Assembly (NCBI GenBank): GCA_963971535.1
Contig: OZ020593.1
Coordinates: 35,425,600 to 35,489,599, forward strand
From: Notolepis coatsorum
Taxonomy: Eukaryota > Chordata > Actinopteri > Aulopiformes > Paralepididae
Direction: 5' to 3'
Length of the DNA stretch: 64,000 nucleotides
The notes under the pieces: generated by a model
What the model was told of the DNA's origin: nothing
What the model saw: the letters and a program-made list of their open reading frames with translations, nothing else
Databases searched by the model: none
Made by a program: the position numbers and the translations under genes
In this document: one piece after another, positions 1 through 64,000 of the stretch
Layout of the letters: each line of letters opens with the position of its first letter
Position numbering within the stretch: the first letter of the stretch is position 1

Positions 1-2000
1 TGTGTATGGAGAAAATAATGATTTGTAAATTGAATTCTGTTCTGTTCTCTTTTGTTTATGTAAATATGCTACCTGAGGGTGCATTTCCACTGTGTTATAT
101 GCTTGATTGAATATGTTTGCATTGGTTCATAGTAAAAATAACACATTTTCTCAATCCGATTTCGTGTTTTGTGTTGTACATTGTGCAGTATACAGTATAT
201 ACAGTATTATACAATATGAAAACTAACTGTCAGGTCATATATGTGAGGCTGTGCTGAAAAAAAGGATACCAAACATACCATGGTAAAACATTTTAAAATG
301 GGAATTATACAATTTAAATCAAAATGAGCTAAAACATTGAAAATATCCCACAATTCCAAAGGTCTTTACTCTTGGCTACATTTGAAAAAGAAACACAACA
401 TTAATACGGTCTTTATTTATCGATTTATGATCAAAACAGCAGGGTCCCCCAATTGGCAAGCTGTTAGCTCTGAAAGAGATGGCAAATATGCTCGACTGTA
501 CAGTATGGTTGATGGATGATGGACATGCTTTCCTTTTACAGGTAAACATCTCCTGATAGACCAGAGGGTTTACAACTACCAGGCACTGTTGTGCACGAAG
601 GATCATTGACATTGAGACTTTGAGACTTTGCCATCGCAGCAGCAGGGTTCGGGATCCTCGGTTGGCCCATTGAGAGCCTGTGGACCAGGTGGTGGACATT
701 GTGAAGGCATGCGTGGCTCTGCACAGCTACCTCGTATCCACTGATGTGGCAAACGGCACGGTACATCACCCCCAAACCTCCGGGACGGTACCTCGGCAGA
801 AGGAGATCACCGGCCTGGCGAGTGGAGGGGAATAATCCGGTCAACCTGGGGAGGCAGCCTGGCGCCAGAGCACCATGCCCCGCAACTGCGACAAGGAATG
901 TCCTGAAGGAGTTCTTTGAAACACCTGTGGGACGTGTTCCTTGGCAAGATGATGTAGTTGGCTGTGGTCAATGGTCTGTAAAAAAGCTATTGTTGGCGAA
1001 CATTTGCTTTCATAGACTTGAATATATATATTTATTTTTCATGTGATCCCTAGGACATCCCATTATTCATATCCTAGGAATGTGTCCTCTGCTTGGTTTC
1101 CCTATAAGTAGACGCTATCAAATACTGTGTTTCTGTACCATAATTTTGTATGTAGTCAATACATGTTTTTGATTGTATGCTTATCTTTCATCAAACAAGC
1201 TTTATTTTTTAAATGCTGTGTATGTGGCTATTTGTGTACATGTGACATATTTTCAGAGGTTCCATTACTCATTACTGAACAGCATGCACACTGCATGGCT
1301 CTATTAGCCATCATATTTAATACATGACGAGCACACTTGTGTTAAAGACTATGGATGATGGAGCTGTGCCGTGTGTGGGCTATTTGTTTAGTCTTTGGAC
1401 CGTCCACTCTGTTCAGCACCTGCTAGTTATAAACACCATATTGTTTTATAGGGCCTGTTGCACATGAACTGAGAACACTATAAAATAAAGCTCATTTGAG
1501 TATTAAAAATATATTGTGGAGCCACAAAATAAACTCTCCCATTCACTGCACAAAAAACATGAACATGAGCGTATTGTGTTAGTTGTCAATGGTTTCCATA
1601 CCTTTGTAGAAATACATTAATGGCATATTACCGTACTTCAGTAAAAATCCAGTCAAAGTTCAACTCAGTATCTATAGTAATTGCAGGCTTCACATTAACA
1701 GGTGAGGTAAATAGTCTGCTTCGCACACTGCAAGCCAATAATCTTTAATACAACAATACAACAGTGATGTTTTTGGCAAAGAGCAAGCGTGCTTGAAACG
1801 TCACTCTGGTGTATTAAGGATTATGGATGATGGAGCCATGCAGTGTGTGGGACTGGGGAGGTAACTGTGGCTCACACACTGCAGGAAGAGGTGTTTGCTG
1901 AGCTTCGTAGTGAAAAGCCACGATTTCAAGAGAAAATAGTGCAGTCAAAGTCAAATGTGTCAATGTAATTTATTGACAGTAATCATTTCTAGATTCAAGA
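1..2000. other. AT-rich non-coding DNA, no gene seen
   Basis: No open frame here resembles a protein family. A motif containing TATGGATGATGGAGC followed by a GTGTGTGGG run occurs near 1350 and again near 1823, so part of 1326-1385 is an imperfect direct repeat of 1795-1860. The segment around 600-640 carries TTGAGACTTTGAGACTTTG, which recurs near 42,325. The rest is unclassified. Confidence 0.5.
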
Positions 2001-2004
2001 TTCA

Positions 2005-3005
2005 AGAGGTTTATTCATCACATACATACACAAGACATATAGTGAAATGAAGGTGGCCATGCCCGCTTCGATCCTATCTACACTACTATACAATATACAG
2101 TTTTTTAAAGTGACCTTTTCTTATGTGTTTAAAGTGACCTGTGGTGTGTTTGTGTGTGAGAGAGTGCAGAATGTGTAGTGTGTGTGTTCATGTGTGCTTG
2201 TGTGTGGAGAGATCAGTGTTCAATGTTCTGATGGCCTGGGGGAAGAGTCTCTGTTCTTGCTGCATGTATGCAGAGGTGCTTGCCTGACAGCAGCAGCTTG
2301 AACAGGCTATTGTTGGGGTGGTGAGGGTCCTTCATTATTCTGCAGGCTCTGGATTTGCACCTCCTATTGTATAATTCCTGCAGGGGTGGTAGTGTAATAC
2401 CCGTAGCACGCTCTGCTGAGTGCACCACTCTCTGTAGAGCCTTCCTGTGCAGTGCAGTTTCCAAACCAGGCAGTGATGTTCCCAGTCAGGATGCTCTCTA
2501 CAGCCCCGGAATAGAAGGAGTGGAGTATCTTCCCCGATACTCTATACTTCCTTAATTGTCTCAGGTGATAGAGGCGCTTTGCCTTTTTTACCACAGTGTC
2601 TGTGTGTGTTGTCCATGTCAGGTCCTCTGTGATGTGGACTCCCAGGTACTTAAAACTGCTCACCCTGTCCACGGTAGCCCCATTAATCCACAGTGGCGTG
2701 TGTGTCCCCTGCTGTGTTCTCCTAAAATCCACAATCAGCTACTTGGTCTTACCAATGTTCAGGAGTAGGCTGTTATCCCGGCACCAGAGTGCCAGGACAT
2801 CAACCAGGCCTTCTCGTCGTAGTCAGAGATCAGACCCACCACCACCGTGTCGTCCACAAACTTCACTATGGAGTTGGAGCTGAACCTAACCACACGGTCA
2901 TGTGTGTACAGCGAATACAGCAGGGGGCTGAGAACACAGCCCTGGGGGGACCCGATGCTCAGGGTGATTGAGTTGGAGGTATGTCCACCCACCCTGACAG
3001 GCACA
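2005..3005 (-). mobile_element. LINE fragment (L2/CR1-type), RT palm to 3' tail, frameshifted
   Basis: Read on the minus strand, the right part encodes reverse transcriptase motif B ([19 protein letters not shown]) and motif C with VDD in place of the usual ADD (KFVDDTVVVG). After a frameshift near 2770 it continues with VDFRR, SFKYLGVHITEDLTW and LTGNITAWFGN, a second frameshift follows, and then the C-terminal PQAIRTLN-like end. The 3' tail at about 2000 is a TTGAATC repeat (TTCAAGATTCAAGA on the plus strand). The endonuclease and RT fingers are missing, so this is a 5'-truncated dead copy. It is clearly related to the + strand copy at 27.5-29.1 kb, which has a TTGAAAC tail. Confidence 0.85.
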
Positions 3006-3077
3006 CAGCATGCAATTAGTAAACGTAAAATTAGTAGCAACAATAATATAATTTCACGGCACACAGCATGCAATTAA
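3000..3077. repeat. 19-bp direct repeat at the LINE 5' boundary
   Basis: GGCACACAGCATGCAATTA occurs at about 3000-3018 and again at about 3059-3077, separated by AT-rich DNA. It lies exactly where the LINE protein similarity stops, so it may mark a local duplication or insertion footprint at the truncation point. Confidence 0.6.
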
Positions 3078-3269
3078 ACTCTACTACGGAACACTGTCAA
3101 GTTGTATTATTATTTCTTTTTTAAGTCTGCCCTATTCCAAACAGCTTCAAAGCTCAAATAAAATAGTCTGCGAGAACTCACACATCAGTCAAACTCATCG
3201 GGTTTGTTCTGCTCCTTTTGCTGTTTCAAGACTTGTCATTCATGCAAATGGTGGTCTGGTGTTCGTTAG

Positions 3270-3590
3270 CATCACTTGATGTTGGCTGCGAGGGCTCTGG
3301 CTCGACGTCATGCACTGTTCAAACGCCACCTGCTTGTCAGATTTTATACTGCCATCATTCAAAGCATACTCACCTCATCAATCTGGTACGGTTATGCACA
3401 AAAACACTCCATTCACAAACTTCAGCGCATCATCGACAAGGCCTCTAAAATTATAGGTTGTGACCTTCCCTCCCTGGACTCCATCTTCACCTCCCGCACA
3501 ACCACCCGTGCCAGAACAATTGCAAAGGACCCCTCACACCCTGTTTCAGCCCCTGCCCTCAGGTAGGCGCATCGAGTCCATCCTTGCTTT
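3270..3590 (+). mobile_element. LINE C-terminal fragment
   Basis: The plus strand encodes FYTAIIQSILTSSIWYGYAQ, then KLQRIIDKASKIIGCDLPSL and RTIAKDPSHP. This is the conserved region after the RT in L2/CR1-type LINEs; the 27.5-kb copy has IIKDSSHP at the matching place. A frameshift near 3545 follows, with LPSGR in another frame. It has no N-terminal part and no 3' UTR. The surrounding 3078-3269 and 3591-3949 hold nothing recognisable. Confidence 0.75.
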
Positions 3591-3949
3591 GTGCAACACA
3601 ATGGTTGCTATGAGTTAAAAACATAATTTGGTGTCTTATTACTTTGATTATTCATGGCATGTATTGTATCTGCTTCTGTTTTTCAAGATATACTGATGAG
3701 AGCCAAGTTGATACTAGATGCATTTGCTTGGGACTTATATTTTTAAGAGCAGGAGCACTATCACATGCCATAAATAATCAACGCACCTGAGTAGTATTGA
3801 CCGTTAACTGCAGTCTACTATGTTCCGATAATCTATCTATGGACCGAAAAGTTTTTCTATGTACTGTACAGTATTTAATCATGACTGTATATTGTCAGGG
3901 ACTGACTAACCTTTTCTTTCAACATATCCACTTTACAGTAGCAACAAAG

Positions 3950-5080
3950 TAATCTGCTAAATGATTTGCCACATCATCTGGTTTTGTATGTGCCCATCAA
4001 CATTAGATGGAAGAGCTGAGACCAATGTTAAAAGCAGTTCTTGTATAACCTCCCCTGTATTGTTTGAAGAAATTCAATACAATCTCTGAATGCATTCTCG
4101 TAAAATAAAGCCTTCTTGTTTCGATTTAATTTAAGTGCATAATTACGGAGCTTTTTTATAGTTGTGCCAATCTGAATCCAATTTTCAATTTGATGCAACA
4201 GCTTTTGCCTTGTTTCTTTCCGTAAAAGCCTTGCTTAGCTCATCATCAACCCAGGGGGCTGGACGTGCCTTCATAGTCATTTCCCTCTCTGGAAATGCTC
4301 CATCACCCTTAAGAAAACATTCCAATTATCCTCCAGACACAACAAATCCCAAGGAACCGCTGCTAAATCCTTCTGGAATTCACATAAGTTAAGAAGTTAA
4401 CAACAATCTAGTCTCTTGGGAACTAGTTTTAGTTATCGTCACAATAATGTCATCTGTCTAACCCACATGAAATATCCTTCAGAACACTGCATTGGTAAAC
4501 TGCTAACAATCTAATCAATACATGTCTCAATGTTCTCATTGTTTCTGGAGGAAAATCTCATCACAGGTCTTAGTTACAGGTCTCAGCAAACCTTGACAAT
4601 TTGATTCTATTTATATTATTTGTATCACTCCAATTAATATTGACATCACCCTATGATATTATCTTCTGTTGCTTTATCTATGCTGCTTCACACATCTTCC
4701 AGATAGGACATGTTTGATTTGGGAGGTCTGTAAACACATCTAATAAGCATTGGTAATTCGTATGGCAACTGTATTCATATCAATATTAATTCTACTTCAC
4801 CGACACAAAGGTTCTCTCTTTTGAAGGCAAATATGATTTTGAATATATAAAGCCACTACTCTGTCCATACCTGTTCTTATCCCTTCTTATCATATTGAAT
4901 CCCTCAAGGTGAATCATTAATCATCCAAATGCGTTTCAGTTATGGCTAAAATATGCACATTATTAATAATTAAATAATTAAATAAATAATTAAATAATTA
5001 AATCAGAAGGATCATGCATTCGTGCTAAATGCAATCCTTGACAAATCAATTTCCTACTTGGCTTTGACATATTACAGAAA
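3950..5080 (-). mobile_element. Degenerate LINE: endonuclease and pre-RT region
   Basis: On the minus strand, read from about 5060 downward, a broken frame shows GLHLARMHD, then VHILAITETHLDD, which matches the apurinic-type endonuclease motif of non-LTR elements (ITET). Then follow a YGQSSGF-like segment, FTDLPNQT, and DVNINW- and ETC-like pieces. Further along, near 4240-4290, RPAPWVDDELSKAF and, near 4130-4190, KLRNYALKLNRNKKALFYEN match the linker before the RT. Many stops and frameshifts are present. The RT itself is absent. It may belong to the family of the 3' ends at 42.5 and 61.6 kb, but there is no overlap to test this. Confidence 0.65.
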
Positions 5081-5169
5081 ACAAAAACCCACCAGACCAA
5101 TAGAGATCTAAAATAACCATGGAGTAAATGGTTGTTTATGTACACATTGTCAACACTCAATGAGGTACG

Positions 5170-5905
5170 GACATTTTTATCTCCGGTGCTCCTTCAGGAC
5201 TGGATACAGAATTTTCCTTCTTGCATTTATCTCAGGATTTACCTGTAGAATAATTTGTCAGGGGCGCCTGCTCTGTCGAAGCTTTTAAATCCTTTGCTAA
5301 AGAGCCATCTTTTCCCTCTCTCCTTCAACCTACCCTGATCTCACCTGGTCGAGGACAGACCCTTAGTTGAATCTGTCTAGTTCAGTTAGGATGTCTGTTA
5401 TTTGCTCGGGAGATTTTCTAACCTCTGTCCCTGTCTCTCTGAGTGGATATATCGATATACAGATTCCAGTGACTGTTCTACCTCGTACTGGACATGAGCA
5501 CCACTGGCCCCATGGATCAGCTTCATACCGTATTCTGTCCGACCTACAATGTCAAACCATGCTACTCTACCTCAACCTGTTCTGGGCAAATGGCCCTGAG
5601 CCATCGTCTTGTATCTCATCCTGTATACTAGCGCTTGTAGTTGTTCTTAGTTCTATTTGCTACTTTCATTTAATAATTTTCTTATAAACTTTGATTCTAT
5701 TGCTACTATGTATGCATATATATATATGTTTACATGTATCTATTGCTCCTATGTCTGCCCACTGCAAACACAGGAACTCTCTAAAGGCATTTAGCCTTTA
5801 TCTTATTTTCATACCAGCGCTCGTTTCTGTATGCTTTTTATTTTGGTGTTGTTGTTCTTAGCTCTATTCTATTTACATTTTCAAAAATGTTCTTATGTAC
5901 CTGTT
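5170..5905 (+). mobile_element. LINE 3' terminal region (dispersed family shared with 41.8-42.5 kb)
   Basis: The left part encodes a short SVEAFKS motif, typical of LINE C-termini. The remainder is a non-coding 3' UTR that recurs at 41,805-42,470. Shared landmarks are a CATCTTGTAT..CATCCTGTATA..AGCGCT stretch, TTCTTAGTTCTATTT, TATTGCTACTATGTATGCA followed by (TA)n, TTATTGCTCC.ATGTCTGCC, and CTTATTTTCATACCAGCGCT. Open frames over this stretch are short and not coding. Confidence 0.55.
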
Positions 5906-6200
5906 AGGATTCACACGTTTAGACAGCATGGTGGTGTGTAGAACCCAGATGCAGACGAGCAGAGGATAGACAGGAGGCGGAATGCGTTGGTTGCTCTTTC
6001 ACAATAACGTGCACTTTATTGTGACACACGGAGCATAATACGAAAAGAAACACTTTGAAATAGGGAAAAGAAAAGAGAGACCGTAGTCCCCAAAAACGAG
6101 ATAAGCACAACACTAATTTAAAGACAGGCGAGACAACTCAGTCTTTGATTTGATTTTATTAGGAGGAAATTGATCATTAATTCCAAAGGATCTATTCCCT
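5906..6200. other. Unclassified dispersed-repeat-like sequence
   Basis: The stretch has the look of a transposon end (GTGCACTTTATTGTGACACA; a cluster of purine runs) but I cannot find both termini or a target duplication. It directly abuts the 26-bp minisatellite. Confidence 0.3.
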
Positions 6201-6202
6201 TG

Positions 6203-7626
6203 GCACTCAACACGTCATGTCAGCTCCTCCCATCTGTACTCTCCCTTGGTTTCTCAATTCATGTCAGCTCCTCCCACTCATACTCTCCCTCGGCTCCTCC
6301 CACCCGTACTCTCCCTCGGCTCCTCCCACCCGTACTCTCCCATGGCTCCTCCCACCTGTACTCTCACTTGGCTCCTCCCACCCCGTACTCTCCCTTGGCT
6401 CTCAACACGTCATGTCAGCTCCTCCCATCTGTACTCTCCCTTGGTTTCTCAATTCATGTCAGCTCCTCCCACTCATACTCTGCATTGGCTCCTCCCACTC
6501 ATACTCTCCCTCGGCTCCTCCCACCCGTACTCTCCCTCGGCTCCTCCCACCCGTACTCTCCCTTGGCTCCTCCCACCTGTACTCTCACTTGGCTCCTCCC
6601 ACCCCGTACTCTCCCTTGGCTCTCAACACGTCATGTCAGCTCCTCCCATCTGTACTCTCCCTTGGTTTCTCAATTCATCATGTCAGCTCCTCCCACTCAT
6701 ACTCTCCCTCGGCTCCTCCCACTCATACTCTGCCTCGGCTCCTCCCACCATACTTTCCCTTGGCTCCTCCCACTCGTACTCTCCCTTTGCTCCTCCCACC
6801 CATACTCTCCCTTGGCTCCTTCCACCTGTACTCTCCCTCGGCTCCTCCCACTCGTACTCTCCCTCGGGTCCTCCCACTCGTAATCTCCCTCGGCTCCTCC
6901 AACCCCTACTCTGCCTCGGCTCCTCCCACTCATACTCGCCCTTGGCTCCTACCACCCGTACTCTCCCTCGGCTCCTCCCACCCGTACTCTGCCTCGGCTC
7001 CTCCCACTCATACTCGCCCCTCGGCTCCTACCACCCGTACTCTCCCTCGGCTCCTCCCACCCGTACTCTCCCTCGGCTCCTCCCACTCGTACTCTCCCTT
7101 GGGTCCTCCCACTCGTACTTTCCCTCGGCTCCTCCCACTTATACTCTCCCTCGGCTCCTCCCACCCGTACTCTCCCTCGGCTCCTCCCACTCGTACTTTC
7201 CCTCGGCTCCTCCCACCCGTACTCTCCCTCGGCTCCTCCCACTCGTACTCTCCCTTGGCTCCTCCCACCCGTACTTTCCCTCGGCTCCTCCCACTCGTAA
7301 TCTCCCTCAGCTCCTCCCACCCGTACTTTCTCTCGGCTCCTACCACTTGTACTCTCCCTCGGCTCCTCCCACTCGTACTTTCCCTCGGCTCCTCCCACCC
7401 ATACTTTCCCTCTGCTCCTCCCACCCGTACTCTCCCTCGGCTCCTACCACTCGTACTCTCCCTCGGCTCCTCCCACTCGGAATCTCCCTCAGCTCCTCCC
7501 ACCCGTACTTTCCCTCGGCTCCTCCCACCCGTACTTTCCCTCGGCTCCTCCCACCCGTACTTTCCCTCGGCTCCTCCCACTCGTAATCTCCATCAGCTCC
7601 TCCCACTTGTACTCTCCCTCGGCTGT
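6203..7626. repeat. 26-bp minisatellite with higher-order structure, about 54 copies
   Basis: The unit is close to CTCCTCCCACCCGTACTCTC plus CCTCGG (26 bp). Because 26 is not divisible by three, every third unit returns to frame, so all frames stay open for hundreds of codons. These reading frames are not genes. In the left 480 bp a variant block with CAACACGTCATGTCAG and GGTTTCTCAATTCATGTCAG recurs at 6208, 6403 and 6624. The spacings of 195 and 221 bp differ by exactly one unit. The right part is a homogenised simple array with T/C variants. Confidence 0.95.
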
Positions 7627-8007
7627 CTGTCCCACTAGTCTTTCAGGAGGAGGCCTCCCACTAGTTTTTCAGGAGCAGGCCTCCCACGCTCATGCATTGC
7701 AGCTCATCAGCGAGGTCCCACGAGTGCAGCTGACAGAGCATCATGGACAGACTCAGAAGGAATACCCACCGCCATTAGCGTCTCCCCCTCTTCCGCGGGG
7801 GCCACCTGATCCGCTACTTGTCATCTGTCTAAATCCCAAATTTAGCCTCATCGCCCCGGCTATTCACCTTTGTCATTGTTTCTACACACGGTTGCCTGGC
7901 CGAGGAAAACCCTCACCCCCGCTACACTGGATGAGATCTTGTCACGGGTAATGGTGGCCGGGAGAGGAGCCAAGTTTCAGCCCCTGTCGGAGTTCTTACT
8001 GCTGTTA
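7627..8007. other. Flank of the minisatellite, no gene seen
   Basis: Two copies of a short motif (CCCACTAGT.TTTCAGGAG.AGGCCTCCCA) lie at 7630-7690. The rest is unclassified. Confidence 0.4.
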
Positions 8008-8134
8008 AAGAGAGCCCTGGCAGCTGGGAGAGAGAGAAAGAGAGAGAGAGCCCTGACAGCTGGGAAAGAGAGAAAGAGAGAGAGAGAGCCCTGACAGCTG
8101 GGAGAGAGAGAGAGAGAGAGCGAGAGAGCGAGAT

Positions 8135-8216
<82 letters not shown>
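8008..8216. repeat. 36-39 bp repeats running into a (GA)n microsatellite
   Basis: GAGAGCCCTG(G/A)CAGCTGGGA recurs at 8014, 8050 and 8089, each followed by purine tract. After the third copy the sequence becomes almost pure GA to 8216. The sequence suggests the (GA)n grew from the purine part of the longer unit. Confidence 0.9.
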
Positions 8217-8219
<3 letters not shown>

Positions 8220-9261
8220 TTAAAACCTGTGTCCTCGTTCCCTGCTGTTGGAGGGAGATGTTTTCATTGACAGGAGACACAGAGTGATTTCTGCCAGCCC
8301 CTTCTCATCTTCTCAGCAAATTGATTCATCCACGTTCGACTGTGAATCAAATGTGGTTGAGCGGCTGCTGGAGGCGACACATTGATAAAGTGACTGGACA
8401 TTTTTAAAGCAGTCAGAGATAGGGGTTGATTGTTATGTGAACTCATTGAATCTGGCGACTGGATAACACTTAACACACGGGGTACGCGTTGTCTTTGAAT
8501 TGCGGCCTATGTCGTGCATGGGAGGAACGTTTTCGCTCTGTGAAATAGGCTAAAAGAATAGCAAGCTGCAAATACAGCGAGACAGTTGATTCTGGGCGGC
8601 AGATGGGAGTACGGGTGTTAAAGGGCTCTGCTGCGACGCGGATTGTCGCTAAGCTTGAAGGCTGACACGCTAACTTTGAAACTCACTCTCACAGAATGCG
8701 TCTTCAAAGAACGACAGAAGTTCTACACCGGTAGAGCATCAGCATCACATCTGGCATAATGGGGTTTGTTTGATGTGCAAATTTGGACTGGAATTAATTA
8801 TAGGAGAGTGGAGCAGTTGAACAAATTCACCTTTGTTGGCCACATTGATCACAAGAACCACAATACACATTTTCAGAGTCTTTAATCAAACACTTGCTCA
8901 ATAGGCGTATAATGGCATTTAACAATGACCTTGAAAAGAGCACTTTACTCCCATTCGTTGGAACGCATCTACTGTATACCCTCCAGCTTGGAGGGAAATT
9001 AATGTATTATTAAATTTAAATTGACTTTACTTTAAAAATACCATAATCTGATCTGATCCGTGTACTTTGATCTCAGGCTTTTCGTGATCCACACACTGGT
9101 GCGCAGCAGCCAGTATGGTTTGCTTTTAATTATTCTCTTTATTGCTCCCCGCTGGTTCAAAAGGTACATTTGGAATGCTAATGTAGCCCACTTGTAAAAG
9201 TGTCTGTCTGTCAAGAGAGCTTCCAGACATACTGGAGATGAACATAGCATCGTTGTTCACT
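8217..9261. other. Unclassified, probably single-copy non-coding DNA
   Basis: No reading frame longer than about 70 codons and no repeat match inside the window. I see nothing that supports a gene. Confidence 0.4.
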
Positions 9262-9487
9262 GTTTTATTCAAAGCGCTTTACAATTTATGCCTGACATTC
9301 ACTCGCACATTCACACACTTACGGTGGAGGCAACCGCGTGAGGTGCTGACCTGCTCATCGGGAGAAGTTAGGGGTTAGGTGTCTCGCTCAAGGACACTTT
9401 GACGCGCTGCAGGGAGGAGCCGGAACCCTCTGAAACGGGAACCTTCTGATTACCAGACGACCGCTCTACCTCCTGAGCCACTGTCAG
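9262..9487 (-). mobile_element. tRNA-derived SINE, copy 1
   Basis: On the minus strand it starts GTGGCTCAGGAGGTAGAGCG (tRNA A-box region), with TCGTCTGGTAATCAGAAGGT next. It has the body motif CCTTGAGCGAGACACCTAAC and ends TAAAGCGCTTTGAATAAAAC. Copies 2 (15,585 +) and 3 (41,560 -) have the same layout. The B box is mutated here. Transcription by RNA polymerase III is the known mechanism for this class. Confidence 0.85.
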
Positions 9488-9730
9488 AACCCAGGCTACA
9501 AATACAAATAGGGGATATACCTGTAACTTTGTGGCCTGCTAGTAATTGATTATTATAATTCAAAGTTCTATTTCACAAACTACAACAAAGGTTCATGAGC
9601 CTCCGATACATGCCCAAAAAAGAAAACATTGAAGTTTATCAAATATTCATATTCAAATTTCATATTGAGAAATACTGATATTGAAATATAAAATTGCAAC
9701 ACACACTTAGCTCTATATTATAGTTATTAT
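9488..9730. other. AT-rich spacer
   Basis: No feature recognised. TATTATAGTTATTATTAG just before 9731 is echoed by TTATATTATAGTTATTATA near 12,340, on the other side of the composite repeat. Confidence 0.35.
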
Positions 9731-9773
9731 TAGTGTGGGTGACCTGGCTTTAGCCAGGTCACTTGCCACACTA
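9731..9773. repeat. 43-nt perfect-arm hairpin
   Basis: Nineteen base pairs of stem (8 outer, 11 inner) with an asymmetric bulge and a two-base loop. In duplex DNA it could extrude as a cruciform, and in RNA it would be a stable stem. Confidence 0.85.
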
Positions 9774-10589
9774 TTAGAATCTATACTATTCTTTATTCTT
9801 TCTTTATTCCGCCGATTTTGCCAACAAAACTCCTCCCAGAGCGTTCGCGCCCCATACACGTGAAAGGTATCAAAACGACCGGCTTGCTCCAACTTGAGTG
9901 TCTATTACTTTTCGGAAAGTTTCACCGCACCGTTTGGCTACGAATCGACTTTAAACAGGAACGTTTCGGTCCCATTGGGAATGAATGGCAAGTTAGAGTG
10001 GAGGAGGTGAAATAATATTTTTTCCACCACCTTGGGTAAATTGCGACAGTGATCTCAATTTTGGACGTCGAAAAAAAAAAAACATCAAAACGATGACACG
10101 GCTGTCGCCTCGCTCACAAAAGAAAAATTTATGGAATTGGACATTTCTATCTCAACTGATGACCATTTGTTTGAAAGTTATCCTCCCCATAGACAGCAAT
10201 GGCTAGCCACTCTAAGAAAAGGCTGATTTTATTGCTTTTCCCCCCTTGTGTTCTGATCGTCACCGGGGCCACAATTGTCGACGGAATGCCACAATATCGC
10301 ACACAACCCTTCACATAACCCTTGAAGTGCTCATCTGAAAGTCACAACGCTTCATCTCTTATCGTTTGCTTTTAATCATCGTGAGAATGAAGTCATGCGT
10401 CTGCCCTCATTGAAATACATTCAAAGTGAAAGTGCATAGTCAGTCGTGATTGCATCAGCCTAATTAGTGGTAACAGGTGTGTGGCTCATGGCTCAAAGGA
10501 ATCAACTCAGTACAGCTGACCTGCCAATGACCTCTCATGGAGTTAACCCTTCATTGCCCCTCTGTGTAGCAGTACTGAATTGATTGACA

Positions 10590-11135
10590 GCGCCCTCTGT
10601 CTTGCGGGCTGTGTCATTGTACTCGGTAGGGATATCCTCTTTCATCCTTAGACCACGCCCCCTTAGGCCACACCCCCTTAGTGTATCTCTTGAACCGTTT
10701 GTGGTAGAGACTTGCGGGTTGTGCCATTGGACTCGGTAGGGATATCCTCTTTCATTGGTCGATGTTGACCACTCCCCCGAGCCTTAGACCACGCCCCCTT
10801 AGGCCACACCCCCTTGGTGTATCTCTTGAACCGTTTGTCGTAGAGACTTGCGGGTTGTGCCATTGGACTCGGTAGGAATATCCTCTTTCATTGGTCGATG
10901 TTGACCACTCCCCCGATCCTTAGACCACACCCCCTTAGGCCACACCCCTTTAGTGTATCTCTTGAACCGTTTGTCGTAGAGACTTGCGGGTTGTGCCATT
11001 GTACTCGGTAGGGATATCCTCTTTCATTGGTCGATGTTGACCACTCCCCCGATCCTTAGACCACGCCCCCTTAGGGCACACCCCCTTAGTGTATCTCTTG
11101 AACCGTTTGTCGTAGAGACTTGCGGGTTGTGCCAT
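10590..11135. repeat. 136-bp tandem repeat, four copies
   Basis: GTGTATCTCTTGAACCGTTT starts at 10,681, 10,817, 10,953 and 11,089, giving an exact 136-bp period. Each unit also has GGGATATCCTCTTTCATTGG and TTAGACCACGCCCCCTTAGG. The first unit is incomplete: it lacks the ATTGGTCGATGTTGACC part. Minus-strand open frames across it are a repeat artefact. Confidence 0.95.
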
Positions 11136-12120
11136 TGTACTAAGTACAATAGTGTGTGTAATAGTGTGCTAGTGTAATAGTGTGTAATAGTGTGCTAGTG
11201 TAATAGTGTGTAATAGTGTAATAGTGTGTAATAGTGTGTAATAGTGTAATAGTGTGTAATAGTGTAATAGTGTAATAGTGTGTAATAGTGTAATAGTGTG
11301 TAATAGGGTAATAGTGTAATAGTATAATAGTGTAATAGTGTAATAGTGTAATAGTGTGTAATAGTGTAATAGTGTGTAATAGTGTAATAGTGTGTAATAG
11401 TGTGTAATAGTGTAATAGTGTGTGCTAGTGTAATAGTGTGTAATAGTGTAATAGTGTAATAGTGTGTAATAGTGTAATAGTGTGTAATAGTGTAATAGTG
11501 TAATAGTGTGTAATAGTGTAATAGTGTAATAGTGTGTAATAGTGTAATAGTGTGTAATAGTATAATAGTGTAATAGTGTGTAGTGTAATAGTGTGTAATA
11601 GTGTAATAGTGTGTAATAGTGTAATAGTGTAATAGTCTAATAGTGTGTAATAGTGTAATAGTGTAATAGTGTAATAGTGTGTAATAGTGTAATAGTGTGT
11701 AATAGTGTAATATTGTGTAATAGTGTGTAATAGTGTAATATTATAATAGTGTAATAGTGTGTAATAGTGTAATAGTGTAATAGTGTGTAATAGAGTGTAA
11801 TCGAGTGTAATAGTGTGTAATAGAGTGTAATAGTGTAATAGTGTGTAATAGAGTGTAATAGTGTGTAATAGTGTAATAGTGTAATAGTGTGTAATAGTGT
11901 AATAGTGTAATAGTGTGTAATAGTGTAATAGTGTGTAATAGTGTAATAGTGTAATAGTGTGTAATAGTGTAATAGTATAATAGTGTAATAGTGTGTAATA
12001 GTGTAATAGTGTAATAGTGTGTAATAGTGTAATAGTGTAATAGTGTGTAATAGTGTAATAGTGTAATAGTGTGTAATAGTGTAATAGTGTGTAATAGTGT
12101 GTAATAGTGTAATAGTGTGC
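11136..12120. repeat. (TAATAGTG)/(TAATAGTGTG) array, about 1 kb
   Basis: The array mixes 8-bp TAATAGTG and 10-bp TAATAGTGTG units in irregular order, with rare TAGAGTG, TATAATAG and GTGCTAG variants. It starts within one 136-bp unit (after GTGCCATTGTAC) and ends at the start of the fifth 136-bp copy, so it expanded inside the longer tandem repeat. Minus-strand frames reading LLHYYT repeats are not genes. Confidence 0.95.
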
Positions 12121-12260
12121 TATGCGACTTGCTGGTTGTGTCATTGCACTCACTAGGGATATCCTCTTTCATTGGTCTATGTTGACCACTCCCCCGATCC
12201 TTAGGCCACGCCCCCGTTTTGTATCTTTTAAACCGATTGTCATAGAGACTCGCGAGAGAC
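12121..12260. repeat. Fifth, diverged copy of the 136-bp repeat
   Basis: It carries GGGATATCCTCTTTCATTGG, a TGTTGACCACTCCCCCGATC stretch, GCCACGCCCCC and AACCGATTGTCATAGAGACT in the same order as the main array, with more substitutions. Confidence 0.9.
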
Positions 12261-12384
12261 CCTCTCCCGTTGGCCGGCGGTGCACAGGCGTCACCCACAC
12301 TTTCACAATTTCCCCAGCGCGGAATTGTCTAGTTATAGTTATATTATAGTTATTATATTATAGTAGCACTGCAGTGCGTTACAT

Positions 12385-12565
12385 GGTGCGCCACCCTGGC
12401 ACCCTACACTGCCTTTTTATTCTATCTAAATGTTTACTTATCCACTGTACTATAATTCTGTGACCTGTACCTGTATGTCTTGTACTACCTGTACCTCCCC
12501 CTCCCCCATGCTGCTGTGATGCCTGCATTTCTACAAGGGGATCAATAAAGGATTATCACGTGTTT
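12385..12565 (+). mobile_element. LINE 3' tail fragment
   Basis: It ends CAAGGGGATCAATAAAGGAT TATC (written in two parts). The same tail is present inverted at 55,126-55,190 (TTCCTTTATTGATCCCCTTG with a GATAA repeat). The polyadenylation-like AATAAA and short tandem tail fit a Rex/L2-type LINE 3' end. No coding part remains. Confidence 0.6.
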
Positions 12566-13237
12566 GAAATGTCATGTGGTGGTTATATCAATAAATGTTT
12601 GTATAGTCTCGTGTGCGGGCTGATTTTTAAAACAATCACAAATCTGCAATAGCCTCGACCGCATAGATGCTCACACAAACACTTGACCCCCATGCCACAT
12701 TTCAGCCTCCTAGGTCAAAGGATGTGGCCACTAGAGACACTTTTGTGGACCAAGCGAGCTATAGACCTGTTCGCTGTTTACAAACATACCGTGTTCTAGC
12801 CAATCAGCAATACCAACTGAGTCACGTGACTAAGTTACCCCGGACCTGCGCGAGCTGGTGCGCTAAAATAATACGACTGGGCTCTATGGAGAAACCATGA
12901 CACTCTCCTGACTAAAAGTAGTTTCAAACGAAAACGGCTGAATGTCATTTTGCCAAATCAGGCTTTCACCTTTTACATAATCTAGCTTTGGCATGGATTG
13001 ATTGTTTAGATCGCTAGCATGGCTAACAAATGCAAATATATTGTAGTCTGCCCCGTTCTGACCAGGATTACGTTCTTTTCTGCCCCGGTGATGCGCGCGC
13101 ACACTGAGTCTGGCGTATACGGCGAACAGGTCTATAGAGCTGCTGGTCGAGCTAATGAAATATATGTCCACCAGACCACCACCTAGCTTTTCATTATTTG
13201 CATGTGCATCCTTTTGTACATTTTTAGCATACACACA
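12566..13237. other. Unclassified non-coding DNA
   Basis: No conserved protein motif or repeat match is seen. Confidence 0.4.
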
Positions 13238-13283
13238 CAGGCACGTATATGCACACACACACACACACACGCAGGAACGTATG

Positions 13284-13341
<58 letters not shown>

Positions 13342-13370
13342 GGCACGTACCTGCATGCACACACACAGAC
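13238..13370. repeat. (CA)n microsatellite, interrupted
   Basis: Several CA runs are separated by GCAGG(A/C)ACGTA.(C/G) interruptions near 13,230, 13,271 and 13,338, so it is a compound repeat. Histidine/threonine or valine/cysteine frames over it are artefacts. Confidence 0.95.
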
Positions 13371-13611
13371 ACAATAGCTACTATGCAGTCTCGACCACAT
13401 ACTGACCAAACTTCCAGACCTATTATTAGTCCACATCATTAATGATCAGGTCCCTCTAATTGCATTCTGTGTCCATCTAATTATCCTTAAGGCGGGGATT
13501 TTACGCGGCAGTCAGCGTGTGGGAGGGCCATGTGTCAGGAATTGCAAATGAGAAGGCCGGGGGCCTGCTGAAAGAGATCGCCCTCCACCCCCTCCTAGTT
13601 CAGTAGCAGCT

Positions 13612-13862
13612 CTCTCACCCACCTCCCTAACCTGCAGAACCCCTGCACGGTGTCCCTCACCTCTCTCTCTCCTTCTCTCTCACCCACCTCCCTAACCTGC
13701 AGAACCCCTGCACGGTGTCTCTCACCTCTCTCTCTCCTTCTCTCTCACCCACCTCCCTAACCTGCAGAACCCCTGCACCGTGTCCCTCACCTCTCTCTCT
13801 CCTTCTCTCTCACCCACCTCCCTAACCTGCGGAACCCCTGCACGGTGTCCCTCACCTCTGCC
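13612..13862. repeat. 65-bp minisatellite, about 3.9 copies
   Basis: CACCCACCTCCCTAACCTGC starts at 13,616, 13,681, 13,746 and 13,811, an exact 65-bp period. Each unit ends in a CT-rich stretch (CACCTCTCTCTCTCCTTCTC). Copies differ at single sites. Confidence 0.95.
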
Positions 13863-14125
13863 CCGGGTCTCTGCACCGTCTGAAAGGTGCATCTCATGCA
13901 ACCCGCCCTTGACACCGGAGGTACGGCGATGTGGCTGATACCTCTTTTTAATTACCAGGCTCAGTTTGGAGTGGTGTTTGGTTGATCCTGCTGGCTTGAC
14001 AATTATTGCTGCCACCGGTCAGGTTGCAGCAGTCTCCCACTCGAACCGAACACCTATCTACAGGATTTGATACTAAAAGGTTACATGTCCAATATAATGA
14101 ACTGGTGTACATGTGTGAGAGTTTT
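13863..14125. other. Unclassified non-coding DNA
   Basis: No feature recognised between the minisatellite and the TTAA element. Confidence 0.35.
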
Positions 14126-15012
14126 TTAACTCGATCAGCGCCAGGGGTCGCTGTCTACCTTCTGGCTAGAACGCCAGGGCTTTAATCAATGGGGAGACTG
14201 CGAAATTTGCGAGTGCTTAAAATATATCTTATATTATAGCTATGGGTCTAATAACACCGTCGATTGTCAGTGAGTTGCTTCTGGTCAACATCCAAAAAAC
14301 GGATTGTTTTTTCATCCGTACATTTCCATTTTATACCGTTTTGAATATGAGTATAGTTTTGGTGATTCTTAGTAATCCCAGGAAAAGACGCGTGGAATGC
14401 ACTTATCACGTTGTAATTTTTCGCCTGATTATCGAATCTTCCTTAAATCAACGCTAGATTATCATTATTATGTCTCCTCGTGCATACATGAAACGGCCCT
14501 CGTAGCCGGGCGCTCGCCCACCCCCCCCCCCCCCCACCGCAGCCAACAGTAAAAAGCACAACACAGTCCACACAGATAGCTTTGATCGCGGGAGAAAGAA
14601 ATATCAGATCAACGCAAGATTTTATATATAGTGTTCTTACCTTGTCTCTGATGTAATGCAAAAAGAATAATCGCCATTCCAAATACTACTCGCGGAGGTC
14701 CGTCCCACATTGTCCGGCATTGCATATGAAGGGGGGGGGGGGGGGGGGGGCAGCATCGCAGATGTATCGTTGTAAACACTCTACATCATTTATAATGGAG
14801 TGCAATACCGGCTGGAAGGCGTAGGCGGCGGTATTTGCCCTTTTGCGAGCTCAGACCCATTCACAATGATAACATCAGGCTGGATGGATGAAAAATGAAT
14901 GGATATAGCTAATAAAAGAAATAACGATTAAAACGCGAGTTTTCTCGTGATTGGCGCTGAACGGTTGGCGAGTTAACCTGACTTTTCTTGTGACTGGCGC
15001 AGAATGAGTTAA
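14126..15012. mobile_element. TTAA-target DNA transposon, non-autonomous, copy 1
   Basis: Left end TTAA-CTCGATCAGCGCCAG and right end CTGGCGCAGAATGAG-TTAA form imperfect terminal inverted repeats bounded by TTAA, the target of piggyBac and Kolobok transposases. The right end carries a second, subterminal copy of the same motif (TTGGCGCTGAACGG..GCGAGTTAA at 14,951-14,976). No transposase is encoded; it contains poly(C) and poly(G) runs near 14,520 and 14,735. The right 220 bp recur at 47,311-48,779. Confidence 0.7.
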
Positions 15013-15114
15013 TACGTGAACCGAATCTGTATATCGGGTACTGGGTACGGGGATGGAGCCGGTAGAGCATCTCAGGGGTAAATCTGATTACCATTTAATA
15101 TTGTATTAAATAAA

Positions 15115-15535
15115 TGTATGTTAATAATGCTCCCGCCTACCTTCGGTCAATGGTCTTTAACTACACACCCTCAAGACCCCTATGCTCTGCATCTTCTGGC
15201 CGTCTCAGACCCACTCCTATCCAAGCTCCTCATCAAGGAGAAGCCGCATTTTCTCAGTCTTTGCCCCACAATGGTGGAATGAACTGCCCACCCCGGTTAG
15301 GACAACCGAAACCCGTCCAATCTTTTGCGGGCGACTAAAGACGCACTTCTTCAACCATTATCTGAAAAAAATAACTAACCTTACTGTCATGCACTGTAGC
15401 ACTCAACACTTTGCTGAACATTGTTACTCAGCTGATAGAGTTGTGCCCTTCCTGATGACTTGTCGTACAGAACTTGTAAGTCGCTTTGGATAAAAGCGTC
15501 AGCTAAATTACTAAATGTAAATGTAAATGTAATGC
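15115..15535 (+). mobile_element. LINE C-terminus and 3' tail ('WWNEL' family, copy 1)
   Basis: In two frames it encodes NYTPSRPLCSASSGRLRPTP, then FSVFAPQWWNELPTPVRTTE and RLKTHFFNHYL, the conserved C-terminal tail of a CR1/L2-type LINE. After the stop comes a 3' UTR ending GTCGCTTTGGATAAAAGCGT CAGC with a TAAATG repeat tail. Other copies of the family lie at 22.55, 31.73 and 36.35 kb. One frameshift separates the two protein segments. Confidence 0.8.
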
Positions 15536-15584
15536 ACAAAAGACCATCTGCAAATCATTATCAGAATGCTGCCCTCTTTGCAGA

Positions 15585-15806
15585 TGGGGCGACAGTGGCT
15601 CAGTACTGTAGGTAGAGCGGTCGTCTGGTAATCGGAAAGGTTCCAGGTTGGATTCCCACTCCCCCCGGCAGCGTCTAATTGTCCTTGAGCAAGACACTTA
15701 CGTAACCCCTAATTACTCACATTGAGTGGGTTGGCACCTTGCATGGTTGCCCCGCCGTGAATGTGTTAGTGAATTGGTGACTGTAAAGCGCTTTGGATAA
15801 AAGCGC
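15585..15806 (+). mobile_element. tRNA-derived SINE, copy 2
   Basis: It starts GGCGACAGTGGCTCAG, has GGTAGAGCGGTCGTCTGGTA and GGTTGGATTCCCACT (a B-box relative), and body CCTTGAGCAAGACACTTACG. The 3' end is GTAAAGCGCTTTGGATAAAA GCG, which runs into a TAGA/GATA tail. Its 3' tail matches that of the LINE ending 50 bp upstream. Confidence 0.85.
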
Positions 15807-15916
<110 letters not shown>

Positions 15917-16104
15917 TGATCTTGGCTGTCCATATTTGACTCACCACTGCACCATGTATGAAAACCTTCATTTGCCATCTCCCACAGTAAGATGACAGCA
16001 GCACTGGTTACAGTTCATTTTTAAATGTATTCATTTCAATTATCCGCAATATCTCAAACAGATATGCACTTTATGTATTCTGTAAGCTGTGGACCCCCTT
16101 GAAA

Positions 16105-17342
16105 ACGAGATGGTTCATCTCAAGGGGTAATTCCAAATAAAGAATTTCAATATATACATACAATATATATATATTTCAATATATACATAAAACAGTGTAT
16201 AAAACAGGTGTGGGGAGGTAAATGGGGTACGGGAAACAAACAACCGCCCGAGGTCAAGGTCCCCCACACTAGACTGAGTTGTTAAACAGTCTGGTGGCTG
16301 TGGGGACAAAGGACCTCCTATGCCACTCAGTCTGCGAGTGCAGGGAGATGAGCCATCCGCTGCGACTGCTGCTCTGCCCCACCAGGGTGTGGTAGAGAGG
16401 GTGGTTGGCTTTGTCCATGATGGCCAGCAGCTTACTCTGCGTGCGACTCCCCAGTGGATCCAGTCTCCCCCCCACCACTGAGCCAGCCTTCTTGACCAGC
16501 TTATCTAGCCGCCTGGCATCCCAGGCCATGATATTGCCACCCCAGCAGACAGTAGCATAGAAAATGACACTTGCCACCACATATGACATATGCCTGGTAA
16601 AACATATACAGCTTTTCCCCACAAACATCAAAGGACCTGAGCCCCCTGAGGAATAACAGTCCCTTCCTGTAGAGAACATCCGCATTTGCAGACCAGACCA
16701 GCTTGTCGTCCAGGTGCACACCTAAGTATTTATAGGTCTGCACCGTCGCAATGACGTTTCCCCGGATGCTGACTGGTGGCAGAGGTGGTTTAGACCTGCG
16801 CAAGTTCAGTATCATCTCGATGGTCTTGGATGCATTCGGGAGAAGGCCGCTCTGCTCGCTCCAGTCGCTCCAGTCACACACGCCACAATAGCTGTGTCAT
16901 CCGAGTATTTCTGGATATGGCAGGACTCCGTGTTGTAATTAAAGTCTGCCTTGTAGAGGGTGAACAGGAACGGAGCAAGAACAGTCCCCTGTGGAGCCCC
17001 AGTGCTACTGACCACCATCTCTGAGACACAGTTGCCCATCCTAACAAACTGTGGTCGGTCTGACAGGTAGTCCGTTATCCAGGCTTTGTAGGGGTCCGCC
17101 CCCATCTTTCCTAGCTTCTCCCTGAGTAGCAGAGGCTGGATGGTGTTAAACACACTTTAAAAATCTAAAAACATGATCCTCACATAACTCCCCGTCTCAT
17201 CCGGGTAGGAGTAGGCCCGGTGGAGCATGTAGAGGACAGCGTCATCCACCCCGATGCGCTCCCGATACCAGAACTGCAGGGGGTCAAGGGCGCGTTTGCT
17301 CTGTGGTCTCAGATGATGAAGAACTATATAAATGCAGTCCAT
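16105..17342 (-). mobile_element. LINE, frameshifted RT (Rex1/L2-like), 5' truncated
   Basis: On the minus strand four overlapping frames together cover most of an RT: DPLQFWYRERIGVDDAV, then motif A MFLDF-stop-SVFNTIQP, a WITDYLSDRPQFVRMGNC segment, motif B GAPQGTVLAPFLFTLY and motif C KYSDDTAIV. Then follow a gap, LNLRRSKPPLPPVSIRG, TYKYLGVHLDDKLVWS, FYATVCWGGNI, LDKLVKKAGSVVGGRLDP and HRRSFVPTATRLFNN. A stop lies inside motif A (at about 17,157), and at least three frameshifts are present. Downstream is a short 3' UTR with an AATAAA-like element and a hairpin (CTTGAGATGAACCATCTCG). It is distinct from the 2.0 and 27.5 kb family. Confidence 0.85.
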
Positions 17343-18895
17343 TTAAAAAATTTGCAGGAATGATAAAACATGTTGTAAGATACAGTAGCCCATATACCAG
17401 TAGCTTTGAAGAAGTCTGTTAGGAATTTTTGTCTGTCCTTCTGTCCTTCAGCTAATTTACTGAAACTGCTAGTGTAACTGTAACTGAGGGGTACAATTCC
17501 CTGACTGTATTACTAGATATGATACTTACTACCACTACCTTTGTACTTAATATTCGGCCACCCAGTACACGGCATAAATATATTATGATGAACACTGTCA
17601 CGTAGATGAAACGGATCCAACACAAATGTACGAATTAGAAATAGGTCTTTATTTCTACACAGCGATGGTGTGTAGAACAAGCACTTAATCAAATCAATCA
17701 CATTTATGAATGGAATTAGTATGCACTTTTATGGCAAGAGTATTCGTCGGTATATCAATAGAGAATGTCCAATCTCTGAAGGCGCAGGTGGTACATATAC
17801 GACCTGGAATAGTTTAAGGAATAACAGCAATGATACTTTAATGATTATATACTGGACACACTAGGGGGGGTTAATCCGGTCGCTTGTAAGCCGACAGGAG
17901 TAGGAGGGGGGGGGGGATAGAATCCGGCTGCCTCATCCGGCCAAGGGTATCCCAGGTGAACCCACTGTAGTGCCGTTCAATGCGCCGGCGATCCTTGGAC
18001 CACAGATGAAAGCAGGTGGACTCTTTGTGTGCCGGCTCTCTCCGGTCCACGGGGGAGAGACGTGAAGCGACCTCGTCTTGCAGAGCGTCTCCTCACCTTG
18101 CGTCCTCTCCAGGGGGGGGGGTTCCAACACACGGCAGTGTCGGGGGTCTTTATCCATGGAATAATCAAAGTATACAAAGCATAATCCGTGCCTGGGAAGG
18201 CGGGCTGTCGTCGGTAGAATAATCCGGTATACAGGTCCACTCGCTCGTCGGCTCTGGGGCTCCTCGGGTGCAGCTTCACGTGGGGTCAACCACCCTGGGT
18301 AAGCAGCCAGTTCTCTGCCCGAAACGATGGGGTACTGACTACGGTAGTATTCTCACCGCACGAAGCACTATATATTAACAGACTATTATTAGCTTAATAG
18401 ACTACGTCCAACTCGACGATATAGTGCCAAATATGACTATTCAAATATTAATATACACGATGTCTCAATACCGATGGTAGGCGAACTTGGCCTTACTCCC
18501 ACACGTGGCGTCGCGGGGAGGCTTTACGTCTGTGACTCTATTGGAGGGTAAGAAACTGGACTGAAAAAGAAAGTCCTACTTTAGTAGCGCAGTATATATA
18601 CGCACTATGAACAAATAGTCCCATTAGTGGTGCGGTAGTCAGATTCCTACGCGGAACTAGCACTTGTTCGTACATGTGGAGCGGTACGTTTGAACTGGGT
18701 CTGAGGGGTATGGCAGCCTGGCACCAAGGTCTCGACCAATAGTAGAATGGAGACTATTATGGGATGTTCAGTAGGCTAGAATGGATATTCAATGCATATT
18801 GTACAAGGAATATACAAGGGATATCAGGGAATATTAGAGAATATACAAATACAATTAAATATATATATATAAATAAATATAATATATATTCGGTT
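17343..18895. other. Unclassified, possibly an old LTR or other mobile DNA
   Basis: No protein motif. It has CpG-rich blocks (17,870-18,300) and GTAGAATAATCCGGT-like repeats, similar in texture to the LTRs at 24.6 and 55.3 kb, but I could not define ends or a target duplication. Confidence 0.3.
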
Positions 18896-18978
18896 TAATC
18901 TGGCCCTTCACAACAGTAACAGCTGCCCTTTTCACACAAAGAAGCCGGCCAAAAGGCGGCATTTTGAAATGGGGCTGT

Positions 18979-19606
18979 GCTGGTTCCAGACCCGTTCACA
19001 CTGCTAGTTCTAGACCCGTTCACACTGCTGGTTCCAGACCCGTTCACACTGCTAGTTCTAGACCCGTTCACACTGCTGGTTCTAGACCCGTTCACACTGC
19101 TGGTTCTAGACCCGTTCACACTGCTGGTTCCAGACCCGTTCACACTGCTGGTTCTAGACCCGTTCACACTGCTGGTTCCAGACCCGTTCACACTGCTGGT
19201 TCTAGACCCGTTCACACTGCTGGTTCCAGACCTGTTCACACTGCTAGTTCTAGACCCGTTCACACTGCTGGTTCCAGACCCGTTCACACTGCTGGTTCTA
19301 GACCCGTTCACACTGCTGGTTCTAGACCCATTCACACTGCTGGTTCTAGACCTGTTCACACTGCTGGTTCTAGACCCGTTTACACTGCTGGTTCCAGACC
19401 CGTTCACACTGCTGGTTCTAGACCCGTTCACACTGCTAGTGCTAGACTCTGTTCACACTGCTGGTTCTAGACCCGTTCACACTGCTAGTTCCAGACCCGT
19501 TCACACTGCTGGTTCCAGACCCGTTCACACTGCTGGTTCCAGACCCGTTCACACTGCTGGTTCTAGATCCGTTCACACTGCTGGTTCCAGACCCGTTCAT
19601 GCTGCC
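18979..19606. repeat. 24-bp minisatellite, about 26 copies
   Basis: The unit is GGTTCTAGACCCGTTCACAC plus TGCT. Alternate units carry C or T in TTC(C/T)AGACC and A or G in CTRGTT. One unit near 19,441 (GTGCTAGACTCTGTTC) has one extra base and shifts phase. The 24-bp length keeps all frames open, giving SRPVHTAG or VNGSRTSS repeats that are not evidence of a gene. Confidence 0.95.
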
Positions 19607-20701
19607 CAAGAAAGCCACCACGTTGTCAGCATGTCCCCTTTCACACACACAAAACCACATCCTCCTTTTGTTGCTAAGCGACACAAGCAATGCATGTTTA
19701 TATATCAGCTGTTAAATATGACTCAGATTTACATCACAGCTGTGATCTGCCCTATAGCCAACTAAATGCATGGTGTTTGCTATTAAAGCGGCTAGTGTGA
19801 CCTGGGGACCTCTAGTCATTTGTAATAATAGAGGAGGTCGTCTGTGATATTAATGCGGTGTGAAACTGCCATGTCTGTAATCTTTTAAGTAAAAATCCCA
19901 GTGCTAAAAACCTTCCATAATTCATCAAGCTAAAGGCATCTGATAATATTAATTCAGCGCAAATCGCCATCTCAGTAATTTGGGGTTGTAATTTGTCCTT
20001 GGTAATAGCCTAGTATAATCAATACTGGAAGGCTTTAAATGCATTTTCAATGCAAATTTCAAATCAAGCTGCTTGCTCAGTATGGAGATCGATGGGCAGC
20101 CTACAGTTGCTTAGTGGTAAATGTATTTCCATCCATAGTGCATCGCCTACTGTAACTATTAGCCAGTTTATTAGTTATAAATTAGTTTGAGGTGCCATTT
20201 GAAACAATGATTTTCACTCAAGCACCTAACAGTTAAAACTATGTAGGAATATCAAGTTCAATATTGGGACACATCAGTAAAAACGTATACCGCGTTGGGA
20301 GCTTCCCCTGACTAGAGAGATCAAAGAGTTGCATATTTGGCCTGATCACAACACGGCATATCTGCCCTCGCTCAGAGTTGAGCAGAATATTCCTTGCGGA
20401 TATACTCTGCCCTTGGTCATCAGACCGAGGTTGAGCAGAATATCTCTACAGAGAAGTCTGCTCTCAGTTATCAGACCGAGGAAGACCAGAGTGTCTCTGA
20501 AAGGGTAGATATCTGTCTTCGGGCCGTGCTGGGAGATGTCTACTTTCGGCCGTCGGACCGAAGTTGGGTGAGACGTGCCCTGCGGAGTATGTCTGAGCGT
20601 AACCCCCCCTCTCTAAGGTGATTTATTTATTTAAAGTGAAATGAGGAGGGTTTGAGTGTGGGATATCCTATATTCTGACCGGGCCAGGGCCTGATTGGAT
20701 A
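19607..20701. other. Unclassified non-coding DNA with a degenerate repeat
   Basis: Between 20,370 and 20,600 a roughly 60-bp motif (TCAGACCGAGG..GA.CAGA.T.TCT) recurs about three times with strong divergence. Otherwise nothing is recognised. Confidence 0.4.
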
Positions 20702-21026
20702 AACTAGGACAGTGGTTCTCAAACTTTTTACACCAAGTACCACCTGAGAACGTAGCTGGCTCTCCAAGTACCACCATATGACCGGCGTTAAAATACAGTC
20801 TATTCAGCTATGCGCAGTTCACGCAGGAGGCAAATGTATTCCTAATACCATTATGTATTGTTAACTTTTGTCAGACACAGCCACAATGTACAAAGGGATA
20901 GCACTAGAACTAGCAAACGCTTCCACACAACTCATACAATGCAAGGGGCATTGAGAACATAATAACTAACATTCTCACATAGCAAGTGAGAAAATTAAGA
21001 ACAACTGTATTTCAGCAAATGTACTT

Positions 21027-21031
<5 letters not shown>

Positions 21032-21100
<69 letters not shown>
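21032..21100. repeat. (CT)n microsatellite inside the hAT element
   Basis: About 34 CT units with no interruption. Confidence 0.97.
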
Positions 21101-21104
<4 letters not shown>

Positions 21105-21131
21105 GCAAGCGATTGGCCATCATTCTCTCTC

Positions 21132-21344
<213 letters not shown>

Positions 21345-22058
21345 TATTTTGTTACAAAAACTTAATTTCCTGCATTCTGGTGCAGGAATCTTTGAATTGT
21401 TACCCTTTAAATGCCAGTGTTTGTGATGGGCATCACAAATTATTGTAAACAAGAAAAGAAAACACATATTTAATAATTTTTTTAATGTTTACCCTTTAAA
21501 TGCCAGTTTGTGTGATGGCATTACAAATTATTGTTAAAAAAAACACACAAAAAGTAAAATATTTTCAATATATCAAATGCAAAGTACATTTTTCTGGGGG
21601 GGATTGTTACAGGCTAGGCATGTGTCAATGATTAGCAGCAACACAGATTTTGATGGATTTTTTGTAATGTCAGATTTTTTATCTGACATTACAAAAAAAT
21701 CTAAAAATAAATGGTTATGATCAGGGCTGAAGTTGAATTAAAGATTTATGACTGTTTAGACTGCATTACTCTCTGTCACAGTGATCTCCTGGTTGTTCCC
21801 CACTTAGGTTATCTAACTATAGCGCCACCGCAACCAGAAACACTGGCCTGGCCTACTTCTAAGTTCAGTGGCCTGACTGCAAAAAAAATGTTTACTGGAT
21901 GTTTACTGTTAATGCCTGTGTGTCTAAATTGATGTTATGTTTAACATTTTATTTTATTTTTTTTTGCTTTTTTGTAGATGTTTTCAAGTACCACCAGCAG
22001 TACCACCAAGTACCACTAGTGGTACGCGTACCACAGTTTGAGAACCACTGAACTAGGA

Positions 22059-22547
22059 TATATTGCAGGTAGATTGGCCTTGCTTTTTGGGGTGTTACGC
22101 TGTCTGTCTGTCTGTTTATCCGCAGCTAAACTACAGGGCTGATTTAGATGAAATGTTGCACATCTGACAGCAGGCCAAAGACGAATCCTTGAATATTGTT
22201 AAAATCGGGCAACAACAAGTATTTTATTTGAATTCATTTCCATCATGGAAATATTATATTCAGTATAAAGTTACACCTTTTGAACACAAGATGGCGATAC
22301 TACACAGGTTTGCTGCTCAGAGCCTCCAGTAATCAGCTCTCTGGCTCATGTTTACAACATGGGCATGCCATAGTGAACCTATTGTCGTTGATATACCTAC
22401 AGTATGTATTAAAAACATTTATGAATGACTTCCTATCCATGGAAATGAATTGTCCATTAAAATAAGCCACGCCCCCTTTCATGTCTCATCCTCTGACAGG
22501 AATGTCTCACGCATATTCGATCCAACGGCCGGAGGCAGACATCTCCC
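22059..22547. other. Unclassified non-coding DNA
   Basis: No recognised feature. A (CTGT)n-like stretch lies near 22,100. Confidence 0.35.
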
Positions 22548-23425
22548 ATTTACATTTACATTTTGTAATTTAGCTGACGCTTTTATCTAAAACGACTTAC
22601 TGTACAAGTTCTATATGACAAGTCAGCAGGAAGGGTACAACTCTTTCAGCTGAGTAACAAGGTTCATCAAACAGTGTTGAAATTTGAGTGCTGCAGTGTT
22701 AGTGCATAGTAGTAGAGACATATTAGTATATTACAAAGTATATTAGGAAGAGTGCATGATAGTAGATCTCCCTACTATCATGCACTAGAGTTGTGTCATC
22801 GGCATAACAATGGAAGGACATTCCATGCCTGCCGATGACACGACTTAGACTGAGAAGACTGTAGGCGATGAAGAGGATGGAGCCGAGAAGCGACCCTTGC
22901 GGAACACCACAGGTGACAGGGAGCAGCCTGGACTTGTATCCTCCCAGTAGAACTGGGCATCAGAGAGCGGATGTTGTTTACGTTAGATCTGAAAAAAAAT
23001 CGATAACGTTATATTACATTGTTCTTCTGTAGCTTCAGTGGATGAAGATGGTTGTGGCTTCAGTAGGTGATTGATGGTGGAAAAAAGCTGATTATAGTTG
23101 GCAGTGTTTTTACTGATAAGGTTGGAGTACAATTTGGACGGAGCATCTTTCAGGGACTTGCAGTAAGACTTGATGTTCACGAAAAGCCAGTTTGTGGACA
23201 GTGAGTGTCTGAGACAGCGTTCCAGGGCACGGCCAGCTGTTTTAATTGTCTGCAGTTCCTGTGTGAACCAGGGGGCGGAGTGTTCAAAGTTGACCTAACG
23301 CATCTTGACAGAGGCATGAAGGTCAAAAACACTGTTCGGGGATGAATTATAGTGCTCCACTAGTTCATCCATTGTTGCAGAGGCTGGGCAGGGGATGCGT
23401 TGGAGGTCTGTGGTCTACATCTACA
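22548..23425 (-). mobile_element. LINE fragment: 3' tail, RT motifs and pre-RT region ('WWNEL'-type tail)
   Basis: On the minus strand, from right to left, APWFTQELQTIK and RALERCLRHS are followed by SYCKSLKDAPSKLYSNLISK and NYNQLFSTINHLLKP (the linker before the RT). Then come motif B GVPQGSLLGSILFIAYS and motif C CYADDTTLVHD. After an abrupt junction at about 22,790 comes a 3' UTR and tail (AGCTGACGCTTTTATCTAAA on plus; TAAATG tail) matching the 'WWNEL' LINE ends. RT motifs 1 to A and the C-terminus are deleted. A 15-bp inverted repeat (AGTGCATGATAGTAG) marks the deletion junction. Confidence 0.8.
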
Positions 23426-23439
23426 GAGCTTTTTTTCTG

Positions 23440-23590
23440 GGCCAAAAATGAATGATGTTGTTTACATGTTGCGTGCATGTATGCCCTCCCTACTTCCCAT
23501 TTCCCCATGTGGAATGCACCTGATTGGATTACATGCTGGTGCTCTAGTGCGACATCTAGTGGCTGAATGTTATCTATAGCACCTGTACAT
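23440..23590. mobile_element. Fragment of a dispersed element shared with 46.9-47.0 kb
   Basis: CATTTCCCC.TGTGGAATGC, CACCTGATTGGAT, GACATCTAGTGGCT and ATCTATAGC occur in the same order at 46,955-47,035, where the element ends in GCTCCTTTAA. It is therefore probably an internal part of a TTAAAGGAGC-ended miniature element. Confidence 0.55.
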
Positions 23591-24397
23591 TTTCTATTAT
23601 CCTGGTTCCGTTACTCCCCAAGCCTGGTGACACTGAATGCTGACACCAGTGTGGAGGATATTTGCATAATGGCATCATGATCCCCTCCCTGTCCCTTCGT
23701 CATCTCTTTCTTTCTTCTATTCGGTGTTAGAATTGTCAAAGTTGAAGAAGTGGGTGAGGTTCCTGGAAAGGTGTTCTATTCCACTGTGGGCCGGCCAGAC
23801 CGCATTGTACTCAAGCTGTCTCTGCGTCAGCTGGTCTGAATGCAGGGATCAGCGTGGAGGAGGATGTGTCCATGGTCCTTTTCCCTGTCCCCTTGTCGGG
23901 TCGTACCTAAGGGATGTATTATCTGCTTCTTCTTTCTCGCAATCAGTGTTGAACTTGGTGAGGAAGTGAAGGGTGAAAGTGAGGTCCCTAAGGAGCAGTT
24001 ACGGTCTGAACTCACTACAGGGGCAGGAGAGCCCTCTAGGCACCGGCCATTTAATGAACAGGCTTACAGGGGCCCACGGAGAACAGGGGCCCATGAGACA
24101 TGAGCTTAAATCTTTTTTTAATATACAGTATATGAGAAATTATCATATTTGCACCACACAGCCATGAACAATATTAGGCGAGGGAAGTCACAGAGGTTTG
24201 TTTCTCTTGCACAGCTAGGATCAGCTCACAGTAGTGTGTGTAGAACAGAATGTATGTGCGTTTTGTAATAAAAAATCGAATTGGGTAATTCTACCAATTG
24301 GGTAGCCATATGTCACCAATGTGCGGGCTTATAGTAATTTTGGCAAGTTTCTTTCTTTCAGTTTTGCTCTATACTTGAGAGAGTTTCCAGTGCAAAG
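23591..24397. other. Unclassified non-coding DNA
   Basis: An 80-codon frame near 23,724 has no motif I recognise. A loose duplication is visible between 23,690-23,760 and 23,880-23,965 (CCCTGTCCC..TCGTC.., GTGTTAGAATT/GTGTTGAACTT..GGTGAGG). Confidence 0.35.
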
Positions 24398-24570
24398 ATG
24401 AGACGTCCTAGTGGTGCTCAGAAATGGAAATTATTTAGGAATCCTCCGAACCAGGAGGATTCAGCTGTCAGGCCGAAGAAGGTTTTCGACGTTGGTGTTT
24501 ACCGTTGTTATTGACAGGCTAGTAGCAGAGCTGGACAGAAGATAACAGTCATACAAGTCAAGTCAAGTCA
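24398..24570 (+). pseudogene. hAT transposase remnant, N-terminal part
   Basis: From an ATG at 24,398 the frame reads MRRPSGAQKWKLFRNPP, which resembles the lysine/arginine-rich start of the ZMYM/TTF-type zinc-finger hAT transposases. After frame loss it reads VIDRLVAELDRR, resembling the IDKL.AEL.RR segment of the same proteins. Most of the catalytic domain is missing between these two. The remnant is interrupted at 24,571 by an LTR-like insertion and continues at 26,635. The family placement is inference from short motifs. Confidence 0.5.
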
Positions 24571-26634
24571 AGTAGAAGGGTGGATTATCCCTGCTTATGG
24601 GAGTAGTAGTACACAGCCACCTGGTAGCAGGATACTATAGAATTGGATCTATATGTACCCCCGTCTTTGGCCCGGAACGTCGTTCTGGAGGGCTTGCAGC
24701 AGGAGTGGATGGGGCCCAGGATTTACTAACCTGGGGAATGGTACTCTGGTCTCCCTCGCCTTCCAAGGCGGTCAGCAGTAGCTCCCCACACACTCTCACT
24801 TCCCCCTGTACCTCCAACAGCCCTCCCACACCCGGTGACTGTCAGTTCAATAGTGTTATTGGGCTTCCCTTTAAGCAGTACCCTTCCTTGACCACCTGTA
24901 TAGACCCTTTAATTAATATGCTGTGAATGGGGTGGAAGGGTTAAATAATTATGCAGTCACAGTATTTACCCAGGGGTTAGGTTAGCAAATGGAAGAAACA
25001 GACACACACACAGTGCTCCCAATTCTATCTACTTTATATTGAAGCCTGGGCAGTTTATCAGTTACAGGTTGTACTTCAGATTTATTCAGATAGCACGTAT
25101 TCATAAATGGCACCGGGTGCTCTCACTGGTAATGTAGGGGAACACTATTCCCATCATAGGCACCGCGTGCTCAATACATTAATAATACCCGCTTGGATTA
25201 GGGGAGACCCAGGCATAAAGTAGGGAAATCATTGGGAATTCAAACAACAATAATAATACAAAAATACAAAAGAAACCAAGTTACCAAAATAAAACCTACA
25301 CTAAAGCCGGCTTATATTGTTTGGGGTACCCCTTAGACACTGGTCGTTAGCGTTCGCTTGAATGGACATTGATGTGGATACACAAGGTACCGTTCGTACT
25401 TAGCCAAGATGGCGGACCCACTCTTATCACCTCTCGTCCAGGTGACAAGATGGCGTCGGGCGATCCCGCGAGCACAGCCAGCGGGCTGGGGTGAACAGCA
25501 TGGGCAGTGGTGAACTGGAGGAGCGTGCTGTGATGGCGACCTCTGCTGGTGGGAAGAGGCATCCTCTGCGGCGTCGGGGAGACGTTCACTGCTGGCTGTT
25601 GGTTGCTGCTGTCGCGCGAGCTAATACTGTTGGCTACCCTAAACACAGCTAAACTGCGGGTCTGAATGCACCCTCCTGCTATATCGGTTGTACTACTAAC
25701 GCAACGTGGCTGACTGTACCACCGGTCTTCAGCGCCGCGCGCCCGGTAATCTACTGGAGTCAGATGGAGCCGTTAGCAGCATGCTAATACACCGCACACT
25801 TACTACTATAACCCGTTAACTATGGACGTTAGTCCTTCGTTCTGTATCGCTTACTCACACACTATCGCTGGTACTTCTAGGATAACACGTCAACTAGCAA
25901 GTACTTCTTATCACCCGTCGCTCTCCAATGGGGCTCTTCAACATCACTCCTTCAACGGGGCTCTTCCTGAGCACACGCCCGCTGGGACTGTTCATGTCCG
26001 AGTACACTGCCGAAGAGGGCTTCCTGGTGCTCTGGCTCCCAGGTAATCCTCTCTTCCTCGTTGCTTCCCTCTCTCCTCCGCTCCACCTGCCACCACCGCC
26101 ATGCTGCCCCCTGCTGGCAACCGCCACTGATCCCACTCTAGGACCACTTCAGCACGGGAGAAAGCTGCTTCAATGTTAGTGTTAGTGATCCATAATGAAG
26201 CCGGAGAAGAGTAGCACCTCACCTCGTTATTAGACCGGGCGAGATATCAAAAGGAACACTGTCTATCACACTTTATACACACACAGGAAAAGTAGGGATG
26301 TCCGATATTATCGGCCGACCGATATTATCGGCCGATATCGGCAGTAAAATGTGATATCGAAAAATATCGGTATCGGTTTAAAAAAATTAAAAAACAATAA
26401 CAATATTTGTTATATATATATCCAGTGAAATTATTAGTTACCTGAAATTATTCAGTTTTTTGGACGGGGAAACCCTGCATATATCGGTATCGGTTGATAT
26501 CGGTATCGGAAATTAAGAGTTGGACAATATCGGAATATCGGTATCGGTAAAAAAGCCAATATCGAGCATCCCTAAGGAAAAGTAACAGTTAGTCAGCACT
26601 TCTGAATACTTAGTAGAATATTCAGGATGCTACA
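24571..26634. mobile_element. Long LTR-like element, probable solo LTR, with nested hAT element
   Basis: It starts GTAGAAGGGTGGATTATCCC T, almost the same start as the solo LTR at 55,261. It keeps a similar order of landmarks (GATTTACTAACCTGGGGA, CACACCCGGTG, AAGCAGTACC) over about 450 bp, and ends GCTACA. After subtracting the nested 282-bp hAT element and one duplication it is about 1.77 kb, close to the 1.72 kb of the other. It has no gag or pol frame. The first base of the expected TG is mutated, and a (CAAGT)n run obscures the left target duplication. Confidence 0.6.
26293..26574. mobile_element. hAT-type miniature element (282 bp)
   Basis: Ends TAGGGATG / CATCCCTA are flanked by a perfect 8-bp duplication AGGAAAAG (26,285-26,292 and 26,575-26,582). 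The subterminal regions are rich in GATATCGG/ATATCGGTATCGG motifs in both orientations. Non-coding. It is nested in the long LTR-like element. Confidence 0.9.
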
Positions 26635-26880
26635 CAACCATTCTGGAAAACTTTGCAGGAGTTCCACTCATCAGCTTGAAACTCCAACAGGAATAGCCTT
26701 TTCTCTACCATTCTCTACCAGTCATCAACGCAAGCGGAGAGCGATCTTTCTCTACACTTTCACTATAACAACAAAGACTCCTCGTCCTAATGTCCATCAA
26801 ATATGACGTTCTTCAGGCCTTGGATTTTAAAGACACAATCAAGTGTCCAAGGAGACCACAAGAAAGCTGAAGGTAAGATA
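26635..26880 (+). pseudogene. hAT transposase remnant, C-terminal dimerisation motif
   Basis: At 26,715-26,757 the sequence reads LPVINASGERSFST, the hallmark of the hAT C-terminal dimerisation region. In a shifted frame LMSIKYDVLQALDFKDTIK follows, also typical of the ZMYM-like hAT branch. It lies just after the LTR-like insertion and, with 24,398-24,570, forms one broken gene. Several frameshifts are present. Confidence 0.65.
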
Positions 26881-27329
26881 ATTATGCTGTTTTTTATGCA
26901 GTTTTTAGTTGAAAATGCTGGTATTTTTCTTGTATTGCCTTGCACACCGGCCTAGGCCTATTAGGCCTACTGATGTTATCTTGACTTATTGTATTATTAT
27001 ATATAAGTATTGTATATAATATATATAATATATTCCGGCGGGCACACATTTTTGTTGCTGTCCAGGGTGCTGAATATTGCACAGGCTGTGTCACACAGGC
27101 CCACTTGGCTGATGTAACCTAGCTTTGTTTTGACTTATCGTTGACCTACAGTATTGTCTTATATTGATGCGTTGCATATTGTGTTTACTGATTAGGAGGA
27201 CACTCCTTGTTGCTGCTGTCCATTGACGGAGGGTGCTGAATTAATGTTGCCTTGGCATATTGTGGAACTTGTGGCAAGCTAGTCAATTAAATGCGCTTAA
27301 AGTGGGTTGAGCACTCAACACACACGCAC
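26881..27329. other. Unclassified, possibly the 3' region of the hAT remnant
   Basis: Two loosely similar segments (TTTGTTGCTGTCCAGGGTGC TGAAT at about 27,050 and TGCTGCTGTCCATTGACGGA GGGTGCTGAAT at about 27,208) suggest an old local duplication. No gene is seen. Confidence 0.35.
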
Positions 27330-27458
<129 letters not shown>

Positions 27459-27489
27459 ATCATTCAAAGCTCCAGGTGTTGTTTGTTTG

Positions 27490-29145
27490 GTTTTATCAGT
27501 TGCCTCAACGACTACCGCCCTGTAGCCCTCACCTCCATAGCCATGAAGTGCTTTGAGAAGCTAGTGAAGGGCTACATCTGTTCCTCCCTCCCCATCAACC
27601 TGGACCCTCTGCAATTTGCATATCGCCCCAACAGGTCCACGGAGGACGCCATAGCCCATGTGCTGCACACAGCAGCATCACACCTGGACAAGAGGCAGGG
27701 GAACTATGTGAGAATGCTGTTCATCGACTACAGCTCAGCATTCAATACCATAGTCCCCTCCAAACTCATAGCCAAGCTCAGGGACCTGGGCTTGAACTAT
27801 GACCTCTGCCAGTGGGTCTTGGACTTCCTGACGGGCAGACCCCAGGTGGTAAGAGCCGGCAACTGCACCTCCTCATCCATCACGCTCAACATAGGGGCCC
27901 CCCAGGGCTGTGTTCTGAGCCCCCTCCTCTACTCCCTGTACACACATGACTGCGTAGCACAGCGGAACAACAACACCATCATCAAATTTGCTGATGACAC
28001 AGTAGTGGTGGGCCTGATCTCTGCCAACGACGAAAGGGCCTACCTGGAAGAGGTAGAGAACCTGTCACAGTGGTGTCAGGAGAACTGCCTCTCCCTGAAC
28101 GTCAGCAAAACAAAAGAGATGATTGTGGACTTCAGGAGGTCGGGGGTCAAGGACTACAGCCCCCTCAGCATCGACGGGGCACCGGTTGAGAGAGTGAACA
28201 GTTTCAAGTACCTCGGAGCCCACATATCCGAGGACTTGACATGGACCACACACATTGACAGTGTTGTGAAGAAGGCACGACAACGCCTCTACTTCCTCAG
28301 GCGCCTAAGGAAGTTCCAAGTCAGTCAGAAGATCCTTAGGAACTTCTACTCATGTACAATAGAGAGCATCCTGACCGGCAACATCACCTCCTGGTTTGGG
28401 AATAGCACTGCACAAGACCGTAGCAGACTACAAAGAGTGACACGTTCAGCCGAACGCACAATTGGAGGGGGCCTTCCCACCCTCCAGAACATTTACAACA
28501 AGCGGTGCAAGGGGAAGGCTAAGAGAATTATTAAGGACTCGAGCCACCCGAACAACTGCCTCTTTGAACTGCTGCGGTCAGGCAAGCGATACCGGAGTCT
28601 TAAGGCGAGCACAGAAAGACTCAGAAGAAGCTTCTATCCCCAGGCCATCAGGCTGCTAAACGAACAATAAACACTATGCAACAACCATCAAATGCACACA
28701 GCACACACACCCACACGCACTCAAACAAACAACACACTGCAGCACCCACTCTCCACACTTTAGATCACACAAACACACTTTACACTTTATATTTATTGAT
28801 AAAGGATTTGCACTACAACTCGTACACCTACTGTGAATTGTACCTAAATTGCACCTCGTCCCATTTCTGCCTTGCACTATATAGTATTGTATATTAGTAC
28901 ACTGCACAGTATTGTATATTGTATGGTAACTACGTCTATTCTGCATCGAACATTGTACATATGTCTAAACTGAACACTGTGACCTCATTTTTTTACTTCT
29001 AATTTTACTATGTTATTTTATTTCATACTTATCTTGTCTTGCACAGTCTCTGGAGCGTAACAGTAAGAAGCATTTTGTATAAAAGTATTCTGTACTTCTG
29101 TATGACAAATATTAAAGAAACTTGAAACTTGAAACTTGATCAATC
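27490..29145 (+). mobile_element. LINE (L2/CR1-type), 5' truncated, RT to 3' tail well preserved
   Basis: The element begins within the RT fingers next to a (CA)n tract and runs through the complete rest of the protein, a 430-bp 3' UTR and a tail of three ACTTGAA units at 29,128-29,148. It is the closest relative in the window of the 2.0-3.0 kb fragment. The endonuclease and the start of the ORF are lost, so it cannot move by itself. An uninterrupted frame suggests a fairly recent insertion. Confidence 0.9.
27497..28670 (+). CDS. LINE reverse transcriptase, C-terminal two thirds of ORF2-type protein
   Basis: The protein would copy the element's RNA into DNA at the nicked target. About 390 codons are LINE-derived and uninterrupted to TAA at 28,668. 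In order: [19 protein letters not shown] (fingers), [15 protein letters not shown], motif [12 protein letters not shown] with its aspartate at 27,726, [17 protein letters not shown], and motif [20 protein letters not shown]. Then come motif [13 protein letters not shown] with the catalytic DD near 27,991, [33 protein letters not shown] and a C-terminal [19 protein letters not shown]. The nominal start codon at 27,291 lies upstream in unique DNA and reads through the CA repeat, so it is not the natural start; the endonuclease domain is missing. All catalytic palm residues appear intact. Confidence 0.85.
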
Positions 29146-29929
29146 CACATTTAAAGTGAAGTAAAAGTGAACGTTTAGTTTTTGCTTGTATTATGTCTTT
29201 ATTGTGCCTTAAGCCTCAAATAACTTAGGCTACACTTTATTTTTGTTCATGTTTTGTTATTTCATGTCTTGGCATAGTCTGCACAGGCTATTTTGTTTTT
29301 CATTGTAATACATGTAAGACTGTAATTAATATTTTCTCTTTATATTTCACATTTTGGAGCCAAATAAAAGTGAATGAAGAGGAATGACGTTGAAGTCCGA
29401 TTTTGCCATTGTCTCTCAATAGCATAATAATTACAATAATAAAGCCTAATGATAGCATGTGATAAAGACATCATGGTTGCATAGAATGATTTAAATAAAT
29501 AAATAGATTTTTATCTGAACTGTCATGCATCTTCTTAATTATCCATTTTGAACTTGTGGGTGTAGTCTTTCAGGCTTCACTTTGTTGCACTGGGTACCCA
29601 CAGTGCCATTGTCACAGGTTGACAGAAATAACGTTGCAATTGTTGTAATTTAATTGAAAAATGCCATGCGTTGTGGATCACTTGTCCTATTGGAATGTAT
29701 CCGTGTTCTTCCCATAGCTGTGTGTCTGAATGAATAAGTGTGCACAGCTGTGGGGGTTTTGAGGAGGAAATGGAGATATAATGGCAGCCCAGCGTTAAGA
29801 TGGCAGATTACTCCTGGGTGGAAGCCCACGATCACACAGACTGATTCCCCAGGACGGAGGTCTCACGGCGGCGAATATCCTGTTCTTCATCTACAATGTC
29901 GGATCCAGTATCCATCGTCTACCTCCATC
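29146..29929. other. Unclassified AT-rich DNA
   Basis: No coding or repeat feature is recognised. Confidence 0.4.
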
Positions 29930-30000
29930 TTAGAATACAATAGAATTCCTTTATTGTCATTCTTACATGTACAGCGAAATTCAATGTGCAATACCAAGCT
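29930..30000 (-). mobile_element. LINE 3' tail fragment
   Basis: ACAATAGAATTCCTTTATTG and TACATGTACAGCGAAATTCA follow the pattern of L2-type 3' ends (reverse complement ends in CAATAAAGGAATTCTATTGT). Only about 70 bp remain. Confidence 0.5.
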
Positions 30001-30724
30001 ACCTAGGAGGAGGAAAATAAGGTTACAAAAAATAAATAGGTGAAGAGGTACAGGGGCGTGTTGGGTCACTGCAGATGGTGGTGCCTCTACAGAGACAGCG
30101 GGATCGGTAGATCTCATCCAGAGGTGGCAGCTGGGCTCTGATGACCTGTGACCTGTGACCTGCCACAGAGGTTTTCTCTCAGCAACGGTGCATGTGGTGT
30201 ACCATGTCGAGATGTGACACGTGAGGATTCTATCTTGAAACCTTCTCGTCGACTCACACGCACATATATATGATTGGATATTGAACTGTGAACAGTGAAC
30301 CACTGATCGAAGTTCCACTCGATTGCCTCTGTGGGACTGTCATGTATTGGCTCGTGGCTCAAGAATAGGAGGGAGAACACACAGATGTTGTCACTCGAAA
30401 TAAGACCGTTTATTAAATCAACTAGCGTATATACAAAAGAAAATCAATGGGACAAAAAAAACAAAAGCTAGCAGCACACGTGGGAGCTGAGAGAGAGAGA
30501 GCCAGAGCAGACTGAGCTGGCAGCTAAACAGGCTCTCCAGACCAGACGCTTCCTCCCACGGAAGACCTCATCCCTCCTGTCACTTCCTGAAAGGGGAGGA
30601 GAGCACAACCAGTAGAACAGTAGGAGTAAGAGGGGGGCGTCACAGGGACTTCATCAGGTATTTCATGGGTATAACATCCATCTCTCTCACACATACTGCA
30701 TGCATTAGGTGCGCCCACACGCCC
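30001..30724. other. Unclassified, part may be an LTR or other mobile DNA
   Basis: CCGTTTATTAAATCAACTAG at about 30,407 resembles an LTR polyadenylation region on the minus strand, but no ends were found. A GTGACCT repeat lies near 30,145. Confidence 0.3.
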
Positions 30725-30725
30725 A

Positions 30726-31359
<634 letters not shown>

Positions 31360-31371
31360 ACACAATTGGCA

Positions 31372-31719
31372 GTGTTAGAGGGTGGGAAACCCGGCGAGGG
31401 TGGGTCCTGGTCGTTGTAAAACAGCGACTCCTACAGATCGGTCGGGGCGCCTGCACAGCGAGGTCGGATCCTGGCGGAGGTAGTGTCCTCCACACGTTAC
31501 ACTCCCCCAGTGAGAGTCCGCGCTGCCAGGTGAAAAGAAGTGGGGATTGGCTACACATGTGTCGGAGGAAGCACGTGATAGTCTCCACCCTCCCAGACCG
31601 ACGGTAGGGGGCAGAGCACGCAACTACCAGGTAGGGGATTGGGAATTGGCATAACGACTAACATTGGGATGGGAGAAAAACGGAAAAAGAAAGTGGGAAA
31701 AAGAGAAAGTAAAAAAAAA
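31372..31719 (+). mobile_element. A-tailed SINE-like retroelement
   Basis: It ends in an A-rich tail (GGAAAAAGAAAGTGGGAAAA and a run of ten A). It is flanked by the 12-bp direct repeat ACACAATTGGCA (31,360-31,371 and 31,720-31,731), as expected for LINE-driven insertion. The body (AGTGTTAGAGGGTGGGAAAC, GTCGGGGCGCCTG, ACACATGTGTCGGAGGAAGC) resembles a dispersed repeat I believe is common in fishes. A third ACAATTGGCA at about 31,312 leaves the exact left edge open. Confidence 0.6.
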
Positions 31720-31732
31720 ACACAATTGGCAA

Positions 31733-32610
31733 TCGTCGACGGTGAAAGATTGGGCGGGTTTCGGCTGTCCTAACTGTGGTGGGAAGTTCGTTCCACCATT
31801 GTGGGGCAAGGACTAAGAATAGGTGGCTTCTCTTTGATGACCCTCCCGGAGCTTGGATAGGAGTAAGTCTGAGGTGGCCAGAAGATGCAGAGCATAGGGG
31901 TCTTGAGGGTGTGTAGTTAGAGACCATTGACCAGAGGTAGGTGGGAGCGGTTCCCTTTGCCGCACGATATGCCAGGTCAAGGGCCTTGAAGCGGATTCGT
32001 GTGGCAATGGGGAGCCAGTGCAGGTCCCTAAGAAGTGGGGTGACAGGGGGACCATCATTTCCGCGGTTTGGCCCGGGAGAGGGGGGTCTTGGATGTTGTG
32101 GGGTCATCGGCCGTGGGGTGGGGTGCTTGGTGACATGGGAGGTAGCGGGCTTGGTTCGGTGGGGGGGAGTGCCACCCCTCGAACCTCTGCTGGGCCTGGC
32201 CCAATCAAATTCAAGGCACCCGTGTCGCTGAGTGCTCAGCCCCCCGCTTGGGACGGCCCTGGGATGTGTGGGAGCGCTGTTTCTGGGGGTGGATGGCGGG
32301 GGGGGGGGGTGGGTCCCTCTCATGGAGGTCTAGTAGGCTGAGCGTGGCCGAATTCAAGGGGCCCATGTGGATGTACTGTTGTGTTGTTGATGTCATTGTA
32401 GGTATTGTGTAAGTGTTGTTTGTCTATAAATGTTAATAAAAAATGTAAGTAAAAAAAAGATTAAAAGTGGGGTGACATGGGCTGACTTCGGTTGAGATCA
32501 GGCGGGCGGTGGCATTCTGAATGAGTTGAAGAGGCTTGGTGGCAGTGGTCGGAAGGCCAGCAAGCAGTGCGTTGCAGTAGTCGAGGCGGGAGATGACTGT
32601 TGATTGGACG
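31733..32610 (-). mobile_element. LINE C-terminal fragment ('WWNEL' family, copy 3), split by an L1-like insertion
   Basis: On the minus strand: QSTVISRLDYCNALLAGLP, LQLIQNATARLIS, then TPLLRDLHWLPIATRIRFKA, AKGTAPTYLW, NYTPSRPLCSASSGHLRLTP and APQWWNELPTTVRTAETRP. This is the C-terminal region after the RT of a CR1/L2-type LINE. It is interrupted at 32,046-32,464 by a G-rich insertion flanked by 13-bp duplications. The protein segment is largely open; the 3' tail is missing because the SINE-like element abuts it. Confidence 0.85.
32046..32464 (+). mobile_element. 5'-truncated L1-like 3' UTR with poly(A) tail
   Basis: It is flanked by AAGTGGGGTGACA at 32,033-32,045 and 32,465-32,477, a 13-bp target duplication. 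It is very G-rich (GGGGGG runs on plus), contains GACATGGGAGGTAGCGGGCT and GGATGGCGGGGGGG, and ends TGTCTATAAATGTTAATAAA with an A-rich tail. The same sequence forms the 3' UTR of the element at 54.9-59.2 kb. Confidence 0.85.
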
Positions 32611-33229
32611 AGGAATTGGTATATACCTTATATGAAAGTAACCACATTTGACTAAAATGGAAAATAAATTGACCTCAGATGATAGAATGCCTGATGTAGT
32701 GATGACTTTCATGGGTTTACAAGGTGTTTATTTTATTTATGTGGTGAATCAAAACCTTTTTTTTCAGTAATGGTAAAAGATGACAAAAGAACGGCTTGAT
32801 GATTTAAGGCAAGAATGACTTGGAACTCAAATGTCAGAAAGAATGGTATGGTACTTTAAGCACAGCACTAGCCTATTTCTGTTTCATTAAACAAAAGATG
32901 AAATGTCCCTTTTAGAAATGGGCCTATAACATGTTAATGATTGAACAGTCAGCGGTTTCAATATATAAGCTAGTGAGATATAATGCAGAATGAGTTCATT
33001 CAGTTATGTGGGGGATTCTAATGAATGGGTCCCATTTACGTCCCCGGAACATGTATAAATATTTTCATGTATAAAAGATTTTCAGTGTTCTAGGTCCTAG
33101 AACACTGAAAATTGCATTTTTGGCCTGCCTCTAACTCCACACTTTATCATGAAATATAATCATTAAAACCCTTCAGAAATCTTGTATTTTTTTTGACAAA
33201 AAGTCCATAATATTTTAGTTAAAATATAC
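32611..33229. other. Unclassified AT-rich DNA
   Basis: A short hairpin lies at about 33,078-33,110 (TTTTCAGTGTTCTAGG / CCTAGAACACTGAAAA). Nothing else is recognised. Confidence 0.4.
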
Positions 33230-33483
33230 TGTAGCATTCCCGCTATTGACGACTCACCGACTCAGGGGGTTAGTTCTCACGTTATGCTTTTATTGCAGTT
33301 CACTCGGTTACAGCAACAACACTGCGTGCGTCACCTCTCATTGCCCAAACTAGTCTGCTTCTGAACTTCCCATACTACCAAGAGGCCGCATCCTAGGTGC
33401 CACACCAATAGCGTCGCCGCCAGCCCCAGGTTGGTAGAGTGCAGAGAGACAGCTCGGCTGACCAGTCACCCAGGGTCGTTACA
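33230..33483 (-). mobile_element. Solo LTR (254 bp)
   Basis: It has TGTAGC...GTTACA ends and a 4-bp duplication ATAC (33,226-33,229 and 33,484-33,487). The central TTATGCTTTTATTGCAGTTC resembles an inverted polyadenylation region, so I place it on the minus strand. There is no internal retroelement sequence, so the remainder was probably lost by LTR-LTR recombination. Confidence 0.75.
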
Positions 33484-34058
33484 ATACATTTTAGTCGTGT
33501 CCCCAGGTTTTCACTCAGTCCTGTTATCCTGACGCATTCTTCCCTCTGGAATAAATGTTCAACAGGAAGTTGCTTAATTAGAATCTTCTGAAGACCATGG
33601 GAAGACCAAAAGTAAGTTCTCTCATTTACTTGTCTGTATATTTGACAATAGTTTAGGTCTGACTGAGGTGGTTATTAAAGGCGTACAGTCCTGTTACCTA
33701 AATTGAGGGCTGACCCCGATTAGTTGAATAAGTCGACTAATCGATCGAAAGGAGCCGTAGTCGACTGCCAACCTCTTAGTCGAATGATTTTTTTTTTATA
33801 ATTTATTTATAAAAAATATATATATATTTGATCATTCTTTCCAAAAAGAAAAGAGGCCTAGAAGCATGGCTAACGCTGATGGCACGCATACCGGAAGAAA
33901 GAAGACAGAAAGAAAACAGGCACAGAGGCACTGAAAGAGGATTTCACCCATTTAATGAACACACTAGACTAGACAAAAAATATCAAGATGTATCCATCAG
34001 TGGACCAATTGCATACTTTCGCAGAGAACAAGAAGCCTTCCGTCAACTCCTTCAGACA
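33484..34058. other. Spacer with a possible transposon end
   Basis: GAGGGCTGACCCCGATTAGT followed by GTCGACTAATCGATCG (33,704-33,760) resembles a DNA-transposon terminus, but no partner end is found. TCAGTCCTGTTA motifs recur at 33,518 and 35,284-35,310. Confidence 0.35.
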
Positions 34059-34191
34059 TTAAAGGGGACATGCATTGCTATTCCTTGCACTATTTGGGCA
34101 ACTTTACACAATTCCTGTGAGTCTATTGAACACATCTGTAAGGTTTATTTAAAAGAAAATCAAATAGAGAAAGAGCGAGAGAGAACGAACA

Positions 34192-34249
<58 letters not shown>

Positions 34250-34250
34250 T
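34192..34250. repeat. (GA)n microsatellite inside copy A
   Basis: A GA tract of about 55 bp. Confidence 0.95.
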
Positions 34251-34299
34251 TGTGTGTAATGCTCTGACGAGGGAGAGAGAGAGAGGAGAGATGCGTCCC

Positions 34300-34682
34300 C
34301 GACACACACACAGTCAAGTTTGTGTGTGTGTGTGTCCGACGAGGGCGAGAGATGGCGCACACACATTTACACACACTTCTGCAGTCCCTCCCGCCGTCCC
34401 TCTCTCTCTCTCTCCCTCTCTCTCCTCGCTCGTTCTCTGCCTGTCAAACCCCATTTGAGGAAGTGTCGGGTTACACTATGCCTACGTCCCCGACACACAC
34501 GCATTCAAGTTTGTGTGTGTGTGTGTGTCCGACGAGGGAGAGAGATGGCGCACACACATTTACACACACTTCTGCAGTCCCTCCCGCCGTCCCTCTCTCT
34601 CTCTATCTCTCTCTCTCTCCCTCTTGCTCATTCTCTGTCTGTCAAACCCTGTTTGAGGAAGTGTCGGGTTACACTGCACTAC
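34300..34682. repeat. 191-bp tandem duplication with hairpin-forming CA/TG arms
   Basis: CGACACACAC starts at 34,300 and 34,491. Each copy has a CACACA arm, a CAAGTT-type loop and a TGTGTG arm, then CCGACGAGGG, GAGAGATGGCGCACACACAT, TTCTGCAGTCCCTCCCGCCG, a CT tract and GAGGAAGTGTCGGGTTACAC. Serine/leucine-rich frames are artefacts. Confidence 0.9.
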
Positions 34683-34912
34683 AACCATAGAGGTGGCATT
34701 ACTCATTACTCATTAATCAGTGCTATATTAACGTCAGCAAAACCGTCAAATCAGAACAGCTTAGTTGAGTGAGGGAGGATCTCGTGAACTCGAGACTAGA
34801 CTGATGAGTCAATATGGTAATTAGAGACACAGACCCATTGATACTAACCCGTATTACTATAAAACCATGCTAAACACAGAAAAAAGCCATTTATAATGCA
34901 TGTCCCCTTTAA

Positions 34913-36349
34913 GCGCCCCCACAGCCCAAATGGAATAAAAAAAAAAAAGAATAAAAAAATTTATTATAATTTTCTTTTTCATACTTTAACACTAGCACAG
35001 CCATGGAGAAAATGCCACTAATTCCCGCCAGGAACGGGTCAGACATCCCGACAGCTTATATGAGAATTCTGAGAAAAATAAACAGTGTAAACTATATAAT
35101 TACCTCTGAATATAAAAATATGAGGTTTACCACAATGAAATGTAGGTTTGAGATGTTATTTGTTTATTTACTTTTTTTTTATATCTTTGGTTAATCACTA
35201 CATTGTGCTCTGTGTCCTTGTGCTGTTAGCATAGATGCTATGTGGCTATATTTTGTGTATTTGCTGATTCTATGCTAAAAATTCAGTCCTGTTACTTTCA
35301 GTCCTGTTACTCATATGAAGACACTGATTTTGGAGTTCCATTTCCACCTGGGCCAGAAAACTGCCCATGCGTAGAACCGGCTGAAGAACAGCCAACCATT
35401 CATTAGACAATAAAGACAGGTACGTCATACATTTACCTGCATGTATCACAGTGGCCTTTATACATGACTTATAGCATGACCTTTTTTCTCCCTGTGAATT
35501 TATTTTCTTTTCCATAGGGCCCAGGGGCTTGAGCCCTGTGACCCCATTGTTATGTCCGTGGTAGGCGGAGCCTATCTGAGGAATTATGGATTTTTGGTAG
35601 CATCTGTGTGTGGGTGAATGTGTTTGTGTAGGTGTGTGGGTGTGTGAATCTGTGCAATATCTTGCAAACTATAGGGCCGATCAGCCTGTGCTTTGGTGCA
35701 GAAAGTCACAGAGGCACAAGGATGAGCGTGTGGGAATATGTTTCACATCAGGCAACGGTAAGCATTTTTGGTGAATTGACTTCCAGCATTCTCCACTCAC
35801 TTTCATATAGTCCTTTGTGTAGTTGTGGTACATATTTTTACTGCCAGAGGACAGCTTCAATTACTTAAAATGCTGCCATCGAGACTACTGCAGGGGGTCA
35901 GCACAGAGACAGTACAATACTGCAGACAGCTGCCCACTCCCTCCATTGCAGCATACTTTGTGTAGCTTAGCACACATTAATGGAAGCGGATATGGACCAA
36001 GTAACTCTCCCAGAGTTTAAAGCTAGGCTAGTGGTCTGTATCCACTTCCATTCATTTGTGCTAAGCTATTGAAGACTCCTGTGACCAATATTATTATTAC
36101 TTTCCCTAACCATGAACTCTGATCAAATAAATTTGTATCGATCTTAAAGATTTCACCACAGGCATGATTAACCTCTCCGGTTCCACCACATTCTCAATGG
36201 GTCAGGAGATTTTAAGTGGATGAAAGATTGGTGCTTCTGCTTAACCATTCAATTGATCATATGTCAAGATGGAACACCCACCCCCATTATGCCAATACAA
36301 ATCCAATATCAAAAGAAGGGAATTCATACACTTCATGTGAACCGCTAGG
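34913..36349. other. Unclassified non-coding DNA
   Basis: No long frame or repeat match. TCAGTCCTGTTAC is duplicated at 35,284 and 35,302. Confidence 0.4.
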
Positions 36350-36351
36350 TA

Positions 36352-36690
36352 GATTTACATTTAGTTATTTAGCTGACACTTTTATCTATTAGATGCTTTT
36401 AAGCAACTTACAAATTGTGAACAACAGTCATCAGGAGGGGTACAGTACATCTCTGGCAGCTACAGTGTAAGGGTCAGTGGCATAGTAGTAAGGTACATAA
36501 TAGTACAGTACGTTTATCTTTTTAAATTTCAGATAATGTTTGAAAAGGTGTGTTTTTAGTCAACAGCAGAAAATTGGCCGTGTTTCAGCTGTCCTGACTG
36601 TCCACCATTGTGGTGCGAGGACTGAGAATAGCCTGCTTGGCTTTGATGGCCCCCGAGGAGTTCGGCTAGGAGTGGGTCTATGTGATGCTA
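36352..36690 (-). mobile_element. LINE 3' end ('WWNEL' family, copy 4)
   Basis: The plus strand shows TTAGCTGACACTTTTATCTA near the left end, the inverse of the family tail. Further right, TTTTTAGTCAACAGCAGAAA and CTGTCCACCATTGTGG..AG GACTGAGAATAG match the inverse of the PQWWNEL..ETRP..LKTH coding region. Small deletions broke the frame. Confidence 0.7.
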
Positions 36691-37930
36691 GATTAGAGAC
36701 ATCATTAGACTATAAACTCAAACAAAAACAAATACCAAAACAAAATAGAAATAGGAATGGTCACGTTTTGATTACAAGGAACAAAACAGGCAAACATGAG
36801 TGTCTGTTGAAGTTGGCAATGCTGTTTGGGCCATGTTTGTTATGGGCCATGAAATACAGTTGTAGTGTGTAATTTATAGTATTTATAGGCATGTTATACT
36901 TTGTTTTGTTGTGTGTTTCTTCATTGAGCGCTTATCCTTATCATTAGGGCACAAGTATCTTTTGTTTATAATGTATTTACTGTATTTTGTGGCTGTAAAA
37001 TGTTTGTTCGGAGAGTAAAACTAGCCTATATTCAGATTTTAGATTAGATTAGATTAATCTAGAATGTATGTGAATATACCCCACATACTGTGCATACAGT
37101 TATCAAAACAAATATGGATTACTGTGTCAGAGCATTTAAATTCTAGGCATGCATACAGTACCATCCTTGAGTTAACAAACTGCTCTCTTGTGCTGCATAG
37201 GTGTTGAGAATTCATTACCACAGCCACTGTTTTCACAGATCAACCGGAAACCAGTGCCATTTGGATTTCTCTATCAAAATATGGGGATGGTCGATTGGAT
37301 TTGTGCAAAGATGAATACAAGCATACAGCTGACATGTTATTATGTGGATAGCTACGTTATTTGGTGCTTTAGGTAACAAGGTTGTCCTTGTTGCATGGTG
37401 TCCTTGTCACAAATCAAACAATTTGCCTGTCTAGCATAAATATGAGTCTTGTGCGTTTGGCCACTCGTGCTGCACAGGACGACACAATAAAGACATCAGA
37501 TGCATCACAGTGAGGCTGTGCTCATCTCCCGGAATTCCAGGTGGATTATCAACGTGGGGTTTTGTTCCCAGGCGCTTCCTTCCTGAATGGGCCGCAGGCA
37601 TGAATGCCGCCGATGGATTTTCGCCCGTCGGCTCAATGACGGTGAATTGACAAGCGACACACAAGTGGAGCTGTGCCTCACTGATTAGCTCACCCACAAC
37701 GGGGAGAGGAAGGTGGACCTTGGTCACTGCGGCTCGCTGGCTCAACGCCCTATCCACACACAAATCCTCTAATTTCCTTTTTTTTTTTTTTCAAGGGAAG
37801 GGGGGCTTAATTCGACAAGCCTGGTGCCGGGTTGTTGTCGTCAGAGATGTAGTTCTGTTGAGGCAACGCTGACATGGGAGCTTAGGTGCCTGTGCGTGCT
37901 TGAGGGCAGGCTCAGCTACAGCCATCACAC

Positions 37931-37932
<2 letters not shown>
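36691..37932. other. Unclassified non-coding DNA
   Basis: No gene or repeat recognised; 37,430-37,770 is GC-balanced and may be single-copy. Confidence 0.4.

Positions 37933-38017
<85 letters not shown>
37933..38017. repeat. (GA)n microsatellite
   Basis: About 42 GA units, just before copy B. Confidence 0.97.
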
Positions 38018-38019
<2 letters not shown>

Positions 38020-38046
38020 ATTCTTTGAAGGAGTATCTCCACATAT

Positions 38047-38472
38047 TTAAAGGGGAACTATTTTACTATTTCTTTCACTATTTGGGCACTTTTACACAAT
38101 TCCTGTGAGTCTATGGAACACCTCTGTAATATATATATTTTTTTTATTCATTGTTTTGTATTTCTAATCAAGTCCTCAAAAACAGCATTTTTCTACCTCA
38201 AGATCTCGAGCCGTTTTGAGCCTGGGCAGCAGAACTGTGTGCAGCTCATCTTGCACCTCTTCATTAACATGCAGCGGTGTCTCTCTGACATCACAAATCG
38301 CGCACATTTTCAGATGACTCAGTTCAGTGAGGGTGAATATTGTGAGAGGAGAATTGGAAGAATGCGCCAATATGAGAATTTTGAGACATAGATCATATTA
38401 ATATAAGTTCACATAGCTAGGAAACAATGCTAAACACTCAAAAAGGCCATTTATAAGATAGTTCCCCTTTAA
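38047..38472 (+). mobile_element. Kolobok-like miniature element, copy B (426 bp)
   Basis: Left end TTAAAGGGGAACTATTTTAC and right end GATAGTTCCCCTTTAA are inverted repeats bounded by TTAA. It is almost identical to copy C but in the opposite orientation. Its right 140 bp match the left end of the THAP-encoding element at 51,678. Short frames over it are not genes. Confidence 0.9.
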
Positions 38473-38689
38473 ATGTTTGCTAGATCATGTTTTGATAACT
38501 TTGTCATGGATGCTATGCTGGACTTTACTGGACACTGTCATCCTCGCTATATGTTATTTGACAATGTTGCTAGTAGGCTAAATCTGTGACACTTCTAGGA
38601 TACACAGTACCTTAAGTAGTCAGGTCCTTGACAGTTATCGAATTGTTCAGCTAATCACACCTGGTTCAGCTAATCAATACTGTACCTCG

Positions 38690-38951
38690 TTAAAGGTAGA
38701 ATCTGTAATACCATCAAACAGCGACCTCTAGGCAAAAGAAACCCTCTTGGTACTTGTGCTTTGTTTACAGGAGGGGTTACCTGTAGTATTGCTGGCCACA
38801 CCATAGGCTCTAATGTGTGGCCAGCAATATACATACTGTACTGCCCCTATACCCACTCAAATTCAACCAACACATCAAATCAAAATTAAGAAATGAGAGT
38901 CTCTTATGCCTAGAGGTCGCTGTTTGGCCATATCACATATTCTACCTTTAA
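38690..38951. mobile_element. TTAA-target miniature element of a second family (262 bp)
   Basis: The ends are TTAAAGGTAGAATCTGT and its imperfect inverse ATATTCTACCTTTAA. The next block is also inverted: CAAACAGCGACCTCTAGGCA at the left and TGCCTAGAGGTCGCTGTTTG at the right, making the outer 45 bp an almost perfect inverted repeat. A central inverted repeat (TTGCTGGCCACAC / GTGTGGCCAGCAA) makes most of it foldable. Non-coding. Confidence 0.85.
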
Positions 38952-41559
38952 GTTATATTGGGTGTGCTGGTGGTAGAACATGGAATGACTGGGGTGGCTT
39001 GAGGAGATGTTTGGGAACCAAACATGTATTATTCTAGCCCTCTCACAAGATATTTTTGGAAAAGACAAAAAACTATTGTTCCTCTGTATTATATTAATTG
39101 TTTGTATTTATTCTAATGGCATAGCATGTTTTTCTTAGCAAATAAACATGTATTACCCAGATAAATACAGTAAGCCACCACATCCGTAGAGAAACAACCA
39201 AAGACAAAATATAATACAATTATATGATATAAATTACATTTCCCCAAACAATTCAGACAGGTGCCACAACAAACCATCTTCACAGAATGGAATGTGGTCC
39301 CACAGCAAATATTTAGCAGATTATTGATTATTGAACAATAACATAAGTGGCTGTTCAATCTGAATGAAAGCTTTTTTAGCAGTGGACCAACATGACGTGT
39401 GTAAACAGTTGTGAGCCAGTGGTACGAGGAGCCTTTTGGACAGAATACATGGCCATGGCATTTCTTTATCTCTTCGGATAATGGATTAGGCAATGCCGAT
39501 TTTAGGGCCACTCTTTCTAATGTTATGTTTTTCCATTATTTGTAAAGACGACATTGCTTAAAGGCTTATTCTGTTTGCATCCCATTCAGGAAAGGGAACA
39601 CAACACGTTTGTCATCACGGAACACAAATTGAATGGAATGCTGTTTTTCTAGGTTCCAAGGTCATCCAGATAATTTCTTTTGACAAACTAATAGCTTCAT
39701 TCTAAAAGGCACAAATACAAATGTGCCTTGTCCCTGGAGAAGGCCATTGGCTTACATTCCTTGCTTTTGCAGAGGCCTCTGCGCTGTTAAACCTTATCTC
39801 ACTAAATATATGTGTGTGTGTAAACAATATATCTTCACTTGTGGGTAACGGCTTGCTTCACTTTTGCTATTTCATACTGATCCTTTGGAAAAGGGCATTT
39901 CTGCTATGATACTTCAACATGCATTAATTTCCCACTGAAGGTGTTCCCACATACTGTGTATAATGACGATACCACACGGAAATACCGCCACGAGTCTGGT
40001 TCCCGCTCACGTGTCTGTCCATCATTATGATAAAAACCCATCACGGCTACTCTTCCTTTGTGAGGGATAATGGCGCCAGGGTAGAGCGAGGAACGGCTAT
40101 TAAGAGAAGGAAACAATCGGAGGAGAGAGTGGAATAAGAATAGCTATCCATATCACAGTGTTCAACATGCCCCAGATAGGGGGTGTTGGGCTGCGGTAGA
40201 ATTAATGAGGACGATACCACTGAAAAAAAAAGAAACGCTCAAGGAAGATGAAAAAGAATCGCAGAAGATTCTGAAATGACAAAACTCCAATTTGTTTTAT
40301 AAATGACAACCATATGAGGTGTCAGAGGGGCCGTATAATATTCCAAGGTCCCGTGCCTCGCAGCGGCAATGAAAGTCCATTTGTTATTTCTCGGCCACAT
40401 AACTCAGGGGGGAATGGAATCGTGTTTAAAAGTGAAGCGGCTTTGTGAACCGGCCCAGCCTTGTTGAAACAAGTATAGGCTTCTTTTGTTGGTTTGGTTT
40501 GAGGAGTATAGTTTGCTGTTGGAGATCTACAAATTACAAAATCGAAATATAGTGGGAAAGTGTTTCCCATACGTAGGATCTACTTAGGTAGATCGAAGGC
40601 CGATATACTGGGCTCTTTTCTCTGACCATCATACCTAGTACAGTCAGTGTCGGCCAACACCCAGTAAAATTTTTGGCATCAGCTGCACGTAGGTCTCGCC
40701 GTTGCTTTCGGCGCTAGCGGCACTACCCTCGGTGAAGCATCGGCGCCACTTTGGAAGTATAAAGTTAGCTTTTCTACCTGTCCAGGTAGAAAATTATCTG
40801 AATTCCAATTTTCTTTTCATTCAAGACAGGTAATTGTAATTTCATAATGCACACAGACCAGCGCGGAGCCTCAACTTCAGAAGCTATGATATCTAGCTTT
40901 TCAGCCCCCGCGTTCGACGTCGCTGTTGACAGAATTGGCTATGGGGCGACAATAATATATATACATGAGGCATGAATTCTATCTTTAGCCTTTGGCATGT
41001 TTATTCAATCACATGTTAAACAGCATAACAGCTCATGTGGCCTCCTCTCCGTGAGAGGTAGATGTGAGAAGAAGGTAGAGGAGGAGGGAATAGAAGCTTA
41101 TATACTCCCAACCTGGTGGAAACAGTTGAAGCTCCGCCTATAGCGCCCTCCAGTGGACACAGATATACATGCAGTCAAAAGAAGCAGTAGAGTAGGCCCC
41201 TACAGTTACAGTTAGTTATAACCCTATACATACAACCTCTAAATTCAACAGTCGCCCTGTGACAACTCCTCTAACGAGTTGTGCTGTTTCTGTGTGCAGT
41301 GGAAACTCTGCTGTTTGTGTGTGAGCCAGTGCCTCTCCCACCCACAGCCACAAGAGCATTAGTTTACAGAGGAGACGTGCTGTGAAAAACAAAACGACAG
41401 AAGGAACTACTTATATCCGCAAAAAAGGAAAAATAAAACGACTTTAAATCAGTAGTGTGGGAGCATTTTGGATATGAGAAGGTTATCCGACGCCAATGGG
41501 TCCAATGTGTCTAACATGCTTTGCATCCTCGCCATCCCTGTATGCCCAAGTCACGGTAA
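38952..41559. other. Unclassified, partly single-copy-looking DNA
   Basis: No gene is recognised. The stretch 39,110-40,600 is free of visible repeats. GGCATGTTTATTCAATCACA at about 40,996 and the following GC-richer block may be an inverted LTR, but no ends are clear. Confidence 0.35.
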
Positions 41560-41808
41560 AATGGTAAATGGTAAATGGTCCTTTTATCTAAAGTGCTTTA
41601 CAATTTGTTCCTCACATTTTACCGATCCACTCACACATTCATTCACACATTCACACACTGACGGCGGAGGCAACCATGCAAGGTGCCAACCTGCTCATCA
41701 GGAGCAGTTAGGGGTTAAGTGTCTTTCTCAAGGACACTTCGACAAGCTGCCCAGGAGGAGCGGGAATCGAACCGGGAACCTCCAGACGACTGCCGACCTT
41801 GAGCCATC
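41560..41808 (-). mobile_element. tRNA-derived SINE, copy 3
   Basis: The minus strand contains the B-box-like GGTTCGATTCCCGCTCC, CCTTGAGAAAGACACTTAAC, GGTTGCCTCCGCCGTCAGTG and a 3' end TTGTAAAGCACTTTAGATAA followed by an ATTTACC repeat. Its B box is the best preserved of the three copies. Confidence 0.85.
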
Positions 41809-42470
41809 ATCTTGTATTCCATCCTGTATACCAGCGCTTTGTATTCCTATGCTTCTTTGTTCTTAGTTCTATTTATTACCTACATTTGAAAGTTTTCTTA
41901 TATACTTTAGATACTATTGCTACTATGTATGCAATGCATATATATATATATGCTTATATTACATGTATTTATTGCTCCCATGTCTGCCTATTGTAGACAC
42001 GGGAGCGTTCTAACCCCCGTGCCTGTCTCCCTGTCTCTCTGTGAGTGGATGTCTCAAGTGATAGTGTGTTGATATACAGGTATACAGCCAGCCCTGGTCT
42101 GGCCCCCATTGGGCCTGTCAAGGTGGTGTGATCTTCCCTGCACCGTCCTTGATGTGGCCAACAGCGTCAACTGCAGCGGCTGTTCTACCTCGTACCGGAT
42201 CTGAGTACCACAGGCGCGATGGACCTGCTCTACGTCGTCCTCAGTTGACCGGCGTCTAACCGTGCCCGCTGTACTTCAACAGGATCCGAGTGGTTCTCCT
42301 GCCCGCTGCTGGGGAACGTGACTTTGAGACTTTGAGCTCTGAGCCCTGACTATGAGCCTTCATCTTATTTTCATACCAGCGCTCGTATTCCTATACTTTT
42401 TTGTTCTTAATTTTAAAATGTTCTTATGTACTTTAGATACTATTGCTACCATGTATGTATATGGCATATA
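41809..42470 (+). mobile_element. LINE 3' terminal region shared with 5.2-5.9 kb
   Basis: It repeats the landmarks listed for 5170-5905 and contains an internal second copy of the CATACCAGCGCTCGTATTCC segment (41,830 and 42,373). No coding part remains. Confidence 0.55.
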
Positions 42471-42477
42471 TATACGG

Positions 42478-43050
42478 CACAATTAATGTATAAAGCAAAA
42501 GGTCATGTACTTCCAGGAAACATTCAAGAACTGTTCTTTGATAGGGAGGGGGGTTATAATCTGAGGGGAGAACTCAATTTAAAAGTTCTAAATGTACACA
42601 CTACCATGAGAAGACACTGCATCTCAATATGTGGAGTGAAACTGTGGAACAGTCTGAATGTGGTGCTAAAGCAATGTCCAAACATGAGACAATTCAAACT
42701 GATGTATAAGGAAATGATGTTCACAAGGTACAGGGATGAGGAAGGGACTTGATATTCACGGGTGTTTACATTTTTATTTTATTTCTTTCATGTTTTACAT
42801 ATATAGTTTTTTTTCTTTTGCATATATATATTTATGTTTTAGTACACTCATTTGAGTAGTGGAAAAGGGGTATGATTAAATAAGTGTATACTTCTTCCTA
42901 CTCCTTTTCGAACATGTAAATTGAGTTATGTTTTGCTTTTGTTTAGTTATTATTTTGTTTGAGTTATGTTTTGATTTTGTTCAGTTATTTATTTTGTTTG
43001 TTTGTATTAATTTACATGTTCAAAATAAAGATTTCAAATCAAATCAAAAT
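42478..43050 (+). mobile_element. LINE C-terminus and 3' UTR ('YCAEVWGN' family, copy 1)
   Basis: An open frame reads MYKAKGHVLPGNIQELFFDR, YNLRGELNLK, RHCISICGVKLWNSLNVVLK and FKLMYKEMMF, the C-terminus of a CR1/L2/jockey-like LINE. The 3' UTR (GAGTAGTGGAAAAGGGGTAT, TACTCCTTTTCGAACATG and AATTGAGTTATG) matches the 3' UTR at 62.65-62.75 kb. It ends AATAAAGATTTCAAATCAAA with a TCAAA tail. Truncated at its 5' side. Confidence 0.85.
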
Positions 43051-43301
43051 ATGTGTTTCATTACATGTATATACTGTATACATACATACCAATTATTTGC
43101 TTGTTCTATTCCCCATCCATCTATCATCCATAGCAACACTATATTATCACCGACATCCTGTTGGGGGATCCCCTTTGAACAGCCCATCTGAGGTTTCTCT
43201 CCTCCAGGCCGCCTGTGGTTTTTTTTTCTTCCTATTGCTAGGTTTTAGTGAGTCGTTCCCCATCTTCATTGGGGAAAGTCTGGGGATGTTGCATTATGTG
43301 A
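43051..43301. other. Spacer with a dispersed-repeat-like segment
   Basis: CATCTGAGGTTTCTCTCCTC and GTGAGTCGTTCCCCATCTTC ATTGGGG look like a piece of a common dispersed repeat; the class is unknown. Confidence 0.4.
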
Positions 43302-44175
43302 CTGACTCTGGAGCAGCTCATAGAGGAGCAGTCCTCTGGACCAGTTAAAATAGTTAAACTGACCCTGGAGCAGCTCATAGAGGAGCAGTCCTCTGGACCA
43401 GTTAAAATAGTTAAACTGACCCTGGAGCAGCTCATAGAGGAGCAGTCTTCTGGACCAGTTAAAATAGTTAAACTGACCCTGGAGCAGCTCATAGAGGAGC
43501 AGTCCTCTGGACCAGTTAAAATAGTTAAACTGACCCTGGAGCAGCTCATAGAGGAGCAGTCTTCTGGACCAGTTAAAATAGTTAAACTGGCCCTGGAGCA
43601 GCTCACAGAGGAGCAGTCCTCTGGACCAGTTAAAATAGTTAAACTGACCCTGGAGCAGCTCATAGAGGAGCAGTCCTCTGGACCAGTTAAAATAGTTAAA
43701 CTGACCCTGGACCAGCTCATAGAGGGGCAGTTCTCTGGACCAGTTAAAATAGTTAAACTGACCCTGGAGCAGCTCATAGAGGAGCAGTCCTCTGGACCAG
43801 TTAAAATAGTTAAACTGACCCTGGAGCAGCTCACAGAGGAGCAGTCCTCTGGACCAGTTAAAATAGTTAAACTGACCCTGAAACAGCTCACCGAGGAGCA
43901 GTCCTCTGGACCAGTTAAAATAGTTAAACTGACCCTGAAACAGCTCACAGAGGAGCAGTCCTCTGGACCAGTTAAAATAGTTAAACTGACCCTGGAGCAG
44001 CTCACAGAGGAGCAGTACTCTGGACCAGTTAAAATAGTTAAACTGACCCTGGAGCAGCTCATATAGAGGAGCAGTCCTCTGGACCAGTTAAAATAGTTAA
44101 ACTGACCCTGGAGCAGCTCATAGAGGAGCAGTCCTCTGGACCAGTTAAAATAGTTCAATTGACCCTGGAGCAGTT
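43302..44175. repeat. 57-bp minisatellite, about 15 copies
   Basis: CTGACCCTGGAGCAGCTCAT recurs every 57 bp (43,359; 43,416; and on). Because 57 is 19 codons the frames persist: the minus strand reads SRVSLTILTGPEDCSSMSC repeats in a 321-codon frame, and the plus strand reads LTLEQLIEEQSSGPVKIVK without a start codon. The plus frame breaks at a 2-bp insertion near 44,061. I regard it as non-coding. Confidence 0.9.
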
Positions 44176-44189
44176 CTCTAGGCGACGTT

Positions 44190-45101
44190 AGTTTCCTTTT
44201 CATTTGAGTTGATTTAGCTGAGAATAGTCAGAGATGGGCCTCTTTGGAATAGTTTGCTCTCAAACAGTGAGGAATAGGAGGGTACAACAAAAATACAACA
44301 CAAGGTTAGAAATAGTACTGCAAACAGTACTCCACATATAACAATAAGTACAATATAAAATGTACAGTCAAATAGAAACATGGTTGTACGGCTCAACCTG
44401 AATGAAAAGCCAGTGAGAAGAGGTGAGCTTTTAAAGGGGAACTATCTTATAAATGGCCTTTTTCAGTGTTTAGCATTGTTTCCTAGCTATGTGAACTTAT
44501 ATTAATATGATCTATGTCTCAAAATTCTCATATTGGCGCATTCTTCCAATTCTCCTCTCACAATATTCACCCTCACTGAACTGAGTCATTTGAAAATGTG
44601 ATGATTTGTGATGTCAGAAAGACACCGCTGCATGTTAATGTTGAGATACAAGATGAGCTGCACACAGTTCTGCTGCCCAGGCTCAAAACGGCTCGAGATC
44701 TTGAGGTAGAAAAATGCTGTTTTTGAGGACTTGATTAGAAATACAAAACAATGAATAAAAAATATATATATATTACAGAGGTGTTCCATAGACTCACAGG
44801 AATTGTGTAAAAGTGCCCAAATAGTGAAAGAAATAGTAAAATAGTTCCCCTTTAACAAAGACGTAAAAATCGGTTGGGGCAGATCTAATATGTAAAGGTA
44901 AACTGTTCCACAGCTTGTGGGCAGTCACCCCAAAGGCTTTGTCACCTTTAGATTTGAGCCCAGATTTTGGAACGTCCAGAAGCAACTGATTTGACGACCT
45001 CAGTGCTCTAGCTGGTGTGTGAACATGGAGGAGTTCAACTAGGTAATGAGGGGCCCGACCGTTTATGATAAAAACAATTAATTAAAAAAAACATCAGAAT
45101 C
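44190..45101 (-). mobile_element. LINE C-terminus, split by miniature elements C and D
   Basis: From the right on the minus strand: INGRAPHYLVELLHVHTPAR, LKSKGDKAFGVTAHKLWNSL, PLHIRSAPTDFYVF. The sequence is then interrupted by copy C (44,431-44,855). Joining the flanks with one TTAA continues in frame as LLKAHLFSLAFHS, the expected LINE C-terminus, followed by a stop and a 3' UTR to about 44,200. The upstream side stops at 45,101, where element D begins, in a KILMF-like segment. Confidence 0.85.
44431..44855 (-). mobile_element. Kolobok-like miniature element, copy C (425 bp)
   Basis: It has TTAAAGGGGAACTATC and GATAGT/ATAGTTCCCCTTTAA ends and TTAA duplications, and is inverted relative to copy B with only scattered differences. 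Its left 145 bp align with the left end of the THAP-encoding element (TTATAAATGGCC, AGTGTTTAGCATTGTTT, CATTCTTCCAATTC, CCCTCACTGA.CTGAGTCAT). It is inserted inside a LINE coding region. Confidence 0.9.
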
Positions 45102-45366
45102 TTAAAGGGGAACTATTTTGCTATTTCTTTCACTATTTGGGAAATTATACACAATTCCTGTGAGTCTATAGAACACATCTGTAAGTTTTATTTTCAATAA
45201 AATTCATTGTTATGTATTTTAAATCGATTACTTTGGTGGACCACTTTCTGCCCTGCCAGATTCCAAGCTGTTTTTGGCTGGGCTCCGCCCATACTCTCAA
45301 TGCGCTGGCAGATACAGAGAGAGTATCTCTCCCCCCAGGCTGCTATAAGCCATTCTGCCCCTCACT
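45102..45366 (+). mobile_element. Partial Kolobok-like element, fragment D
   Basis: TTAAAGGGGAACTATTTTGC TATTTCTTTCACTATTTGGG and the following ACACAATTCCTGTGAGTCTA match the start of copies A and B. After about 110 bp it becomes different sequence (GGGCTCCGCCCATACTCTC) and then a (GT)n tract. The right end was not found. It may be a larger relative of the miniature elements. Confidence 0.7.
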
Positions 45367-45370
45367 CTTA

Positions 45371-45509
<139 letters not shown>

Positions 45510-45910
45510 AAATTTGCTTTAGGCTACTCTTTTTTACATGGATTAAGCTAATTAACTTCAACAATCCTGATGCAGAAAAATATTATTTTATTCAAAAAGA
45601 AGATACTGATTTATTTATGTATATATACATATGTATATATAAAATATAGAAATAATATAGAATATATATATATTATAATAATCGTGCAAACTGGGATATT
45701 TCCTCACACAATAATCGTCAAATCAAAATCTCATATGGTGACTGTCACACGCCACACCTCCCACCACCACAAGTGAATTCTCAAACTGTGGGAATTCTCC
45801 AAAAAATCTCCAAAACTCTGCAAATCTCTCCAGAACTATCTGGAAGGATAGCATTCCGGCCCAGGGGGGGGAATATATATTTAGGAATTTTGGGTGAACT
45901 GTCCCTTTAA
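45510..45910. other. Unclassified DNA ending in another TTAA-type terminus
   Basis: The right edge, GGGTGAACTGTCCCTTTAA (45,892-45,910), is the inverse of a TTAAAGGGACAGTTCACCC terminus, a type I recall as frequent in fish miniature elements. No left partner was found. Confidence 0.45.
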
Positions 45911-46149
45911 ACCAGATAGCTAACAATTTAGGGTGAGCAGTTTTAAGTACAGTACCTGTACCAATTTAGCTGTGCTGGCTATTAATTTAACTAATATAGA
46001 ATGGCTTACTGGTTCTATGCTGGGATACCGTGCCACTACTCCGTGATATTATTCACAGACACAGTACGCCAGGTGATTGAAAATAAAGGTGATTATTATT
46101 AAATAACAACCATAGCCAATGAGCAGCATTGACCCATATAGGAAAGGTA

Positions 46150-46310
46150 CCACTCATCATGAGAATACTATGAATTGAGTTTTCATTTTCATTTTGATAT
46201 CATATCACAGACCATATGAATTGAGTTTATGGTTTAGTGTATCGTTTTGATATATCACAGACCATACTATGAATTGAGTTCATGTATCGCTTTGATATCA
46301 CATCACAAGT
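46150..46310. repeat. Irregular tandem repeat, about three units of 55-60 bp
   Basis: TATGAATTGAGTT..ATG/TTTTGATATCA.ATCACAGACC recurs near 46,168, 46,215 and 46,269 with indels. Confidence 0.7.
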
Positions 46311-46899
46311 TTCTTTAATAGTTGTCATACAGAGTCAAAGAGTCAAAGATGCACACTCCATAATATCAACATACTGTAAGCCAAACCATTATGACCCTCC
46401 AGATCCACTTACAGTACAAAAATATAAATTCCATCCAGTAAAATGTTCGCACTTGCGATTAATGTCAAATTGGGGAGACTGCTAGAGCTTGGCAGAGGTC
46501 TGCACTCTACTGAGTGCATGTTTCAAGTCTTGTTTTTTAATAATTTTAAAGAACATATTACCAATGCACACGCTTTCATTCTTCAAACCGCGTAAAAAAA
46601 CAAAAACAAGAAAAGACATGTGGCATGAAGTGCTTTGGCATGACACTTGGGACGTCCTCATCAATCAGTAAAGTATAACTTACATGATGGCACTGACACA
46701 CAACGCTGTACCATCTTGCTGCAACGGCGAAGGTCACAGGGTGGATGTGCTCTTTGTCAAAAGCAATGATGTCTCGCATCAAACCGGGACGCCTGCTCAA
46801 TTGTTGCAGCATGTCAGTGCATGTCTATGGAAACAAAGCTAGTTGAAGGTTGCTGAATGGAAATGTGGATTTCATAATTTTTTCTGTGACAAAGAAAGA
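46311..46899. other. Unclassified non-coding DNA
   Basis: Nothing recognised. Confidence 0.4.
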
Positions 46900-46939
46900 A
46901 CGATTTGGCAGTCTCTCGCAAACTCAAAAGGGGTTTTAA

Positions 46940-47037
46940 AGTTGAAACATTTTTCCATTTCCCCTACATGGAATGCACCTGATTGGATACATGACATGTG
47001 ACATCTAGTGGCTACATGTCATCTATAGCTCCTTTAA
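46940..47037. mobile_element. Right end of a TTAAAGGAGC-type miniature element
   Basis: It ends ATCTATAGCTCCTTTAA, the inverse of TTAAAGGAGC. The inner 90 bp recur at 23.5 kb. The left terminus was not located. Confidence 0.5.
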
Positions 47038-47071
47038 TTAAATATGAAACTGGGAATGTAAAACAATTAGT

Positions 47072-47142
47072 GCTGTCAATAGATTAAAAATAATTTACTA
47101 ATTAATCTCACAATCTTCTGTAATTAATCTAGATTAATCTAT
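47072..47142. mobile_element. Transposon terminus fragment
   Basis: TTAGTGCTGTCAATAGATTA AAAA and several TTAATC repeats look like a DNA-transposon end that I recall as widespread in vertebrates. It is cut by the next element at 47,143. Confidence 0.4.
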
Positions 47143-47305
47143 TTAAAGGAAAACTCCAACATTTTGGGAAATTAGCTTATTTAACATCTTCCCTGGAGTT
47201 AGACAAGAAGATACATACCTTTTTTGTCTCTGTGCGTGCATTTAGCTTTGGGAACAGTCGCTCCGTTAGCGTAGCTTAGCTTCATCACTGGAAGTGGGGG
47301 AGGAC
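47143..47305 (+). mobile_element. Left part of a TTAAAGGRR (T2/Kolobok-type) element
   Basis: It begins TTAAAGGAAAACTCCAACAT TTTGGGAAATTAGC, then GAGTTAGACAAGAAGATACA. The 5' TTAAAGGAA fits the terminal consensus of T2-type elements. The right end is missing and the sequence passes into the second copy of the 14-kb TTAA element. Confidence 0.6.
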
Positions 47306-47388
47306 AGTAGCCTAATGGAGTGCAATACCAGCTGGGAGGCATAGGTGGCGGTATTTGCCCTTTTGCGAGCTCAGACCCATTCCCAATG

Positions 47389-47650
47389 CAGTGGCGGCTG
47401 GTGAATTCTTCTCCAGGGGGGGCGCTATACCAAACATTTTGCAAACATGTACCGAGGTATCACAATGTCACACACACACACGCGTGCACGCATTGGCGAA
47501 ACCACACACTGAGTAGCCTACTGTGCACGTCAGAGCTTCGGCGAAACCACAAGGTACGAATATTTAAGTAGAGTACAACTATCACCATTGCCACCAATCA
47601 ATATATGATCACAATAGCGCCTACACAAACACGCACGCCCAGGTCTCTCT

Positions 47651-47720
<70 letters not shown>

Positions 47721-47910
47721 CTCTCTCACTCGCTCTCTCTCTCTCGCTCTCTCGCTCGCTCTCTCTCTCTCCCACGCCGTATTCAGATCCGTACAATAAT
47801 AATCACAGATGTATATCTTGTCATTTGAAACAAGTTACCATTATATTGTCCCGGGTGATTATGCCCCCCCCGCAGCGAAATTAATTAGTATCCCCCTCTA
47901 TCTCTCTCTT

Positions 47911-47941
<31 letters not shown>

Positions 47942-48629
47942 GCATGACGTGGAATCCCAGCTATCGTTACAAGACTTACATAGACTTACCATCACAAGAG
48001 TTGAAGGGGGCGAGATATTCAGCTGTCCACAACACAAGCCATAATCCACTTTTTTTTTTAAATCCACTCAAAAAGAAACTCCAGTAACAGTCCATACCAT
48101 GGGTAGCTGGTAGCTGCATCCAGCTAGCCATATAGCTTCTTGTTAGCCACCACAAGTACCACCAGCTAGAAAACGACAGAGTATATCCTTCCTCTGTCTG
48201 TTGATTGTTTCTGAATTGAGGAGATATCAGGCTGATGAGGTCGAAACTCTTTCACTCCAGTGTTCATCTCTCAAAAGGTATTGTTTTGAGGGATTTACCT
48301 GCATTTGAGGTTGTAATGTCCTGCCTCTATGATCCATGGTAGCTACTAGTAAGCTAGCAAACTCTCGTTGTGTAGACTGGGGGAGTGACAACACAGCAGG
48401 ACCCTGCTTGCTTGGAGCGCTAGAAAAACGCGCTCTGATTACATCATATTACATCATATTTGAACGCACTGATAGGCGAAATGTAAAATGAGTAAATATT
48501 ATTATTATTATTTTAATTTAATTTTTAGGGGTCTAAAATAAAAATTTAAATAAAACATTTTCTTCTTCTCCTGCTCTCTTTACCAGGGGGTGCGGCGCCC
48601 CAGCGCCCCCTATTGGCGGGCCGCCACTG
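47389..48629. mobile_element. hAT-type DNA transposon, non-autonomous (1,241 bp)
   Basis: Ends CAGTGGCGGC / GCCGCCACTG, with a subterminal GGGGGCGCT motif at both sides, are flanked by the 8-bp duplication TCCCAATG (47,381-47,388 and 48,630-48,637). It contains (CT)n tracts and no transposase. The insertion is confirmed by the uninterrupted homologue at 14,861. Confidence 0.92.
47657..47772. repeat. (CT)n microsatellite
   Basis: A CT run with occasional CG and CACT interruptions inside the hAT element. A second, short CT/CA tract lies at 47,898-47,940. Confidence 0.95.
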
Positions 48630-48779
48630 TCCCAATGATAACATCAGGCTGGATGGATGAAATGAATGGATATCGCTAATAAAAGAAATAACGATTAGAA
48701 CCTGACTATACTCGTGATTGGCGCTGAACAGTCGGCGAGTTAACCCGACTATCATCGGGTCTGGCGTTGAATGAGTTAA

Positions 48780-49553
48780 AGACCTCTTTCTTATATCCGC
48801 GGCGTTAACAGAAATAAAAACAACACAGGCCTAAACCCTTTCACTGCCACACTACAAAAGGTTAACCCTTTACTATCATACTACACATGTCATATTCTAC
48901 CAGATCCTTTTATAAATGAACGCCCACAACTTGGAAAATGTAATGACAAAACAGTAGTTTTAACATGACCTACCAAAACCAAACTGGGAGGAGAGATAGG
49001 GTGACTCTTCCCTATATACAAGCGGGCAAATTCCCAACCAATAGAAAAACACCTCACAACAGCATATTCATACAGTGGCAAGTGGATACAAAACTAACCA
49101 TGCTACACATGTGCCATGAAAAAATCCCAGTATTGGTTTTCTTTGTACGTTCAACAACCCTCACATGATAAATTGCTCTACCTTGGCTTTTACACTTGCT
49201 AAGCGTCGTCTTCAGCATCAGCCACTTGGAAGGGAAGTGTGTGGGCCCTTTGCTAAGTGCAATCATTCAGTGTCTCTGCGGCTAATGCATTTAAATTATG
49301 CTGAAATATGGGCTCTTTCAAGTACACCTTTTTTAATATAGTACAGCATTTCTGAATTCTCATTCTAGCCTTCAAGACGCAATTACTTTTCTAAAAAAAT
49401 ACATTCCTTGGTGATAATTGCATTGATTATAGCCCAACAATATCTCACAAACCACATTATCATAAGACACTCGATAAAACGAGACGGCTAACATTCCTGA
49501 ACATCATGTTATCACTCTGTAAGAATGTGTCCTTTGTGTCGTTGTTCAATTCA
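48780..49553. other. Unclassified DNA
   Basis: No gene or repeat recognised; 49,150-49,500 looks single-copy. Confidence 0.4.
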
Positions 49554-49554
49554 G

Positions 49555-49625
49555 CTTCAGATTACCTTTATTGTCCATTGCATTTACATAAAATGGAAAT
49601 TCGTCTTTGGCAATGGCATACAGTA
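49555..49625 (-). mobile_element. LINE 3' tail fragment
   Basis: CTTCAGATTACCTTTATTGT CC and GAAATTCGTCTTTGGCA resemble an inverted L2-type 3' end. Only the tail is present, followed by a CA-rich minisatellite. Confidence 0.5.
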
Positions 49626-49649
49626 TATGAGACAACGCACACCCTGCAC

Positions 49650-49800
49650 AATACACAAATACAAACCACACAATACACACCACGCAGGAGAATACACAAT
49701 ACACACCATGCACAACAATACACAATACACACCATGCATGACAATATACAATACCCACCATGCACGACAATACACAATACACACCCTGCACAACCACAGA
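49650..49800. repeat. 24-bp CA-rich minisatellite, about five copies
   Basis: ACACCATGCAC.ACAATACAC AAT recurs from about 49,676 with substitutions. Frames over it are artefacts. Confidence 0.85.
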
Positions 49801-50493
49801 CACTAATTACACATGAAGGTAGGATGGAATGTTAATGTGACTCGGAGACAAGCGGTTGTAATAAAAGTGATGAGTGGACTGTCTCCTGGCAGATAGCATG
49901 GCACCTGTACAAATGCCTCCGGGTTTCTTAAGCCTCATTAGCCAAAAAGGGCAGAACTGAGCCATGCAGGCGGAGAGGAAGGGAGCTGAGTGATTACAGG
50001 TATAAATGTGTGAGAGTATAAATATTGAGTCATCTAATAGCGGACGTGAGAGTAGCAAAGCAAACTAATGATAATGTCACATCATTTTAAGGGAAATAGA
50101 GGAGCGGAAATAGCAAGTGGGGATAGTTGGAAATGCCACTCTGTGCCAACCTTGAGCAATTGCTACAGTATATCAACATCACTCGCCCAATCTGATACGA
50201 GTCAATCCCCCGGCACATCTTCTGAATCCAGCGTTCAGCTACGCCCTGACATGATTTAAGTATTCAGCAGGAAGAGGGCCTTTTGTGTCATTATGTTTAT
50301 TATCTTCTTTTTGACACACTTCCTGTATGAGCCCAAGGAGCCAATGACCTGGCTCTCCACTTACCGGGAGGTGGAACACAATAAATCTGCCTTTTGGCCG
50401 AGCGCTGTTTTTATGTAACCAATCATACCGCAGCCCGGGCAACAACTAGATGTTTTATAACGCCACAGCTGTACACAGGCTTTGGTAACGAGG
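49801..50493. other. Unclassified, single-copy-looking DNA
   Basis: Nothing recognised. Confidence 0.4.
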
Positions 50494-51232
<739 letters not shown>

Positions 51233-51677
51233 AGGGGTGTAACAGTACACAGAAGCCACGGTTCGGTACGTACCTCTGTATTGATGTCACGGTTCGGTAC
51301 GATTTCGGTACAACAGGAAAAAAATATTTATAATTATTATTATAATTATTATTATTAAATATAATGATATTCTATAGGCTTGCCGTGGTAGTAGTCAGTG
51401 ATACTGGTGTCATTCTGTGTTCAGGCATCCAATGAGTAAATTAATTGCCTACTGCCCCCTTAACAACTTATGCAACAACTTAGTTTCAGTTTCACTTGTA
51501 GAGAGGATTTAACTTCATATGAAGCCGAGACTGAAGAAGACTAGAGAACAGATTACATGTTACACAATAATGGATGGACACAGCAGAGGATTTATCAATA
51601 TTTTGGATTTAAACACAGTAGTAGCAACTGGAGAGGAGCTCAGATGATCAGTCCAAACGTATGTAGTGCTTTTTTTT
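51233..51677. mobile_element. Left end of a hAT-like element
   Basis: TTAGGGGTGTAACAGTACAC and repeated CACGGTTCGGTACG motifs (51,259; 51,291) resemble a common hAT-type terminus. The element is interrupted at 51,678 by the THAP-encoding transposon. No right end was found. Confidence 0.5.
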
Positions 51678-51980
51678 TTAAAGGGGAACTATCTTATAAA
51701 TGGCCCTTTCCAGTGTTTAGCATTGTTTTCTAGCAATGTGGGTTTGTATCAATGGGGTCTATGTCTCTAATTCTCATTTTGGCACATTCTTCCAATTCAC
51801 ATCTCACAAGATTCTCCCTCACTGACCTGAGTCATCTGAAACTTAGCGTACCTCGGACGTCCAAGAATTCTCATCTGCATAATAATAACGCCCGCCCCCT
51901 ATGTTTGTTGCCACCCACTGCAAATGCGTGGAATTGAAGTTTAACAGTGAGTTAGCATTGGGTTAGCATTTAAAAACATT

Positions 51981-52263
51981 ATGAGCAAAACGGGCAAAAT
52001 ATGTTGTGCTGTTCCTGACTGCCAAGCAGCGAATATGACCTTGCATTCATTTCCTGATGATGTTGTGATCCGTTATCAATGGGCCACGTTTGTTTTCGGC
52101 GACCTGCCGAATGCTCTCCCAACTGCTCGGAGTCGAGTGTGTACCGCACATTTTTGCAAGGAGGACATTGAGAATAAAGGACTTTATTATGCTGGGATGA
52201 GTTCCAGGAGAAAAGAAGGGTGCTTTACCGAGTATTCGGGACACGAAAGAAAATATCGAATCA
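51981..52263 (+). CDS. THAP-type zinc-binding domain, first coding exon of a transposase-like gene
   Basis: THAP domains bind DNA through a C2CH zinc site and form the N-terminus of P-element and some Kolobok transposases. From ATG at 51,981 the 94 complete codons show KICCAVPDC (C9-x4-C14), LHSFP at residues 21-25, W34, then SRVCTAHF with C54-x2-H57. After that comes a Y..G pattern (GLYYAGM, residues 67-73) seen in this domain class. The usual C-terminal AVPT motif is not obvious. The frame stays open nine codons beyond the donor TCA|GTAAGT at 52,264, which is a perfect donor consensus. It has no stops or frameshifts. The leader is shared with miniature elements, which ties it to the transposon rather than to a host THAP gene. 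Confidence 0.75.
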
Positions 52264-52632
52264 GTAAGTACAAATGTCGTAATTAGTCAGCTAACTAATT
52301 GTTGCTAGCTTAGCTAACATTATCTTAGCTCTGTGCTTCGTTGTATATATGTAGACCTAGTTGTGTGTATTGCGAATTAATGATTATGTTCCTTGTCTGT
52401 GTTTGGGGGGGGTTATCTTAGCTCTGTTTATTGCGCCAAGAAAATCTAACGTTAGTACAAGCACCGTGTGTGTGTGTGTGTTAGATGGAGACGGAGTGAG
52501 AGAGCAATCTTATTCTTCCTGTCATTTGTGTTCTCTATACCCAAAATTGTATGGCATGGGTACCTGCTTCGGTGTCATCCCTTTGTGGATTGTATTGTAT
52601 TATATATGTAATTGTTTTTATCCTTAGGGCAG

Positions 52633-52751
52633 CAGGCCTTTGCAGCGCCCAGCTTCCCGGGACATCTGTTGCCAGACTGACCTCCCAAATAGGATATCTG
52701 TTGGCACTCAGCTCTCGAAGAAAACTTTACAGACACATGTCAAAAGTCGAG
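52633..52751 (+). CDS. Probable second exon of the THAP-encoding transposon
   Basis: A pyrimidine-rich tract and CAGCAG acceptor (52,630-52,635) precede an open stretch reading GLCSAQLPGTSVARLTSQIG, LLALSSRRKLYRHMSKVE, ending at GAG|GTTTGT (52,752). The phase left by exon 1 (one base) joins in frame whichever of the two tandem CAG acceptors is used. I do not recognise a domain in it. The evidence is splice sites and frame only. Confidence 0.45.
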
Positions 52752-52905
52752 GTTTGTAAAATATTTGATCAATTAGCAATTTATGTATTCCAGTTAGTGC
52801 TGTGATGTGTTGCTTAGAATGTCAATTCTGTAGCTATTGCACATGTAATGCACACATGTAGTTTTGGCAGCTATAATAGCCTTTAGATATCAATCTACTG
52901 TAATA

Positions 52906-53320
52906 TCATCCACAGACAAACTGCAAATGGTCCAAAATGCTGCAGCCAGGCTACTCACAAAAAAAATCATGTCACATCACTCCCATTCTGGCATCCCTGC
53001 GCTGGCTCCCGGTACACTATAGAATTCACTTCAAAGTCCTCACTTTTACTTTCAGAGCACTCCACGGTCAGGCCCCTATCTATATCACTGAACTCATCCA
53101 TCCCTACACCAACACCCGCTCACTCAGATCTGCCGATCAGCACCTCCCATGGTCCCCAGGTCCAGGCTCAAAACAAGGGGTGATCGAGCCTTCAAGGTGA
53201 CGGCACAAGGCTCTGGAATGCTCTCCCCCTGGACCTGCGAACTGCCCCCTCAGAAAACAATAAAAAAAAAACAGCTAAAAACACATATGTTTATATAGGC
53301 ACCCTTTTTGTCCTCACTGT
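52906..53320 (+). mobile_element. LINE C-terminal fragment
   Basis: In two frames: KLQMVQNAAARLL, then HITPILASLRWLPVHYRIHF, KVLTFTFRALHGQAPIYITE, YTNTRSLRSADQ and RSRLKTRGDRAF. This is the C-terminal segment of a CR1/L2-type LINE, with a frameshift near 53,165. It truncates the THAP element on its right. Confidence 0.8.
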
Positions 53321-54865
53321 TCCTATAGTTTTTAAATAGTGACTGATGATGTTTCAACAAGACCCGTGTAGCAGTTTTGTTTTTATAGGTGTAGAAGCAT
53401 TCATAAAGTTTGGCATGCATGCCAATTTAAATTCAAATAGGTTCCATAACACCTATTGCACCATACAAATATATGACTACACACGGCATTGACGACTGTC
53501 ATGGCAACACTGCCATGAGCCTCTTAACGTCCATTGGAAGGACACCGATAGAGGGTTGATCTATACAGTAGTTGTGAAAGGAAACGCATGAACAATGCAG
53601 TGCTGTAGTCACCATTGGTTAGTGGTGGAAATTAAATCGTGACACTATTCTCAGGACCAAGTAATTAAAAAGAAATGAATTGGTACGACCAAGCAAATCA
53701 AGAGAATGAACATAATACTTTAGCGCTGCAGCTGGCAATGATAAAAAACGGCCAGAAAAAAACTCATTAACTGTTGTAGACGGCAACGCTGTGAGATTCA
53801 AAACATTCTCTCACTCTCTCTCTCTCGTTCTCTCGCTCTCTCTCTATCTCTCTATCTCTCTATCTCTCTCTCTATCTCTCTCTTTATCTCTCTCTCTCTC
53901 TCTCTCTCTATATATCTCTCTCTCACTCTGAGACTCTGGCTTGACTGGGCGCAAAATCATAACCCTTGTATTATGAAAGAATAATACTGTTTTGAATTAT
54001 TAAGTCGTCTGACAGATACTGCGATCCGGCCAGGGCTACATTACAGCCTCCACCTCTTTCCTATTATACATTAATATGAAAGACAGCAATAGAATAAACT
54101 TGGCTCAGGTTCCAAGCCCGCAGGGAGGGGAACAACAATTGGATTTGAAAAAGCAACACGCTGGCGTTAATCCAGGGAAAGCCTGCCTATCGTTTGTCCA
54201 CACCAGTGCAGGAGTATGAGATTAGTGAGTTGATGGCAATTCACTGTGAATGGCTTGGCCTCAACTCAAACAGTGCTGTGTGAAAATACATGACGATTGT
54301 TAATGGGTCCAATAATTTTTTTTTTAAATAAATTCACAATTCACAAAGAGAAGCATTGTGCAAAAGAAAATCTACCGCTTTGACAAAGGCTATTTACTTC
54401 AAATAGCCTTCGGGATGGTGTGATGAGCTGGTGGTTACCAATGCACATTACATTGGTGTAGGGCAGGGCTGCAACAATAAATATTACAGTAGTATTGCAC
54501 TAATATCAGAAGGCATATGGCAAGGTTGAGACCAATAGCACCAGTAATGTTTTATTAACCTTTCTTTCTCTTTTTTTTCTCAGGTTACCAGTGGTATCGT
54601 GTGCAATAGAATGTCAAAATATTTCAGCGATAAAATATAAGATGTTGTGGTGCCGAAGGTTAGGAGTCGGAGGCGGTGTCTCAAAAGAGAACGTGGAATA
54701 TTTCATGTGCATTGAAAGTACAACATACACCTGTAATGTTACTAGCTGACTGAACTAAGGTAACAGGATAGCAACACCCTATAACGTCCGTGAGGAACCA
54801 AAGTTCCCAACAACTGTTCTGTGGGTGAATGTGTCTAATCACCACAATGTCTGAATTGTGACTGG
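53321..54865. other. Unclassified, largely single-copy-looking DNA with a CT tract
   Basis: A (CT)n/(CTAT)n stretch lies at 53,803-53,932. The interval 53,935-54,600 has no visible repeats and no gene. Confidence 0.4.
53803..53932. repeat. (CT)n / (CTAT) compound microsatellite
   Basis: TCTC runs with regularly spaced TATC interruptions. Confidence 0.95.
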
Positions 54866-55125
54866 AAGTACACATTTCGACTTCCGGTTTGGCGAGGAGC
54901 AGGTGAGCAGCTGCAGAACAGAGCTCCCGGTCCAAAATTCAAGAAAGGTAATAAAAAGTTATAAAACACGATAAAAAGTAACTCGAAGATAAAAGAACGA
55001 TGACAAGACCCAGTGCACAAAACTCGAGGAGAAGTGAGAGAAGAATGACCCCTGACAAAGAAAATACAACAAAGGGAAAGGTACAACACGACGGGTAAAA
55101 CAAGCTTAACATAACGTTAGACAAG

Positions 55126-55190
55126 ATAAGATAAGATAAGATATAAGATAAGATATTCCTTTATTGATCCCCTTGGGGAAATTCAGGACA
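55126..55190 (-). mobile_element. Nested LINE 3' tail with GATAA repeat
   Basis: A (GATAA)n tract followed by TTCCTTTATTGATCCCCTTG GGGAAATTC is flanked by GACAA on both sides. It is the inverse of the tail at 12.4-12.56 kb. Its removal keeps the ORF1 frame (LNITLDNSEAW). Confidence 0.7.
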
Positions 55191-55260
55191 ACAGCGAGGC
55201 CTGGCTGGAGACGGAGCTACAAGCTAACATGGAAGCTAACACCGTGAATATGCAAGCTAG

Positions 55261-56984
55261 TGTAGAAGGGTGGATTATCCCTACTTGGTGAGGGTGCTAT
55301 TCTACTGGCACCGGATAGTAGGCACCCGGCAGAGCTAAGTCCAGCCGGGTCCCCGACTGCAGTGTTGAGGTACTAGGCTTAAGGTTAGCAAAGATGACCT
55401 ATAGGGCCTTACGATTTACTGACCTAGGACTGGTGTATAAGTTTATAAGTTTATTTGGATCCCCATGGGGCTATTCTTCCTGGGGTCCATAACACATAAA
55501 ATACAGTTACAGACTTATACACTCACAACATTTACATGTCATACAGACATGTACTGGTCCTCCCCGCCTCTTAAGGGCAATACTCAGTAACCCCTAATCA
55601 CCCACGCTCCCCTAGTATGCTCCACACCCCCTCACACCCGGTGGAAGTAGTGGTTGGTGTAATTCCACCCGAAGCAGTACCATACCTTTCTCTGGAGAGA
55701 CCTGAAATTAACACCTACCCTGCTGGGTGAAATACAGGGTATTAAAAGAAGTTAGACAGTACGACACCATAAAACCACACGCACACAGCGAATCCAATTA
55801 TCAGTCTCACTTTACTGAAAAATGGGAATTGAGCAGTAACAGACACACGTTATTATACTTCTACTCAATGTTAATTAAATGGGGCACGTTCCCTTTAAGG
55901 AGGTGCTGCGTTAGCACAATGCAGAATACTAATACCCACCCCGGTTCAACCCCGTGGGTAACCTGGAACATATACCACAAACAGCTAGTACAAACCACGG
56001 TTCAACCCCGCGGGTAACCTGGAACGTGTACATACAACTTGCGTGGGCCCACACCTGTACTAAGACAGCACATTAATGTTACTACCAAAATAAAAGAAGA
56101 AAGAAAAGAAGAAAGAAAGAAAATCCCGTTGGAGCGCCCGGTCGTAGCTTGGGGACGTTGTGGCCGCAAACACAATGGCCCTTTCACTGCCTTGAGAGCC
56201 TGAGCAAATAAAAGGCTGTATTCCAGAGACCAGGAGAAAGCACGGGTTGTCCCTTTAATGACCACGCGTGCCTAGCAAAGTTCGCCGCCACGGCGCTGTC
56301 AAGTTCTTGTTAAACAGTCTAGCCGTGGCTGGCTTTAGCACGCATGTATCATGAAGTCGGTGCTTCTCCGGCGATAAAAGGGGTCTCTGTAGACCGTCAC
56401 CTGGTTCACCCCGGCCGGGATGATGCGGGTAGTCAGTAGGTGGTCTGCTGGTCTGCTGGAAGCGTCCAGTAGAAGCCTTTGGTTGAAGCGTCCTCCTTTC
56501 ACGGTTAGCTTGGTGCGCGCGACGAGCTAAGCTAACAGGCTAACTCACGATGACAGTGTTACCTAATAGCCGGTGCGGCTAACTGAGCTCACAACCTAGA
56601 CTTCTAATTCGCAGAGTCTCCGTCGTCCTCTCACGTTGGTCGGTTGACCGTTCTCCTCGCCGGCGCGACGTCTCGATACTATACACTTTACACTATACAC
56701 GGTGTTACACTTAGTCACTGGGCCACATTATTAGCCGTTAGCTGGATGCTCGCGGGAGCCCTCTATCGCACACCTGCTCTCGTCAACGGTCAGCGCAGAG
56801 AGCGTGTTCCTTGCTTCTTCGTGCCTTCCACAGTACACCGGACGTCGTTCTTCTAACCACCAGTCTGACTATACCCCGCAGCACCCCCTAGTGTTCGTCC
56901 TGCCAAGGGAACATATCAGAAAGTTCTGTGGAATGTCTGTATTGATTAGCGATATCTTTTCACAGACACATTCATGTGTCTACA
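55261..56984. mobile_element. Solo LTR (1,724 bp) with CTAG target duplication
   Basis: It starts TGTAGAAGGG and ends GTGTCTACA, giving inverted TGTAG/CTACA ends, and is flanked by CTAG at 55,257-55,260 and 56,985-56,988. Removing it with one CTAG keeps the ORF1 frame (MQASIRIGLE). There is no gag or pol frame. The first 450 bp share landmarks with the LTR-like element at 24,571. A LINE tail fragment is nested at about 55,436-55,560. Confidence 0.85.
55436..55560 (-). mobile_element. LINE 3' tail nested in the solo LTR
   Basis: TTATAAGTTTATTTGGATCC CCATGGGG and CTGGGGTCCATAACACATAA resemble an inverted 3' end of an L2-type LINE (TTTATTTGGATCCCCAT type). No coding part. Confidence 0.5.
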
Positions 56985-57639
56985 CTAGCATTCGGATCGG
57001 GCTAGAAGCAATACAGAACGCTAACGATGCTAACATGCAAACCAACATGCAGACCGGACTCGATGCAATACAGAATATTCAGAGGAGCATGGAGGCTAAT
57101 TCAAAAGAAATAAAACAAATGGCCCCCAAAAGAAGGACAAAGAGACGCTGGATACACCCGGACCAACCAGGACTCGGGCACCGAGGTCAACCGGACCATC
57201 CGAGATGCAAGCACGGAGATCGCCCAGACCGGCCAAGATGCGAGCATTGAGGCCACACACATCAACCGGGATTCAAGCGCCGAGATCAACCAGACCAGCC
57301 AGGATTCAAATAACGAGATCTCACACACCAAACAGGACTCGAGCACTGAGGCCACACACACCGACCAAGATTCAATACCACATATGCATATTATTTGATA
57401 ATGAATAGATGTTATGACTCGAGACACACTACAAATACCACACAATCCACTGAGAATACAGACAAGGTAAACACATTAGTTGGGAAAAATTGGGTCTTGA
57501 TTCGGGACATATAATATAAATATCACGTACTAGACTAAACTGAAGACACTAACACACATGACACACAACTAAGATGGCCGGGAACATGAGGAAACACATT
57601 TGGAGACCTGACCGGGAGCTCTGGAACTGTACTATCATA

Positions 57640-58070
57640 TGAAAGATAAAAATTCAAATAAAATGTTGGACAATAATAGGGGCATAGGAGAATCCCCATT
57701 GGGGATATCTGTCGTTATAAGATGGGCCCTCTCCAGGAGAGCCTTTACCCCTCCAGCCCGCCAACGGGGGATAAAAACCTGGGAAGTGCCAATTGTATTT
57801 AGTATTTCTTTTCTGAGTTATGTTAGAATAGCAGTTGCTTTAAATGTGCACATGGACATTTGTGAAGGACAAGAATTCAAAAAGATTTGGACAATAATAG
57901 AGGCTTGGAGAATCTCCATTGGGGATATCTCTGTCACTAGGGGGGGGCCTCTCCCTAGGAGAGCTGATTCCCCTCCAACCCACCAACGGGGGCAAAAAGT
58001 GCTAATCATATAGCTTATTTTATTTTCATTTCATTTTTTAAGTCATGTTAGAATAGCTGTTGCTATAAAT
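57640..58070. repeat. Imperfect two-copy tandem duplication, period about 225-231 bp
   Basis: TTGGACAATAATAG starts at 57,666 and 57,897; CCATTGGGGATATCT, GGCC.CTCTCC, CACCAACGGGGG-like and ATGTTAGAATAGC follow in both. The second copy reads FKKIWTIIEAWRISIGDISV, which might be the remnant of an ORF2 C-terminus, but that is uncertain. Confidence 0.75.
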
Positions 58071-58079
58071 GTACATTGT

Positions 58080-59150
58080 GATATCAGTGACATGGGAGGT
58101 ACAGAAGTGGGAGTGCTTTGTTCAGTGGGGGGGAATGTCGGGGGGGGAGACCATCGTTCCGGCGGTTCGACCCGGGAGAGGGGGGCCTTGCGTGTTGTGG
58201 GGTCGGTACGTATGGGGTGGGGTCCCTTGGGGCCCTCGGCCGCCGTGGCCTGGACGGTCTGGTCGCCGGGCCGGGGGGACACCGGGCTTGGGGTCGCGGG
58301 GGGTCTGGGGGTCATTGAGGCGTGGTGCTCTTCCCTACTGCGAGCCTGGGTTTGGGGTTTTCGTGGGCCGGGGGCCTGGCGGTCGGGGCAGGGGCGGTGG
58401 GGGCTCTGGGTGCTCGGCTCCGCGCATGGTGGACCTGGGATATGGGGGTGTTCTGTTTCTCGGGGAGGATGGCGGGAGGGAGGGGTTTCTCTCAAGGGAA
58501 TCAGAGCGGCTGGGCTTAGCCCAGTGTGTTGTGGGTTCGGGGTGCAGGGGGTGGGGTTCTTGGTGACATGGGAGGTAGCGGGCTTGGCTCGGTGGGGGGG
58601 AGTGCCCTCTCCTTTACTCTCCTCTATTGGGCCTGGCCCGATTTAATTCAAGGGACCCGTGTCGCTGGGTGCTCAGCTCCGTGCGTGGCGGACCTGGGAT
58701 ATGGGGGAGTCCTACGGGCTTAGCTCAGTGGGGGGGACTGTCGGGGGAGGGGGGCCATCGTTTCGGCGGTTCTTCCCGGGAGAGTGGGGTCTTGTATGTT
58801 ATGGGGTCGATGTGCGTGGGGTGGGGTTCTTGGTGACATGGGGGTAGCGGGCTTGGCTCGGTGGGGGGGAGTCCCTCCTTCCCCTCCACTGAGCCTAGCC
58901 CAATTTAATTCAAGGATCCTGTGTCGCTGGGTGCTCGGCCCCGAGTATAGCGGACCTGGGATATGGGGGAGTCCTATTTCTCGGGGGGGATGGCGGGAGG
59001 GGGGGGTCCCTCTCAAGGGGGATTGGGCTGCTGAACACAGCCATTACACAGGAATTCAAGGGACCCATGTCAATGTATTGTTATGTGTTCGATGTCATTT
59101 TAAGTATTGTCTAAGTGTTGTATGTCTATAAATGTAAATACAAATTTAAG
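58080..59150 (+). other. G-rich L1-like 3' UTR with internal repeats
   Basis: Runs of four to nine G recur throughout the plus strand. Two blocks repeat: one with AGTGGGGGG.A.TGTCGGGG, GACCATCGTT and CGGGAGAG.GGG (58,120 and 58,730), one with GACATGGG.GGTAGCGGGCT TGGCTCGGTGGGGGGGAGT (58,565 and 58,837). It is also found as the insertion at 32,046-32,464. The reading frames over it (arginine/proline or glycine-rich) are not coding. Confidence 0.85.
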
Positions 59151-59177
59151 TTTAAAAAAAAGAAAGTACACATTTCG

Positions 59178-59536
59178 TTCCAAAAAGTAGATATATTAAA
59201 TATTGTAATTTTGACGCAAGTACACTGTGGTTTATACACACTAATGTATATAGAGGATTCCACTCGGCAACAGCCTACTGTGCGCTCACTGCCGCATGTA
59301 CAGTACCTGAATCTAGTATTACAGAGGAAAGAGAGACTGTTCATTAATTTGCTGAATAAGCCAGCGACCCTGGACTCCTTACGCTGTGAAAACCTGTATT
59401 GCCATCTCTGTTTAGCCTTGTTGTCTGTCAAATTAAATTTAGGGATAATCAGAAGCTGCCTTGGCATAGAGATCAAAGCAATTTCCTCAGCAATACATCT
59501 CATATAACCAAACAAGGGCCTAAAGCCCTCCTTTAG
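59178..59536. other. Unclassified, single-copy-looking DNA
   Basis: Opposed 129-130 codon frames exist here, without a recognised motif; likely chance in AT-balanced DNA. Confidence 0.35.
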
Positions 59537-59537
59537 C

Positions 59538-59853
59538 TATTAACAGAGATTAGTTTTTTCCATTCGCTGTTAACAGAGGAGTTATTTTCATTAACTATTA
59601 ACAGAGATGAGTTATTTCCATTAACTATTAACAGAGATGAGTTATTTCCATTAACTATTAACAGAGATGAGTTATTTCCATTAGCTGTTAACAGAGATGA
59701 GTTATTTCCATTAACTATTAACAGAGATAAGTTATTTCCATTAACTATTAACAGAGATAAGTTATTTCCATTAACTATTAACAGAGATGAGTTATTCCAT
59801 TACCTATTAACAGAGATGAGTCATTCCATTACCTATTAACTGAGATTAGTTAT
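59538..59853. repeat. 30-bp minisatellite, about 10.5 copies
   Basis: The unit is AACAGAGATGAGTTATTTCC ATTAACTATT. The outer units are more diverged and those at the right are 29 bp. Confidence 0.95.
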
Positions 59854-60067
59854 TAAGTGGGTAAAGGAAGAAAAAGCTGAGTGTGTGTGTGTAGCGTGTG
59901 TGCCAAAAATCTGTTTGATTTTACACTTTTGCAAAGAATATTTGTATTTAATAAAGTCTGCAAACAACATTTTCAAATCTGTTTCTCTGCTCTCTGTTTG
60001 TAGCGTGCTTGTATTTTCCACATACAGTTGTTTTGATTCTAATGTGACATTTTGTGTGTATCTCAGT

Positions 60068-60215
<148 letters not shown>

Positions 60216-60675
60216 GTGTCATTTTACATGTACAGTAGTACTCTCTCCTTTTTTCTCAGACACCTTCCATAGGCCTACATTACATTTAAAGATCTAATGT
60301 GACCCCAAAGTGTAAACAGACAGACACAAGCAAATTGGTTCCCCCGGCTACAAAACATTGATGTTATCTAGCCACCTAACATTACACCTAATTATAGCTG
60401 AAGATCTAATTCTACCAAGCATTAGCCCTACGTGCGTCATGCGCTGCAACACACTGACGTTTAGACTAGGATAATGAATGGCAACAAAGTAGGAAAGCTA
60501 ATGTTAACATTACTGTACGAGAGCGGACAAAAGCACATCACTCAACACTACCCCATCAACTTTCTCCCACCTTGCCAGTGTTTTCAGTATCTGTGTGTAA
60601 CAGTCACGATGGACAGTGTAGTGAAGTGGCTGTGGACGTTAAGCGGTACTGCAAATAAACGCACTCCCCAGAGGC
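60216..60675. other. Unclassified non-coding DNA
   Basis: Nothing recognised. Confidence 0.4.
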
Positions 60676-60683
60676 ATCCAGAC

Positions 60684-61430
60684 CAGGGCCGGACTGGGGA
60701 AATAATTCATACCGGGAGATATAGCGCGAAATATAGCCCCAATCAGGCCACTTTTTAAGCGGGGGGTCTGGGGGTCCCCCACCAGGAAATGTTTTGTTAC
60801 AAAGACTTAATTTCCTGCATTCTGGTGAATTTTAGTGCATGTGAATCACAAACTAATGAGCCAACAAGTACAATGTACTGTTATGGACCTCAAATAAAAC
60901 TGTTGTGGCACTAGCAATGCTACTCTCTCCACCTTCAAAAAGAAATAATTTGACTCGCTGAAATATTGACGGATTTACAAACGTGTTGGTTTGCTATAAA
61001 CATCAAAGATGTAGTTATGTTACTGCATACTTATAAAAAAAAAAAATTTAAAGATGTTTTTTTTTACAAACCACTTGAATCATAGCCACGTTAATAATGC
61101 TTGTAATAAACCAAACCGTTTGTAAATCCGTCAATATTTCAGCGAGTTATGAGTATTTTTGTCTGTGCAGCTCACTCACTCTCACTCAAGGCTAACTGGA
61201 GCAAGATGGCGGCGGTTCAGTGATGTCGCTCTCCATTGGCCGACAGCGCGGGCAAGCTATCTAGTGTTCTATAGATATCTATGGAAACAATGGCCTGGCA
61301 AAAAAATAAAAAATTATAATAAAAAAACGTTTTTTTTTTTTTTTTTTTTTTTATATAATTTTTTTTTAAATCTGTGCAGGCCAGGCCACCGGGAAAACTC
61401 CCGGTGCTCCCGATGGCCAGTCCGGGCCTG
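60684..61430. mobile_element. hAT-type DNA transposon, non-autonomous (747 bp)
   Basis: Ends CAGGGCCGGACTGG and CCAGTCCGGGCCTG (one mismatch) are flanked by the 8-bp duplication ATCCAGAC (60,676-60,683 and 61,431-61,438). A subterminal CCGGGAG motif lies at both ends. It contains poly(T) tracts and a nested foldback at 60,952-61,150. Non-coding. Confidence 0.92.
60952..61150. repeat. Foldback inside the hAT element
   Basis: ACTCGCTGAAATATTGACGG ATTTACAAAC at the left is inverted as GTTTGTAAATCCGTCAATAT TTCAGCGAGT at the right, about 30 bp perfect, with further pairing inside (TTGGTTTG / CAAACC). It is probably a nested miniature element; the target duplication was not resolved. Confidence 0.85.
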
Positions 61431-61445
61431 ATCCAGACCCATTAC

Positions 61446-61530
61446 CAAGAGGTGAGCTCATCTCTTGGTACAGTGGTCTCTGATGCCGCTCCCGGCGCGG
61501 GAGACCGGGGTTCAACTCCCACTCAGCATG
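61446..61530 (+). other. tRNA-like sequence, possible SINE head
   Basis: GAGCTCATCTCTTGGTACAG TGGTCTCT is followed by a CTCCCGGCGCGGGAG hairpin and GGGGTTCAACTCCCACTCAG, which fits a B box (GGTTCRANNCC). The anticodon loop lacks the conserved T33 and the acceptor arms do not pair, so it is not a functional tRNA gene. Confidence 0.4.
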
Positions 61531-61589
61531 TCAAATAAGACCGGTTACATGTGCCTCCTAGTGAACTTATTTTCCGATACATTGATTCC

Positions 61590-62810
61590 CAGTGGAATAC
61601 ATTTTTTACATTGTTGTCAATTTAGTAGTTCTAAACTGGTTATTAAGTAGCTTTTTAGATAACAGACAACAGTGTGTACAGTTTGTTGGTAATATGTGTA
61701 TGCAGATTGAATGTGAAGTGCCACAAGGCTCGGTTTTGGGGCATTAACGTATTGCAGTTTGTTTTGTTTGCACGTGAAAACAAGTTCAGGAGATGATTTG
61801 AAGGTTTTGTCAGAAAGCATTGTAAATTAAATGGTCAAATTTAAAAGATGGTTTGATGGAAATAAGTTATTGCATTTCATGGCTAATCAAAAACGGATGA
61901 AAAGGTTATACTTGAATTTAGATTTTTGGGTGTAATAATATATGACAATTTGACATGTAAATCTCGCATACATCTCACTCAAAAACAAAGGTCTAAGAAT
62001 ATTTGTTTTGAACAAAGCAAAGTATCTGTTAGATTACAAGGCAATGCAAATTCTGTATTGTTCACTTACAGTACTTTGCCATATTTAAGTTACTGTGCGG
62101 AAGTATGGGGCAACACGTACAGCACATGAACAACATCCAGGCCATTGTTTATATTACAGAAAAAAAGCTGTAAGAATTATTCATAAAATGGATTCAAAAG
62201 AACACACCAACAGACTGTTTATTAAGTCAGGACTAATGAAACATAAAGATTTAGTTGAGTTGCTGATATTATTAGTTATATACAGGGCAATAAGCAGGGT
62301 ATTACCAGGAAGCTTGCAGGCGTTGTTTGTTTTCAGCTCCGAGGATGAGAACCATGGAAGGATTTATTTTTAAGCATCAGTATGCACAGACTACTTCAAA
62401 GCAGATGTGTATTTTGGTATGTGGCGTAAGAAACAGTGGAATTCTGTACATAAAGATTTAAAGGGTTGTATAAATATTTTTCTGTTCAAGAAAATGTATA
62501 AAGAAAGAATAATCAGACTTTATTAAGTTATGGGGTAATGGGTTTCCTTAGTGATAGTGAATGATTGTGTATGGTGTATGATTCAATTATTTCCCCTCAT
62601 GTTACTGTAAGTATTGATTTGACACACCATCTATTTCTATTGTTTATTTATGTTTTGAGTGGGGCAAAAGGGGAAAATAAGATTTCCTTCTCCCTGCTCC
62701 TTTTCGGTCATGGAATGTGCAAATTGAGATGCGCTTTGATCATGAAATGCTTTTTATTTTATGGAACTGTGCATTAATGTGCATTACCATGAGCGGAACA
62801 AAAAAAGAAT
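61590..62810 (+). mobile_element. LINE, internally deleted RT and C-terminus ('YCAEVWGN' family, copy 2)
   Basis: It shows QQCVQFVGNMCMQIECEVPQ GSVLG (motif B), then a deletion that removes motif C, FLGVIIYDNLTCKS, NSVLFTYSTLPYLSYCAEVW GNTYST, and, after a frameshift at about 62,115, KKAVRIIHKMDSKEHTNRLF IKSG and LVIYRAISRVLPGSLQALF. A weak MCI-V-GVRKWNSVHKDLKG end and a 3' UTR shared with 42.8-43.0 kb (CTGCTCCTTTTCGGTCATGG AATG) follow. Many stops. Confidence 0.8.
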
Positions 62811-63592
<782 letters not shown>

Positions 63593-63943
63593 GACAGCAG
63601 GATAGACAGCAGGGTAGACAGCAGGGTATAGACAGCAGGGTAGACAGCAGGATAGACAGCAGGGTAGACAGCAGGGTAGACAGCAGGGTAGACAGCAGGG
63701 TAGACAGCAGGGTAGACAGCAGGGTAGACAGCAGGGTAGACAGCAGGATAAACAGCAGGGTAGACAGCAGGGTAGACAGCAGGGTAGACAGCAGGGTAGA
63801 CAGCAGGGTAGACAGCAGGGTAGACAGCAGGATAAACAGCAGGGTAGACAGCAGGGTAGACAGCAGGGTAGACAGCAGGATAAACAGCAGGGTAGACAGC
63901 AGGATAGACAGCAGGGTAGACAGCAGGGTAGACAGCAGGGTGG
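63593..63943. repeat. 12-bp minisatellite, about 29 copies
   Basis: The unit is GACAGCAGGGTA, with GACAGCAGGATA variants and one 14-bp unit near 63,625. Twelve bases keep every frame open (VDSR, VYPA, LSTL repeats). Not coding. Confidence 0.95.
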
Positions 63944-63977
63944 ACACCCCGGAAAACACCCACGATCCTCACCTGTG

Positions 63978-64000
63978 GTAAGTAAGTAAGTAAGTAAGTA
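63978..64000. repeat. (GTAA)n microsatellite, cut by the window end
   Basis: Five GTAA units to the last base. Confidence 0.9.

Follow-up and report, generated by a model that had tools for sequence, protein, structure and literature searches.

Here, we propose that positions 51,678-53,131 of the 64,000-nucleotide stretch of Notolepis coatsorum DNA analysed here (the window) are very probably the dead 5' remnant of a Kolobok transposon of the Kol0 group, with the neighbouring miniature elements A-C as non-autonomous derivatives and with sister subfamilies as the source of a THAP exon now found in a C2H2 zinc-finger family. Taken alone, the feature in the window is unremarkable, a dead copy of a transposon type already known. 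Elsewhere in the genome, in dozens of copies of a zinc-finger family of the kind thought to police transposons (excerpts of PMC10547256), a transposase DNA-binding domain seems to have taken the place of the finger array. If these copies are expressed, they would amount to a test set up by nature of whether a transposon's DNA-reading domain can serve the host as a weapon against that transposon.

A truncated element in the window

The features discussed are collected in Table 1.

Table 1. Features of the window, with the exon structure (as in the full copies) read from the letters alone
Feature	Positions	Strand	Remarks
Kolobok (Kol0-type) 5' stump, very probable	51678..53131	+	AGGGGAACTATC terminus after TTAA target; order: terminus, 5' leader, exon 1, intron 1, exon 2, start of intron 2; breaks off within L2-like LINE fragment
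TTAA target-site half, then AGGGG terminus	51678..51681	+	sequence
Exon 1, transposase THAP zinc-finger domain	51981..52263	+	5-base deletion after 52,208, upstream of AVPTIF-like box
Intron 1, GTAAGT ... TTAG	52264..52627	+	read from sequence alone
Probable transposase exon 2 (GSRPLQRPAS...VGTQLSKKTLQTHVKSR)	52628..52751	+	TTAG acceptor and GTTTGT donor, by eye
L2-like LINE fragment	52921..53131	+	same place in copies L021, L026 and L024
Miniature A (854 bp)	34059..34912	-	low-complexity repeat filling
Miniature B (426 bp)	38047..38472	-	element 5' end right, 3' end left
Miniature C (425 bp)	44431..44855	+	98-99% to B, inverse orientation
Fragment D	45102..45323	-	3' end of the element alone, at 76% in 224 aligned columns

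The frame that opens with the ATG at 51,981 starts MSKTGKICCAVPDCQ... and has the C2CH pattern of a THAP domain (C9-x4-C14, LHSFP, W34, CTAHF), as the original prediction held. It matches the Pfam THAP profile PF05485 (E=6.2e-8, 33.8 bits, cut-off 23.9), with the match ending at profile position 62 of 87, and a phmmer search of the frame against PDB returned no match. The GTAAGT donor that had been read after it is present at 52,264-52,269 and is retained by most aligned copies. The 94-codon frame had also been called intact, and this part did not stand: the frame is open, yet it is shifted by a 5-base deletion that none of the other 20 aligned genomic copies has. The shift throws the final ~18 codons ahead of the donor out of frame and removes the AVPTIF-like box, which 19 of these 20 copies have as KKGAVPCIRDP or something close to it; downstream of the deletion the frame is open by chance. 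Against six other copies the window THAP gives dN/dS values of 0.75-1.4, on 4-9.5 synonymous changes, which are too few for a claim.

The feature had been given an end at 52,751. This is indeed the probable end of exon 2, while homology to the element extends further, to 52,915 and then through the L2-like fragment (which we take to be L2 from its reading frame) to about 53,131. Past this point, copies L021 and L026 resume the element and the window stays in L2-like sequence. A Pfam search of the probable exon 2 gave no match; among the matches listed, the query segment that covers it (906-1074) is 94-96% identical to nine copies and 78-80% identical to most others. Sequence comparison found no later parts of the element, no 3' end and no catalytic exons within the 64-kb window, the sole similarity to later element sequence being two matches of 68-70% identity, with fewer than 200 columns each, at other places. 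The copy would thus have lost everything 3' of the L2-like fragment, likely through recombination between L2 sequences. With its 3' part gone and its THAP exon frameshifted, the window copy is inert: it has neither both ends nor a complete transposase, and although it belongs to the parental family, it is unable to move anything. Rfam and ARAGORN scans of the window gave no matches.

Full-size copies and proposed assignment to Kolobok

A DNA search of the fish's own genome (3.42 Gb) gave 70 match pieces, with the best 40 scored of 3,684 candidates, and 20 of the matched places were fetched for closer reading. Two full-size copies run from TTAA to TTAA at C6:113,053,918-113,064,230 (10,313 bp) and C7:201,779,810-201,790,126 (10,317 bp), both lengths being taken from the coordinates. 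The full-size copies start with TTAA-AGGGGAACTATCTTATAAATG and finish with the reverse complement of TTAA-AGGGGAACTATTTTACTATTTC; their 3' terminus, AAATAGTAAAATAGTTCCCCTTTAA, is the reverse complement of the left end of miniature B. They carry AGGGGAACTAT at each end, and thus the 5'-RR/YY-3' ends that mark Kolobok. Four further copies (L012, L014, L018 and L027) keep both ends and are shorter, at 4.4-5.9 kb. In their longest matches to L017, copies L015, L016 and L018 reach 98.7-99.2% identity, which points to recent activity of the family.

The original prediction had taken the feature for the 5' portion of the autonomous transposon that mobilises the local miniatures, and expected a full copy with the left terminus of miniature B and a catalytic region to exist in the genome. 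Such copies were found (L029 and L030, which end in exactly that terminus), with the downstream exons read as DDE by eye. The family was therefore correctly identified, whereas the window copy, as a truncated and frameshifted 5' stump with neither catalytic exons nor a 3' end, is not itself the parent.

Could the frame instead be a single-copy or few-copy host THAP gene that happens to lie behind an unrelated transposon end? Host loci with a related THAP exon do exist, as described below, but this reading is scarcely credible: the end and the frame recur jointly among the 70 pieces, other copies that start as at 51,678 continuing into the THAP frame; full copies possess both ends; the best matches of the frame are a multi-copy transposon family; no zinc-finger-gene N-terminus precedes the window frame; and in a tree it groups with transposon copies.

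Downstream of the THAP exon, frames carry, in order, GGDMRADSPG, HCAKYGSYSVMEL, CIVTDRHPQI, FYDVWH and SPLESYHS. Of 19 copies scanned, 8 combine MRADSPG, TDRHPQI and LESYHS (one of them with N in place of the first D), and each of these 8 also has YDVWH; the other 11 are without one or more of the three. By eye, we assign these strings to a putative DDE core, split over exons, with DVWH in the 8 copies as its C/DxxH motif, an assignment that has no profile match behind it. The string FNHMHDVHTHKDPLFKKCLHADH, found in all five copies whose frames were read, was taken by eye for a putative H2CH zinc cluster. A Pfam scan of seven frames of L017 gave sub-threshold matches only, none of them to a transposase; with no significant match in the catalytic exons, the residues of the DDE core and of the zinc cluster were picked out by eye.

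Near the 3' end of the element, two KolX frames lie on the opposite strand. One (RYVAYRSFVSWCWGFLGRHVRVVIPSCVV...) matches Pfam P2RX7_C (E=5e-12) and P2X7 structures in PDB (E=3.5e-7). The other (CRCVCGNCARMPT...) has no match in Pfam or by phmmer against PDB, and its placement in KolX is a tentative one, by pattern only. The KolX exon RYVAYRSFVSWCW...PSCVV was found, on the opposite strand, in 10 of 16 sequences scanned. Kolobok elements have TTAA duplications and RR ends, and those of the Kol0 group encode both a transposase and KolX, which resembles the P2X7 C-terminus (excerpts of PMC9587614); the usual Kolobok motifs are THAP, H2CH and DDE (excerpts of PMC6004289). The TTAA target sites, the THAP domain, the split DDE exons (by eye) and the KolX-type exon, with its likeness to the P2X7 C-terminus, together point, very probably, to a Kol0-type Kolobok.

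An N-terminal THAP domain is also what a transposon of another superfamily, of P-element type, would have. P elements make 8-bp target duplications. Miniature C shows a 4-bp TTAA duplication instead, and with the AGGGG ends and the KolX exon this makes a P-type element highly improbable.

As a Kol0-type Kolobok, the full element of ~10.3 kb would encode a multi-exon transposase, with THAP in exon 1 and the DDE core, DxxH motif and Cys/His cluster (all by eye) in later exons, together with an opposite-strand KolX exon akin to the P2X7 receptor's cytoplasmic tail. By analogy with the family, the transposase presumably uses THAP to bind the element ends, then cuts the element out and integrates it at a TTAA, which would be duplicated on insertion, as seen for miniature C.

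Two side observations concern other copies. Within copy L020, a reverse-transcriptase-like frame was noted by eye on the minus strand (element positions 4,240-4,929). Copies L027 (4,392 bp, both ends present) and L028 have a 5' end and THAP exon of the window type and mostly unrelated sequence beyond exon 1.

A step in identity within exon 1

Against all 18 type-I copies (L009-L026), the window element is 77-83% identical over 51,678-52,127 and 90-95% identical over 52,128-52,917 (p <= 1.2e-8 for each), and no such step appears against L027, L028 or L031. The simplest reading is that two Kolobok lineages may have recombined within exon 1, such that the first ~450 bp of the window subfamily, from the terminus to mid exon 1, came from another lineage than the remainder. 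We lean slightly towards this recombinant origin, which supplements the Kolobok assignment and does not replace it. Against it, when type-I copies are set against L021, those further away show a smaller step at this position (93-95%, then 97-98%) and closer ones show none, so that a faster-evolving 5' module together with homogenised downstream sequence is possible as well; L027 and L028, moreover, differ in sequence beyond exon 1, and their second part comprises 162 sites only. Both the terminus and half of the THAP exon belong to the 5' module at issue.

Miniature elements and the TTAA target

In the window there are 8 occurrences of the string TTAAAGGGG, where 0.76 would be expected; none of 100 shuffles reached 8, and the occurrences mark miniatures A, B and C, the one-ended fragment D and the element end at 51,678. 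As originally predicted, this element end resembles those of the miniatures: 51,676-51,841 is 86-89% identical to C, and the right end of A, which corresponds to the element 5' end, is 82% identical to the window copy over 95 bp (70% to L017). The left end of A corresponds to the element 3' end (86% over 100 bp). Miniatures B and C lie in opposite orientation with differing flanks, and both match the two ends of the element at 82-83% (the 5' end as L017 1-185, the 3' end as the last 181 bp of L029, 1250-1430), which identifies them as internally deleted relatives of it. Miniatures A, B and C would thus have retained both ends, lost the middle and moved in trans.

The idea that the window copy is the parent of these miniatures fared less well. 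The 5' ends of B and C are 84-87% identical to the window copy and to the 18 type-I copies alike, and 80-81% to L027/L028, so the window copy is not the closest sampled relative of B and C. For A the 5'-end values are 82% to the window copy, 80% to L027/L028 and 69-75% to type-I copies. Judged by these identities, A is the only miniature with a 5' end that prefers the window type.

Miniature C sits in a repeat, and its flanks, when joined at one TTAA, match paralogous empty sites (132 pieces, with the best 40 scored of 218 candidates and four read). Three of the four sites read have a single TTAA and one has TCAA, from which it follows that insertion duplicates TTAA. The full-size copies are likewise flanked by TTAA at both ends, and TTAA is thus the target site, as in Kolobok.

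TTAA is also the target of piggyBac, and one could suppose that A-D derive from piggyBac and resemble the THAP element at their ends by chance. This is very hard to reconcile with the 82-83% match to the THAP element that B and C show over ~180 bp at each end, or with the ends themselves, which are AG here; 5'-RR ends distinguish Kolobok from piggyBac (excerpts of PMC9587614). With Kolobok as the source, TTAA miniatures are here tied to a full-length element that matches them at both ends, a tie that for the T2-MITEs of Xenopus was presumed from end features (excerpts of PMC6004289).

As a minor observation, miniature A contains a low-complexity internal tandem duplication of ~190 bp (91-97%) at 34,294-34,675.

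A predicted family of THAP / zinc-finger fusions elsewhere in the genome

A protein search with the THAP frame (best 150 scored of 1,269) returned transposon exons of ~110 residues and also many matches, in clusters, within frames of 325-589 residues. Six of the latter stretches were fetched and represent five loci, since L033 and L036 are the identical locus. Their N-terminus is of the zinc-finger-gene type (for example EPPQLSVCEEEVPPEQQERSPSLSQEEPEPLQMKEEQEELW...) and leads through a linker (...DDWKESGEPQSGLKMLILNKKQKT), in the same exon and in frame, into W-SKTGKTCAVPGCQAANTSLHSFPND...GAVPSLRDPKESIESVST, or a near variant of it, and then a stop. In a search with the junction (150 loci scored of 2,044 candidates, so that the count is a lower bound), at least 60 loci cover at least 128 of the 129 residues, and all 60 are without a stop in the matched stretch. 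Below these 60, the next score is 188 bits, down from 230; a partial match at C7:99,946,800 contains two stops. Both fusions tested match Pfam THAP over positions 1-86/87. Host and transposase sequence thus stand in one open frame at 60 or more related loci, in what looks like a large, predicted host-transposase fusion family. Nine of the loci lie on C6 and 51 elsewhere (they were partly read, as L033-L038 and L041-L052), and the figure of 60 may exceed the true gene number, because the assembly may contain two haplotypes or duplicated contigs. The fusions retain the transposon splice donor just upstream of the stop, and the real fusion transcript may for this reason differ.

What does the linker join in the rest of the family? 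In a search with the linker (best 150 scored of 2,718 candidates), many matches stop at query residue 124-127, and all five fetched loci that end there have the same linker upstream and continue with LSLSHTG...CSVC into C2H2 fingers (9, 8, 11 and 9 fingers, and one frame that ends after a single finger). Sister Kolobok subfamilies probably donated a THAP exon that was placed where the finger-type paralogues begin their fingers. The predicted host protein would combine an acidic N-terminus of the zinc-finger family with DNA reading by the transposase THAP, probably at Kolobok-like sites. The end point of the linker match was considered as a divider between fusions and finger genes and was dropped, since some long frames end at 130 (for example C9:18,483,901, which is absent from the junction list); the fusions were counted by the junction query alone.

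Along C6:8,376,435-9,186,704, nine fusions alternate perfectly with eight finger-type loci, mostly in opposite orientation, among the ranked matches listed; lower-ranked genes may intervene, and two of the eight finger-type loci were read as such.

Several comparisons bear on where the THAP exon came from. The fusion DNA is 77-79% identical to the window element over 51,972-52,334, from just before the ATG into intron 1, in five stretches, with further similarity at 52,414-52,505 (L033) and up to 52,477 (L037). Closer relatives are the transposon copies L053, L054 and L057, which have 64-75 bp of the element 5' end upstream (83-86%), no linker, and THAP sequences 91-96% identical to those of L036/L037. 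The exact string TTAAAGGG is absent from the donor-type copies L053-L057 within the 0.8-1.0 kb read. In a tree of 44 sequences, L053, L054 and L057 share a weakly resolved clade (81/85) with 15 of the 17 fusions, and the remaining two, L041 and L042, cluster with L055 (100/99). We infer from the donor-type copies, with their element 5' end, missing linker and high identity, and from this tree grouping that the fusion THAP exon came from Kolobok; on this evidence the predicted direction is that the THAP of the host family derives from transposons and not the reverse.

One may still ask whether the fusions are transposons that acquired a zinc-finger-gene exon, and not host genes with a captured THAP exon. 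There are multiple copies of either kind of locus, and the fusion loci still have the intron and splice donor of the transposon, as such a pick-up would have it. Yet the linker passes directly into THAP, without any transposon 5' end to separate the two, the longest matches of the N-terminal DNA to finger-type paralogues are 94-99% identical, fusions and finger-type loci alternate on C6 as tandem-duplicated genes would, and donor-type THAPs reside in transposons without the linker. We therefore consider a transposon origin of the fusions unlikely and retain capture of the THAP exon by the host family.

The joint itself reads ACATGGAGC in five of six fusions compared and GCATGGAGC in the sixth; L052 lost the joint through a small deletion, and L044 has a one-base difference. 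Between L041/L042 and L036 the linker has no synonymous change while the THAP part has a pS of 0.20, which calls for either gene conversion or repeated capture: the exon may have been captured once and exchanged later, or captured twice at a single site. Across 136 non-independent pairs from 17 of the 60 loci, the THAP part has a pN/pS of 0.61, a sign of only mild constraint; the corresponding value of 2.58 for the linker comes from very few synonymous changes, with gene conversion likely. A 10-base stretch shared by the window element and a finger gene (AAAAACATTA) was considered as microhomology at the joint and dropped, because the closer donors L054 and L057 are without it. Downstream of one fusion locus, a reverse-transcriptase-like frame was noted by eye (L034:1108-2358:+).

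In light of these fusions, what might their role be? One option is that the finger family turned THAP on Kolobok: with at least 60 loci, more than one THAP lineage at one joint and amplification in alternating arrays, the fusions could bind the ends of Kolobok and its miniatures, silence them or block the transposase, and be renewed by exchange with new subfamilies. We offer this role tentatively and hold it to be possible but rather doubtful.

Comparison with known systems

The element resembles Kol0 Kolobok transposons (Kolobok-1_XT; XKol of Xenopus) in its TTAA duplication, AG/RR ends, THAP domain and KolX and, as far as read by eye, in a putative DDE core, DxxH motif and Cys/His cluster (excerpts of PMC6004289 and PMC9587614). 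In extracts of PMC6004289, full copies in X. tropicalis measure 6.8-13.9 kb, similar to the ~10.3 kb here, and the left end of one of them, XKol A5 (Tr2; length 10,282), is given as AGGGGAACTATCATGA, which has its first 12 bases in common with the element described here. The same extracts give the Xenopus coding sequences as single longest frames of 1.8-2.6 kb, whereas the transposase here is split over many exons. Miniatures A-C share TTAA, AGGGG ends and a Kolobok partner with the T2-MITEs of Xenopus, which have TTAA and AGGRR and are presumably moved by Kolobok (excerpts of PMC6004289). Unlike in that case, ~180 bp at either end of the miniatures can be matched to a full-length element here, so the link rests on sequence and not only on an end motif.

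The fusions join a transposase DNA-binding domain to host regulatory-protein sequence, as does KRABINER (Cosby et al. 2021, via excerpts of PMC12062965), from which they differ in having the joint inside one exon, THAP in place of the C2H2 finger array, and dozens of copies. The finger family recalls the FiNZ-ZNF genes of cyprinids, with large clustered families of fish C2H2 genes, acidic N-termini and transposon control (excerpts of PMC10547256), a likeness by description, since the N-terminus here was not identified as FiNZ; THAP replaces the fingers in a subset of the present family, and the word THAP is absent from the text of the FiNZ-ZNF paper (PMC10547256). In Caenorhabditis, too, a multicopy host family, the F-box A2 genes, captured a transposase DNA-binding domain (excerpts of PMC12062965); there, domain (Tc1/mariner HTH) and host family differ from ours, and the fusion is to an F-box, with no swap between DNA-binding domains. 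Expansions of THAP transcription factors in invertebrates likewise consist of multi-copy THAP genes that are thought to be transposon-derived (excerpts of PMC10027918); the words 'Kolobok' and 'fusion' are absent from that text and no joint with a zinc-finger family was seen in its passages. Among the top-ranked results of a search of open-licence literature, judged by title and opening of the abstract, there was no THAP / zinc-finger-family fusion in fish, which is weak evidence of absence, and the predicted family would represent a new variant of host-transposase fusion.

Other features of the window

Next to the Kolobok end, a stretch at 51,234-51,330 (GGGGTGTAACAGTACA...CGGTTCGGTACG) presumably resembles a terminus of hAT type. 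Just left of miniature C lies a tandem array of 15 copies of a 57-bp unit at 96% (43,301-44,173), and the unit (ACTGACCCTGGAGCAGCTCATAGAGG...) could, as a guess, be a coding repeat. Long tandem arrays with units of 12 to 52 bp occupy 6,267-7,624, 11,154-12,118, 18,978-19,599 and 63,593-63,946.
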